Of a DNA stretch of 44,830 bases, positions 1-44,830 are shown piece by piece; position 1 is the stretch's first letter, and every line of letters starts with the position of its first letter. The position numbers were made by a program, and so were the translations under genes. The notes beneath the pieces were generated by a model that did no database searches, had not been told where the DNA came from, and worked only from the letters and a program-made list of their open reading frames with translations. The stretch lies in the IMG/VR virus record IMGVR_UViG_3300042392_000945, positions 1-44,830 of that record; one strand, written 5' to 3'. Source of the stretch: a virus.

Positions 1-450
1 ATCACACTCTCCGCTGACAAGACAATCATTGCATCGGATACATTCGCACAGATACTCGTGTCTGGTGCATCGCCAAGAACGATCAGTGTGACGGATGGGC
101 TGAGCTGTTTTGTGAGCAACTCATCCACCTCCACAAACATACTAACAGTCGAGGGTACAGTACTCGCTGCCGGTGAATCTTGTTTTGTGTTCTGGGATGG
201 AACCTCAGCACATAACGTGATCAAGATGGCATCCAGTGGGGGCTCGCCCTTCCTTGCTGTCACACTAACAGACATCGCAGATGCAACGTACTACTACTAT
301 GGTGGTCTACTCCCTTCGGCTGCATGGCAAGTCAACAGGTACTTGAAGTCAGATCCAACTGTTGGCACTAGTGCAAATCTTGCAAACAACGGTGGCATCA
401 CAACGCTATCCTCCGCTTGGACCAACCGTACAACCCTTACCTACGTGTAA
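1..450 (+). CDS. Phage structural protein, 5'-truncated by window edge
   Basis: The reading frame is open from base 1 to the TAA at 448-450, so the true start lies left of the window. The visible 149 residues are rich in Thr, Ser, Ala and Asn, with short beta-type stretches, no membrane segment and almost no charged residues. This composition is typical of phage tail appendage or decoration proteins. It is followed after 2 bases by the first of three paralogous small proteins, which supports a place in an appendage or fibre module. I do not recognise a named family; the role is inferred from composition and position only. Confidence 0.6.
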   Translation: MTLSADKTIIASDTFAQILVSGASPRTISVTDGLSCFVSNSSTSTNILTVEGTVLAAGESCFVFWDGTSAHNVIKMASSGGSPFLAVTLTDIADATYYYYGGLLPSAAWQVNRYLKSDPTVGTSANLANNGGITTLSSAWTNRTTLTYV

Positions 451-452
451 CC

Positions 453-833
453 ATGGCAAATTTTGATGGTCTACAACTAGGAGCAACTCCTGTGGCATGG
501 ACGCCTGTGGTATCAGCAACCACCGGCTCTGGAATTGTAGTGACAATAAACTCCGCTGTTGCCACCCGGTGGTCACGTTGGTGTTTTTATGCACTTGATT
601 TCACAGTAACAAATGCAGGGACAGGATCTGGTTTTATGACTATCACACTCCCTATAGCAGCATCTACTCTCGCTGTATCAATGACCGCAGGGCGGGAGTC
701 TGGTGTAGATGGTCGTATGCTACAAGGTTATCTAGCAGGAAACAATCTACTGTACATCTGTTACGCAAGTGACCTTACATACCCAGGGCAGGTAGGTAAG
801 AGACCCATTTTATCAGGTATGTATGACATATGA
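453..833 (+). CDS. Small fibre-like structural protein, paralog 1 of 3
   Basis: A 126-residue protein starting MANFDGLQLG at the ATG at 453, 2 bases after the previous stop. It shares the pattern GLQLG/GQNL...WTPVV...YALDFTVTNAGTGSG with the next two genes, so the three are tandem duplicates. The fold is probably all-beta (alternating Thr/Val/Ala, no Cys pairs, no membrane segment). In phages such small repeated beta proteins are usually tail-fibre tips or decoration proteins; that role is inferred. It ends in an ATGA overlap with paralog 2, indicating translational coupling. Confidence 0.65.
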   Translation: MANFDGLQLGATPVAWTPVVSATTGSGIVVTINSAVATRWSRWCFYALDFTVTNAGTGSGFMTITLPIAASTLAVSMTAGRESGVDGRMLQGYLAGNNLLYICYASDLTYPGQVGKRPILSGMYDI

Positions 834-1216
834 TAGCGAATGTAGCTGGCCAGAATCTTAGGGGTTTGATACATCCCTGGACACCTACTTATGGATTCTC
901 CTCTGGTAGTGCCACAGTCACGACAAATTTGAGTCAAGCCCTCAGGTTTGGGCAACAGATGTTTTTTCATTTGGATTTTACAATCACAAATGCAGGCACA
1001 GCGGGCGGGGCTGCCCTTTATGTTTATATTCCCCTTCTTTCTGTTCCTTATTCTATTATGCACGGTATACAGGTTGGGGGTGCTTTCAAACCAATTATTG
1101 GGATTCTAATCACCAACTCCACCGAAATACTTGTGATGGGTTTTGATAACCTTTCAGTTATCACCACGGGTTTCCGCTACAACCTACAAGGCTGGGTCAA
1201 CACCCTTGCATTATAG
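830..1216 (+). CDS. Small fibre-like structural protein, paralog 2 of 3
   Basis: A 128-residue protein that begins at the ATG overlapping the previous TGA (ATGA). Near the N-terminus it reads VAGQNLRGLIHPWTPTYG and around residues 44-58 FFHLDFTITNAGTAGG, matching the other two copies at the same spacing. The C-terminal half differs strongly between copies, as expected if the N-terminal half is a conserved scaffold and the rest binds a variable target. No catalytic motifs or membrane segments are visible. Function beyond structural protein is inferred. Confidence 0.65.
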   Translation: MIANVAGQNLRGLIHPWTPTYGFSSGSATVTTNLSQALRFGQQMFFHLDFTITNAGTAGGAALYVYIPLLSVPYSIMHGIQVGGAFKPIIGILITNSTEILVMGFDNLSVITTGFRYNLQGWVNTLAL

Positions 1217-1218
1217 TC

Positions 1219-1611
1219 ATGCTCGTCTACCAATTTCCTGGCCAGAACCTCGCTGCAACTTCAATCTCTTGGACACCAACTGTTACCAGCTCAGCGGGGG
1301 CGATAACAAGTATCACATACAACAGACGTGAAGCCTACAGGGTTGGACAACTGATCTACATTCATCTTGACTTTACAATCACCAATGCTGGCACAGGATC
1401 GGGGTCTTTGATATTCCCACCCCCAGTGGCACCTTTAGCTGGCACCTTCCCAACGCTTTTAGGTAGAGAGACTGCTGTCGCAGGGGATACGCTCATTGCC
1501 GTTCTCAATCCGAGTGGTGGGGGCAGTTTTATTGGCTTTCGTCTTAATGGTACTACTTCCATTGCGACTAACCGACGTAATGTTTTCGCAGGCTTCTACA
1601 TTTCTTCCTAA
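1219..1611 (+). CDS. Small fibre-like structural protein, paralog 3 of 3
   Basis: A 130-residue protein starting 2 bases after paralog 2. It carries FPGQNLAATSISWTPTV at residues 5-21 and YIHLDFTITNAGTGSG around residues 46-61, the shared signature of the trio. The last part (GFYISS) resembles the end of paralog 1 (GMYDI), so the C-terminal strand is also conserved. The stop codon is part of an AT-rich hairpin (1610-1628) that ends this small cluster, before a conserved regulatory element and the next gene at 1715. Confidence 0.65.
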   Translation: MLVYQFPGQNLAATSISWTPTVTSSAGAITSITYNRREAYRVGQLIYIHLDFTITNAGTGSGSLIFPPPVAPLAGTFPTLLGRETAVAGDTLIAVLNPSGGGSFIGFRLNGTTSIATNRRNVFAGFYISS

Positions 1612-1631
1612 GAAATCTAGAAGATTTATTT
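1609..1631 (+). terminator. AT-rich hairpin at end of the paralog cluster
   Basis: The TAA stop of paralog 3 leads into AGAAATC-TAGAA-GATTTAT followed by TT. Its core (AAATCTAGAAGATTT) is the same as the hairpin at 27871-27891, which also starts at a stop codon. The stem is weak because it is AT-only, so efficiency is uncertain. Confidence 0.4.
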
Positions 1632-1698
1632 AAGGATTCTATCTTAGGAATCCATCTTCATTCATACAGTGCCCGCGTGATGGCCTTGTTATCACGAC
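1632..1698 (+). promoter_or_regulatory. Conserved dispersed element, copy 1 (67 bp)
   Basis: These 67 bases are identical but for one base to the reverse complement of 38823-38889. The 30-bp core, GTGCCCGCGTGATGGCC followed by TTGTTATCACGAC, recurs at 35262-35291 and 41158-41187 on the minus strand. The core holds a CGTGAT...ATCACG inverted repeat with a 9-base loop. The 5' part holds a GGATTC...GAATCC inverted repeat. The copy ends 16 bases before the ATG at 1715. All four copies point toward the gene they precede, which suggests a promoter, operator or RNA leader. Confidence 0.6.
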
Positions 1699-1714
1699 TA
1701 TATAGGCTCTTAAG

Positions 1715-3235
1715 ATGGCAACAACTATCGCACGTATTCAAAGCACACCTGGTGTTGCATCTTCTAGACTATACCTGGGATCATTTTCCTCCACGGGAAC
1801 AGCTAATCCCGCTGGGTACTTGAATACGGGTGAACTATGGGGTAACTATGGTTTCCAAATAACAGAGGCATTAGCTGGTTGGTTCATCTATGGGATCTTT
1901 AACTCCTCCCTTCAGCAATTGGCTGGCGGGATGATATACCTAGAGGACGACACTCGGGTTTACTTCGGTTTCGACCCGCCTTCATCTGTTTGGAGCACAT
2001 GGAACAACCTCGATGTTGCTACAAGCACACGGGCATCGCCCGCTGACGTGACAACACAGTTGACTGCCCAAGGTCTAACCTCAACACGCGCGGGTTTCCT
2101 GGATCGTTTGGATGCCACTATCAGTTCTCGCGAGTCTGATGCTAGTGCGTCTACACGGGCAACCACAAATCAAACTGAGCATGATGCAACACAGGCAACG
2201 CTTGCGGGGCTCAATAATTTGAGTATCGCAAACGTTCAGACAGCCATGACAAACCAGGGCTACACCTCTGGGCGAGGTCCCCTTTTAGACCGTCTGGACG
2301 TAGTCTTATCAACTAGACAGTCAGAATCTGATGCAGCAACACGACACACGGCCAACCTTGCACAGCACACTGCAACTCAAGGTACACTGTCCACAATTCT
2401 GACCAACATTGCATCAGTCCCTGCCGCAGTTTGGAACTACTTGACGTCCGCAGCAACAACTGTTGGGTCTCTGGGTAAACGCATTGCGGACAACCTCGAT
2501 GCGGCCATCACAACTCGCGAAGCTGAGTCCGCTGCTGCAACTCGTGCAACAACGAATCAGACTGAGCATGATGCAACACAAACGACCCTAGCCAGCATCT
2601 CTGTCACCTTGGACGCTGGTGATCTTACCGATATTGGTAACGCCGTTTGGAATGCAACAACAGCCGCTGCTGTTACGGCAGGAACTTTTGGTATGCTCAC
2701 TAAGACAAACTTGGATGCAACAATATCTTCGCGTTTGTCTGAAGCAAACTCAGCATCTCGTCAAACAGTAAACATTGCCGAACATGATGCAACACAAGCA
2801 ACGCTTGCCGGTCTGAACAACCTGAGCATTGCTAACGTCCAGACAGCCATGACAAACCAGGGGTACACCGGTGTGCGCGGCGCATACTTGGATCGCCTCG
2901 ACGTCGCAGTATCAACTCGGCAGTCAGAGTCTGATGCATTGGCACGCTACAACGACATCAACACGGACGTTGCCGCAGTAGCTACTAGCGTATCGGGTCT
3001 GAATGTTCAAAGCGCTACAACGGCTGCTCTGATAGCCCTTGGGTACACCAGTACTCGTGCGGGCAAGATCGACAACTTAGATAACTTGACTGCTGCACCT
3101 CCAACTGTGGCTGCGATCGCAGACGCCGTTTTAGATGAGGCTCTTTCAGGACACATGACAGCGGGTACTGCTGGGGAGGCAATCAAGCTCGCCCGCGACC
3201 AAGCACTAATTGCTGCCACAAACACTCAACCTTAA
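1715..3235 (+). CDS. Repeat-containing tail appendage / fibre-type protein
   Basis: A 506-residue acidic, Ala/Thr/Ser-rich protein. Residues about 1-100 look globular. From about residue 100 it is built of repeats with the pattern GYTS-R-G-LLDRLD--(V/I)STRxSES-A--TR, followed by a Gln/Thr-rich linker. The unit AGLNNLSIANVQTAMTNQGY occurs twice almost unchanged (residues about 166-187 and 367-388). Such GYT-x-R-x-LDNLD repeats are common in phage appendage proteins and are likely trimeric coiled-coil or beta stalks. The gene lies directly behind conserved element copy 1. Receptor binding or baseplate attachment is inferred. Confidence 0.7.
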   Translation: MATTIARIQSTPGVASSRLYLGSFSSTGTANPAGYLNTGELWGNYGFQITEALAGWFIYGIFNSSLQQLAGGMIYLEDDTRVYFGFDPPSSVWSTWNNLDVATSTRASPADVTTQLTAQGLTSTRAGFLDRLDATISSRESDASASTRATTNQTEHDATQATLAGLNNLSIANVQTAMTNQGYTSGRGPLLDRLDVVLSTRQSESDAATRHTANLAQHTATQGTLSTILTNIASVPAAVWNYLTSAATTVGSLGKRIADNLDAAITTREAESAAATRATTNQTEHDATQTTLASISVTLDAGDLTDIGNAVWNATTAAAVTAGTFGMLTKTNLDATISSRLSEANSASRQTVNIAEHDATQATLAGLNNLSIANVQTAMTNQGYTGVRGAYLDRLDVAVSTRQSESDALARYNDINTDVAAVATSVSGLNVQSATTAALIALGYTSTRAGKIDNLDNLTAAPPTVAAIADAVLDEALSGHMTAGTAGEAIKLARDQALIAATNTQP

Positions 3236-3247
3236 GGGAACTGTAGG

Positions 3248-5572
3248 ATGCCATTTTCGGTCGCTGGATCAATCATTACGCAGGCTAACGAGTCTGGCAT
3301 TGCCATAACAGCGGCTGCTTCGATTGCGGGTGGTGTGCGGTTCACCTGCACTCAAGGCTATGCTGTAGGCAATGTCGTCCGCATCACAGGCACGACCAGC
3401 TACAACGGCAACTGGATGGTGGCTGCCAGAACCGCGACAACTTTCGACGTTCTGGAAAGCGCGCAGGGCACGGGGATTGCGTTCGTGTCGAGCCAGTCTG
3501 GCACTGCGGCGCGGGGCGATGCAAGCCTCGCGGGGTTGAGCGGCCTTGCCGGTGTGACGACCACGAGCGTGGATGCCTCCAGCGGTTATGTGATTTACCT
3601 GCTGGGCGACAACGTCAAGCTGCAAGTCAACGGCACGTTGATCATCGGCGGTCTGCGAGAGATCAACTCGACTCTCCTTGGTCACAACGAGCAGTTGGTG
3701 ATTGGCCAGAACGCAGTCAGCACGGGCCAGCCGGTGCTTCGCGTGGGGAGCGGTGGCGTTCTGGTGGTTGGGTGCAGGTACACCAATACCGTCAATTACA
3801 CCGGGACAAGCGCCCCCAGCTACACAGACGGCGTCTCTCAGCAAGTCCTGATCTACCAAAAGGGGCAGTACGGGCGAAGCACCGCCGATGGTGACGGGGC
3901 GACATCCCCAGCGACCAACCCGGCCCCAGCGACTTGCTTTTTAGCAATATCAAGCGGTGCGCGTTTCGATTGGATCAGCGGAACAATTGATCACTGGGCC
4001 GATATGTCTTTTGACAACGGCTCAACCGTGACCATTGGCTTTGATGGGCAGCGAAACAAGCCGGTGACTGACAGCCGTCGCGGTTCGATGGTTATGTGGT
4101 TTAAGCCGGGAAGCTCGGTTTCAATTTTCGCTCTTAAGACAATTGGTGATCGCGGCATCAATGTGACCAATGTCGCCAACACTGGTCGCGGTCCCACTTT
4201 TCAAATGCTGCAAGGCCCGCTTGTTCTCAAGGGCCTTGAAATTTTCTGGTGGCGATGTGTCGTTGGCCTGGCGAATGGCACTGGTGTCGGTGGTTCGTTC
4301 ACCGTCGAGGACTACGCTGGCGCGTTGGGGTCTGAGCTTGACATTGCAAAAGCGGTCCCGTCAGGACAAACGCTGCTTGTCACTTTCAAAAACAGCGCGG
4401 TCGGCACGACGATGGTTGTTGTTGATGCCTCCCTAGGAACCGTGCTGCTGTACGTTACTCAAAAACTCACCGCCACGGTACGAACGACCGGCGGCGCGGC
4501 AATCCAGGACGCGGTGATTTGGACGATCAGCAATGCCGCCGTGCAAAGCCTCGGCGTCACCAATGCCAGCGGGCAGGTGGTGATCGACAACATCGAGACG
4601 GGTTTTTCGCCTGACAATCAAGCGAGCGTCACTTTGCGGTTTGCAGCGGGCGACGTGGCGACATGGAACGTCCGTGCCTACGAAAGTTTGTCTGCTGTCT
4701 ATCAGGTGGCGATGCGGGGCATCGGTGGCTCGACGGTTGCGCCTGCGATGGTGAACGACTCTGCTGTCACGCTGAGTCGATCTGCGGCGGGCGCGCTCAC
4801 GAGCGTGGCTACGCTAGACAATTTTTACGACGCCGCGAAATTCTGGAACGTCCAGAGCGCGAACGTCAATTTCCCGACGGCATCAACTCAAGTCGCCACG
4901 GCGGCGGGCACCACACTCGATTTGGGTGCGCTCAATGTGGTTGTTGATGCGACGGCTGCGAGCGCCTTTGCAGTCAACACCGGCACAAACACGGTCACGA
5001 TCAAAAGCACGACGCTGGCGGTCGGGTCGAAATTCAGCACCCTCAAGACCACCGGCACGATCTCTTTTGCCAATGGCGCAGACGCATCCTGCACGCTTCA
5101 GGGCATTGTCGTTCGCGGCACCACGGGCGTCTATTCTCCCAAACTCGAAACCGCCACGATGCGTTTCACGGCGGCTGGAACCTATGACCTTCGCGGCGCG
5201 ACGATCAGCGGCACCCTGACGCTCACAAACACCAGCGGCGGCGCGGTGACGGTGCAGTTGCAGCCGGGCGTGACGTTCGTGAACAGCGGGCCAAGCATCA
5301 CGGTTGACAATGCAGTGTCTGCCACGCTCACCATAGATGGCATTGTCTCCGGCTCCCGCATCCTGATTCGCCGCACAGACACACAGACAGTCTTGGTGAA
5401 CGCAGTGACCGGCACATCTTATGCTTACCCCTATGTGGTCTCTGGTTCTATCCCAGTGGAGATTGTACTTAGGAACGCTAGTGGATCTCCCGCTTATCAA
5501 CCTTTTCGCACGACTGCTACGCTGTCAGCGGTCAACGCCACCATCACAGCTTTACAAGTTCTAGACCAATAG
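3248..5572 (+). CDS. Large beta-rich tail protein with a GC-rich central part
   Basis: A 774-residue protein, ATG at 3248 after an AAGGGAAC-type ribosome binding site. Residues about 20-75 (QGYAVGNVVRITGT...FDVLESAQGTG) form one small beta domain. The centre, about residues 80-680, is Gly/Ala/Thr/Val-rich with short hydrophobic strands typical of a parallel beta-helix fibre. Around 410-470 there is a carboxypeptidase-regulatory or Ig-like stretch (TVRTTGGAAIQDAVIW...ASGQVVIDNIETG). The C-terminal 90 residues resemble the end of other phage appendage proteins. Bases about 3440-5360 have strongly GC-biased third codon positions unlike the flanks of the same gene, pointing to imported sequence. 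No enzymatic residues were recognised. Confidence 0.7.
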   Translation: MPFSVAGSIITQANESGIAITAAASIAGGVRFTCTQGYAVGNVVRITGTTSYNGNWMVAARTATTFDVLESAQGTGIAFVSSQSGTAARGDASLAGLSGLAGVTTTSVDASSGYVIYLLGDNVKLQVNGTLIIGGLREINSTLLGHNEQLVIGQNAVSTGQPVLRVGSGGVLVVGCRYTNTVNYTGTSAPSYTDGVSQQVLIYQKGQYGRSTADGDGATSPATNPAPATCFLAISSGARFDWISGTIDHWADMSFDNGSTVTIGFDGQRNKPVTDSRRGSMVMWFKPGSSVSIFALKTIGDRGINVTNVANTGRGPTFQMLQGPLVLKGLEIFWWRCVVGLANGTGVGGSFTVEDYAGALGSELDIAKAVPSGQTLLVTFKNSAVGTTMVVVDASLGTVLLYVTQKLTATVRTTGGAAIQDAVIWTISNAAVQSLGVTNASGQVVIDNIETGFSPDNQASVTLRFAAGDVATWNVRAYESLSAVYQVAMRGIGGSTVAPAMVNDSAVTLSRSAAGALTSVATLDNFYDAAKFWNVQSANVNFPTASTQVATAAGTTLDLGALNVVVDATAASAFAVNTGTNTVTIKSTTLAVGSKFSTLKTTGTISFANGADASCTLQGIVVRGTTGVYSPKLETATMRFTAAGTYDLRGATISGTLTLTNTSGGAVTVQLQPGVTFVNSGPSITVDNAVSATLTIDGIVSGSRILIRRTDTQTVLVNAVTGTSYAYPYVVSGSIPVEIVLRNASGSPAYQPFRTTATLSAVNATITALQVLDQ

Positions 5573-5581
5573 GAATAAATC

Positions 5582-7024
5582 GTGCCAATTGAAACCGACT
5601 TCACAATTTCCGCGACAGGCGATGTTCGTCGTCAAGGTGGGGCTAGCACAGCCGTTTACACTGTCCTGGAGCTACACCAATGGCTACAAGACTTGGCCGA
5701 CGATGCAGCGGCATCCGGTAACGACTTGCTCGACATCCTTGCCCCTAACCCTTCGAAGCTGGACGGTCCACGAGACATTGCGGTTGCCTCGCGGCTAAAC
5801 CTTCTGACAGATGGATCAGTTGCGTTCAACCTGGACGACACGGCAGCGCAGTTCATCAACTTTGGGTCTATCAAACAGCAAGCAGCCGCAGTCCAGTACT
5901 CGGGCCTCAAGACAATCGGTGGCATCGTTGCGGCGAGCCCGATTTATGTGGTACAAAGTGGATCAAAATTGACAAAATTTTGGTCTGATGGGCACGTTCA
6001 GGTTTTGGTTAAGGTTCGGACTGGTGGGGCGTTTATCGACTCAGGAAACGTCACTGCATTCAGTCGTAAGTGGGGCCAGACATACTCACACTTCGATGTG
6101 AACCTCTCGGCTGGGGGTGAGAGCAACGCTGCTCTTTCAACAGCGATCGACCCCAACATTGTTTTGTCAGAAGCCAGCGCTGCAGCCTTGTCTAGCAAGG
6201 TCACCGTGACGTTTGGTGATACAACCCAAGACTTGGGCAACGGGAACGGTTCCAAGCTGTACAAGGGCACCATTGCCCTGACCGGCAGTTGTACGTTGCA
6301 AGAAGCCTACCAGTACCTGCAATACCTAACTCGGGAGAATAGTGCAGCTACGCTGAACAGTATCCCTGGGTGGCGATACCGTGTGCTGAACTCAGCCTAC
6401 ACAGAGATACCCTCGGCCCCTTTTGGGACCTTTGCAGGGGGTACATTCTTTGCTGCCCAAGGTTGGTATCTGACAGGAGTTTTACCAGCGGAATCTACAA
6501 GATACCAGCTTATTGCGCACGACGGCACCAGTCAAGTTCCGCCTACGTTGATCGGGATCACTCTCGGGAATCTGGTGTCGGGTGACCGTGTGTTAGCAGC
6601 GCGAGAGAACGGTTCCGGTGGGATTCTGAAAGATGAATACACGCCGGTAGCGGCCAGCTCTGGTGCAACTTCGATTCAGGTGGTTGAGTCAATTAAGACC
6701 GACACACCAGCGTCTGGAGTTATACGCATCAAGAACCTGCGATACACGTATAGTTCATTCAACGCAGGTACCAAGACATTCTCTGGCTTATCGCCTGGGC
6801 TTGCTTCAAACATTGTAACCGCTGATGATGTTTTCGTTCCCTACATTGACAAGGTTGCGGCATCAAGCAGCGAGAGCGTGACGTTCATTTACTCATCCAA
6901 TTTTTCGGCACGGGTAGACGTGCGAAACGGCAGCGGTGGGTCACCTATCATACCATTCAATACCCTTTTGTCAGTAACGTCGGCAGGGGGTTCCGTTAAC
7001 GCAAGTCGAAACAGCGATGTGTAA
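5582..7024 (+). CDS. Phage structural (tail or appendage) protein
   Basis: A 480-residue protein. The start is GTG at 5582, with AGGAAT 6-7 bases upstream and the previous stop 7 bases before. The N-terminal segment TDFTISATGDVRRQGG followed by YTVLELHQWLQDLADDA (residues 5-43) is a recurrent N-terminal module of large phage structural proteins. The rest is beta-rich with a Ser/Gly/Asn-rich C-terminus. It is flanked by 4 bases from the next gene, so both are probably co-translated. Assembly role unknown; structural status is inferred from context and composition. Confidence 0.65.
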   Translation: MPIETDFTISATGDVRRQGGASTAVYTVLELHQWLQDLADDAAASGNDLLDILAPNPSKLDGPRDIAVASRLNLLTDGSVAFNLDDTAAQFINFGSIKQQAAAVQYSGLKTIGGIVAASPIYVVQSGSKLTKFWSDGHVQVLVKVRTGGAFIDSGNVTAFSRKWGQTYSHFDVNLSAGGESNAALSTAIDPNIVLSEASAAALSSKVTVTFGDTTQDLGNGNGSKLYKGTIALTGSCTLQEAYQYLQYLTRENSAATLNSIPGWRYRVLNSAYTEIPSAPFGTFAGGTFFAAQGWYLTGVLPAESTRYQLIAHDGTSQVPPTLIGITLGNLVSGDRVLAARENGSGGILKDEYTPVAASSGATSIQVVESIKTDTPASGVIRIKNLRYTYSSFNAGTKTFSGLSPGLASNIVTADDVFVPYIDKVAASSSESVTFIYSSNFSARVDVRNGSGGSPIIPFNTLLSVTSAGGSVNASRNSDV

Positions 7025-7027
7025 AAA

Positions 7028-7645
7028 ATGCCATTTTATTCGCACCCATTTACTTTCGATTTTCAAACTTCACTCATTAACATCGATAGCGGTTTTACCG
7101 ACGTTGACTGCGACTCGCTTTATACAGCTATTAAATTAGCTCAAGCGAGCGAAGAAGGAATCATCTATGGGCGAATCGCCGCAGGGACGGGCCTCGTCGA
7201 ACTTGGACCAGGGGTACAAGTTGGTCTCACCGTCGAATTATTGGGGTCTTGGCAATTACGTTTTGCCGTTGGCAACTACGTTGCCCGTGTCGCCGGGGGA
7301 AACCTTGTTGGGGGACCAGGAGCAGACCCCATTGCCTACAGTGCAGGAGTCCAAGTCCTCCTCATCCAATCCGCCGCTAGTACCATTGTTACCTCCTCTG
7401 TCGATGGGGTCGCAACTGCCGTCTGGAGTGCAGTAGACTCAGCTAATAACCTGCCGGGAACGATGGGAGCTAAAGTGAATGCAACCGCACCAGATGCGAC
7501 TAAACTCATTGACGTTTGGAGACGGCTAGGACTAGATCCAGCTAATCCGTTAGTCAACACAGCAACGCTCATATCCGCTGGCACGACGCTACAGATAGAC
7601 GTTACGCAGACGGCAACAACTGTAACGACGACAAGGCAACCGTAA
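7028..7645 (+). CDS. Phage structural protein with SLYTAIKLAQASEEGI-type N-terminus
   Basis: A 205-residue protein. It has the sequence DCDSLYTAIKLAQASEEGIIYGRIAAGTG near residues 28-56, split here as SLYTAIKLAQASEEGI and IYGRIAAGTG, a pattern found in small structural proteins that follow large appendage proteins in phage operons. The middle is Gly-rich with beta strands; the C-terminus has an amphipathic helix (APDATKLIDVWRRLGLDP) and a Thr-rich tail. No signal peptide, membrane segment or catalytic motif is seen. Position after the GTG-start gene, with a 4-base gap, suggests the two work together. Confidence 0.6.
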   Translation: MPFYSHPFTFDFQTSLINIDSGFTDVDCDSLYTAIKLAQASEEGIIYGRIAAGTGLVELGPGVQVGLTVELLGSWQLRFAVGNYVARVAGGNLVGGPGADPIAYSAGVQVLLIQSAASTIVTSSVDGVATAVWSAVDSANNLPGTMGAKVNATAPDATKLIDVWRRLGLDPANPLVNTATLISAGTTLQIDVTQTATTVTTTRQP

Positions 7646-7684
7646 ACTAATACCGATATGTCCATCCTGGAGACTTACTAAAAC

Positions 7685-8146
7685 ATGGCTGCTATTCAGT
7701 ACACCCACTATGGCTCAATGATTGCTGCCATTGAATATTTCTCAAATCGACTATTCAGTGAGCCCTGGGACAATGCAACAATCGAGGATAAGAGACGTGG
7801 CTTGATTGCCGCATCACGAATCATTGACACATTGAACTATAAGGGAACAATCGCATCCCCAACGCAATATCATGAGTTCCCAAGGGGCTCAGACACTGTT
7901 GTCCCTGCTGCCATCGAACAAGCTTGCTATGAAATTGCACTTGCTCTGTTAGACAACCGGGACCCAGACATGGAACTTGAGGCCCTAGGTATTTCCAGCC
8001 AGGGTATCGAGTCAGTTCGCACGACATACAGTCGAAAGCAGGTGCCAATTGAGCACCTAATCAATGGCGTACCTAGCAACTGTGCATGGAGATTGCTGCG
8101 GCCTTTCCTAAGAGACGAGGATGCAATTTACCTCGTACGTGTTTAA
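7685..8146 (+). CDS. DnaT-like / head completion-type phage protein
   Basis: A 153-residue, mostly helical protein. Conserved features: KRRGLIAASRIIDTLNYKG (residues 39-57), a Gln-x5-FPRG turn (60-70), VPAAIEQACYEIALALLD (about 77-94) and a short C-terminal RLLRPFLRD. These match the phage family annotated as putative DnaT-like ssDNA-binding protein, which in phages lies in the head-tail connector region. It sits just before the scaffold and coat genes, agreeing with a head or neck role rather than replication. Family assignment is from recall of the motif pattern. Confidence 0.6.
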   Translation: MAAIQYTHYGSMIAAIEYFSNRLFSEPWDNATIEDKRRGLIAASRIIDTLNYKGTIASPTQYHEFPRGSDTVVPAAIEQACYEIALALLDNRDPDMELEALGISSQGIESVRTTYSRKQVPIEHLINGVPSNCAWRLLRPFLRDEDAIYLVRV

Positions 8147-8164
8147 TACCCAGTCTGGGTATAC

Positions 8165-8237
8165 ATTCCAGTAGCTCAATTGGTAGAGCATCGGTTTCCA
8201 AGTCCGAAGGTTCTAGGTTCAAGTCCTAGCTGGTTTG
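8165..8237 (+). tRNA. tRNA-Trp (anticodon CCA)
   Basis: A 73-base cloverleaf. Acceptor 8165-8171 pairs with 8230-8236 (two U-U mismatches at positions 2 and 3), TA at 8-9, D arm GCTC-AATTGGTA-GAGC (8174-8189), anticodon arm 8191-8207 with loop TTCCAAG and anticodon CCA at 8198-8200, variable AGGTT, T arm CTAGG-TTCAAGT-CCTAG (8213-8229), discriminator G at 8237 as in bacterial tRNA-Trp. CCA is not encoded. The weak acceptor stem is odd and overlaps a competing hairpin arm at 8232-8241. Confidence 0.85.
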
Positions 8238-8290
8238 CTAGTCCTAACGTGTGAGGCTTCTACACACGGCAAGCAAGTATCTAGCAGACC
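8232..8290 (+). other. Nested hairpin overlapping the tRNA 3' end
   Basis: GGTTTGCTAG (8232-8241) can pair with CTAGCAGACC (8281-8290) over 10 pairs, one of them G-U. Inside lies a second hairpin, CGTGTG (8248-8253) with CACACG (8263-8268). The outer 5' arm overlaps the tRNA acceptor 3' strand and discriminator. There is no U tract, so it is not a standard terminator. It could be a processing signal or a leader of the scaffold gene. Confidence 0.5.
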
Positions 8291-8349
8291 CTCATGCACT
8301 GATACCCAAGCAACACAAGAAGAGGGGTCTATGAAAGGGACATAAGTCC

Positions 8350-9168
8350 ATGGTTAAGTTCGCATTATTGTTGTCCTCGTATGCAATTCCAGCAGACGTT
8401 TGCTTCGACAATGAGGGTGGTGGGGGTGCTGGTAATGGTACTGGTGAGGGTGGCGATACCGCTGCTGCCGCTGCTGCCACTGCCGCTGCTGCCGCTGCTG
8501 CCGCTGCTGCAAGCAAGACGAAGGCCTTCTCACAAGAGGATATCAACACCCTTTTGGCCGAGGATCGACGCAAACATGCTGCTAAGCTCAAAGCCCTTGA
8601 GGAAACTCTACAGGGCACCTTGAAGACTTCGCAGATGACGCAACAACAACGTGATGAGCTGGAAGTTTCTATGGAGGATATGCGTAAGCAATTCCTTTCC
8701 AAGGAACAGCAGGCTCTCATGGAGAAGCAGACCATTGAGTCAAACTACAAGAAGGAGCTTGAGGCTGAGAAGGCTGCAAGGAAAGCATTTGAGACCAAGT
8801 TTGTTGACTCAACAATCAGTCGGTCCCTCGCGGATGCTGCCATTGACAACGGTGCATTCAGTGCGGATCAAATCGTGGCACTGCTTAGGCCCCATACTAA
8901 GCTCATCAATGATGTCCCAGTAGTGGACTTCAATGATAAGCATGCGGAGACAGGTGAACCCATCATTACTCAGATGTCACCTGCCGCAGCCGTGAAGCGT
9001 ATGAAAGAACTCGCTGAAGTTCATGGCAACTTGTTCAAGAGTAACGTGGTATCGGGGGTGGGCGGTTCTAGTGGAACCGCTAACCCAGGGAAAATTGATA
9101 TGCGTAAGCTGACCCCCCAGCAATACGCCAAGCTTCGCAGGGAAAATCCATCCGCACTTGGGTTCTAG
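8350..9168 (+). CDS. Capsid scaffold-like protein
   Basis: A 272-residue protein directly upstream of the coat gene. Residues 1-23 (YAIPADVCFDN core) resemble the coat protein N-terminus. Residues about 24-36 are Gly-rich, 37-55 are an almost pure Ala tract encoded by GCTGCTGCC repeats, and about 60-150 form a long charged coiled coil with many Lys, Glu and Gln. The end (KIDMRKLTPQQYAKLRRENPSALGF region) is a short basic helix. A helical, highly charged protein with a basic C-terminal helix just before the coat gene is the usual picture of a phage scaffolding protein. Gly/Ala tract length may vary by slippage. Confidence 0.75.
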   Translation: MVKFALLLSSYAIPADVCFDNEGGGGAGNGTGEGGDTAAAAAATAAAAAAAAAASKTKAFSQEDINTLLAEDRRKHAAKLKALEETLQGTLKTSQMTQQQRDELEVSMEDMRKQFLSKEQQALMEKQTIESNYKKELEAEKAARKAFETKFVDSTISRSLADAAIDNGAFSADQIVALLRPHTKLINDVPVVDFNDKHAETGEPIITQMSPAAAVKRMKELAEVHGNLFKSNVVSGVGGSSGTANPGKIDMRKLTPQQYAKLRRENPSALGF

Positions 9169-9240
9169 AGCAAAACTAACGTAAGTTTGCAACTCAAATC
9201 ATGGTATCCCAACACATTCTTTAGAAGGTTATTTTAAGAC

Positions 9241-10668
9241 ATGGAAAAGTTCCAACTCATCGCTCTGTATGCCGTTCCTGCTCTCGTTTGCTTCGACAAT
9301 AGCAACGATGCTTACATCCCAGAGCAGTGGGCAAATGAAAGCTTGATGATTCTCGAAGAGTCGATGGTTATGGCCAATTTGGTTCACCGTGACTTTGAGT
9401 CCCAAGTTCAGAACTTCGGTGATGTGGTCAACACTCGCAGGCCAAGCAAGTTCGCTAGCCAGCGTCGAGGTGACTTTGATGCGGTTTTGGCACAAGATGC
9501 CAACAGCACCAACGTTGCGGTGGTTTTGGACCAACACCACTATAACACATTCGTCATCCGCGACGGTGAAGGCAGCAAGTCCTTTGCAGACTTGGCAAAC
9601 ATCTACCTTCGACCAGCCGTTCAAGCTGTAGGACGTGGTGTTGACCGCTCTGTAGCTGGACAAGCACACCGCTTCTTTGGCACCCCTGCCGGTCGAGTTG
9701 GCGCACTCGGAGCAAGCACCTCGTCCAACGTTCGAAGCAACATTGTTGAGTGTCGCGAGAAACTCAACCTGTTGAATGTTCCTCAGGATGAGTTCCGAAA
9801 TATGGTTGTTGCCCCTGGTGTTGAAAGCGACATGCTCAACACCGACCTGTTCGTTCGAGCCAACGAATCGGGAAGCGCTGACGCTCTGCGACGAGCAAGC
9901 ATCGGGAATCTGTTCGGCTTCAACATCTACGCAGCAAACAACGTCCCCGCAGTGTCCTTGGCACAGTGTGACGTGGTCACCGGAACCATCACCAATGCGA
10001 TTGCCGCTGGTGCTGCTCCCGCGTCCCAGGCTTGCGTTATCTCTGCCTACGATGTCCAAGTTGGTGAGTACTTCACCATCGCTGGTAATGCTCAACCACA
10101 GATCGCTACTGCTAAGACGTTCTCTACGAACACGACTGCCATCACACCAAACGAATCGAACAAGTTCGCAACTTCTGCTGGAGCAGTTGTGACTGTGTAC
10201 AGGCACTTCGCTGCCAAGGGCGCTCAAGTTGCTGGCCAAAGCAAGGCTATCCTTGTCGACGGCTACACGCTACCTCCAACCGCTGGCCGTATGGTCTCCA
10301 TCGGAACCGGCGCTGCAAAGCGTGACTACACGATCATCGAAGCATACGCAGGCCCAGCTTCCGACTGGTTCATCCTTTTGGACCGACCTCTTGAGGCTAA
10401 CTTGGCTGATAACGGTTTGATTTTCCCAGCACCCGCTGGTGAATACAACATGGCCTTCCACAAGAATGCCTTGGCGTTGATCACTCGACCTCTGGCTCGC
10501 CCAAACACGAGCACTGGTGTATTGAGCACTGTCGCAAGCAATGGCGTCTCCTCGATGCGAATCTGCATGCAATACGACAGCTCGTTGATGGGCACACGCT
10601 GCACCGTTGACATGCTCTCTGGTGTTGCGTTGCTTGATCCTAACATGGGTGTCTTGTTCCTCGGCTAA
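9241..10668 (+). CDS. Major capsid protein, P22 coat-like family
   Basis: A 475-residue protein. Residues 28-70 read WANESLMILEESMVMANLVHRD, then FGDVVNTRRPSKF, the N-arm and E-loop pattern of the P22 coat protein family (P22_CoatProtein). This family forms the icosahedral shell with a scaffold that leaves or is degraded. About residues 240-370 (ITNAIAAGAAPASQ through TPNESNKFATSAG and beyond) look like an inserted beta domain, as in P22 coat. The C-terminus (CMQYDSSLMGTRCTVDMLSG) matches the P-domain strand. Family identification is strong; the shared N-terminal peptide with the upstream scaffold-like gene is unusual. Confidence 0.85.
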   Translation: MEKFQLIALYAVPALVCFDNSNDAYIPEQWANESLMILEESMVMANLVHRDFESQVQNFGDVVNTRRPSKFASQRRGDFDAVLAQDANSTNVAVVLDQHHYNTFVIRDGEGSKSFADLANIYLRPAVQAVGRGVDRSVAGQAHRFFGTPAGRVGALGASTSSNVRSNIVECREKLNLLNVPQDEFRNMVVAPGVESDMLNTDLFVRANESGSADALRRASIGNLFGFNIYAANNVPAVSLAQCDVVTGTITNAIAAGAAPASQACVISAYDVQVGEYFTIAGNAQPQIATAKTFSTNTTAITPNESNKFATSAGAVVTVYRHFAAKGAQVAGQSKAILVDGYTLPPTAGRMVSIGTGAAKRDYTIIEAYAGPASDWFILLDRPLEANLADNGLIFPAPAGEYNMAFHKNALALITRPLARPNTSTGVLSTVASNGVSSMRICMQYDSSLMGTRCTVDMLSGVALLDPNMGVLFLG

Positions 10669-10680
10669 TCACAAGAAAGT

Positions 10681-10710
10681 CCTCCCCGGCTAAACACCGG
10701 GGAGGTTTTG
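10681..10710 (+). terminator. Strong hairpin after coat gene; its 3' arm is also the next gene's Shine-Dalgarno
   Basis: CCTCCCCGG (10681-10689) pairs with CCGGGGAGG (10697-10705), followed by TTTTG. This is a good rho-independent terminator form. The 3' arm contains GGGGAGG exactly 8 bases before the ATG at 10714, so the folded hairpin would hide the ribosome binding site of the next gene. Confidence 0.8.
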
Positions 10711-10713
10711 TTT

Positions 10714-10938
10714 ATGACAGACCTATTTGCGCTGATCGAAATCTATGGGCCTGTCTTAGGCCTACTACTGTTTATCGCAATGAAGCAATTACAAGTATTA
10801 GGTATCAAGCCTAGACTTGATTCAATGGATGCAAAACTGGCTCAACTCATAGAACGGACGGAGGTGGTTAGTGCAAAACAAGACGATGAATCGAATGATT
10901 CAAGTGGCACTGTACCAATTCAAGAAACAGTACGGTAG
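10714..10938 (+). CDS. Small membrane protein of unknown function
   Basis: A 74-residue protein with one membrane segment (IYGPVLGLLLFIAMKQL, about residues 9-25) and a charged C-terminal helix ending in an acidic Ser-rich tail. The start at ATG 10714 is chosen because GGGGAGG lies 8 bases upstream; this site is the 3' arm of the hairpin following the coat gene. Its last 68 bases overlap the next gene in another frame. Single membrane segment plus charged tail could suit a holin-like or capsid-associated protein, but position among head genes gives no clear answer. Function unknown. Confidence 0.6.
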   Translation: MTDLFALIEIYGPVLGLLLFIAMKQLQVLGIKPRLDSMDAKLAQLIERTEVVSAKQDDESNDSSGTVPIQETVR

Positions 10939-11368
10939 TGGGCCAATTGACATCTACAAATATTCTAGTGCCGATGTAAATCTAAACACTGGAGTTAGAA
11001 CAGAGACAACTACCTGTACCACAATCAGGAAGGTTGTTGTCCTACCCGCTAAAGCTGAACGAACTCTTGTTAGCTCTATCTCAAAGATAAGTGCGGATAA
11101 ACAGTTTGTTTACGGGGGTACCTATGATCGAACAAGACGTATGTTCTTGATTGACAAGAGGGATGCCCCAAATCTGAATCTCAAGAAAGATGATTGGATC
11201 GTCTACCAGGACCGTCGATATGATGTGGCCACATTTGACGCCTTTGATTTCGATTCTCTGTGGGTTGTCATTGGGCACGAATTAGTTGGGGATAAACCAC
11301 CACGAGTGATCCGGTTGAACATCACCGATGCCTTGCCTCTTGCTGGCTCGTCTGGAGGGACAACATGA
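10871..11368 (+). CDS. Head completion / head-tail joining protein candidate
   Basis: A 165-residue protein. GTG at 10871 is chosen because GGAGGT lies 7 bases upstream; an internal ATG at 10886 is possible. It overlaps the previous gene by 68 bases and the next by ATGA. The sequence is mostly beta (IYKYSSADVNLNTGVR, then FLIDKRDAPNLNLKKDDWIVY, then YDVATFDAFDFDSLWVVIGHEL), a compact barrel-like plan seen in phage head-closure and connector proteins located between coat and tail tube genes. Assignment rests on position and fold impression, not on a recognised signature. Confidence 0.55.
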   Translation: MQNKTMNRMIQVALYQFKKQYGSGPIDIYKYSSADVNLNTGVRTETTTCTTIRKVVVLPAKAERTLVSSISKISADKQFVYGGTYDRTRRMFLIDKRDAPNLNLKKDDWIVYQDRRYDVATFDAFDFDSLWVVIGHELVGDKPPRVIRLNITDALPLAGSSGGTT

Positions 11369-11832
11369 TAAGTGACTGGACACGTTGGATGCATGCATCC
11401 GTGGCAGCCTACTTGCGTACTGTTGCCACCACTGCTGGCATACCATCGCTTGCAGAAGGTCTTGAGGAAAGGACAACCGCTTTTGAGGAGGCCCAGGATC
11501 GTGTAGAGATCAGATTCAATGGTCCCTACACAAGACGATACTCAGGGCTAACCGAAGCAAAGATGAGCGTGAACGTATTGCTCACGTCAAACTTTGGCAA
11601 CAAGAAGAAGAATGCTTTCTCTCTTGATAATGCACTTGGTCAGTTTCATTCTGCCATGGATGCAGGCATCCCCTTGTTCAAGATGGGTGCACCCACTGAC
11701 GACCTAGCACAACTCGGTTGTTTGCAAGTCATCAGTGACGTAAAGGTTTTTCACTTTGGTCAACTCGACCCCAAGGACCGAATACGACAAGGTATGGTGA
11801 CTGCATCATACCTGTATCATTTCAACAATTAA
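11365..11832 (+). CDS. Tail completion / neck protein candidate
   Basis: A 155-residue protein starting at the ATG of an ATGA overlap. It begins with a helix (DWTRWMHASVAAYLRTVA) and continues as an alpha-beta domain with RVEIRFNGPYTRRYSG and KMSVNVLLTSNF strands and a C-terminal RQGMVTASYLYHF strand. It is immediately upstream of the major tail protein, where tail terminator or completion proteins (minor tail U-like) normally lie, and its length agrees with that class. No specific motif confirms it. Confidence 0.55.
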   Translation: MISDWTRWMHASVAAYLRTVATTAGIPSLAEGLEERTTAFEEAQDRVEIRFNGPYTRRYSGLTEAKMSVNVLLTSNFGNKKKNAFSLDNALGQFHSAMDAGIPLFKMGAPTDDLAQLGCLQVISDVKVFHFGQLDPKDRIRQGMVTASYLYHFNN

Positions 11833-11859
11833 GTAGGGCCTCGCCCTAAGGAATCTAAT

Positions 11860-12594
11860 TTGGCAAAAATCGAGCTTCGTGACTGTAAAATATTTTTGCA
11901 AGACGGCCTGTCCGGCACTGGCGCCGTCAATCAAGCATCACCTTCTACGGGTCTGTCTAGCATTCCGGTTGATGCACTGGCACTAAACACCGCAGTGGCA
12001 ACAACTGTTCCAGTTGGTGCGCGGTTTACAATTGCTGGTGAGACCGGTACGCCTATCCATACTGTTACTGCCGTTACTGGTACGGCACCAACGACTGCCA
12101 TCACCTTCACTCCCGTGACAGTGGCTGGCGTGACTGACAATGCTGTGATCACATTCCTCCCACGGAAGATTGAGATCAAGGTTGGGGATGGTAACATCAC
12201 CTACACTGAGGCCCGCGAGCTGACCTATGAACTCGACCGGGGTGCATTAGATTCGGTTCGTGAAGGCGACTCACAGCCTCTCGCTGTCAATATGAACTTC
12301 GTCTATGAGTTCGTTCGAACGGGTACCAACTTGGTCATCACTCCTTCTGACGCAATCAAAGGTGTTGGTGGTGCTGCTAGCTGGGTCAGCTCCTCTGCGG
12401 ACGCATGCGAGCCCTACGCTGTCGACGTAGTTATTGAACACGTTCCTGCTTGTGCGGGTGCGGCTGCACAACCTGAGACAACCACGTTTGAGGACTTCCG
12501 CTATGACTCGCTGGCGTTTGACTTGAGTGCAGCCTCAATTGCTGTCCAAGGGCGATGTAACCGAACCGAAGCAACAGTTGTCCGCGTTTCTTAA
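11860..12594 (+). CDS. Major tail (tube) protein
   Basis: A 244-residue beta-rich protein. The start is TTG at 11860, with AAGGA 7 bases upstream; there is no ATG alternative in the right place. A small AGGGC-CTC-GCCCT hairpin (11835-11847) sits just before the Shine-Dalgarno. It contains a Thr/Val/Ala-rich insertion (residues about 25-105) and then the tube-like core IEIKVGDGNITYTEAREL...YELDRG...VNMNFVYEFVR, ending with a typical EHVPAC...TTFEDFRYDSLAFDLS. Position before the tail assembly chaperone and a terminator supports the role of main tail tube subunit. Confidence 0.75.
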   Translation: MAKIELRDCKIFLQDGLSGTGAVNQASPSTGLSSIPVDALALNTAVATTVPVGARFTIAGETGTPIHTVTAVTGTAPTTAITFTPVTVAGVTDNAVITFLPRKIEIKVGDGNITYTEARELTYELDRGALDSVREGDSQPLAVNMNFVYEFVRTGTNLVITPSDAIKGVGGAASWVSSSADACEPYAVDVVIEHVPACAGAAAQPETTTFEDFRYDSLAFDLSAASIAVQGRCNRTEATVVRVS

Positions 12595-12622
12595 TAACGC
12601 AGGCATGCGTTTATAAAATTAC

Positions 12623-12655
12623 CACAGGCACTCTTTATGGGTGCCTGTGTTTTCT
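12623..12655 (+). terminator. Rho-independent terminator after major tail protein
   Basis: CACAGGCAC (12623-12631) pairs with GTGCCTGTG (12641-12649), followed by TTTTCT. A smaller perfect hairpin, AACGCA-GGCA-TGCGTT (12596-12611), lies just upstream. Partial termination here would keep the tail tube transcript more abundant than the genes after it. Confidence 0.8.
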
Positions 12656-12677
12656 AACATCTTAAAAGGAATATCAA

Positions 12678-13142
12678 ATGCGAATTGGTGGCGAAGAGAT
12701 TTCTGGCCTCAATGAAGACGTTCTTGTGCTACCCCGTGGGGCTGGCAAAAGTATCAAGTTCCATGGCAAGGCTATACATGACTTTGATGAATTTGACAAG
12801 ATGGTGCCCGTTCCAGAGGCCCCAAAGGTCTTGACAAAGAATGGCACAGTCACAGACCTCCATGACTCTGGCTTCAAAGACCAACGCCTTGCCTATGAGC
12901 TTATTCGCTTTGCGTATATGGTTATCAAGACGCTAGAACCCTCTAAGATTGAGTGGTCAGTCGTCAAGTTTGATGACCCCTCAACATGGAACAGTTGGGC
13001 AGATGAGCTAGCAGAGGTACTGTCAATCTTCGAACAACGTCAGCTTATTGACTTCGTGCATGAGATCAACTCCTTAAGCCAAGGGAAGATCGATGAAGCA
13101 CGACGGAATTTTCTAGCTGGTCTGGCACAAGTCAAAGCCTAA
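12678..13142 (+). CDS. Tail assembly chaperone, short form (G-like)
   Basis: A 154-residue protein between the tail tube and tape measure genes, preceded by AAAAGGAAT. It is helical in its second half (FKDQRLAYELIRFAYMVIK...WADELAEVLSIFEQRQLIDFVHEI). Gene order and size are those of the lambda gpG class, which keeps the tape measure protein soluble and guides tube assembly. A second reading frame, -1 relative to this one, is open from 13097 to 13333 and has no start of its own, so a longer fusion made by ribosomal frameshift (GT-like) is expected. Confidence 0.75.
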   Translation: MRIGGEEISGLNEDVLVLPRGAGKSIKFHGKAIHDFDEFDKMVPVPEAPKVLTKNGTVTDLHDSGFKDQRLAYELIRFAYMVIKTLEPSKIEWSVVKFDDPSTWNSWADELAEVLSIFEQRQLIDFVHEINSLSQGKIDEARRNFLAGLAQVKA

Positions 13143-13333
13143 TTATACCCCCGAATCGTACAGGCGAGTTCAGTATATGGGCCGCCTGTGAACGCTTCGG
13201 TGTCAGACCACCAGGGGTACGAGAGTCCTGGAACGATTGTACTGCGGTTGTTCAAGCCCAACTCATAGCCTACTCACAACTCCGTGAGCACGACAATATT
13301 GAAATGCGTAAAGCTTTTGCGGGGGTGAAGTAA
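13097..13333 (+). CDS. Frameshift extension of tail assembly chaperone (T-like domain)
   Basis: The -1 frame is open from 13097 through the stop at 13331-13333. It encodes PPNRTGEFSIWAACERFGV, then RPPGVRESWNDCTAVVQAQL and a helix ending MRKAFAGVK. No start codon with a ribosome site precedes it, and the next gene starts inside its stop (TAATG), showing that ribosomes are expected to arrive here. The overlap with the upstream frame is 13097-13142. In the zero frame AAT-TTT-CTA at 13107-13115 offers a four-T run where a TTT-decoding tRNA can slip by -1. The exact slip site is inferred. Confidence 0.7.
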   Translation, partial: STTEFSSWSGTSQSLIIPPNRTGEFSIWAACERFGVRPPGVRESWNDCTAVVQAQLIAYSQLREHDNIEMRKAFAGVK

Positions 13334-13857
13334 TGCTCAAGATGCGGGCTAAACTACAATCGCCTAGATTTGATCAATCCAGGTATCAGGTTATTCTTGA
13401 AGCACTAGCGAGAGAGAACCTTGCGAAGGCAATCTTTGAATACATTGTAACCGTTCAAACCATCATCCCAGTTTGGACGGGGGCATCCCAGACGACGTTT
13501 ACAGATTTGGCCAGATTAATTGGTGCCCCTTTAGTGGTAACGGCCTCGGGCACAGCCGCAAGCAGACCAAACTTGGTTGCAAAGAATCAAGCCAAGGCTA
13601 AGGCTGATTCAGGTGCGGATCTTAAGATTGGTAACGGGGTGTTTAGCTTCTCATATTTTACCTCATTACCCCACCTTGTTTACAACGAATACAACAACGC
13701 CAACACCGATAGGCCGCCCGAGCTATTCTCTCAATTGAAGAATCCTGGGCCCTATGACTTTCAAGGTCAAACGAAAAGTGCCGTCTTAGTCATACTGCGT
13801 GAGTTTGTTCTCCCCGACCCCCGTGATAACATCAGAATCAAGAAGGTGAGTATCTAA
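13333..13857 (+). CDS. Minor tail / neck protein of unknown family
   Basis: A 174-residue protein coupled on both sides (TAATG with the chaperone frame, 1-base ATGG overlap with the tape measure). It has an N-terminal helix pair (QVILEALARENLAKAIFEY), then a stretch FSFSYFTSLPHLVYNEYNNAN (split as FSFSYFTSLPHLV and YNEYNNAN) and LVILREFVLP. The middle -YN-E-NNAN-P- pattern resembles gp10-like neck proteins, but those usually precede the tail tube gene. Its place between chaperone and tape measure may mean a tail-shaft helper. Function not recognised. Confidence 0.55.
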   Translation: MLKMRAKLQSPRFDQSRYQVILEALARENLAKAIFEYIVTVQTIIPVWTGASQTTFTDLARLIGAPLVVTASGTAASRPNLVAKNQAKAKADSGADLKIGNGVFSFSYFTSLPHLVYNEYNNANTDRPPELFSQLKNPGPYDFQGQTKSAVLVILREFVLPDPRDNIRIKKVSI

Positions 13858-16800
13858 TGGCTGAACGAATTGAGCAGCAGTTTATAATCAATGCAAGCCA
13901 AGCGCTACAAGAGCTTGTCAAGCTTGATGGTGCATTAGCTAAGTTTGAGACTCGCCTCGACTCAATAGCAAAAAGTATTGGCAATCTGAATGCCTTAGGT
14001 GGTTCTGGTCTGAACGCATTCAAGGCAAATGCTGAGGGCGCAGCTTCCGCTGTTGGTAAACTTAACGGCGTCCTTATTGCAACCAACACAACTGGTAGCA
14101 AGGCTATTGTAACCTTCGCAACACTCTCGCGAGTTGTGCAAACACAGCTAACGATCGGTGGTCTTAATGCCTTTCGGGAGACGCTTGTTGACAGTGTGAA
14201 ACAGGCGACGGATTTGCAGAAGCAATTTGCATTGATCGCAACGATTGCTCAAAGGATTGACCTCCCCGGCACCGACACTCCTGTTGACACCGGAGCTATT
14301 TCCGCCGGTGCACGTAGTCTCTCTGACTCATTAAACATAGACCAACTCCAAGTTGCTGAGGGCCTCTACAACGCAGTGTCCAATCAGGTTGGAACATTTT
14401 CTGAAACACTAACCTTTGCGGCTGAAGCGGGCAGGTTTGCCAAGGCCACCAATTCCGAACTATCGGCCTCGGTGGACGCTCTGTCTGCTGCGTTGAAATC
14501 CTATGGTCTTGGCGCTGATCAAACATCCCGCGCATCCGATGTTCTGTTTGCTACCATCGACAAAGGTCGGGTAACAGCCCAGGATCTAGGGAACACACTT
14601 GGACGGGTTTTACCCGCTGCCGCTGAACTCGGTGTCAGCTTTGAACAGGTTGGTGCCGCAATCGCAGCCGTGTCGGTCAAGGGCTTGTCCACTGACGAAA
14701 CACTCACACAAGTTCGGGCAACGTTGACAGGGCTTATCAAACCATCAGATGCCATGAAGGATGCTTTTGAGGGCTTAGGTATCTCTAGTGCTAAGGCTGG
14801 CATCCAACAGTTTGGTCTAGTTGGGCTGCTTGAAAAGCTTCGCAATTCTTATGGACAGAATGAACAAGCCCTCGGAAAGCTATTCCCTAATGTTCGTAAC
14901 ATTGGTTTAGTCTTTGCTTTGACAGGGAACAACCTTGCTGACTATGAGAAGACCCTTGAAGCTGTGACAAACAGTCAAGGTAAGGCAAACAAGGCTTTCG
15001 AGACAGCAACTAACACTAGTGGTGAGAAGCTGTCGAAAGCTTACAACCAAATCAAGAACGCACTTGCAGAGATCGCAAGTGGTTACGTTGATGCGACTGC
15101 TGCAACACTTGAGAACACGGGCCTGCTGAATATACAGGCCAATAGTGTCAGTAATCTTATTGGCATTCTTCAAAGTGCGGCGGCTGTTTATGCTACATAC
15201 GTACTTGGCACCTCCGCTAGTACAGCCGCTACGGTTGGGTTCACGACGGCAACTGGAGCTGCAACAGCGGCTGTTGCTAAGCTTAACGTTTTTATAAAAG
15301 CCAATCCAATTGGATTGATCGCTGCCGGTATTGCGGCTGCTGCTGTTGGGCTCAACTCGCTAAACAACGCACGGCTTGAAGCAACTAGAAAGAGCCTGAA
15401 GGACTTAAATGATGCTGACCTAAAGAAAATCACCGCAGCTTCAAAGGCCTTTGGAGACCAATCAGCGAGGAGCTTTGCAAAATTCAGTGAAGAGATTCGT
15501 GCTGGTCGCGAATCAATAGAGCAAGCAGTAAGAGATGCTGGGGCTGGGATCAGAACTCTCGGCCAAAATGATGCCGTATTCACTGGTGCAGTTGAGCGGT
15601 CATTGGAGGTGTTAACCTCTGCGTTAGATAGACGTCTGTCATTGCTTAAGTCCGCAGTCAGTGAATCAAAATCGTTAGCTGATCAAACACGCGGAAACAT
15701 CCAAAGTATCAAGGACGAACAGCGTGACTTGAAGTTTGAGCAATCTACGCGGGGCCTTAATGACTCCGGTAAAGCACAAGCAAACCTGAGACGTGCAGCA
15801 GACCTCGCACGTGAAGCACAGTCCGCATTTAACTCAGCGGTAGGAACTGGCGACTCTGAGGGCTTGGCTAGATCCAAGGCATTGTTTGATGCAGCCAAGG
15901 CTTCAGCAGCAAACGCTGCAAGCCTAGGGCGTGTTGCTGAAGCGGAACGCATTATTGGCGGCCTACAACGCGCGAGGCTAAACAACGAAGAACAGCTCAA
16001 GCGTGCTCAAGATAGGCGTACGGTTGCAGCGGAGGCTGCTGTAAAGCAGCAGCAAGCAATCAACGATGCCGCAGCGGTCGATGTAAAGAACATTCAAAAG
16101 AATGCATCTACTTTTGGATCCGATGGCCAACCCTTGCGAGCTGAAGATTTAGCAAAGCGTGAGGCCGCGATTAAGGAGTCCCTAGAGCGATTAAACTCTG
16201 CTGGTTCTCTTGGCCTAGATCTATCTGAGATACTCAATGCTAGGCAGCTTCGCACCGTTGCAACAGAACAGTTGACGGGGCTGACTGCTGAGATAGAAGT
16301 AACGCTGAAGGACGGTGGGGCTAGACTACTTGCTGAAGCGGATGCAATATTTGCCAAGTTCAATGAGCAAGACTTCGTGAAGGCTCAGAAGTTACCAGGA
16401 GAGGGTAACCTACGCCCAAGTGACTTGGATGCTAGGACAACAGCTCAACTGGAGGCTATGGGTAACATATCAAAGGCTGACAAACAGCTTACAGATGCTT
16501 TTGCAGAGCGGACAGCCGCAATTGATGCCGCCACACGAGAACTGACTTTTATACAAAAGGGCTTAGACACTAATTTTGCTCTCAAGAACTCGGGTTTGTC
16601 CCAGTTGTCCGACGCAACAGGGGCTAGCGACAACGCTGGCTTCAAACAACAGCTACAAGATTCTATCCCAGAGATAAAAAAGCTTTTGGGTGAGGCATTC
16701 TCCAACCCAGACTTTGATGCAGAGGCCCTGAGGGCAAAGTTTCTCTCTATCACAGAGTCACTTGCTGAAGGTGGTGCTAGAGCAAATGCGGTGGCGTTCT

Positions 16801-17336
16801 CCGTTGAGGAGGCCGGGTTTGCCAAACTTGCCGAGCAGTTTCAGAAGATCTTGGATACGGCTCCTGTTGTACAGACTGCAAAGGAGTCAGCTTCGATAAC
16901 TCTACCTGCGAACACAGGGCCAATAGAGACTGAGATCGATGCCTACAATCGTCTACGTAATGCTGCTCTAGCAGCCGCAAGGGCAAAGGCTGCCGCTGGT
17001 GGTAGTGGGGGTGTTGAATCTGTCCAATCGAACTCGTTCGGTGGTGTGATCCAAAGCTTCAACTCTGGGGGTGTTGCACGTGGCGTTGACACGGTCTCTG
17101 CAAGGCTTCGCCCTGGTGAAAGTGTACTCAACCCCCGAGCGACAAATAGATTCTTTGGTGCAATCAATGCGCTCAACGCAGGACAAATGCCTGCATCACG
17201 TGGACAGTCCAGCGTTACAAACGTTGGCGACATTCATGTGAATGTAGGTGGTGGTGGCAAATCCGCAAGTGTGGATGCCCGCGAGATCGCTGTTCAACTT
17301 CGTCGAGAACTGCGTAGAGGCACTAGCCTCTTATAG
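13857..17336 (+). CDS. Tape measure protein
   Basis: A 1159-residue protein, the longest in the window. Residues about 90-380 match the TP901-type tape measure core: ATDLQKQFALIATIAQ, LYNAVSNQVGTFSETL, AAELGVSFEQVGAAIAAVSV, LSTDETLTQVRATLTGLIKP, then LFPNVRNIGLVFALTGNN. A hydrophobic stretch lies at about 430-500 (SAAAVYATYVLGTS; NPIGLIAAGIAAAAVGLNSL), followed by long Ala/Glu/Lys coiled coil. The C-terminus has GGVARGVDTVSARLRPGESVLNPRA, seen in many tape measures (shown here as GVDTVSARLRPGES). The protein sets tail length and helps DNA delivery; about 170 nm is predicted. Confidence 0.9.
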   Translation: MAERIEQQFIINASQALQELVKLDGALAKFETRLDSIAKSIGNLNALGGSGLNAFKANAEGAASAVGKLNGVLIATNTTGSKAIVTFATLSRVVQTQLTIGGLNAFRETLVDSVKQATDLQKQFALIATIAQRIDLPGTDTPVDTGAISAGARSLSDSLNIDQLQVAEGLYNAVSNQVGTFSETLTFAAEAGRFAKATNSELSASVDALSAALKSYGLGADQTSRASDVLFATIDKGRVTAQDLGNTLGRVLPAAAELGVSFEQVGAAIAAVSVKGLSTDETLTQVRATLTGLIKPSDAMKDAFEGLGISSAKAGIQQFGLVGLLEKLRNSYGQNEQALGKLFPNVRNIGLVFALTGNNLADYEKTLEAVTNSQGKANKAFETATNTSGEKLSKAYNQIKNALAEIASGYVDATAATLENTGLLNIQANSVSNLIGILQSAAAVYATYVLGTSASTAATVGFTTATGAATAAVAKLNVFIKANPIGLIAAGIAAAAVGLNSLNNARLEATRKSLKDLNDADLKKITAASKAFGDQSARSFAKFSEEIRAGRESIEQAVRDAGAGIRTLGQNDAVFTGAVERSLEVLTSALDRRLSLLKSAVSESKSLADQTRGNIQSIKDEQRDLKFEQSTRGLNDSGKAQANLRRAADLAREAQSAFNSAVGTGDSEGLARSKALFDAAKASAANAASLGRVAEAERIIGGLQRARLNNEEQLKRAQDRRTVAAEAAVKQQQAINDAAAVDVKNIQKNASTFGSDGQPLRAEDLAKREAAIKESLERLNSAGSLGLDLSEILNARQLRTVATEQLTGLTAEIEVTLKDGGARLLAEADAIFAKFNEQDFVKAQKLPGEGNLRPSDLDARTTAQLEAMGNISKADKQLTDAFAERTAAIDAATRELTFIQKGLDTNFALKNSGLSQLSDATGASDNAGFKQQLQDSIPEIKKLLGEAFSNPDFDAEALRAKFLSITESLAEGGARANAVAFSVEEAGFAKLAEQFQKILDTAPVVQTAKESASITLPANTGPIETEIDAYNRLRNAALAAARAKAAAGGSGGVESVQSNSFGGVIQSFNSGGVARGVDTVSARLRPGESVLNPRATNRFFGAINALNAGQMPASRGQSSVTNVGDIHVNVGGGGKSASVDAREIAVQLRRELRRGTSLL

Positions 17337-17352
17337 TTCTGACTCTTCATAC

Positions 17353-17384
17353 AGGGCACATCAATCGTTGGTGTGCCCTTTTTC
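17353..17384 (+). terminator. Rho-independent terminator after tape measure
   Basis: AGGGCACA (17353-17360) pairs with TGTGCCCT (17372-17379), followed by TTTTCC. It directly follows the tape measure stop at 17336. Confidence 0.8.
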
Positions 17385-17411
17385 CTGGTCAACGCTTTAA
17401 GGCACAGTTAC

Positions 17412-17903
17412 ATGCAAAATAAAATGGGTCTTCGTGGGAAGTTCACAGTAGTCCACTTGGACAAAGATGGAAACACCAAAGGTGAATATGAGTTCCCAAA
17501 TGGCATCGTGGATGTTGGGCTCAATCATATACTTGAAACTACCTTCAATGGTGGCACTCAGATTACCGCATGGTACGTGGGCTTGATAAATAACGCCGGG
17601 TTCACAGCCCTGGCTAATGCGGACACAATGGCGTCCCACAGCGGGTGGGCTGAGGCGGCTGGTTACTCTGAGGCAACCAGACCCGAGTGGACGGCTGGAA
17701 CGGCTGCTAGCCGAGCGATCACCAATAGCTCGACGGTCGATTTTACTATTAACGCTACCGCAACAATTCGCGGGATTTTCATCACTTCCAGCCCTACGAA
17801 ATCAGGCAGCGCAGGAACATTGTGGTCCACGGCAGCATTCTCCTCACCTGCGTCGGTGTTGGCGGCTGACGTACTCAAGGTGACGTACACAGTGGCGGGA
17901 TAA
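17412..17903 (+). CDS. Tail-region structural protein
   Basis: A 163-residue protein. The ATG at 17412 (TAAGG 9 bases upstream) is preferred over a GTG at 17373 that lies in the terminator arm. The pattern GLRGKFTVVHLDKDGNTKG, EFPNGIVDVGLNHILETTF, ITAWYVGLINNAGFTAL and TRPEWTAGTAASRAITN is a widespread phage structural family found next to tape measure and tail tip genes; its members are beta-rich and their exact role is unclear. The stop codon is part of a terminator hairpin that separates it from the homing endonuclease cassette. Confidence 0.7.
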   Translation: MQNKMGLRGKFTVVHLDKDGNTKGEYEFPNGIVDVGLNHILETTFNGGTQITAWYVGLINNAGFTALANADTMASHSGWAEAAGYSEATRPEWTAGTAASRAITNSSTVDFTINATATIRGIFITSSPTKSGSAGTLWSTAAFSSPASVLAADVLKVTYTVAG

Positions 17904-17925
17904 GAAAACTGTAAAGTTTTCTTTG
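17901..17925 (+). terminator. Terminator hairpin starting at the stop codon
   Basis: TAAGAAAACT-GTAA-AGTTTTCTTT: arms of 8-9 bases, a 4-base loop and T residues. The stop TAA is its first three bases, and the -35 box of the next promoter starts inside its tail at 17923. Confidence 0.65.
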
Positions 17926-17951
17926 ACTTCTAGTTTTCTTAATGCATACTT
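17923..17951 (+). promoter_or_regulatory. Sigma70-like promoter, conserved family copy A
   Basis: TTGACT at 17923-17928, a 17-base spacer containing CTAGTTTTCTT, and ATACTT at 17946-17951. The ATG at 17958 is only 6 bases beyond the -10 box, so transcription should begin at or within a base or two of the start codon (leaderless). Near-identical promoters lie on the minus strand at 27842-27870 and 28752-28780. Confidence 0.75.
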
Positions 17952-17957
17952 GAGTTT

Positions 17958-18790
17958 ATGACCAGACCCGCAAACAATCAGACAACCTATGTTTACCGTT
18001 TCACCAACTTGGTGAACGGTAAGGCGTATGTTGGTATCTCAACTCAGCCAAAGAAGCGTAAGCGAGACCACGAGAGTGGTAACGGGTCTTTACTGCTGTG
18101 GCGGGCCATACAAAAGTATGGTTTAGTAAACTTTGAATACTCCCTGGTGTCAAAGCACAAAACATATAGTGCTGCTCTCTCTCTCGTGAGATTAAAGAGA
18201 TATCCAAGCACAACTCAGTTAAACCTAACGGCTACAACTTGACCCTTGGTGGTGAGGGTTCTGTAGGGTATGTGGATAGCCCCCAAACACGAGAGAAGAA
18301 GCGACGGGTTTGGTTGGGTCGCAAACATACCCCAGAGACATTGGTCAAGATGAGTGCTGCGCAAACAGGCCGCACGTTCTCTAAAGACACAATAAAGAAG
18401 ATGAGTGCGTCGGCCTTGGGTAAACAGAGACGCTTAGGTGCGGTCCTGTCTCAGGAGACTAAGGACAAGATTGGTAATGCAAACCGTGGTCGCATACACA
18501 CCCAGGCCTCATGCAAGAAGAAGCGTAAAGCAATGCTAGGCCGGGAGTTTACGCAGGGCCACAAGGACAAGATAGGCGCAAGCCACCTAAACCGATCACC
18601 TGACACTTACGCCCGAGGTGCAAGTTCCGGCATGGCTAAGCCCGTCCTAGTTGATGGTTGGGTTTATGCTTGCATCAAAGACGCTGCTGAGGATCATGGC
18701 GTTCTTAACGATACAATACGAGAACGCATTCTACGAAATCAAAAAACCGACCCCGACAACTGGGGTTACCTTAAGAAAACTACCCCTTAG
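17958..18790 (+). pseudogene. GIY-YIG homing endonuclease, frameshifted
   Basis: Two frames together make one GIY-YIG homing endonuclease. The first (from ATG 17958) holds the nuclease core: YVYRFTNLVNGKAYVGIS (residues 11-28). The second frame continues with KPNGYNLTLGGEGS, NUMOD3-like repeats (HTPETLVKMSAAQTGRTFS, DTIKKMSASALGK) and an IENR1/NUMOD1-like end (GWVYACIKDAAEDHGV). The frames meet at a CT run, 18175-18185. Removing one CT restores AALSREIKEISKHNSVKPNG, the expected family sequence. The first frame alone stops at 18242, so as read the enzyme is broken. It stands in its own terminator-promoter cassette between two tail genes. Confidence 0.85.
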
Positions 18791-18810
18791 TTTCTTAATT
18801 CCAGACCAAC

Positions 18811-18837
18811 AGCCCTGTATCTGCGGGGCTTTCTTTT
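18811..18837 (+). terminator. Rho-independent terminator after homing endonuclease
   Basis: AGCCCTG (18811-18817) pairs with CGGGGCT (18824-18830, one G-U), followed by TTCTTTTT. A second, AT-rich hairpin (AAGAAAACTA with TAGTTTCTT, about 18774-18796) overlaps the endonuclease stop. Confidence 0.75.
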
Positions 18838-18849
18838 TAAGGAGTCATA

Positions 18850-19281
18850 ATGGCAAACGTCCTCACAGTACGAGGTACAACGCAGACACTGCTTTCAACT
18901 GAGCTTAACAGCTTAGCAAACAATACTAACGCAGTACATGCATCCTCAGTCACAATCACGTCAGCCAACTTTCTCCGGTGCGAGTTGGAACTTGTTGTTA
19001 CATTTAGCACTGCGCCAACTGCAAACAGTGCGCTGGTTGTATGGTTGCTCCGGGAAATTGACGGCACTAACTTCGAAGATGGTACTTCGTCTGTTATCCC
19101 TACCAGTGTTCCTGATGCGGTTTTCCCATTACGTGCAGTCACAACTGCGCAACGTATGGTTGTCGAATGCCCAATGCCGCCAGGACCTATTAGGGCCCTT
19201 ATCCGAAATGACGGGTCAGGCCAGACCACAGCAGCCAGTGGAAACACGCTGAAGATTCGCCCAGTTACTGAGTCCCTCTAA
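18850..19281 (+). CDS. Tail-region structural protein (tail tip neighbourhood)
   Basis: A 143-residue protein with AAGGAG 6-7 bases before the ATG. The pattern LLSTELNSLANNTNA, CELELVVTFSTAPTANSALVVWLL, REIDGTNFEDGT, FPLRAVTTAQRM and the C-terminal NDGSGQTTAASGNTLKIRPVTE is a common small phage structural family lying between tape measure and receptor-binding genes. It is all-beta with no membrane segment. Precise role in the virion is not established. Confidence 0.7.
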   Translation: MANVLTVRGTTQTLLSTELNSLANNTNAVHASSVTITSANFLRCELELVVTFSTAPTANSALVVWLLREIDGTNFEDGTSSVIPTSVPDAVFPLRAVTTAQRMVVECPMPPGPIRALIRNDGSGQTTAASGNTLKIRPVTESL

Positions 19282-19298
19282 AGTGTGATCGGATTATA

Positions 19299-21074
19299 AT
19301 GCGTCCAATTGAATATGAGCACCCAAATCTGTCAGTTGGACGTATCCTATCATACTGTCCGAGTCTCACTGGTGCGACTGGCACCAGGGCCTATGACTTG
19401 TCAGGCTATGACAAGCACGGCGACATAATTGGTGCTGACCTTTCAGTGTTCCACACTCGGAGCGAGGGCAAAGGTGCTTATCTCTTTGATGGTGTGAACG
19501 ACAAGATCACAACCAACAAAGTGATGTCGGAGATTGCCAAGACTGATGCCCTTACGTGGTCGTGCTGGTTTAATACCAGCTCATCGGCCTCGAATCAAGC
19601 ACTCGTTACGTGCGAGGATGGTGTTGATAGATATTTGAATATCTACCTATGGCCATCCTTTAACGAGATCTACATCGGCTTTAGACGTAGCAGTGGTGGT
19701 TGGGCACTTATGCCTACCATAACTTTGAACAAATGGCATCACTTCGCCCTGGTGTGGAATCCTACGAACGGAACGGGCTTTACCTATCTGGATGGTATAC
19801 GGGGTGCCAACGCTCCCGCAGGGCCTACTTTTGCCGAACGTCCATTTGAGATTGGTATAAATGGACCCTCTGGTGGTATACCCCTACAGGGTATGCAAGA
19901 TGACATCAATGTCTACAACAGACCACTTAGTGCTGGTGAGATTAAAGTACTCGCCTCTCAGCGGGGTGTTGCTAACTTAGCACGTAGGCGAAAAACTGTA
20001 GCACCATCAGTCTCAGGCGTAAGCAAGTCCGAAGACTCGGTGCTGGCCCTGGTGGATACCGCCACTTATGCAGTTATTGAGACCGGGTTATCTAGATCTG
20101 TTAGTAGCACACTTGCACTAACACAAAATACAAACTTCTTTATCTTATCCCAAGCTATCCCGGTTCAACACACATTGAACCTTGTTGACACAGTCAAGGT
20201 CAAGGGGCGGGAATTTGGATCAGAGGCACTTACCCTTACACAGTCAGCGGATTTTAGAATAGGTATCCCGTCAGGTGGGTACTTTATTACGGATAACCTT
20301 AATTTTAATGAGTCATTAAATCGAGGTCAGAATTATGGTGTTACTGACAACCTCAACCTGTCTAGCGTTGGGGCTCACATTACTCCAACGGTGTCTAGTT
20401 TAGCCTTCACACAAACAGTGACGCTAAGCCAGGGCAAGACTGTTCTAGATACCTTGACGTTTACTCAATCTGTGACGTCAGAGTCCCGCTTTAGTCGATC
20501 TACCTCCCACACCAACATACTCCAACAGGCAGTTGGTTTCTATGTAGTAGGTTCTGGTAAGTGCAGCAAAACAAAGTACTCTCGATTCGAAGGTAGTGGT
20601 GGGGGTGTTGGTATACCAACTCAACCACTCGCGAGTAATCACATCCCAGTTGCGTTTGAATCTGTGAATGGCTCGCCAGCACCTGTGTTCATACGGGCAC
20701 CTGAGATGGACGATAAGCACCGTATGTCTTTCGATCGTGTTAATCGCGAGACTCTAGGTGGCGAGCTTAGTGTATTCAGAGACACTGTTTGGCCAACAAC
20801 AAAGTCCATGCTATTTACTGTTGTTGGGATCAAGACAACTGTGTTTGAGTCGCTTCAATCTTTTCTGTTAGCAACCCTTGGACAAGAAGTCCTGTTTCAT
20901 GACTGGACAGGTGTTACGTGGCGAGGAATTGTCACCAACCCTGAAGAGACTGCAACTGAGGACCGGGATGGTTACTGGACAGTTGCCTTTGAGTTTGAGG
21001 GGTCGCCTTATGATGGCCCTCCCGCGAACCACAGCCTAGCGTTTTCACAGACAGCAACTTTCACGATTGGTTAG
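19299..21074 (+). CDS. Tail fibre / receptor-binding protein with LamG-like lectin domain
   Basis: A 591-residue protein. Residues about 55-225 form a laminin-G/concanavalin-like domain: GAYLFDGVNDKITTN, ALTWSCWFNTSSSASNQ, LNKWHHFALVWNPTNG, FTYLDGIRG, and GMQDDINVYNRPLSAGEIKVL, the usual landmarks of this fold. Residues about 235-420 are beta repeats of the type LxLTQxxxF / LxFTQxxxL. The last 120 residues (MSFDRVNRETLGGELSVFRD...WTVAFEFEGSPYDG) resemble a small domain also seen in tail tip proteins. LamG-like domains in phage tails usually bind cell-surface sugars, so host recognition is inferred. Confidence 0.75.
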   Translation: MRPIEYEHPNLSVGRILSYCPSLTGATGTRAYDLSGYDKHGDIIGADLSVFHTRSEGKGAYLFDGVNDKITTNKVMSEIAKTDALTWSCWFNTSSSASNQALVTCEDGVDRYLNIYLWPSFNEIYIGFRRSSGGWALMPTITLNKWHHFALVWNPTNGTGFTYLDGIRGANAPAGPTFAERPFEIGINGPSGGIPLQGMQDDINVYNRPLSAGEIKVLASQRGVANLARRRKTVAPSVSGVSKSEDSVLALVDTATYAVIETGLSRSVSSTLALTQNTNFFILSQAIPVQHTLNLVDTVKVKGREFGSEALTLTQSADFRIGIPSGGYFITDNLNFNESLNRGQNYGVTDNLNLSSVGAHITPTVSSLAFTQTVTLSQGKTVLDTLTFTQSVTSESRFSRSTSHTNILQQAVGFYVVGSGKCSKTKYSRFEGSGGGVGIPTQPLASNHIPVAFESVNGSPAPVFIRAPEMDDKHRMSFDRVNRETLGGELSVFRDTVWPTTKSMLFTVVGIKTTVFESLQSFLLATLGQEVLFHDWTGVTWRGIVTNPEETATEDRDGYWTVAFEFEGSPYDGPPANHSLAFSQTATFTIG

Positions 21075-21077
21075 AAG

Positions 21078-21464
21078 ATGTTCTTTATACAGGGTCCTTA
21101 CCCATTGATACAGAGTAGTCTCGTGTTGCCAAGCCCTAGGCAAGGTAACACCAATGCGTTGACATCCTCGATCCAAGTATTGAGGACTTCTAGCGGAGAA
21201 ATGTTTACCTACACCAAGGCAAAGCGTGGACGTAAAAAGTTCCGCTATGACTTTACTGTGTCTCGAGACAAGGCATACGAGTTGAGAGAATTCATAGAGA
21301 TCTACGCAGGACAGCCTGTTAAGGTGACTGACCACAACAATGTAGTAAGGGTTGGATTCCTAACACTTAACCCCTTTGAAATCCAAGGAGTAGGTAGGGC
21401 AAAGGGTATCCCTGGAGGGGAGGTCTACACTACCACAATTGAACTCGAAGAGAAAATAATATGA
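21078..21464 (+). CDS. Minor tail protein
   Basis: A 128-residue protein starting 3 bases after the fibre gene and ending in an ATGA overlap with the large tail tip gene. The core reads KRGRKKFRYDFTVSRDKAYELREFIEIYAG (split KRGRKKFRYDFTVSRDKAYE and LREFIEIYAG), QPVKVTDHNNVVRVGFL and ends YTTTIELEEK. This beta-plus-helix plan, with a strand that binds the neighbouring subunit, is that of small distal or minor tail proteins. Its stoichiometry and exact family are not recognised. Confidence 0.65.
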   Translation: MFFIQGPYPLIQSSLVLPSPRQGNTNALTSSIQVLRTSSGEMFTYTKAKRGRKKFRYDFTVSRDKAYELREFIEIYAGQPVKVTDHNNVVRVGFLTLNPFEIQGVGRAKGIPGGEVYTTTIELEEKII

Positions 21465-24400
21465 GAGTATTCCCCACGTCAATCGCAGGTCAGTTGAACA
21501 GGCAATATGGAAGCGAGCCTGTCATCATTGCTGAAATTGAGTTCATCCCAGGCTTCTCGGTTGCTTACGCTGACCGAGTCCTAAATGGGGAGCCCGGTAT
21601 ACTGCCAAAGATTCTTGAAGTGGGCAATCTTGATAGTACGGCACTTGCTACTTTGCAGAGCGACTCACAAGCCATTGATCTGACTCTGGATGATACTGAT
21701 AGTAGTCTTAAGACCTTAATTGACGCTAATGACATTAGCCTTGGTAAGGTCCGATTCTCGCTTAGTTTCCAAGGCGTACCTTTCTCCGAACGTGCCTTGT
21801 TGATGGAAGGCGTAATCCACTCACCTATTGTTTACAATGATCTGAGCAAGACACTAACGATAACTGTCATCAGCAAGACAGCCGATGCTGAGACGGGTTT
21901 CTCCATGGATGACGGAGACTTCCCCAACATACCTGAGGATCAACGTGGCCTTCAGTGGCCCCTTATTTTCGGTGATGTTTGTAATGTGGCGACGCTCCCA
22001 CTTAAGCCATTGTTCAAAGGAGTTCTAGGGGAGCCTCTTGGTGCTATTGACCCTACACTGCAAGAGCGACTATGCCAAGCACAAAAGCTTCAGTGCCCGG
22101 CGGTTATATCGCCAGAAGCACAGAAGGAAATCAATGAGCTAGAAAGAGCTAGGGATGCCGCTTTGGAAGCGTTTCGTGCAAAGTACGCTGCTGCTCGAAA
22201 AGGTATTGTCCACATCCAACCCAGCGCGGCCTCGGGCCAACGTGTTGGCTTCGCTTTTGGTAACAGCACTGACGAAGCGTTAGCTCTGTTCTTCTGTTTG
22301 AAGCGTGTAGCCAACCCAAATGTTCAGAATACAGCATTTCAACCAATCCCAGGCTGCGTGTCGGAGGGCCAAGCTGAGATTAACCTCATTAACGAATACC
22401 AAAACAAGATAAATGAGGTTGCAGATAGATCCCGTAAAATTTACCAGGAATGCGTCGAAGCCCGACAGAGTCAAGTGTGCGCGATCTTAACTGAGATTGC
22501 ACAGCAGACTCCTTATGTCAAGACCTCAGTACAAATCATCGGTGGTGAGAAGTTTCCCCAAGGCACGGTCATCACACTGCGGATTGGAGATGTGCGGTAC
22601 ACGGGGGTTATGTCTGGCACCACTTTCAATATCCGTGGCGTCACGCACCCAGACTCTCTTGAGATCACAAACCCAGCTTGCAAAAATATTGGCCAACGCT
22701 ATGAGATTCGTGGCGTAGCTTCACCCTTTGAATTGCCTACGACAGTTGCGGGTTGTAAAGAGAAGACTGAGGTGGCTGAGGTTATAGTTGGACCAGGGGC
22801 TTCATGGAAGTACTTCGAGACATTCAAAGCAGGCCGGTTCATTTGGTTGCCATCTGGAACGGATGTGTTCCTGGAGTCCTCTTCTAAGATAACCCACATT
22901 GTTAGTCTTGTACCCGGTGTGGTGACACAAGTTGCTGCTTATAGAACATTCGGTGACTCAAAGATATTAACAGAGGTTGATCCTGCTGAGTACGAAGTGA
23001 ACCTGACTAACTATGGTGACTACCAAGTCGCTGAGTTGCAGTTCGACCGCAAGCTTAGTGATATCCCCGATGAGAAATGGGACGATGATGTGTATGTGTC
23101 TTTTGAGTCAAACTTTGGGCCCAACCCGGTGAACATTATAAAGTACTTAATTGATACCTATACTGAGTACACATATGATGTGGCCAGTTTTGGTTCTGTT
23201 GAGGCCTCGTTGGCAAACTACCCTGCAAGCTTCGTTGTTCGAGATCGTCAGAGCGTTTTTGAGCTGATCAAAGAGATCGCGTACCAGTTCCGATGTGCTG
23301 TGACAATTCGTGCAGGCGTTGTTTACTTAACTTACCTATCCAAGGAACCTACTAGCATTAGGTCAATAACCGCGAGTGAAATACTTCGGTCATCGTTTTC
23401 TGTTAGCACAACCCCCACAGAAGACATATTCACAAAGCATATAATCAGTTGGCAAGCTACTGAAGCCAAGATCTATGCGAACCAGGATGTGGAAGAGAAG
23501 TTCACACTAAAGCACAACGTTGGTCGCTTCGGCACTAACACAACTGAGAAGGATTACTTCACACAGAACACCTTCAAGACAATTGAGAAGTCTGCTACGT
23601 TCTGGATGATCCGAGATGCAAACTCGTGGAAGTATGTCGAGTTCGAGACGCCGATAAAGCACCTTGACCTTGACGTGTACGATTGTATCACGGTATCGCA
23701 CCCCGGCTTCCCGGCAACCAAGTGCGTCATTGAGAGTCTCAATGTGAACTTTGATTCGAACACAATCAAGTTCAGGTGTTGGACCCCAATACTAGCAGGT
23801 ACGAACTCTCCTTATGTTTGGGCATGGCCTGCCTTGCTGCCTGCTGTGGGATTGTTTCCAGGGCCTGACTATAAGGACAACGGGGATGGTCTTAAGAAGG
23901 TTGTCCGCCCACCTGTGGGCCACCCACTACGTCAAGGTTTTGACTTAAGTGCCTTGAGGTTACCAACAGATGGTGACAGAAATCCATCGGATCTTGATGA
24001 CACATACCCAGCATCTCCCTGTGCTCAATTAATTGCAACAGGGTCCGAGTTCTCTGCGGATATTGAGCCAATATTCCGCCCATTCGAGACCCAAGCTTTT
24101 AGCAATTTTGCGAATGATCTTGACAGCAAGTCTCCTCCACCAGTTGATTTCTTTGTGCCTCGCAACCCACAAGAGTCCTCCGGTGGCGGGGTTGGCGATG
24201 CGGGTGGTAGAAAGCGTAAAGATCCTCTTGATGACTGTACTATCCCAGATTCGACCGGGTGTAGCTTCACTGTCACAGTTACTTATGTGTTACCTGACTT
24301 GATCCGACCGGGCTGTGATACGGGCCCGTGCGAATCTGTAGATAATGTTCCTGGTTTTGCATGCTCTGCAACTGTAGATAGCGCTTGCCACGTTTTCTCT

Positions 24401-24631
24401 AACCGACAGGCCGCAGAGTCATTTAGAGCAAGCAAAGCAGCCGAGGCCGCAGCGATGCAGTGTAAACAGATCCGAAACAAGTGGGGTCTTTACTTCGTCA
24501 GCCCTGTAGCCCAGAGCAAGCTGAGCTGCCCTGAGCAGAAAGAAAAGAATAACTCTCAAGTTGGGTTTCACAGCCCGAATGGTAATGACAGTTTGATCAA
24601 ACACCTAACTGAAAGTTCCGCGAAGGTTTAA
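21461..24631 (+). CDS. Large tail tip / baseplate hub-type protein
   Basis: A 1056-residue protein. The start overlaps the preceding stop. Residues about 1-180 hold EIEFIPGFSVAYADRVL, LDLTLDDTDSSLK-like strands and RGLQWPLIFGDVCNVATLPL, a pattern in large phage tail tip proteins. Around 205-265 and 315-345 there are helical Cys-containing inserts. The segment FVVRDRQSVFELIKEIAYQF and the following CAVTIRAGVVYLTYLSKEP (about 590-630) resemble a hub domain. The C-terminal 200 residues are Cys-rich, with a conserved AAESFRASKAAEAAAMQCKQ helix. It probably forms the tail tip that carries the fibre and opens on adsorption. Confidence 0.7.
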   Translation: MRVFPTSIAGQLNRQYGSEPVIIAEIEFIPGFSVAYADRVLNGEPGILPKILEVGNLDSTALATLQSDSQAIDLTLDDTDSSLKTLIDANDISLGKVRFSLSFQGVPFSERALLMEGVIHSPIVYNDLSKTLTITVISKTADAETGFSMDDGDFPNIPEDQRGLQWPLIFGDVCNVATLPLKPLFKGVLGEPLGAIDPTLQERLCQAQKLQCPAVISPEAQKEINELERARDAALEAFRAKYAAARKGIVHIQPSAASGQRVGFAFGNSTDEALALFFCLKRVANPNVQNTAFQPIPGCVSEGQAEINLINEYQNKINEVADRSRKIYQECVEARQSQVCAILTEIAQQTPYVKTSVQIIGGEKFPQGTVITLRIGDVRYTGVMSGTTFNIRGVTHPDSLEITNPACKNIGQRYEIRGVASPFELPTTVAGCKEKTEVAEVIVGPGASWKYFETFKAGRFIWLPSGTDVFLESSSKITHIVSLVPGVVTQVAAYRTFGDSKILTEVDPAEYEVNLTNYGDYQVAELQFDRKLSDIPDEKWDDDVYVSFESNFGPNPVNIIKYLIDTYTEYTYDVASFGSVEASLANYPASFVVRDRQSVFELIKEIAYQFRCAVTIRAGVVYLTYLSKEPTSIRSITASEILRSSFSVSTTPTEDIFTKHIISWQATEAKIYANQDVEEKFTLKHNVGRFGTNTTEKDYFTQNTFKTIEKSATFWMIRDANSWKYVEFETPIKHLDLDVYDCITVSHPGFPATKCVIESLNVNFDSNTIKFRCWTPILAGTNSPYVWAWPALLPAVGLFPGPDYKDNGDGLKKVVRPPVGHPLRQGFDLSALRLPTDGDRNPSDLDDTYPASPCAQLIATGSEFSADIEPIFRPFETQAFSNFANDLDSKSPPPVDFFVPRNPQESSGGGVGDAGGRKRKDPLDDCTIPDSTGCSFTVTVTYVLPDLIRPGCDTGPCESVDNVPGFACSATVDSACHVFSNRQAAESFRASKAAEAAAMQCKQIRNKWGLYFVSPVAQSKLSCPEQKEKNNSQVGFHSPNGNDSLIKHLTESSAKV

Positions 24632-24632
24632 T

Positions 24633-25190
24633 ATGGAAGATTGCATAAAGAGGCAGCGAGAACGTGTGGATGGTATTCCACAGTTCCGCTGCATCAACAG
24701 GCAAGCTGAAAAGTATCTGAGCATTGTGCAGGAGCCCGACTGTGGGGCCTGCCCTGTGCGGATGCTGTTGGCCAAGAAGGGCTGCAATGACAAGCTGTCT
24801 CCGGTGGTGCAACTCCCGGTGATCCAGGATGGGTTCCGGGCCTGCTCCCTGAGGACGGCGGGGACATGCAAGGTAACGGGCCTTGGCGTGACGCCTGAGC
24901 AATGCGACCGCTGTGTGGGAGAATCGCTGGCCGAGGCGACAAGTGCTGACTTTGGTACCAAGGCGCTCGCCTACGTCGATGCGATCAAGGTATGGATACA
25001 GAAGGGCAGACCAAGACGCTCCCAAGCTGAGGTCGAGGCCATTTTCAACGACCACTGCTCCAAGTGTGAACGGTTCGACGCGGAGACGAAGTCTTGCAAG
25101 TCCTGCGGATGCGCGGTTGCCCCAACAGGCCACCCGCTCGGGAATAAAATCTCGATGGCGACCGAGAACTGTCCTTTAGGTCGCTGGTAA
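24633..25190 (+). CDS. Cys-rich, probable zinc-binding tail-region protein
   Basis: A 185-residue protein whose ATG comes 1 base after the previous stop. It carries many Cys pairs: CGACPVRM, CSLRTAGTCKV, CDRCVGE and, near the end, CSKCERFDAETKSCKSCGCAV followed by NKISMATENCPLGRW (long runs split here). The terminal C-x2-C...C-x2-C-x-C plus NKI-MATE-CP-G-W signature recurs in phage proteins encoded after tail tip genes. Metal binding is inferred; it could be a structural knob or a regulatory protein carried in the late operon. Confidence 0.7.
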   Translation: MEDCIKRQRERVDGIPQFRCINRQAEKYLSIVQEPDCGACPVRMLLAKKGCNDKLSPVVQLPVIQDGFRACSLRTAGTCKVTGLGVTPEQCDRCVGESLAEATSADFGTKALAYVDAIKVWIQKGRPRRSQAEVEAIFNDHCSKCERFDAETKSCKSCGCAVAPTGHPLGNKISMATENCPLGRW

Positions 25191-25220
25191 TCAAACCTCT
25201 AACCCTAATGGGAAAAAAAT

Positions 25221-25745
25221 ATGCTAGATATATTGGGACAGTTTCTGCAAGCAATCCTGGGGATCATCCCGAGGCTTGTGATAATCCGAACCACGCATGG
25301 AGGGGTCAAGTTCCGTCGAGGCAAGAAGGCCATCGTGATGAAGCCTGGGCTCCATGCCTACTGGCCCCTCATCACGCAGGTTGAGGTTGTCCCTGTGGCA
25401 AGGCAGACGATGAGTTTGCCAAGTCAAGTCCTTACGACACAAGACGACAAGTCTGTTGTTGTCGCAGGGTCAGTAGTGTTCACGATCAATGATATGCTGC
25501 TTGCTTATGGCGGCCTCAACTGGGACGTTGCTACGACATTGGACGACGTAGCACGGTCTGCAATCGTTGAGATCATTACTGGTAAGACTATGGAGCAACT
25601 CAAAGGTTGCAAGGCAACGATCCAAACTGAGTTCACTCGCCTGTGTCGCAAGAGGCTTAAAGTCTATGGCGTTGGTGTTCACAAGGCCTACTTCACCGAC
25701 TTGTCACCATGCAAGGTATACAGACTCGTGGGCAATCTATCATAA
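25221..25745 (+). CDS. SPFH/Band-7 (stomatin-prohibitin-like) domain protein
   Basis: A 174-residue protein. Residues 1-22 are a hydrophobic anchor (ILGQFLQAILGIIPRLVII). The SPFH domain follows: GGVKFRRGKKAIVMKPGLHAYW, VEVVPVARQTMSLPSQVLTTQD, SVVVAGSVVFTINDMLLAYG and LDDVARSAIVEIITGKTMEQL (each visible as a block). This matches the stomatin/HflC/prohibitin pattern up to the end of the domain, but the long C-terminal coiled coil of cellular members is absent. It is the last gene of the late operon. SPFH proteins organise membranes and control FtsH-type proteases; a role in lysis timing, membrane protection or exclusion is inferred. Confidence 0.8.
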   Translation: MLDILGQFLQAILGIIPRLVIIRTTHGGVKFRRGKKAIVMKPGLHAYWPLITQVEVVPVARQTMSLPSQVLTTQDDKSVVVAGSVVFTINDMLLAYGGLNWDVATTLDDVARSAIVEIITGKTMEQLKGCKATIQTEFTRLCRKRLKVYGVGVHKAYFTDLSPCKVYRLVGNLS

Positions 25746-25766
25746 CGTAAATATGGCACCGTAACA

Positions 25767-25783
25767 CACTGTAGGTTACAGTG
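25767..25783 (+). other. Perfect hairpin downstream of SPFH gene
   Basis: CACTGTA-GGT-TACAGTG, 7-base perfect arms with a 3-base loop, 22 bases after the SPFH stop. It precedes an A/T-rich run but not a clean U tract; it may protect the 3' end of the late mRNA. Confidence 0.45.
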
Positions 25784-25821
25784 CAATTTATATGTTTTGG
25801 TGTGTCTATTGCCCGATCCCA

Positions 25822-25867
25822 AAACGAAAAAAGCCCCGTGATTAAAACCACGGGGCTTTTTTCGTTT
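25822..25867. terminator. Bidirectional terminator between convergent blocks
   Basis: Perfect 19-base arms (25822-25840 and 25849-25867) around the loop ATTAAAAC. The GC core GCCCCGTG/CACGGGGC is flanked by A6 on one side and T6 on the other, so it terminates both the rightward late transcript and the leftward one. It ends at the stop of the leftward gene at 25866. Confidence 0.95.
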
Positions 25868-26093
25868 AGTCATCAAATACCCACCCCCTTGAGCTGGCAA
25901 CTAGCTTTGACGTCCCAAGAGTGACCTTGGCACCAATCTTTTGCTCGGTGGTTCGCCCACCCTCAAGTGTCGCAACCAACATCTTCTTGCCATCCTTCTT
26001 TTGCAGCAGTGCCTTGGTCCCTAGCACAGCAGCGACCAACCAGTCGTCGACGAAGTAGTCCTGCTTTTCTTTGCAGTAAGTTAGTTTGACCAT
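25866..26093 (-). CDS. Small hypothetical protein
   Basis: A 75-residue basic protein starting MVKLTYCKEKQDYF. The ATG at 26093 overlaps the TAA of the upstream gene (TAATG), which fixes the start better than longer in-frame alternatives. It has a beta-type plan with many Lys (ALLQKKDGKKMLVATLEGG; TEQKIGAKVTLGTSKLV). It is the last gene of the leftward block, ending in the bidirectional terminator. No family recognised. Confidence 0.6.
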   Translation of the reverse strand: MVKLTYCKEKQDYFVDDWLVAAVLGTKALLQKKDGKKMLVATLEGGRTTEQKIGAKVTLGTSKLVASSRGWVFDD

Positions 26094-26359
26094 TATAGGT
26101 CCGCAGCCTCCTCCGCAGTTCGTTTGGAGTTTCCCGGCTCGGGTGCTAGCCCATACCATGCGTCTCTTCTCTTGACGCCCTTCTCGAATGCCGCCAAGCA
26201 AGCGTACATGTATTCCGCCAAGATGCTGTCTGGCGTGTTGGAGTTATTCTCCACGCGGTGTCGGTTCAGCAGTTGCTGTAGCTCGATCTTTAACTGGGTG
26301 ACCTCGTCAGGTGACATTGCTTGTTGGTGTTCATTGAGTTCAAGTTTGTATCTCATCAT
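26093..26359 (-). CDS. Small helical hypothetical protein
   Basis: An 88-residue acidic protein starting MMRYKLELNE. Residues 10-36 form an amphipathic helix (MSPDEVTQLKIELQQLLNRH), and the middle DSILAEYMYACLAAFEKGVKRRDAWYG matches small phage proteins that often lie beside other short early genes. It is joined to the next gene by TAATG. No enzymatic or DNA-binding motif is evident. Confidence 0.6.
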   Translation of the reverse strand: MMRYKLELNEHQQAMSPDEVTQLKIELQQLLNRHRVENNSNTPDSILAEYMYACLAAFEKGVKRRDAWYGLAPEPGNSKRTAEEAADL

Positions 26360-26382
26360 TTAACTTTCATAGTAATTTGTTG

Positions 26383-26409
26383 AAAGCAGGAGTCCGGCTA
26401 CACCCAATA
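26383..26409. repeat. Dispersed 26-27 bp repeat, copy 1
   Basis: AAAGCAGGAGTCCGGCTACA followed by CCCAAT occurs here and, with one C-to-T change, at 33524-33550 in the same orientation. Here it fills the gap between two small leftward genes (26360-26416). Confidence 0.7.
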
Positions 26410-26416
26410 TGATCGC

Positions 26417-26632
26417 CTAGCCAAGTTGTGCTCCGCATCGTATGCATGTGCCATACAAAAACCCGCCATCGTCCTTGTGCTTCCCATGGTCTTTGACACA
26501 CTGCTTTTCCATCTCACCTTGACGAGCATTCCTGGCATCGATGAGGTCAGCGATCTCGGCACGCTTTTCCAAGATCTTGATATCTACTTCGTGCCAGTGT
26601 TTCTTCCAGTCGCCGTCTTGAATTTTGCTCAT
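26417..26632 (-). CDS. Small coiled-coil / zinc-knuckle-like protein
   Basis: A 71-residue protein. Residues about 15-45 form a charged helix (EVDIKILEKRAEIADLIDAR), and the end has C-x3-H-x3-H...GGFLYGTCIRCGAQLG, a possible zinc site (CVKDHGKH and CIRCG). The ATG overlaps the upstream TGA (ATGA). Such short zinc-ribbon proteins are common in phage early regions and may modulate host transcription; that role is only a guess. Confidence 0.6.
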   Translation of the reverse strand: MSKIQDGDWKKHWHEVDIKILEKRAEIADLIDARNARQGEMEKQCVKDHGKHKDDGGFLYGTCIRCGAQLG

Positions 26633-26886
26633 AGTGTCCTCTCCACGATGATGTACCCATGCATGGTGCCCTGGAGTGGATGCACGGTTGCATTCAACTC
26701 ACGACTCATGATTCGCATCCAATCTCGCTCAAACAGTTCATAGTCGAACTTGTAATACTTGGGCAGCGATCCCAAGAGTGTTGGTTGTGGACGGAGTACA
26801 AACTGGTCCTTACCAATAGCTCGACACTCAGCTAGTTGTAAACCTAGAACTCCATTCGCCATCCACAAGCTTAGGAGACCGTTCAT
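26629..26886 (-). CDS. Small hypothetical protein
   Basis: An 85-residue protein. The ATG at 26886 is chosen because AAGGAAACG precedes it; this makes a 59-base overlap with the upstream gene in another frame. Sequence landmarks are MNGLLSLWMANGVLGLQLAE and YKFDYELFERDWMRIMSREL. The strong overlap is typical of compact phage early operons. Function not recognised. Confidence 0.5.
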   Translation of the reverse strand: MNGLLSLWMANGVLGLQLAECRAIGKDQFVLRPQPTLLGSLPKYYKFDYELFERDWMRIMSRELNATVHPLQGTMHGYIIVERTL

Positions 26887-27190
26887 CGTTTCCTTCTGTG
26901 CAAGTGCTATCGTCATATGTCTGCCAGTCTGTGAGAACAAAAGAAACAGTAAAGGCATCCCCAGACCTCTCAACACGGAAGCCACCGCTGTCCATGTATG
27001 TAAGATTTCGTTGATGCATCTCAACCATACGTGCCCGCACGTATTGTCGTAGCTCATTTTCCTCAGGGATGTGTGTATTAGGCGCCATACCCCACCCCCA
27101 TTTCAGGTACCGCATTGTGATGGCCACACGCCTGAAATCAAAGTTGTCCATGATCTCGTTGATGTGTTCCCACTGTGTACTAGTGATCAT
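26828..27190 (-). CDS. Hypothetical phage early protein
   Basis: A 120-residue protein starting MITSTQWEHINEIMDNFDF at the ATG at 27190, 2 bases after the upstream stop. It reads RRVAITMRYLKWGWG, ENELRQYVRARMVEMHQRN and then a beta hairpin with FRVERSGDAFTVSFVLTDWQT. The combination of a helical N-terminal part and a short beta C-terminal part recurs in small proteins of phage early regions. No activity is known to me. Confidence 0.6.
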   Translation of the reverse strand: MITSTQWEHINEIMDNFDFRRVAITMRYLKWGWGMAPNTHIPEENELRQYVRARMVEMHQRNLTYMDSGGFRVERSGDAFTVSFVLTDWQTYDDSTCTEGNDERSPKLVDGEWSSRFTTS

Positions 27191-27191
27191 T

Positions 27192-27545
27192 TTACTTGAC
27201 AAATGGGTTGACGATGATCACGGGTCCATTACCGAAGTACACACCACCGGTGACGCCCCGTGGCTCAACACGGCAGTTTCCGTTGCGGTTGATTACCGGC
27301 AGTTGGCTTGAGGCTGCCCGCTCGTAACCGGTTCGCCCGGTGTAGTCCTTAGCAGTACGGTAGGGATTTGAGGGGTCGAATGCGCTATAGGATCGCGGGC
27401 CGCTCTTGATAACCCCTTGAGGTACGAGGATCGTCTGACCCCCAAACTTCTGCACAGAGTAGGTTTGTGTCTGTGCCTGGGATTGAATTGGGAATACAGC
27501 CGCTGCTGCCAGCATAAGGAACGCAAAGGAAGTTTTCTTAGTCAT
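27192..27545 (-). CDS. Secreted protein with Sec signal peptide
   Basis: A 117-residue protein. The ATG at 27545 has AAGGA upstream and opens a textbook signal peptide: two Lys, a hydrophobic core (FAFLMLAAAAVF) and a cleavage-like SQAQT at about residues 22-26. The mature part is Gly/Asn/Pro-rich with GRTGYERAASSQLPVINRNG and a hydrophobic end (GNGPVIIVNPF). It has two membrane-distant Cys-free regions and one Cys, so it is not an obvious lipoprotein. A phage early protein exported to the periplasm or surface could act in exclusion or lysis control; this is inferred. Confidence 0.7.
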   Translation of the reverse strand: MTKKTSFAFLMLAAAAVFPIQSQAQTQTYSVQKFGGQTILVPQGVIKSGPRSYSAFDPSNPYRTAKDYTGRTGYERAASSQLPVINRNGNCRVEPRGVTGGVYFGNGPVIIVNPFVK

Positions 27546-27804
27546 GTTGTCCTTGAAAGTACTTGGTGTTGGTGAAGTCGTATCGCCACGACATTGGGCG
27601 ATCTGCTCTGAGGTTCCAAAAGAAGGCTTCATCGTTGTTAAGGTTGAGGCCTTGTGCCCAGTACGACTTGTCTTCAACGTCGTAGCTGAGTTTGTGTACG
27701 ACCCAGTCTGGGCCGTATGGTCTTTCATTCAATGGCCGGTTCTCTTGTGAGAGCCATGGGATGTAATCTACTTCATGTTCGTGATACCTTCTGATAAGTT
27801 GCAT
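27538..27804 (-). CDS. Hypothetical protein behind its own promoter
   Basis: An 88-residue acidic, Trp/Tyr-rich protein (HEVDYIPWLSQENRPLN, DWVVHKLSYDVEDKSYWAQG, ADRPMSWRYDF). GGAG lies about 10 bases before the ATG. It is the first gene after promoter copy C, with a leader of about 30 bases, and overlaps the signal-peptide gene by 8 bases, so both are probably made from this promoter. Family unknown. Confidence 0.6.
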   Translation of the reverse strand: MQLIRRYHEHEVDYIPWLSQENRPLNERPYGPDWVVHKLSYDVEDKSYWAQGLNLNNDEAFFWNLRADRPMSWRYDFTNTKYFQGQHD

Positions 27805-27841
27805 GGTGGTTGTCTCCGGGTGGCTGGCTTGGTGATACTAC

Positions 27842-27870
27842 AAGTATGCATCAAGAAAACTAGTTGTCAA
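27842..27870 (-). promoter_or_regulatory. Sigma70-like promoter, conserved family copy C
   Basis: Read leftward: TTGACA (27870-27865), a 17-base spacer containing CTAGTTTTCTT, and ATACTT (27847-27842). It follows a terminator hairpin (27871-27891) without a gap and faces the gene at 27804. Confidence 0.8.
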
Positions 27871-27891
27871 AAGAAATCTTCTAGATTTCTT
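27871..27891 (-). terminator. Hairpin terminator next to promoter C
   Basis: Perfect arms AAGAAATC/GATTTCTT around TAGAA; read leftward it begins in the stop codon of the 28267 gene and is followed by TT and the -35 box. A shorter version of the same hairpin lies at 1609-1631. Confidence 0.6.
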
Positions 27892-28267
27892 ACTCATCCA
27901 ACTCGTCATACTTCTTCAGCCGGTAACAGTAGCAACCGAAATCATAGGGTGCCCGATGGACACGCCGCCATGGTTCATTGCCACTTCGGGTGGTGAGCTG
28001 CATCTCATAGTCACCCAGCGTTTCACCAAAGGCCCACTCAATATAAGTGTCAATGATATACTTTGCCCGGAGTGCGTTCATATGATCATCATGTGCTATC
28101 GACGTGCACAGCCCGGAATCTCGTCGAATCTTCTCACTGAGGTCAGCACGTCGACTTGGGAGCATTGGCATACCAGTGACACCTTCACCGTCCTCTAGGC
28201 CCCGTTGATACGCTGCCCCATGAGTCTTCTCGGTATCGTCTATAGCTGGAAATAGTTTCTCGCTCAT
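27890..28267 (-). CDS. Hypothetical phage early protein
   Basis: A 125-residue protein. It contains HGAAYQRGLEDGEGVTGMPM, a long helix (DDHMNALRAKYIIDTYIEW) and a tail with GCYCYRLKKYDELDE. The start overlaps the upstream gene (28264) by ATGA-type coupling. Its stop is the first part of a terminator hairpin. No motif for enzymatic activity was found. Confidence 0.55.
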   Translation of the reverse strand: MSEKLFPAIDDTEKTHGAAYQRGLEDGEGVTGMPMLPSRRADLSEKIRRDSGLCTSIAHDDHMNALRAKYIIDTYIEWAFGETLGDYEMQLTTRSGNEPWRRVHRAPYDFGCYCYRLKKYDELDE

Positions 28268-28578
28268 CGGTCACCCCAATCTTGTTCGGCATAGTCAAAG
28301 TCTTCTGGCCATGTTGGTATGGCCTTCTTTCGTTTAGGGGCCTTGGGTGGCTTTGCATGGAACAGCCAGCGATACCAACCCTTACGGACCACTCCGTGGA
28401 TCTCCTTGATAGTGCCCCAGTAGTACCGCTTGAATCCAATACTTACTACGCGGGCCTGTCTTATAGCAATGCTGTCGCCAACTGGCACTAAGACCGTGTG
28501 TCCTGGGCGCACAAACTGGTACGCCCTATATTGGAAAACAGGTCCCCCTGTTTGAAACTCCACATTCACATAAATCAT
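28264..28578 (-). CDS. Small beta protein, PriA 3'BD-like pattern; paralog of 33645-33914
   Basis: A 104-residue protein. The pattern VEFQTGGPVFQYRAYQFVRPGHTVLVPV...ARVVSIG...IKEIHGVVRKGWYRWLF (broken here into blocks) is shared with the protein at 33645-33914. The first 60 residues resemble the small beta domain at the N-terminus of primosomal helicase PriA (YxxPxxxxPGxxVxVxxGxxxxxGxV), which binds DNA 3' ends. The C-terminus is Lys/Pro-rich and then acidic. Its ATG overlaps the stop of the small membrane gene upstream. The PriA likeness is a pattern impression only. Confidence 0.55.
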   Translation of the reverse strand: MIYVNVEFQTGGPVFQYRAYQFVRPGHTVLVPVGDSIAIRQARVVSIGFKRYYWGTIKEIHGVVRKGWYRWLFHAKPPKAPKRKKAIPTWPEDFDYAEQDWGDR

Positions 28579-28745
28579 ATCTTTCCATCCAGGTCAGGGT
28601 CGTAAATCATATATTCATCCAGTAGTACGTCGAAGTCATCCGGGGCTTTAGGCTTGGGCGGTTTTGGTTTGGGTGGCCCTATCATGCGGCTTGTTGTGAA
28701 GCCAATTATCAGAGCGATAAGTGCAAGTAGTGCAGTGAGTTTCAT
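28575..28745 (-). CDS. Small membrane protein, probably leaderless mRNA
   Basis: A 56-residue protein: MKLTALLALIALIIGFTTSR membrane anchor, then a Pro/Lys-rich hinge (PPKPKPPKPKAP) and an acidic end (DDFDVLLDEY...DPDLDG). The ATG at 28745 lies 6 bases past the -10 box of promoter copy B, and the stop overlaps the next ATG (ATGA). The anchor lacks a clear signal peptidase site, so it is probably an inner membrane protein facing the cytoplasm or periplasm. Function unknown. Confidence 0.65.
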   Translation of the reverse strand: MKLTALLALIALIIGFTTSRMIGPPKPKPPKPKAPDDFDVLLDEYMIYDPDLDGKI

Positions 28746-28751
28746 ATTTAC

Positions 28752-28780
28752 TAGTATGTGCCAAGAAAACTAGAAGTCAA
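28752..28780 (-). promoter_or_regulatory. Sigma70-like promoter, conserved family copy B
   Basis: Read leftward: TTGACT (28780-28775), 17-base spacer containing CTAGTTTTCTT, ATACTA (28757-28752), then GTAAAT and the ATG at 28745. The start codon is where transcription is expected to begin, so the mRNA should be leaderless. Confidence 0.8.
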
Positions 28781-28785
28781 ACAAA

Positions 28786-28817
28786 ACTAAAAGAAAAGCC
28801 TCAGATTTCTCTGAGGC
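28786..28817 (-). terminator. Rho-independent terminator, leftward
   Basis: Read leftward: GCCTCAGA-GAAA-TCTGAGGC followed by TTTTCTTTT. It lies 7 bases after the stop of the gene at 28824 and immediately before promoter copy B. Confidence 0.85.
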
Positions 28818-28823
28818 CAAATA

Positions 28824-29066
28824 TCAACTACCCAACCTGGGGTTGAGACAGCTCGCGACGACATCCACCCGGTAGACGAATGTAACTGGTGGGAGACCAT
28901 CAAATTCGTCTCTGACCTCAACCCGCTGTGTTGAGTTCAGAGTGTATGGGCCCTCAGCGGTTGCGTGTAAAATTGAGGCAAGCTTACGCCCGGCCTCAAT
29001 GTAGGTGACATTCCCAAAGCTGACCCAGGTCCTCGTGCCCGGCACACGGGCTTGGCGGTTCATCAT
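28824..29066 (-). CDS. Small hypothetical protein
   Basis: An 80-residue protein starting MMNRQARVPGTRTW at the tandem ATGATG at 29066-29061, with GGAAAG just upstream. It reads VSFGNVTYIEAGRKLASIL and ends PPVTFVYRVDVVASCLNPRLG, a small alpha-beta protein. The first ATG overlaps the stop of the small membrane gene upstream. It is closed by a strong leftward terminator. No family recognised. Confidence 0.6.
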   Translation of the reverse strand: MMNRQARVPGTRTWVSFGNVTYIEAGRKLASILHATAEGPYTLNSTQRVEVRDEFDGLPPVTFVYRVDVVASCLNPRLGS

Positions 29067-29194
29067 AGGACTTTCCTGTATAGGTAGGCAAGGAGTATGA
29101 GTAGCCCAAAGGTCACAACAACTGGGGTGTAAGTGGGGTCCCAATTACGCCAAACCTGTAAAGCAATCTCCAACTCCGGGAAGTTATCATTCAC
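29063..29194 (-). CDS. Very small membrane protein (43 aa)
   Basis: The start is GTG at 29194, with GGAGG 7 bases upstream inside the end of the previous gene. The protein begins VNDNFPELEIALQVWRNW and has one membrane segment, TPVVVTFGLLILLAYLY, near the C-terminus. It overlaps its upstream neighbour by 8 bases and its downstream neighbour by ATGA. Strong ribosome site plus coupling on both sides support a real gene despite its size. A role with the upstream membrane protein (holin- or spanin-like pair) is possible but unproven. Confidence 0.65.
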   Translation of the reverse strand: MNDNFPELEIALQVWRNWDPTYTPVVVTFGLLILLAYLYRKVL

Positions 29195-29477
29195 TTCGAA
29201 ACCTCCATCGACGGAGGCGAATTCTACGTGGACTCTCGGCGGGGGTATCCGCCGGTACCCCCTCCGGTTCCTCCTTGGGCGTCACAGTTGGGGCGGGGTT
29301 GTCACGTCGCCATCGACCCCGTCTGGCCTCAATCCGTTTCTGCCGGTTCTCTCCCAGCACCCGGAAGAATGCTAGGCCAAATCCAGTGGCGAGCGCGGAG
29401 CCCACACCAGGGATGAAGAAGATCCCAAACACGATGGCTGCGAGGGCCACCACAATTGCGATTACGATTATTGTCAT
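29187..29477 (-). CDS. Membrane protein with basic cytoplasmic tail
   Basis: A 96-residue protein with one or two N-terminal membrane segments (MTIIVIAIVVALAAIVFGIF and VGSALATGFGLAFFRVLG), then a strongly basic linker (RQKRIEARRGRWRRD), a Pro/Glu-rich part and an Arg-rich end. The ATG overlaps the HAD gene stop. Basic tails of this kind can bind DNA or membranes. Together with the next two tiny genes it forms a coupled membrane set. Function unknown. Confidence 0.6.
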   Translation of the reverse strand: MTIIVIAIVVALAAIVFGIFFIPGVGSALATGFGLAFFRVLGENRQKRIEARRGRWRRDNPAPTVTPKEEPEGVPADTPAESPRRIRLRRWRFRSE

Positions 29478-30166
29478 CGTCCAATGAACTCCATGATTGC
29501 TCGGGTGTCGTCACCGTTATAGTAGTGGTTTCGATTCCACGGTTTGGGGACCGTGAATGTGAGACCTCCGCGATCAACCCAGTTGTCTAGATGAAGTTGG
29601 CAGTCATCAATGAGCAACCGACCTGGGGCCGATAGCTTCTCCTTGCGAGGTGTGATCTGATAGTTGCGTCTCAACAGCGGGTGGATGTAAGTGTTGATCC
29701 AGTGCATCTTCCCACTAGCCGAGTTTGGATTCTTCGTCGGGGAGGTTGCAATGAATACGTTCTCAGGTCCAACGGCATCCATACAAGCGACGACCAAGTC
29801 ATCGCAGTGTTTTGACTGAGGTGTAGATGACCAAAGCGAGGGTGGTAGGTGCCACCAAAACGAGTCATAGTCAAACTCGCCAATCAAAGCGTGTGTACGT
29901 CTGGTCTCATATGCTCCTTTGATCTGTTCAATGAGGTCGAACCCATGTTTGTGTTGGCACCATGACAAGTCAAAGTCATCAGTCGCCACCCCATACAACA
30001 CCCCCACGGAAGCCGTGAAGGTGTTGAGTGTGTCATCGAGGTCAAGGTAAATCTCATTGACTGAGCCGCTCTTAACCAGTTGCTTTAGGCTTAGCACCTC
30101 GTCGACCTCGTAGCTTTCGTGGATGTGCCGGGGAGTAACCCCCAACTTGGAGAATTGGTATGCCAT
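29474..30166 (-). CDS. HAD-family 5'(3')-deoxyribonucleotidase-like phosphatase
   Basis: A 230-residue protein. HAD motif I is EIYLDLDDTLN with the catalytic pair D42 and D44; motif II is IATSPT; a Lys follows in GKMHWI; motif IV is LLIDDCQLHLDNW. This order and the FWWHLPP segment suit the NT5C-type nucleotidase group, which removes phosphate from deoxynucleoside monophosphates. In phages such enzymes balance or recycle nucleotides. The first 95 bases overlap the FmdB-like gene; an internal start near residue 24 would shorten the overlap without touching motif I. Confidence 0.75.
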   Translation of the reverse strand: MAYQFSKLGVTPRHIHESYEVDEVLSLKQLVKSGSVNEIYLDLDDTLNTFTASVGVLYGVATDDFDLSWCQHKHGFDLIEQIKGAYETRRTHALIGEFDYDSFWWHLPPSLWSSTPQSKHCDDLVVACMDAVGPENVFIATSPTKNPNSASGKMHWINTYIHPLLRRNYQITPRKEKLSAPGRLLIDDCQLHLDNWVDRGGLTFTVPKPWNRNHYYNGDDTRAIMEFIGR

Positions 30167-30284
30167 ACTTCTGTTTCACCGCTGCACCGCAACGCTGACA
30201 CTCTGTATGTGGACCTTGAGCCATAGTGCGGACCTCCTCATGAGTGTGTCCGCATTCTTGGCATTCGTATTCATAGGTTGGCAT
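30072..30284 (-). CDS. FmdB-like zinc-ribbon protein
   Basis: A 70-residue protein: MPTYEYECQECGHTHEEVRT followed by HTECQRCGAAVKQKY. The two CxxC/CxxCG knuckles with the MPTYEYxC start are the signature of the FmdB-type zinc ribbon (Zn_ribbon_8). The C-terminus is basic (HPRKLRGRRGAKPKATG). Cellular homologs are small putative regulators of unknown mechanism. It overlaps the nucleotidase gene by 95 bases, so the two are tightly linked. Confidence 0.75.
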   Translation of the reverse strand: MPTYEYECQECGHTHEEVRTMAQGPHTECQRCGAAVKQKYGIPILQVGGYSPAHPRKLRGRRGAKPKATG

Positions 30285-30317
30285 TCATATACCTCGGTTT
30301 GAGTATTGATTAGTTCT

Positions 30318-30575
30318 TTATGCGACCTTGGCCACTGTCTTGAAGTTGGTTAGTGTTCGTGTTCGTCGGTTCACATCCTCAGGAGTCCATCCTTTGATTG
30401 CGTTAACACCAACGAACGTGACAACCAACTTGTTGAGGAAGGTATCGGAGCCCCTACGGGTTGCGTAGACGATTGTGTCCCCCTCGAAAATAGGTCTCCC
30501 GAAGATATCACGGACTGCAAACTTTGCTGGGGACTCGACTGTTGGTACTGGGGCTTCAATTGTTGCGTTGCTCAT
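30318..30575 (-). CDS. Small hypothetical phage protein
   Basis: An 85-residue protein. The core FGRPIFEGDTIVYATRRGSD with a C-terminal NRRTRTLTNFKTVAKV looks like a small beta-barrel protein and recurs in phage replication regions. The ATG overlaps the methyltransferase stop (ATGA). It could bind nucleic acid through its basic strands, but no test is possible from sequence alone. Confidence 0.55.
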   Translation of the reverse strand: MSNATIEAPVPTVESPAKFAVRDIFGRPIFEGDTIVYATRRGSDTFLNKLVVTFVGVNAIKGWTPEDVNRRTRTLTNFKTVAKVA

Positions 30576-31336
30576 GGTGTTACTCTTTCAATTTGGATGT
30601 CATGCTCTTTGGAAATTTCTGCACAGTAGTTGGATGACATTTCAACTAGCGTGCAATTACGTTTGATTCGTTTGCAGACACGGAGCGTTGTCCCTGTCCC
30701 GCCGAAAATATCGAGTACAGTGCCATCCTCCCATGTGGATGAAAGGATGCATCTCTCTACTAAGGCTTCATGCAACTGTGTCGGGTGCCATGCACGACGT
30801 TGTTTGCTATTCCCCGTTACTCGGGGGAAATCAAAAACATCGCCGGGCACGCGGCCACCCTCCTTGGCTCGCTTGTCCCCATTCAGTTGTCGCCACGAGG
30901 GCACCATGATCTGTCCTGGATACACTCGTGGCGTACCTCTGGTTATTCGCCAGAGAGGACGGTGGTTGTTGCCGAAGTCATGTTTGTTGTGCTGCCCAAA
31001 CGTAAACGTTTGAACGCAGGGTTTACAGGAGACACCTTGCATCCAATCTGGTGCCCAGTTGTCTCCTCTTGCTGCCTCATAAAGGATGTGACCCATCGCG
31101 GTTGTGTGCCGTGCATTGAATGACCACCAGAGAGTGTCCGTTACACGCATTGCTGCGTTTATCCATAGACGGCATAGCTCGTAGTAGTCATCACTGTGAA
31201 CGTGGTCTTTACACTCGTCATACCCCAACCCAATGTTGTCAGGTGGGTCTGCGAAGATCATGTCCCACTTCCAGAGACGGTTGTTAGCCCTTGCCAGGAA
31301 GTCCAGGTTGTCGCCATGCCACAGGGAATGCGTCAT
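30572..31336 (-). CDS. DNA methyltransferase (N6-adenine or N4-cytosine type), DPPD motif
   Basis: A 254-residue protein. Near residue 30 it has MIFADPPDNIGLGYD, the position of catalytic motif IV, and near residue 213 FGGTGTTLRVCKR, the SAM-binding motif I, giving the beta-class order. Between them WHPTQLHEALVERCI replaces the usual HPTQKP. An N-terminal HGDNLDFL matches motif III-like start. Motif IV ends in Asp (DPPD) rather than Tyr, Phe or Trp, so base choice or activity may be altered. It probably protects phage DNA from restriction. It is coupled to the GNAT gene by ATGA. Confidence 0.75.
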   Translation of the reverse strand: MTHSLWHGDNLDFLARANNRLWKWDMIFADPPDNIGLGYDECKDHVHSDDYYELCRLWINAAMRVTDTLWWSFNARHTTAMGHILYEAARGDNWAPDWMQGVSCKPCVQTFTFGQHNKHDFGNNHRPLWRITRGTPRVYPGQIMVPSWRQLNGDKRAKEGGRVPGDVFDFPRVTGNSKQRRAWHPTQLHEALVERCILSSTWEDGTVLDIFGGTGTTLRVCKRIKRNCTLVEMSSNYCAEISKEHDIQIERVTP

Positions 31337-31863
31337 AGGCCATAGACTCCGGGGAGCCGTGGGAAGTCGAAGCGGACGGCATGTTGGAACTTGACACCAT
31401 AGAAAGCATGTGGGAATTCCACCAACATGTTCTCCTTATTGGCCTTGAAGCCAACGTGCCCTAACCACTTACCAATAAATGACGGCCACGAGGGCAACAG
31501 TAGGCAGTCCGGCACCAACATCGTTACTTTGAACTCAGAGGAGTCAACGAAGTCTGTCTGTAACCAACTACGAATGTCCCTCAGGATTGCGCGTGACAAA
31601 CCTTGGCCCCTATGCTTTGGCATTACACCAATCTTGATTATCTCAACATCGTGTACTGCATCGGGATTATCTGGCTCGCTAACCCTTGCACACCAGAAAC
31701 CCACTAGGCCAAAGCTTGAGTAAACCAACCTGACCATGTTTGCTTTGACAATCTCCTCCCACTGGTCCTTGGTCCAGCAGTCATCAAAACACATAACATC
31801 GGCTTGCTCAAGCTTACCCAAATCCATCCTGCTAGCCGTACTAAACGTTGCATACACTGACAT
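31333..31863 (-). CDS. GNAT-family N-acetyltransferase
   Basis: A 176-residue protein. The acetyl-CoA site is visible as IIKIGVMPKHRGQGLSRAIL (motif A, R-G-Q-G-L) at about residues 75-95, preceded by the beta strands LVGFWCARV. The last part (MLVEFPHAFYGVKFQHAVRF) is a phage-specific extension. The acceptor is unknown; phage GNATs can modify host or defence proteins or DNA bases. It is coupled to the exonuclease upstream (TAATG) and the methyltransferase downstream (ATGA). Confidence 0.75.
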   Translation of the reverse strand: MSVYATFSTASRMDLGKLEQADVMCFDDCWTKDQWEEIVKANMVRLVYSSFGLVGFWCARVSEPDNPDAVHDVEIIKIGVMPKHRGQGLSRAILRDIRSWLQTDFVDSSEFKVTMLVPDCLLLPSWPSFIGKWLGHVGFKANKENMLVEFPHAFYGVKFQHAVRFDFPRLPGVYGL

Positions 31864-32849
31864 TATTTACCTCGCCATGTTGGCCGAACAAGCTGTACCC
31901 AAATGGAGTCGCCACCATCGGCAACCATTGCTTTTGCCTGAGCATTCATCATGTTGAACCGTTTCCTACTCTCCTCGAGGCTGAGGTCATGGAAGATGTG
32001 TTCGTTCTGAATAGCAGCCCAGCATTTCTGATATCGCGTGAGTAGAAACTCTTGATATGGTTTTCTCACAGGCCCACAGAATTCTGCGAACCTCAATAGT
32101 GGTCGTGTCTCCGGTATTGGCTTAGCGACACACTGGTGAATCATGAATACAACGTTCTCTGAACCAACAGGTTCACCTAAGCACCAAGCATACCCCGCAA
32201 GCTGACTGGCCCAGGGTTCACTTGAGTCTTCCAAGTGGCCACCAATGGTGACGCCCCTGTAGATGGTGTTCGTTACATTCTTGTGGGCAGTGTCGTGTGA
32301 CTTTGACTGCTTGAGTGCAATATACCCGTCTCGACATAGTATGTAGCCCTGGTTGGGGCTCACTGTGGTGTTGGAACAGTAGCCATTAACCTTCCAGTCG
32401 AGTACAACATTGACGTCAGGCAGTCGAAGTAGCCCGTCTGGTTTTCCCAACAACTGGACGCCGCCGATGTTCTTCTCGACACTGAACTCATACTGTGGTG
32501 GCTCAATCACCTTTGCAGCAAGTGCTTTGATCCGGTCAAGAAAACCAGATAGCTTGTAGCATGCAAAAACATGGTCGCCTGCTGGTCCACAGACGTCGCG
32601 ATTTGGTGGTTCGACTTGTTTCTCAAACAGGACCTCATAGCTGTACAGCTCAGGCTTGTAGCCTTTGCCATAGGAGTAATCGTACAGGGTTGATTTAACT
32701 CTTGCGTCAAACGCTGAGCCAACCCCGGCAGGTACGCCCTGAGTCTCACGCGGAGGCCTCTCATCAACAAGATACCTTAGGCAGTATTCGTCAAGATCGC
32801 TCTCAAATAGGCTGAGTGCAGAGTAGGATAGGTAGTTTGGTTTTCTCAC
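31863..32849 (-). CDS. PD-(D/E)XK exonuclease (RecB/Cas4-like)
   Basis: A 328-residue protein; start GTG at 32849. The catalytic pattern is seen at LLGKPDGLLRL...NVVLDWKVNG (about residues 133-157): Asp in GKPDG and Asp-Trp-Lys as the D/E-X-K pair. Upstream Glu in YEFSVEKNI and downstream ASQLAGYAWCLG (QxxxY-type motif) fit the RecB/PDDEXK_1 family. N-terminal LSYSALSLFESDL is the usual helix of this family. It probably works on host or recombination DNA with the ligase and helicase of this block. Confidence 0.75.
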   Translation of the reverse strand: MRKPNYLSYSALSLFESDLDEYCLRYLVDERPPRETQGVPAGVGSAFDARVKSTLYDYSYGKGYKPELYSYEVLFEKQVEPPNRDVCGPAGDHVFACYKLSGFLDRIKALAAKVIEPPQYEFSVEKNIGGVQLLGKPDGLLRLPDVNVVLDWKVNGYCSNTTVSPNQGYILCRDGYIALKQSKSHDTAHKNVTNTIYRGVTIGGHLEDSSEPWASQLAGYAWCLGEPVGSENVVFMIHQCVAKPIPETRPLLRFAEFCGPVRKPYQEFLLTRYQKCWAAIQNEHIFHDLSLEESRKRFNMMNAQAKAMVADGGDSIWVQLVRPTWRGK

Positions 32850-33076
32850 TATGCATACCTCGCTATGACGGCAAACATGCCTTGGGTGATAACACCACCA
32901 TCTCGGCGTGCTATCTTGCAGGCACGGAGAATGCGGGCGTGTTGTTTGGGAAGCTTGCGTGTGAACTTCTTATCCAAATCAATGCGGTTGAGAAGGGTCT
33001 CAATTCGAGTGAGAATTGCATGCTTAGTCAACTCACGAGTGCTGGCCTCAGTTAAGAGTGGATTCATAGTCGTCAT
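32849..33076 (-). CDS. Small hypothetical protein
   Basis: A 75-residue basic helical protein (ELTKHAILTRIETLLNRIDL, KKFTRKLPKQHARILRACKI). It overlaps the membrane protein upstream by 29 bases and hands over to the exonuclease through a TAGTG junction. Its size and pattern suit a small accessory DNA-binding protein, but no signature is recognised. Confidence 0.55.
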   Translation of the reverse strand: MTTMNPLLTEASTRELTKHAILTRIETLLNRIDLDKKFTRKLPKQHARILRACKIARRDGGVITQGMFAVIARYA

Positions 33077-33467
33077 AAGCCTTTCTTGCGGATAGCATGT
33101 GTAGTGCGGATATGAAACTGAAGATGCCGGTGCTGGTAAAACAACCGAACATCAAGAAGGGGTACTCTGGTACATGTATCGCTAGGTACACGCTGACAAC
33201 TGCCAAGCTAAGGCAGATAGTTGCGACCACTACGTTGCCGAGAATGGTCTTTATGTTATCCCTGGCGTAGTACTCTCGAGGCTGTTGGACACAGTACTCT
33301 CGAGGCTGTTGGACAAAGCCATCACTAGCAGGGGTTGGTCCGACCCCATGTAGCATGATGGGTTTCTTTGGAAGATTCGCCTGGATGTGAATCCAGGGTA
33401 GACCTCTTCCATACTTGGCGAAACACTTCGTTTGGGTGTTAACAACTATCGGGTATTCGTTATTCAT
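33048..33467 (-). CDS. Membrane protein with 8-residue tandem repeat
   Basis: A 139-residue protein. The N-terminal 75 residues are soluble and include VQQPREYC-VQQPREYY, encoded by two copies of a 24-bp unit (33269-33292 and 33293-33316, one base different). Two membrane segments follow (LGNVVVATICLSLAVVSVYL and FLMFGCFTSTGIFSFISALH), then a short charged tail. Function not recognised; a host membrane-modifying or lysis-linked role is possible. Confidence 0.6.
   Translation of the reverse strand: MNNEYPIVVNTQTKCFAKYGRGLPWIHIQANLPKKPIMLHGVGPTPASDGFVQQPREYCVQQPREYYARDNIKTILGNVVVATICLSLAVVSVYLAIHVPEYPFLMFGCFTSTGIFSFISALHMLSARKAYDDYESTLN
33269..33316. repeat. 24-bp tandem duplication inside membrane protein gene
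   Basis: Two adjacent 24-base units beginning AGTACTCTCGAGGCTG differ only at the last base. They add eight residues in frame. Confidence 0.9.
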
Positions 33468-33523
33468 TGTTGCCTCTTTCTTGTTGCTATACTTATTGGG
33501 TGTTCCTTTTGAAGTAAAATAAT

Positions 33524-33550
33524 AAAAGCAGGAGTCCGGCTACACCTAAT
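33524..33550. repeat. Dispersed 26-27 bp repeat, copy 2
   Basis: Second copy of the repeat at 26383-26409, same orientation, one base different. It lies in a 177-base gap with no gene (33468-33644). Confidence 0.7.
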
Positions 33551-33559
33551 GTTCGGCTG

Positions 33560-33640
33560 GTCCCAGAACCCACTCGCCTGACGGGAATTGAACCCGACCA
33601 CCGTATCCTGCACACGGAATCGAACCGTCACCTTGCTTGA
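33560..33640 (-). other. tRNA-like debris: two T-arm-like sequences
   Basis: Read leftward, GACGG-TTCGATT-CCGTG and TCGGG-TTCAATT-CCCGT resemble T arms of tRNAs, each with a terminal mismatch. No matching acceptor 5' strand or D arm is found upstream; the region upstream is the end of the 33645 gene. They look like remains of two tRNA 3' halves. Confidence 0.35.
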
Positions 33641-33644
33641 ATAT

Positions 33645-33914
33645 CTATCCCAGGTCGCAACCGCAACGCTTACAGTTGCTTTTCGGGATCTCCTTGAGAG
33701 GGAAGAACCACCGGAACCAACCTCCTCTCACAACACCAAGGACTTCCTTGATTGGGTATTCATAGGTTGGGATCAGCCCCACAGTTTTGACTTTGCCATG
33801 TGTTACACCAAACACAGTCCTTACTAGGACGGTGTTTCCTGGTAGCACCAGTTGGTATGAACGGAAGTCATAAAGGGGGCCATCTGGCCATAGTTGAACA
33901 CGCGCGATTAACAT
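33645..33914 (-). CDS. Small beta protein, PriA 3'BD-like pattern; paralog of 28264-28578
   Basis: An 89-residue protein. The ATG at 33914 has AGGAAG 6 bases upstream and gives the same N-terminus as its paralog; a GTG at 33944 is a weaker choice. The shared part reads YDFRSYQLVLPGNTVLV, GKVKTVGLIP and IKEVLGVVRGGWFRWFF. Unlike the paralog it ends in CKRCGCDLG, a possible metal site. The two may be a duplicated small DNA- or protein-binding module within the early block. Confidence 0.6.
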   Translation of the reverse strand: MLIARVQLWPDGPLYDFRSYQLVLPGNTVLVRTVFGVTHGKVKTVGLIPTYEYPIKEVLGVVRGGWFRWFFPLKEIPKSNCKRCGCDLG

Positions 33915-33974
33915 GGTTAGCTTCCTAATCTTGGGTTTAGACACTGTGACACAATCTCAGTTGGTGGTCTGCCA

Positions 33975-35063
33975 CTACGCATCTCCGCGAACCCTCAAGT
34001 AGGCTGCTTCCTTCGGAACGCCTGCATCTGACAGTTCGCGATACTGAAACGTGATTGTGTCACCCAGGTTGAAGTGCTTAGCCTTGAAGCCTATTGACAC
34101 GTCCTTACCCGGTTGGAGCCCATGGGGCGTACCGATGAATTGTCGCTCGTCATCGGTCATACCACTCAGTTCGAGTCGCTTACCATTGAAGTCAAGGACT
34201 AAGGCACCTATCATGCCCTCGTACTTGCCAGAACCTGCGGTGTACCCAACAAGGACTCCTTCTGCATCCTCACAACTTTTGAACTTCAGCAAATTCGCGG
34301 TTCTTTTGATCTCGTACACAGCCGCTGGATTTCGTATGATCAAACCTTCACCCCCGAGGCCCAGGACTTTGGCCATGCGGCCTTCTACCGCTTCCCATGC
34401 CTGGGCCTCGTCTTGTGGAAGGAACGTCTGGAGGTGTACCTCGCAGTACTCGCAGGCATCCTTAATCCAGTCGTGTAAAAACTCAATGGACTCAGCAAAG
34501 GGTGTCTCAGGTGTCGCCCAACCAATTGCTCTGTGTGGTCGTCTACAGATGATGTGCAGCATGTCCTGCAAGGCCTCGTCTTTGATCTCGCAGTAGTAGT
34601 TGGCATTCTTGATAAGCCCCGGCACGGTCATCACCTCTAACGAAGGCGTTCCATAGACCATGTACTTGACTTGCCTCCAGCGATCATCGCCGCAGTCGCC
34701 CGCGACAATGGACCGGCACGTTTGAAACTCCCCACGACCAGCCCAGAGTTCACCATCGAGCATTACGCATGGGAGGGCGTCGAGGAACCAGTCTGGTGCC
34801 ATGATGGGATTGCCGTACCGACTCCATAGGCCTGTCGAGACGGGCTTGATCTTGTCCTTTGGCTTTAGCGTCTTTGGATGCAACACGCTGGCCCATGGTA
34901 CGTCCACTGTGGGCAGCCCACGAGTTACCCCACCGTCCCAGAAGCATCGGGTGCCATCTAACTTCTCGCTGACACACCAACCTGCGATCTTAGGTCGCTT
35001 GGCGTTGTCGATTGGCTTGGCAAGCGTGACAAGTTCTCGTCGTTTAGTCTTTGTTGTTGTCAT
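33975..35063 (-). CDS. ATP-dependent DNA ligase
   Basis: A 362-residue protein. Motif I is SEKLDGTRCFW with nucleotidyl lysine K34. Later blocks are VMLDGELWAG (motif III), GGEGLIIRNP (motif IV) and LLKFKSCEDAEGVLVGYTAG (motif V and the start of the OB domain). The length is that of compact phage/T7-type ligases. It would seal nicks during phage DNA synthesis. The start overlaps the sigma-like gene by 20 bases, and conserved element copy 4 lies about 200 bases upstream inside that gene. Confidence 0.9.
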   Translation of the reverse strand: MTTTKTKRRELVTLAKPIDNAKRPKIAGWCVSEKLDGTRCFWDGGVTRGLPTVDVPWASVLHPKTLKPKDKIKPVSTGLWSRYGNPIMAPDWFLDALPCVMLDGELWAGRGEFQTCRSIVAGDCGDDRWRQVKYMVYGTPSLEVMTVPGLIKNANYYCEIKDEALQDMLHIICRRPHRAIGWATPETPFAESIEFLHDWIKDACEYCEVHLQTFLPQDEAQAWEAVEGRMAKVLGLGGEGLIIRNPAAVYEIKRTANLLKFKSCEDAEGVLVGYTAGSGKYEGMIGALVLDFNGKRLELSGMTDDERQFIGTPHGLQPGKDVSIGFKAKHFNLGDTITFQYRELSDAGVPKEAAYLRVRGDA

Positions 35064-35565
35064 GGTATTTCTTTCGTATATTTCTAATTTGCCGTCGAAT
35101 GTTCATAACTGGTGTGCCCAGCATCTCTGCTACAGCTTCTTGTGTTGGTTTGCGGCCCTCTCCTAACAAGTAGTAGAATGAACGTATGATCCGTTCTTGC
35201 TCTCCTGTTGATTCCATCTCAACATCTCTTAGCACCTCCTCCTCAGCCTGCATTGTCGTAGGTCGTGATAGCAGGGCCATCACGCCAGCACTGTGAAGGG
35301 TAGGGGGTTTATGTTTAGACTTGTATGGTGTTAACCCATAGTTGTTGAGAGCCCTACTTTCGCGTCTTGCGGTACGAGGTATACATTTAATGAGCACGGC
35401 CAGATCAACCTCACCCTTCTCCTTGATTAGAGTGAAAACCTTTAACCAACATGCTTGTGAAATATCGCCTTGATCCTGCTGAGAAAAGGTGCTAGCGACA
35501 TTTGCAATGACCTCAGATAGATGAGTTATGGCGTCGTCGAAGCTTGTGATCTTTATGTTTTCCAT
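35044..35565 (-). CDS. Sigma-like transcription factor candidate
   Basis: A 173-residue protein; ATG at 35565 is preferred over a TTG at 35577. The N-terminal half (DAITHLSEVIANVASTF, DISQACWLKVFTLI, LAVLIKCIPRTARRESRAL) resembles sigma region 2. The C-terminal part (STGEQERIIRSFYYLLGEGR, PTQEAVAEMLGTPVMNIRRQ) has the HTH plan of sigma region 4. Between them lies a 90-120 residue linker partly encoded by conserved element copy 4 (AGVMALLSR). It could direct host RNA polymerase to phage promoters. The similarity is remote and must be tested. Confidence 0.5.
   Translation of the reverse strand: MENIKITSFDDAITHLSEVIANVASTFSQQDQGDISQACWLKVFTLIKEKGEVDLAVLIKCIPRTARRESRALNNYGLTPYKSKHKPPTLHSAGVMALLSRPTTMQAEEEVLRDVEMESTGEQERIIRSFYYLLGEGRKPTQEAVAEMLGTPVMNIRRQIRNIRKKYHDNNKD
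35262..35291 (-). promoter_or_regulatory. Conserved dispersed element, copy 4 (inside sigma-like gene)
   Basis: Read leftward, 26 of 30 bases match the element core, and the CGTGAT...ATCACG arms are intact. It lies in the coding region of the sigma-like gene and encodes AGVMALLSR. The ligase start is about 199 bases downstream in the same sense. Confidence 0.5.
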
Positions 35566-36029
35566 TCGACGATCCAAGCTGTTTGTGGGACGAACTCGTG
35601 GCTGTATGGAATGTCATATGTGAAGGGGTAAGGATCACCATTATCGGGGTCGTAGATGAGCCCCTCATTGAATGCGACAGCATGCCCACACTTGCTTTTC
35701 AGCCCTAACCCCGTAATGACACCACGCTGTGTCTTTATCTGGTCCAGGACGAAACGTGACCATAGGGGCATCTCAACTGCCACGAAAGTCCCACCAGACG
35801 TGTACTTGTTGACAGGGCAGAATTCCACTGGGGTGATAGTGTGACTCTGTTCCGTAATAGCTACCTGAATGAATTCCTGTACGTGGAAACCTCGCCTCTC
35901 ACCCCCTGAAATGATTCCCCCGCCATCATGACCGAGAAGTCGAACTAACTCGCTCGGAGATAGCTCCATTGCCATCGCGAACGAGTACAACAGACACTCC
36001 CATTTATTCTTCTTTGTCAGATGAATCAT
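35553..36029 (-). CDS. Papain/C39-like cysteine peptidase candidate
   Basis: A 158-residue protein. It starts with a Cys in a helix-start context (NKWECLLYSFAMAMELSPSE, Cys12), followed by LVRLLGHDGG, a long middle, then KCGHAVAFNEGLIYDPDNGD with the His (GHAV) and Asp/Asn (DPDNG) in the order expected of C39 and related papain-fold peptidases. A Gln/Asn oxyanion residue before the Cys is not certain. It overlaps the VRR-NUC gene upstream by 26 bases. A role in cleaving a host or phage protein is inferred from the triad pattern. Confidence 0.5.
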   Translation of the reverse strand: MIHLTKKNKWECLLYSFAMAMELSPSELVRLLGHDGGGIISGGERRGFHVQEFIQVAITEQSHTITPVEFCPVNKYTSGGTFVAVEMPLWSRFVLDQIKTQRGVITGLGLKSKCGHAVAFNEGLIYDPDNGDPYPFTYDIPYSHEFVPQTAWIVEWKT

Positions 36030-36399
36030 TTAGTTCTCTCAGTAGTTGGTCAATGTCTGTCAGCTCGCCATAGCGGGCCTTCCAATAGTCACGCATGTTT
36101 GGAGGTCGAAAGAGCCTGTCGTACTGCTCCTCGGTTGCCCCCGTCAGGATCCAAATTCCCACACCCTTGGCCTCAAACAGTGGCCACTTCAGGATCTGTG
36201 CTTTGGTGAAGGAGTACTTCCCCTCCACCTTGCAATCGATCCACCGTTGGCCGTGTCTCATATGGGCTGCATACAAATCGGGGAAACCTTTTTGGTACGC
36301 ATTACCATGTGTCGCCTCCACGAGCCACTCGCGGTTCTGAAGGAAGTCAATGAGTGCAATCTGAATCTTGTGTTCGGGTCTGTCGCGTTGATTCCTCAC
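36004..36399 (-). CDS. VRR-NUC domain nuclease
   Basis: A 131-residue protein; start GTG at 36399. The PD-(D/E)XK core of the VRR-NUC family is clear: ALIDFLQNREWLVEATHGNAYQ (N-terminal helix and first strand), KGFPDLYAAH and RWIDCKVEGKYSFTKAQILKW, with Asp in FPDL and the D-C-K pair. VRR-NUC proteins are structure-specific nucleases, often Holliday-junction or flap cutters, and phages use them in replication or packaging. It follows the DNA polymerase terminator. Confidence 0.8.
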   Translation of the reverse strand: MRNQRDRPEHKIQIALIDFLQNREWLVEATHGNAYQKGFPDLYAAHMRHGQRWIDCKVEGKYSFTKAQILKWPLFEAKGVGIWILTGATEEQYDRLFRPPNMRDYWKARYGELTDIDQLLRELNDSSDKEE

Positions 36400-36432
36400 A
36401 ATGAATATGCCCTCCCGCAGGTCAAAAATTAC

Positions 36433-36483
36433 AAAGAAAAAAAAGGCCCTGTATCACAACTTTTAAGGTTGCAAAACAGGGCC
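36433..36483 (-). terminator. Terminator after DNA polymerase
   Basis: Read leftward: GGCCCTGT (36483-36476) pairs with ACAGGGCC (36452-36445), with an inner GCAAC/GTTGT-like stem, followed by a run of eight T and TCTT. It is 30 bases after the polymerase stop. Confidence 0.85.
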
Positions 36484-36512
36484 AGATAATCGTTAAAAGA
36501 TGTGACTCTGAA

Positions 36513-38783
36513 TTAACTAAGAGCCACCAATTCCTCGGGTGCGTAGGTGAAGTTGTAAGTTTCCCCACGGCCACCCTTCTTACCCTCAGCCCAGTTGGCA
36601 GCATGGGTCGACCACTTCATCCCAAGCAGGGGTACCAGTGCGTCCCGCTGCTCAGCGATCGACTTGCCCACAACCTGTGTAACCCTGTCAACTACTGCCT
36701 CATCGCACACACATTGGATTTCGTCATGCACCTGCATTGGGGCGACCGCGAAAGGATGCACGCCAGAGGGTTGAATATCCCAGATCGCCCGCTGGACTGA
36801 CTTACATATCAGAGCACCCGTGGATTGAATCTCGTGATTACCTGCTGCTCGAATGTTTGCGTTCTGGATACTGAATGCCGCCCCATAAAGAGCACTGCGA
36901 ACCGCACCCGCTGCCGTCTGGATCTTCTGACGTCGTACCACCTTTATCTTCTTCTGGTCCCACTCCTTCGGAGGAGAAATCGCGAGGTCATACAGCACTT
37001 TCATGACTGTGATCTCCAACTCAAAGGATCGTTTGAAGCCTTGCATGTTCTCTGCGAAGGGTTGAGGGTCGACCCAGGTGAACCCGTGGCCGTTTTCAAT
37101 GAGAGCCGAGTGCGTATCCACAATCCGCTCAACGGACTTCTTCAGCCCAGGTGCTCGGTTTCTCCACTCAATGATCGCACGCTCGGCAACATCCAAGGGT
37201 ATACCCTGGTTGACGTGCAACGTGAAAGCCTCACCAAAGTACAGGACCGCGAACAGCCCCGACTTTGCATCGGTATAGTAGTCTGGATCCTGACCTTCCG
37301 AGGCTAGGATCTGATCATAGGTCAGGTGTGGGTACATCAGTTCACCAAACACCCCCGCAGGTTTGAGTGCACCCACGACCAACTCACGGAATGAGGGGTC
37401 TTTGTAAACCGCATCTGCGATGGCCATTTCGAACTTACTGAAGTCACCCCCAGACAGTGTCATACCTTCCCAAGCGAGTGGGAAGCATCGACGAACGTTC
37501 TTGGTTGACTTGATGCCCTGGACATTCAAATTGTTTGTGCCCGACATACGACTGGATACTGCACCGATGATGTTGAAGCCCGCGTGTAATCGCCGGGCAA
37601 GCAACAGCTTGTCGTACAATTCAACTTCCTTCTGCATCTTACGGACGTTCAGGATTGTCTTGGCACGGTGTGCTGCCTCAGGGTTGTCCGTCCACGTTGA
37701 GATCTCATCCAAGACTTGCTTGCGGGTTGTCTCAGCAACGAAAATCTGTTCGGTGACGTCCATCACTTCCATCAAATACTGACGTACTTGGGCTGTTGAG
37801 TCGACGTTGATCGGGCTTGCTTGGACAACCTTCAGTGCCTCTTCCCGGAGGCCTTTGAGGCCTTCAATGTCGAGCGCGAACCCGTGCCATCGCACGGTCG
37901 CAACCATGCACGCGAGTTCAGAGTCGTCGTCACCGGGTTCTGGTGAACCAAAGTACTGGTACAGTCTGCGAGTGGCGTATACGTCATATTTGGCGTATGC
38001 AATTGCGTTGGTATTGGTGTGCCAGTGATCAATGTGTGCCTGGATAACATCGGGCCATGCGAGTGCATCTTCACCATAGAGTTCGTATACTGCACGGGCA
38101 CTAGGTGCATACTCAACTTCCTTACCATAGACCTCGCAGGCAATGTCTCCAAAGTGGAATGGCGGCTTCTCGCCCACGAAGTACTCCATCAGGTACTTCA
38201 AACCTGCGGACGGGTTGAACTTGAGAACAACATCTTTGAAGTAAGGTTCTTCGTCAATGTCATAGACTCTCCATCGGATATTCTTATCTGCTTGGCGATC
38301 CCAATAGATTTCTGGCAACGTAAGCCGAGCATCAAGTTCGTCGCAAAGAGGGTAGGCTAACTCCATTGGCACCCTACGAATACGGACGTCGCCTCGGTTC
38401 ATGAGGGTCTGTGTCCGCTGGTCCTTACGCGACCAGAGCATCAGGTCACAGCATCTCTTTGGCTTCAAGCACAACCCATCCATAGCAGCCTCTTCGCAGG
38501 ATGCGACGAGATCGATGTTAGGCGGGTCATTAGCGAGGTTTGGATACCGCTTGACGTATTCGTTGAATACGTTGTAGCACTTAGTGACATGAAACCAGTC
38601 AAACACGCAGTTGAAGCCAACGAAGTCATGTTCACAGAACATCTCGATCAGCCGAAGAGTCTCATTGACAGGCTTGTACCAGATCTCATAGTAGACTTCT
38701 GGTGCGTCATCAATGGCGTACTGAAACGTCACTGGGAATCCCGAGAACATGCATGTTTCCGAGTCCATGTATAGCTTTGACAT
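36513..38783 (-). CDS. DNA polymerase, family A (T7-like) with 3'-5' exonuclease
   Basis: A 756-residue protein. Exonuclease motifs: YMDSETC (D7, E9), FVGFNCVFDW (N58, D62) and YAKYDVYAT near residue 270. Polymerase motifs: A at about residue 447 (SGGDFSKFEMAIAD), B at about 507 (AKSGLFAVLYFGEAFTLHV) and C at about 683 (APMQVHDEIQCVC). This is the plan of stand-alone phage family A polymerases without a 5' nuclease domain. It copies the phage genome with proofreading. Conserved element copy 2 lies 39 bases before the start. Confidence 0.9.
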   Translation of the reverse strand: MSKLYMDSETCMFSGFPVTFQYAIDDAPEVYYEIWYKPVNETLRLIEMFCEHDFVGFNCVFDWFHVTKCYNVFNEYVKRYPNLANDPPNIDLVASCEEAAMDGLCLKPKRCCDLMLWSRKDQRTQTLMNRGDVRIRRVPMELAYPLCDELDARLTLPEIYWDRQADKNIRWRVYDIDEEPYFKDVVLKFNPSAGLKYLMEYFVGEKPPFHFGDIACEVYGKEVEYAPSARAVYELYGEDALAWPDVIQAHIDHWHTNTNAIAYAKYDVYATRRLYQYFGSPEPGDDDSELACMVATVRWHGFALDIEGLKGLREEALKVVQASPINVDSTAQVRQYLMEVMDVTEQIFVAETTRKQVLDEISTWTDNPEAAHRAKTILNVRKMQKEVELYDKLLLARRLHAGFNIIGAVSSRMSGTNNLNVQGIKSTKNVRRCFPLAWEGMTLSGGDFSKFEMAIADAVYKDPSFRELVVGALKPAGVFGELMYPHLTYDQILASEGQDPDYYTDAKSGLFAVLYFGEAFTLHVNQGIPLDVAERAIIEWRNRAPGLKKSVERIVDTHSALIENGHGFTWVDPQPFAENMQGFKRSFELEITVMKVLYDLAISPPKEWDQKKIKVVRRQKIQTAAGAVRSALYGAAFSIQNANIRAAGNHEIQSTGALICKSVQRAIWDIQPSGVHPFAVAPMQVHDEIQCVCDEAVVDRVTQVVGKSIAEQRDALVPLLGMKWSTHAANWAEGKKGGRGETYNFTYAPEELVALS

Positions 38784-38822
38784 TGTTTGCCCTGGGGTAA
38801 ATTTACGGCGGAGTAAAGTCGT

Positions 38823-38889
38823 GTCGTGATAACAAGGCCATCACGCGGGCACTGTATGAATGAAGATGGATTCCCAAGATAGAATCCTT
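38823..38889 (-). promoter_or_regulatory. Conserved dispersed element, copy 2 (67 bp)
   Basis: Reverse complement of 1632-1698 with one mismatch in 67. It lies 39 bases before the DNA polymerase ATG and beside the tRNA-like region upstream. It includes the GGATTC...GAATCC and CGTGAT...ATCACG inverted repeats. Confidence 0.7.
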
Positions 38890-38894
38890 ACAAA

Positions 38895-38972
38895 TCCCCG
38901 TGTCGGGACTCGAACCCAACCTGCCACCAGTTTTAATCCTGGCCGCTCGCCGCTGGCGTACCGGAGGGAGCC
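38895..38972 (-). tRNA. Degenerate or unusual tRNA
   Basis: Read leftward there is a good T arm (TTGGG-TTCGAGT-CCCGA), a 3-bp D-like stem (GCC...GGC) with AG-GG in the loop, and an anticodon-like stem CCAG...CTGG around GATTAAAA. The acceptor pairs at only 5 of 7 positions (CCCTCCG with CACGGGG). The 8-base loop makes the anticodon uncertain. It is probably a decayed tRNA gene, or a tRNA-like structure. Confidence 0.35.
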
Positions 38973-38974
38973 AG

Positions 38975-39223
38975 CTAGTAGTTGTGCTGATTAGCAATAT
39001 CTTGTACTTGCTTGTAAAGCAGGGCGCCTGTAACGATGCCCGCCAGCCATGTACCAGCCATCATTACTCCCGTCAGAGCAATCAGGAAAGCTGATTGATC
39101 TACAGCACCGCAGATGAAATCTGCGACCGCTTGCAAAACTACATTCCACAACAACAATAGCATCAACACGACTGGCACCACCACGCTGAATGACAGGTAG
39201 ACCAACTGACTTAGGATTCGCAT
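38975..39223 (-). CDS. Small membrane protein, two membrane segments
   Basis: An 82-residue protein. Segments are LVYLSFSVVVPVVLMLLLLW (about 6-25) and FLIALTGVMMAGTWLAGIVT (about 46-65); a polar loop with VDQS and a charged tail (KQVQDIANQHNY) complete it. Two segments and a short polar tail suit class II holins, but there is no lysozyme gene next to it in the window. It overlaps the upstream HTH gene by 13 bases. Confidence 0.55.
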   Translation of the reverse strand: MRILSQLVYLSFSVVVPVVLMLLLLWNVVLQAVADFICGAVDQSAFLIALTGVMMAGTWLAGIVTGALLYKQVQDIANQHNY

Positions 39224-39480
39224 AACATCTCTCTCAAAATTCGCTCTCTGTGATCAGCCCGAACCACGTTGGTCAGGCGTTTTATTTGCTTCTCACTGAG
39301 GACACCCTTATGGACAAGGGAATGTATCTCAGGTGAGAGTGCTTGTAGTCTCAGCAACATCGTAATGTGGCTGCCGCGCCAGCCCGTTGTATGTACCATG
39401 GTGACCATAGGTGTATCTGCGGGGAAGTTGTTAACTAGCCACTTGGCCTGCTCTAACAAATCAGAGGAGGGTGGCGTCAT
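39211..39480 (-). CDS. ParB-like HTH protein
   Basis: An 89-residue protein; ATG at 39480, with a 20-base overlap with the upstream gene. The sequence TTGWRGSHITMLLRLQALSP, then EIHSLVHKGVLSEKQIKRL matches the ParB/KorB DNA-binding HTH (VSxxLRLLxLPxEIxxLVxxGxLS), without the N-terminal nuclease-like domain or C-terminal dimer domain. A stand-alone ParB HTH could regulate transcription or mark a replication site. Confidence in the motif is moderate. Confidence 0.55.
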   Translation of the reverse strand: MTPPSSDLLEQAKWLVNNFPADTPMVTMVHTTGWRGSHITMLLRLQALSPEIHSLVHKGVLSEKQIKRLTNVVRADHRERILREMLCES

Positions 39481-39859
39481 AAGTCTTAGCCTTCTCAGCC
39501 ACCTCCCGTAACTTTTCCTTGTCAATGACTTTCCACCCCTCCCAATCTGGGTACAGCAGGGGGTATTCACCCGACCAGAACTTTGCGTTGCACCGTAAGA
39601 TGTCTTTGAGGTACTTGCGAGTCTGAATAAGCAGGTGTTTATACATGGCCTCGGTGTCCAGGCTGTTGCGCTTGAACCCCTTACCATCTTTCTTGTGGTA
39701 CATCATCTTTTCACCCACACGAAACACCCACTGACCTTCGCAAGCCATATGGATATTTTCTCCCTCTGCCTCAATCTCAATCGGCATGTGCGGCATGAGC
39801 AGGTTGGCATTCTTTTGGCGTATCAAGGCGACGACTCGATCAACCCGTGGATTGTTCAA
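39461..39859 (-). CDS. Hypothetical replication-region protein
   Basis: A 132-residue protein. The start is TTG at 39859, with GAGGTG 5 bases upstream, just after the phosphoesterase stop. It contains RVDRVVALIRQKNANLLMPH, an acidic beta part (EIEAEGENIHMACEGQWVFR) and a Lys-rich helical end. No recognised family. Tight spacing and start context support a real gene. Confidence 0.55.
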   Translation of the reverse strand: MNNPRVDRVVALIRQKNANLLMPHMPIEIEAEGENIHMACEGQWVFRVGEKMMYHKKDGKGFKRNSLDTEAMYKHLLIQTRKYLKDILRCNAKFWSGEYPLLYPDWEGWKVIDKEKLREVAEKAKTYDATLL

Positions 39860-39860
39860 G

Positions 39861-41126
39861 CTACACCTCGATCACATAGCGTGGAGTTCGCAACTTCTCG
39901 GCTTGGTCTCGGATCTGTACGTTCATCTTCCATGTGACCCCGTGCTTTGGATTCACGCCGTGGATGAGTTGGGACGGTTCGCGATAACCACTAAACGAGT
40001 TGTACGAGTACGCATTCGTTCCCACCCAGGCACCATTAGCCAGCAGTTCACCATTCATGTCCTGCAACGATGCAGCGACGTGATGGTGACCCATGACTGA
40101 GTACCGGATCGGGGCAGTGGTGTTCTGCATCTGCCCCAGCTTCATCAAGTTCCCATGTCTACGCAACATCCCGTAAAATGGTATACCCTGGTGGCCTTTG
40201 ACGTCATCACCGTGGCTCACATTGAAAACGACTCCGTTGATCTCGACGTTGATCGAGAACGCATTGGGAATCGTGAATGCAACATTAGCCATGGATGCAC
40301 AGTGCATCTCGGTGACCTTGGCAATCAGGTAATCCCAATTGTCATGAGCACCATGGTGGTTCTTCTTCTCCGACCGCCGCCCGTGATTCCCAGGCACGTA
40401 AACGACGTTCACGCTCTTGAAGAACGGGGCGAGGTCTCGGACCATGAGGGCGTGCAAGCGACCAATCGCGAAGCAGTTCTTGAACTGGTTCCTGAATTGG
40501 GATCGCTCAACCGCACCGTGGATTTCACCAGATGTGTGGTCGCCATAGGCAAGGATGGTCAGGTCCGTGAAGTTGTAGTTGGATAATGCGGTCTGGGTGA
40601 AGTCAATCATCGTGTCAACAAACTTCTCAGCGCGACGACAACTAATGTTGAAGTCATATTCCTCCAACCCTCCGCACTCGTCGGGTACAACGATCTCGTC
40701 GTGGTGACCATCGCTCAGGTGCATCACGAGGGATTCCTTGATCTTGCCCTCACGCGAGGGTGGCGTCACAACCGGAGGTAATGAGGTCAACGGTTTGATC
40801 TCCCGTATCTCATCGACGATGGCCCGGAACAAACCATGTTGCTTTCCAGCAGCCTTTGCCGATCGCTTCTGCACGTTTAACTCGGACTTTAGGTTGATGA
40901 CCTCGGCCTCCAACTCGATAACACGGCTATCCGTTGGGTCGAACTCGCGGGGCACGGGTTTAGCCTTAACTGGCGTCTCCACCCCCACACCATGGCTTCG
41001 CCCCGTCTTTATGTTTGATACGGTTGAGGATGTGGTATTGAACTTGCGAGCAACTTCGCCCACGCCCTCACCTGCTTGAAGGGCCGCTCGAATTTCTTGA
41101 ACTGTTGTATCACTTAGTCTGGTCAT
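39861..41126 (-). CDS. HTH-metallophosphoesterase (Mre11/SbcD-like calcineurin fold)
   Basis: A 421-residue protein; ATG at 41126 is chosen over upstream codons that read through conserved element copy 3. Residues 1-40 are an HTH (TTVQEIRAALQAGEGVGEVA, then RKFNTTSSTVSNIKTG). After a coiled linker come the metal-binding motifs: VMHLSDGHHDE, LAYGDHTSGEI, YVPGNHGRRSE, FNVSHGDDVKGH and YSVMGHHHVAA. These are the five phosphoesterase motifs, with GDH in place of GDxxD. It is likely a DNA nuclease or phosphatase guided by its HTH. Confidence 0.75.
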   Translation of the reverse strand: MTRLSDTTVQEIRAALQAGEGVGEVARKFNTTSSTVSNIKTGRSHGVGVETPVKAKPVPREFDPTDSRVIELEAEVINLKSELNVQKRSAKAAGKQHGLFRAIVDEIREIKPLTSLPPVVTPPSREGKIKESLVMHLSDGHHDEIVVPDECGGLEEYDFNISCRRAEKFVDTMIDFTQTALSNYNFTDLTILAYGDHTSGEIHGAVERSQFRNQFKNCFAIGRLHALMVRDLAPFFKSVNVVYVPGNHGRRSEKKNHHGAHDNWDYLIAKVTEMHCASMANVAFTIPNAFSINVEINGVVFNVSHGDDVKGHQGIPFYGMLRRHGNLMKLGQMQNTTAPIRYSVMGHHHVAASLQDMNGELLANGAWVGTNAYSYNSFSGYREPSQLIHGVNPKHGVTWKMNVQIRDQAEKLRTPRYVIEV

Positions 41127-41157
41127 TGATGTATTTCTTTCTTTGATGTATTTCTGT

Positions 41158-41187
41158 GTCGTGATAACAGGGCCATCACGCGGGCAC
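41158..41187 (-). promoter_or_regulatory. Conserved dispersed element, copy 3 (30-bp core)
   Basis: Read leftward, 29 of 30 bases match the core of copies 1 and 2. It is 31 bases before the phosphoesterase ATG. The 5' GGATTC extension of copies 1 and 2 is absent. Confidence 0.6.
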
Positions 41188-41218
41188 CGTAACATTGGCT
41201 GCGTTGGTGAGCACAGAG

Positions 41219-41743
41219 CTATAACGCGGGGCCCCACCAATTATCTTCGTCTTCGTCTTCGTCTTCGTCTTCGTCTTCGTCTTCGTCTTCGTCTTCGTCT
41301 TCCCAGTCTTCATCATCCCAGTCTTCATCATCCCAGTCTTCATCATCCCAGTCTTCATCATCCCAGTCTTCATCATCCCAGTCGTCATCATCCCAGTCGT
41401 CATCGTCGAGATCGTCATCGTCGAGATCGTCATCGTCGAGATCGTCATCATCTTCGAAGTCGTCGAAGTCGTCGAAGCCATCGAAGTCATCATCGTCGAA
41501 AGTGTCATCGAGGGTATCGAGGTCGTCGAGGGCATCGAGGTCGAACGGAGGTGCATCATTCACTGGTGATACGTCATTCATGTTAGGTTTCCTATGTGTA
41601 GTGTTTGTAGGTGGTAAGCAGGTGTCGTATTGGTGTGCGTAATCTTCACCCCGATCTATATCCTGCCACACTTCTACTAGGCAATCTGTCGGGGAACGTG
41701 TACTTTGCATCTGACTGTGTAACCAGTTTTCGAATACGCTCAT
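41219..41743 (-). CDS. Highly acidic repeat protein (DDEDW repeats)
   Basis: A 174-residue protein, with a possible internal start at ATG 41581 (AGGAAA upstream) giving 120 residues. From about residue 66 it is almost only Asp and Glu, with Leu then Trp every fifth residue: several DDDDL, two DDDDW, five DDEDW units, then ED repeats and the end NWWGPAL. Acidic tails with aromatic residues occur on phage ssDNA-binding proteins, and acidic DNA mimics inhibit host nucleases. Here there is no visible OB fold. The DNA is a 15-bp and 6-bp tandem array (41243-41450). Confidence 0.6.
   Translation of the reverse strand: MSVFENWLHSQMQSTRSPTDCLVEVWQDIDRGEDYAHQYDTCLPPTNTTHRKPNMNDVSPVNDAPPFDLDALDDLDTLDDTFDDDDFDGFDDFDDFEDDDDLDDDDLDDDDLDDDDWDDDDWDDEDWDDEDWDDEDWDDEDWDDEDWEDEDEDEDEDEDEDEDEDEDNWWGPAL
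41243..41450. repeat. Coding microsatellite: TCTTCG hexamers and 15-bp units
   Basis: About ten TCTTCG units (41243-41302) pass into repeated CCCAGTCTTCATCAT units (to about 41400) and then GTCATCGTCGAGATC units (to about 41450). All keep the frame of the acidic protein, so unit gain or loss changes only its length. Confidence 0.9.
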
Positions 41744-41755
41744 GTAAAATTGCTT

Positions 41756-43696
41756 TCATAAAAAACACCCCGCTAATACATCACCTAACACCATGTTCTC
41801 CAGGCGTCGGTTGTCACGGATGATATCTAATGTTCGTTTGTCACTTGGTAGGTGGAGCAGGTCGTAGATAACTACCTGCTCAACCTGACCAGGGCGATCT
41901 GCACGTTCTTCTGCTTGCACGCGGAACTCGGGTTTGAACGAGTTCGAATAGAAGACAACAATGTTGGCTTCAACGAGTGTTAAACCAAACCCGCCTGATT
42001 CTGGGTTAGCGATGAAGGCCACCTTCTTATTGGCCCTATCTTTCCAATAGCGGAGAGGCTCAACACCGGTGACTTGTTTGCCCTCCACGTCAAGTATCAA
42101 TGATCCTCGACCGTCACAGCGAAACACCTCCCACCCTGCATTGCGAGCTGTTTCCTCAAGCCTATCGACTGAACCTTGGAAGCCACCAAACAACAGAATA
42201 CGTCCAGTTGTCTCAGCAGCTTTTTCAAGAAGGTCTTGTACCACTTCAATCTTTGGGCAAGGGCACGGCACTGTTTCACGCACAATGTGATCGATCTCAC
42301 CTGTGCCTACGCAGTGTGTACACTCGCACTTTCTCTTCTCAAAGTTCTTTGTCTTCTCTGGGTCCATCAACTCGATAGACTTATATGGTCTATCAGGTTC
42401 GGTTGGGTTGTACCATTCATCTATCTCCTTCGTACCGTCGCATGTGGGGCATCGTACCTTTCCGTCTTTCTTCTCTCGATACAAAAACCCGTCAGACAAT
42501 TGCCTCAACTGGTTCATTGCTTGCATCGTTGACATAGCTGTCTTCTGAATAGCAGCCGCAACTTTCATTAGCTTGGACGTGGGTTCGAGTGCAATTTCAA
42601 CATAACGCTTGCCGGGCAATGGTGGGCACTCGGATTTGAAGACCGTGGTCATCAAACCCTCAAGTCGCGTGTTGATGTGGGCGACCTCGTTTATGCTTGG
42701 TACGAAAGCATGGATACTGTCAGGGTCCATGAGCTGTGCGTCTTCGCATTCTGTCTTGGTGAGGCCACACTTCTTACAAAGGCCATCCCTGTCTAACCAA
42801 CCAACACGATCGTTGTAGAAATTTCCACCACCTCCAGAGCGTTCTGCTGGTTTCAGGATAGCGATCCGTTGCTCGAGTGCCTTAGGCGATCCTTCCTTGA
42901 GAAACCCCGGATAGGTGATCTCTGCAAGAGACCAGATATCTAAAGGCGTCTTCGGTGAAGGCGTTCCCGACATGGTGATCACATAGCCATTCATACCGTG
43001 TACTGCCCGAATCTTGTCAGCAACTTCTTGTGCTGCATTCGTGCGTAGTACTCCCTCGGTCTTTAGCTTGGATGCCTCGTCGAAGATGATCCCTTGTGGC
43101 AGGTTGTAGGCCCCGGACTTTACCAGAGACCCCAAACGATCATATGTCATGAACTCGATATTTAGACCCTTGAGTTGCCAGTACTCAGTCTGCAATTGAA
43201 TCTCAAGCAACGTGGTCTTGGGCCCTACCCATATCCAGTCTTTAACACCTGATCGCTCCATGATCTCAAAGGCGGACAACGTTTTTCCACAGCCCATACA
43301 CCCAGCAATAAGCTGGTAGTGGTATGTGAGCCCGTTGTTGATCATCCGGTGCTGAACGTCCCAGAGGGTACGCTTCTCACCGGTGATACTGGTACGCGCA
43401 TAGCCTTCAGGTAGGAACTTCTTCGGCTCTTGTTCGAAGTGCTCAAAGGGGTTTTCTCCTTCCAGCCACGCTATCTGTAAACGATTGCGGTGGTTGTCCT
43501 TCACGCTCCACTGTTTGAGTGGCGTGTCCTGGTAACCGTGCCATTGTGCGCCTGCCATGCACTTGATCTCGTCCTTGACCTCGAAGGGGGATTTGACGAA
43601 GAAGATTCTGCCATCCCGGTACTCAAGGATGACTTCCTTCTTGACCAAAGCACCTTTGTTGGTCGTGCAGATGAACTTTGTGTTTACTAATGTCAT
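41756..43696 (-). CDS. SNF2-type (SF2) helicase with DnaJ-like zinc insertion
   Basis: A 646-residue protein. Walker A is AGCMGCGKTLSAFE (about residues 130-143), motif II is IIFDEASKLK, motif III is MSGTPSPKTP and motif VI is QAEERADRPGQ, near the C-terminus. These are the SNF2/SWI2 arrangement. Between the two RecA lobes lie CPTCDGTKEI, CTHCVGTGEI and CPCP, resembling the CxxCxGxG zinc repeats of DnaJ. It probably drives branch migration or remodels replication forks in concert with polymerase and ligase. It follows the gene at 43702 after a short gap. Confidence 0.85.
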   Translation of the reverse strand: MTLVNTKFICTTNKGALVKKEVILEYRDGRIFFVKSPFEVKDEIKCMAGAQWHGYQDTPLKQWSVKDNHRNRLQIAWLEGENPFEHFEQEPKKFLPEGYARTSITGEKRTLWDVQHRMINNGLTYHYQLIAGCMGCGKTLSAFEIMERSGVKDWIWVGPKTTLLEIQLQTEYWQLKGLNIEFMTYDRLGSLVKSGAYNLPQGIIFDEASKLKTEGVLRTNAAQEVADKIRAVHGMNGYVITMSGTPSPKTPLDIWSLAEITYPGFLKEGSPKALEQRIAILKPAERSGGGGNFYNDRVGWLDRDGLCKKCGLTKTECEDAQLMDPDSIHAFVPSINEVAHINTRLEGLMTTVFKSECPPLPGKRYVEIALEPTSKLMKVAAAIQKTAMSTMQAMNQLRQLSDGFLYREKKDGKVRCPTCDGTKEIDEWYNPTEPDRPYKSIELMDPEKTKNFEKRKCECTHCVGTGEIDHIVRETVPCPCPKIEVVQDLLEKAAETTGRILLFGGFQGSVDRLEETARNAGWEVFRCDGRGSLILDVEGKQVTGVEPLRYWKDRANKKVAFIANPESGGFGLTLVEANIVVFYSNSFKPEFRVQAEERADRPGQVEQVVIYDLLHLPSDKRTLDIIRDNRRLENMVLGDVLAGCFL

Positions 43697-43701
43697 AATG
43701 A

Positions 43702-44187
43702 TTAACCGTTAATGAGCCCCATTGACTGCGTCGTGTCGCCATACCCGGCAACGTCGAATGTTTTCTTCACTGTCGAGAAGACATGAAACATGTCGTTGGA
43801 GGAACCAAGGCCCGCACCAATAGCCGCTCTCCACGCATTCAAATTGCCAGACAGCACCATGGCGTTGAGGCCTCGAGTCTTCGTCGCAGTACTCATACAT
43901 GCGAGTTCAGAACAGTGCATCATTACATCTGCCACCAACTCCTCCTCGACAACGAGGAAGCCAGAGAACCACAGGTGCGATGCAACAAGAGGATCAAGCG
44001 TCAGTGGGTCGTGCTCGATGAAGGTGTTGAAGCATGCCATCAACTTTTTGTCAGGAGACAGCTTGGGTGTATGATTGTCAGCAACAGTGCTGATCTTTCT
44101 GTTAGTCGCCGTGAAAGCAGCGCCACACAGGGCAGCCAAGTCTGCGGTGGGCTTGGCAATCAACTCGAATGCGTGTTGTGTTCTCAT
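43702..44187 (-). CDS. Hypothetical early protein
   Basis: A 161-residue protein, mainly helical. Landmarks: FELIAKPTADLAALCGAAFT, LVVEEELVADVMMHCSELAC and TRGLNAMVLSGNLNAWRAAIG. The last resembles the SGNxxAWR segment of ThyX thymidylate synthases, but the flavin/dUMP motif RHRxxSxNExSxRY is missing, so a catalytic ThyX is excluded. It overlaps the upstream nuclease gene by ATGA. It could be a remnant or an unrelated helical protein. Confidence 0.5.
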   Translation of the reverse strand: MRTQHAFELIAKPTADLAALCGAAFTATNRKISTVADNHTPKLSPDKKLMACFNTFIEHDPLTLDPLVASHLWFSGFLVVEEELVADVMMHCSELACMSTATKTRGLNAMVLSGNLNAWRAAIGAGLGSSNDMFHVFSTVKKTFDVAGYGDTTQSMGLING

Positions 44188-44693
44188 GTAAGAAACCTGA
44201 CCCCTGCTTTATGTAATGCCACAAGGGTTTGCACCTGAGGCTTGGTTGAAGTGTTAGTTGATGTTTGCGTGGTTTTCGGATTGGCGTGTATAGGTATGCC
44301 CTGCAAAAGTTTGATGGTCTCCCTGGGGTCAACATACACCCTTGGGCGATCAATGACTGTGTTTGTTTCCGCTGTGATCTGGACAGATGCATCTACGCCG
44401 TGAATGTCCGTGTCCAGGGGTAGGCCTAAGTTCTTAAGCACTGCGTTCTTCACGCCCAACCTAAGTTGGTTTATAAAAGCCATCGTAGGCTCATAGGCAT
44501 AAAATTCACCGCGAACATGATGATCCTTAAGGTGCGTCATGAATGCTTTCTCATAGTCACCCGGAACCATAAAGATGCACTCAAGAATGTCCTCTCTTCC
44601 GGTCTGGAGAGAAGGCACACGCTTGCGTATATCCGTTGTCTTACCGACCTTTATTGCTCGGCCTTTCTCACCACATAGAAAATAAGTGAACAT
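44184..44693 (-). CDS. GIY-YIG nuclease of the MUG113/T5orf172 type
   Basis: A 169-residue protein. ATG at 44693 (AAGGA 6-8 bases upstream) is preferred over a frame that runs through the pentamer repeat. The domain reads YFLCGEKGRAIKVGKTTDIR, SLQTGREDILECIFMVPGD, YEKAFMTHLKDHHVRGEFY, the compact GIY-YIG variant with IKVGKT in place of YVG. The C-terminal 90 residues are linker-like. Such domains occur in phage replication regions and may cut branched or host DNA. Confidence 0.7.
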   Translation of the reverse strand: MFTYFLCGEKGRAIKVGKTTDIRKRVPSLQTGREDILECIFMVPGDYEKAFMTHLKDHHVRGEFYAYEPTMAFINQLRLGVKNAVLKNLGLPLDTDIHGVDASVQITAETNTVIDRPRVYVDPRETIKLLQGIPIHANPKTTQTSTNTSTKPQVQTLVALHKAGVRFLT

Positions 44694-44701
44694 ATAAAAT
44701 C

Positions 44702-44756
44702 CTTGACTTGACTTAACTGGACTTGACTCAACCTGACTCGACTTGACTTGACGTGA
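44702..44756. repeat. Eleven tandem CTTGA pentamers
   Basis: Eleven phased 5-bp units (consensus CTTGA; variants CTTAA, CTGGA, CTCAA, CCTGA, CTCGA, CGTGA) end 9 bases before the ATG at 44693 on the minus strand. The same CTTGACTT begins again at 44823-44830, where the window ends. Confidence 0.9.
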
Positions 44757-44758
44757 CA

Positions 44759-44814
44759 TGTCAGTGAAACCACCCGCAGATGAACTCACTGACAAGCCCT
44801 GCAATGAAGCAGGG
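44759..44814. other. Two inverted repeats upstream of the pentamer array
   Basis: TGTCAGTGA (44759-44767) pairs with TCACTGACA (44786-44794), and CCCTGC (44797-44802) pairs with GCAGGG (44809-44814). Neither has a U tract. Next to short tandem repeats they look like a replication or regulatory site. Confidence 0.5.
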
Positions 44815-44830
44815 ATTGCCCACTTGACTT

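Follow-up and report, generated by a model that had tools for sequence, protein, structure and literature searches.

What does a short element do when it stands, always in the same sense, before four different genes of one phage? The question is raised by IMG/VR record IMGVR_UViG_3300042392_000945, whose whole 44,830 bp were analysed here and are called the window. Its + strand carries siphovirus-like genes (a head protein, phrog_283, a tape measure and a scaffold), its - strand carries a replication block (helicase, phosphoesterase, PolA, ligase, nucleotidase and methylase), and a bidirectional terminator-like palindrome at 25815-25874 separates the two. Two further contigs are the same phage, and one of them, 16.5 kb long, reaches 3.9 kb past window position 1. 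A search of the GenBank phage collection with the first 25 kb of the window found no close relative. Among the head genes, the scaffold-like and major head proteins share an N-terminal YAxPAxVCFDN (8350-8430 and 9241-9310; 82% DNA identity, 34 bp).

A preliminary description of this DNA had reported two inverted copies agreeing at 66 of 67 bases, with a 30-bp core recurring at two more sites. The long pair holds: copy 1 (1632-1698, + strand) and copy 2 (38823-38889, - strand) are identical at 67 of 68 bases when compared over 1631-1698 and 38823-38890 (self-BLAST E 4e-27). Both shorter copies were also found, copy 3 as a core only (41158-41191, - strand; 2 differences per 34 bases) and copy 4 with the most diverged core of the four (35262-35295, - strand; 4 differences per 33 bases over 35262-35294), but the unit shared by all is 34 bp, NACRGTGCYSGCGTGATGGCCYTGYTATCACGAC, and not 30. 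This core lies at 1665-1698 in copy 1 and 38823-38856 in copy 2, and these two alone share 34 extra bp upstream of it, with a GGATTC...GAATCC stem. Within the 34 aligned columns the variable ones are 1, 4, 9, 10, 22 and 25. The right edge, past ...CACGAC, is sharp: the bases 3' of it are different in all four copies, and no -10-like block common to all copies was found there. The repeat is genuine and well past chance. A 28-bp core allowed at most 3 mismatches matches three times in the window and not once in 100 shuffles, and an unfiltered covariance model scan of the window recovers the four copies and leaves the rest within noise. Neither the window nor the 16.5-kb contig yielded another copy in a model search, and a second metagenome contig (L001/L006) carries copy 1 at 100% identity.

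All four copies are oriented in the sense of the genes downstream, and the genes are those that had been named. Copy 1 ends 18 nt 5' of the ATG at 1715 of a repetitive 506-aa protein (1715-3235, +), which is fibre-like by its internal repeats and gave no match in family searches. Copy 2 lies 41 nt before ATG 38783 of a family-A DNA polymerase (36513-38783, -; PF00476, 9.6e-22), and copy 3 lies 33 nt before ATG 41126 of an HTH plus SbcD-like phosphoesterase/exonuclease (39861-41126, -; phrog_284, 2.8e-39; PF13936 weak). These three are intergenic. Copy 4 falls within the coding frame of a sigma-like gene, in the linker preceding the region-4 helices, and ends 199 nt 5' of ATG 35063 of an ATP-dependent DNA ligase (33975-35063, -; phrog_114, 8.6e-38). 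Two other features were seen close by. Beside copy 2, ARAGORN calls a tRNA-Phe with anticodon AAA at 38894-38969 (-), possibly a tRNA remnant, which was set aside because Rfam, searched up to E 1, does not match it and the anticodon is odd. At 41219-41743 (-) is an extremely acidic repeat protein whose D/E/W repeats come from TCTTCG and 15-bp tandem repeats; one relative, G005, has a comparable Asp/Glu-rich ORF near the same gene.

The element itself seems to be private to this phage. The exact unit or core occurs in IMG/VR in contigs of the same phage only, and BLAST against phages and plasmids and a search of Rfam gave no match to it. GTDB gave a single match (L015), antisense to a conserved FGFDYLRDNMA stretch that we take to be a SecA motif; it was dismissed, as the chance expectation of the pattern is about 0.5 and the match is antisense in a conserved coding stretch. 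For a regulatory element the preliminary description expected to see it upstream of the corresponding genes of related phages. The sequence is missing there (0 of 82 related loci, scanned with the R1 model), but other sequences occupy its place. Such literal absence is compatible with a promoter, since the phage-sigma promoters of phiEco32 and 7-11 behave in this way (PMC8948821).

Those other sequences were studied in relatives found by a phosphoesterase search, 6 and later 80 related loci. The 80 loci keep the gene order helicase-phosphoesterase-PolA-VRR-g35553-sigma-(dNT)-ligase, and self-comparison shows that many of these relatives have a private repeat, with a single consensus in each phage. 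A systematic test covered 48 genomes or loci: the 300-nt stretch 5' of each conserved gene was searched against its own genome, and a repeat was counted at 38 bits or more. Upstream of the ligase a repeat was found in 16 of 40 (the window and near-duplicates included), and the best copy was on the same strand in 16 of 16. The controls gave 1 of 45 for VRR, 3 of 45 for g35553 and 10 of 288 for random windows; the helicase count, 12 of 47, takes in matches within a methylase gene. With near-duplicates and the window dropped, the ligase count is 12 of 35 against 10 of 288 random windows (Fisher p 1.2e-7, an optimistic value, as the ligase was picked after examples had been seen). Random windows are mostly coding, which makes VRR and g35553 the fairer comparison, and the contrast with these two genes stands along with the same-strand result, since neither hangs on the choice of ligase alone. 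Among the 12 ligase-positive relatives a further copy lies within 1 kb 5' of PolA in 7 and of the helicase in 3, and the window, like them, has copies 5' of both ligase and PolA. In about two thirds of the relatives no private repeat was detected 5' of the ligase at the sensitivity used.

The private repeats number 2 to 7 copies per genome, and most copies stop between a few and about 55 nt 5' of a start codon. In seven relatives (G005, G008, G010, G013, G017, G028 and G035) they consist of two conserved blocks whose spacer keeps its length but varies in sequence, for example GCGCGCACAA-N8-CGTTTTACGACTCTCTATGTGG in G005, AAAACCAG...CGTCTCTCTTAGTGG in G008 and ACTCCAGA-N15-CGATCTCC in G013. Being bipartite and non-folding, these elements have the signature of a two-box promoter and not of an RNA structure. 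From the alignment of the copies and by analogy with the relatives' elements, the window's element would have an upstream box ACRGTGC (1666-1672, +, in copy 1) and a downstream box TATCACGAC (1690-1698, +), where the conserved unit stops exactly in every copy. Unlike in the relatives, the bases between these putative boxes are conserved too, and 4 of the 6 variable columns fall in the spacer. In eight relatives (G008, G013, G015, G017, G018, G020, G028 and L083) a conserved 52-62 aa ORF (for example MHVVEFIPADWLERAA...) lies between element and ligase; the window lacks it and has the region-4 end of the sigma-like gene at that place.

The preliminary description had left the choice between a promoter, an operator and an RNA leader. 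The comparison with relatives favours the promoter and makes the other two less likely, because the relatives' repeats stand at the same genes, are bipartite with variable spacers, lack a hairpin and are mostly near start codons. We think that the repeat is probably a private middle/late promoter of this phage, most likely read via its own sigma-like protein on the host polymerase, and the link that had been proposed between the + block and the - replication block fits such a promoter. We infer that the element initiates transcription and that the sigma-like protein would redirect host RNA polymerase to it. Transcripts would start just 3' of the conserved right edge, ...CACGAC, so that the leader would be short at the fibre, DNA polymerase and phosphoesterase genes and longer at the ligase.

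The host sigma-70 consensus TTGACA-N17-TATAAT has no match at the elements, and the same scan does pick up sites elsewhere in the window. Three host-type promoter cassettes, each a hairpin followed by TTGACW-N16-CATACT, are found at 17915-17961 (+), 27839-27892 (-) and 28742-28818 (-). In two of them the -10 is about 7 nt 5' of the ATG, which suggests leaderless mRNAs, and the cassette hairpin sequence recurs at 1609-1631, immediately 5' of copy 1. The relative G005 has four host-type promoters (TTGACTT..TATGAT in L027-L030, at 133, 2765, 4663 and 17845 on the minus strand, soon followed by an ATG), and they coexist with six private elements. A separate intergenic 26-bp repeat, ATTRGGTGTAGCCGGACTCCTGCTTT in the - sense, occurs in the window at 26383-26408 and 33525-33550; near the latter are two T-arm-like motifs, GGTTCGATTCC and GGGTTCAATTCCC, without an Rfam match.

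The proposed reader is the 173-aa product of the sigma-like gene at 35044-35565 (-). Its match to Pfam Sigma70_r4 (PF04545) has E 0.0025, below the cut-off, and the gene is diverged, but it is syntenic with clear sigma genes of relatives: nearly all relatives that span the interval from g35553 to ligase/dNT have a sigma-like ORF in it. Of 33 relatives, 19 gave a match to sigma-70 region 2, in most cases a weak one. A profile of the relatives' sigma genes matches sigma factors in the PDB (1l0o, 4e-19), the formal top row of that search being CAP REPEAT 8vd6, a repeat protein matched over five short stretches. A single-sequence AF2 model of the window's protein has confident helices in the region-4 part only and is poor elsewhere. 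Foldseek ranks the ECF sigmas SigH, CnrH, AlgU and SigE high with this model, with E-values that are not significant, and a model from the family alignment likewise puts mostly sigma factors first, not significantly. Going by these sub-threshold matches and by synteny, the protein is a putative sigma that resembles ECF sigmas. In a MAFFT alignment with relatives the copy-4 peptide SAGVMALL appeared as sigma region 2.2, which was taken to be an artefact, since DISQACWLKVF..., farther upstream, is a better candidate for region 2.

Motif similarity correlates with the identity of the sigmas (Mantel rho 0.50, p 0.001). The correlation is lower for the phosphoesterase/exonuclease (rho 0.30) and equally high for the non-sigma neighbour g35553 (rho 0.49), so it does not point to the sigma in particular. 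Coevolution of element and sigma is thus suggested and is inseparable from general divergence. Mean identity in 11 genomes is 38% for the sigma and 78% for the exonuclease.

An operator is an unlikely alternative, in which the palindrome would be bound by a phage DNA-binding protein such as the HTH-phosphoesterase, alone or overlapping a promoter. The CGTGAT...ATCACG inverted repeat that had been described is indeed present in all four copies, one of which precedes a gene with an N-terminal HTH, as an operator would have it. The half sites are 9 bp apart, however, other private elements that were tested have no such structure, and the HTH-phosphoesterase is conserved (50-58% identical to the window's) in relatives whose elements share no sequence with this one. 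Similar inverted-repeat patterns are also common in the window (23 found at 3 mismatches, 17.7 expected).

We also doubt that the element acts as a transcribed hairpin, CGUGAUGGC-CYU-GYUAUCACG, in the 5' leader of the mRNAs, through stability, processing or translational control. The sense orientation and the nearby start codons would suit a leader, and so would the stem, which has 9 pairs in every copy and at its single variable position still pairs (G-U to G-C). The fold barely beats shuffles, though (z -1.25 to -2.5 as DNA and -1.1 to -3.0 as RNA), and copy 4 is within a coding frame. Moreover, the relatives' elements (7 tested, one copy each) fold no better than shuffles, and many of them stop a few nt 5' of a start codon. 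The hairpin of the window's element is probably incidental or a secondary operator.

A small mobile or palindromic repeat that has spread without regulatory function would account for the sharp edges, the near identity of copies 1 and 2 across 68 bp and the intragenic copy 4, but it is very unlikely, as co-orientation and siting before ligase and PolA match the relatives' private repeats and exact copies were not found elsewhere. Least of all do we expect a promoter for a single-subunit phage RNA polymerase of T7 type: ACGACTCTCTATGTGG in one relative's element is close to the T7 sequence ACGACTCACTATAGGG, and TATATAGG lies directly 3' of copy 1, but PF00940 is absent from the 33 relatives and from L006, the contig that extends the window (records that are possibly fragments; the T7 control gave 1e-109) and the window's copies have no conserved start region. 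Large ORFs beside the replication block of three relatives were at first thought to be RNA polymerases and turned out to be primases. The relative G006 has, at L024:15008-18727 (-), a primase with a DUF5906 helicase domain and an intein with a LAGLIDADG endonuclease.

To return to a promoter read by the phage's sigma: taken singly, the element would be another case of a phage-sigma promoter type, and the family-wide pattern is more interesting. Different private repeats stand at the same genes in the relatives, so the promoter sequence seems to change fast while its genomic place is stable. We tentatively suggest, as a real possibility, that one widespread uncultured phage family keeps a private promoter code per lineage at ligase, PolA, helicase/exonuclease and tail genes, replaced along with a fast-diverging sigma. 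Sequence alone would then offer a way to read how a large group of uncultured phages organises its transcription, with small genes under host-type promoters (in part apparently leaderless) and with replication and tail genes under private ones. About ten consensus elements at equivalent positions, with a matching sigma gene in each genome, would amount to a natural experiment in sigma-promoter change, and the family may be a source of candidate orthogonal sigma-promoter pairs.

Among known systems, the nearest analogue that is not a promoter is the SAS/ESAS elements. A SAS lies 3-8 nt 5' of the start codon and is complementary to the 3' end of 16S rRNA; the window's element lies 18-41 nt 5' of the three intergenic starts, outside that spacing. 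In mycobacteriophage cluster K the 13-bp SAS has a proposed role in translation initiation and is conserved across the cluster (PMC3203893). Like the window's element, SAS/ESAS are repeated, mostly co-oriented motifs near start codons, some with inverted repeats; unlike them, the window's element is private and farther from start codons. T7-like promoters are also repeated and co-oriented, and the element of one relative is similar to the T7 initiation region, but the elements here are bipartite with a variable spacer.

The closest precedents are promoters read by a phage sigma, for which a transcription start 6-9 nt downstream and dependence on that sigma are among the defining features. The middle/late promoters of phiEco32, tAATGTAtA, are read by sigma gp36 on the host core polymerase, and the late promoters of Salmonella phage 7-11, GTAAtg-(16)-aCTA in eight copies, by SaPh711_gp47; the two sigmas are 15% identical, and their promoters are dissimilar and stand at similar genome positions (PMC8948821). 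Such promoters were predicted by the same reasoning from low-copy repeats (PMC4331800), but the motif predicted there for 7-11, TGATGT, differs from the one mapped later (PMC8948821), so repeat-based calls need experiment. The window resembles phiEco32 in having few copies 5' of middle/late genes, a putative phage sigma and, presumably, the use of host core polymerase; phiEco32 differs in its single-element consensus and in its sigma, which has no region 4, while helices resembling region 4 are present in the window's protein. The window resembles 7-11 in its sigma-like gene and in equivalent positions with another consensus (the clearly bipartite motif is that of the relatives), and differs from it in a longer conserved unit, a private sequence, an uncultured host and a promoter activity that is predicted here. 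Unlike in the 7-11 precedent, the pattern of kept position and changed sequence spans many lineages.
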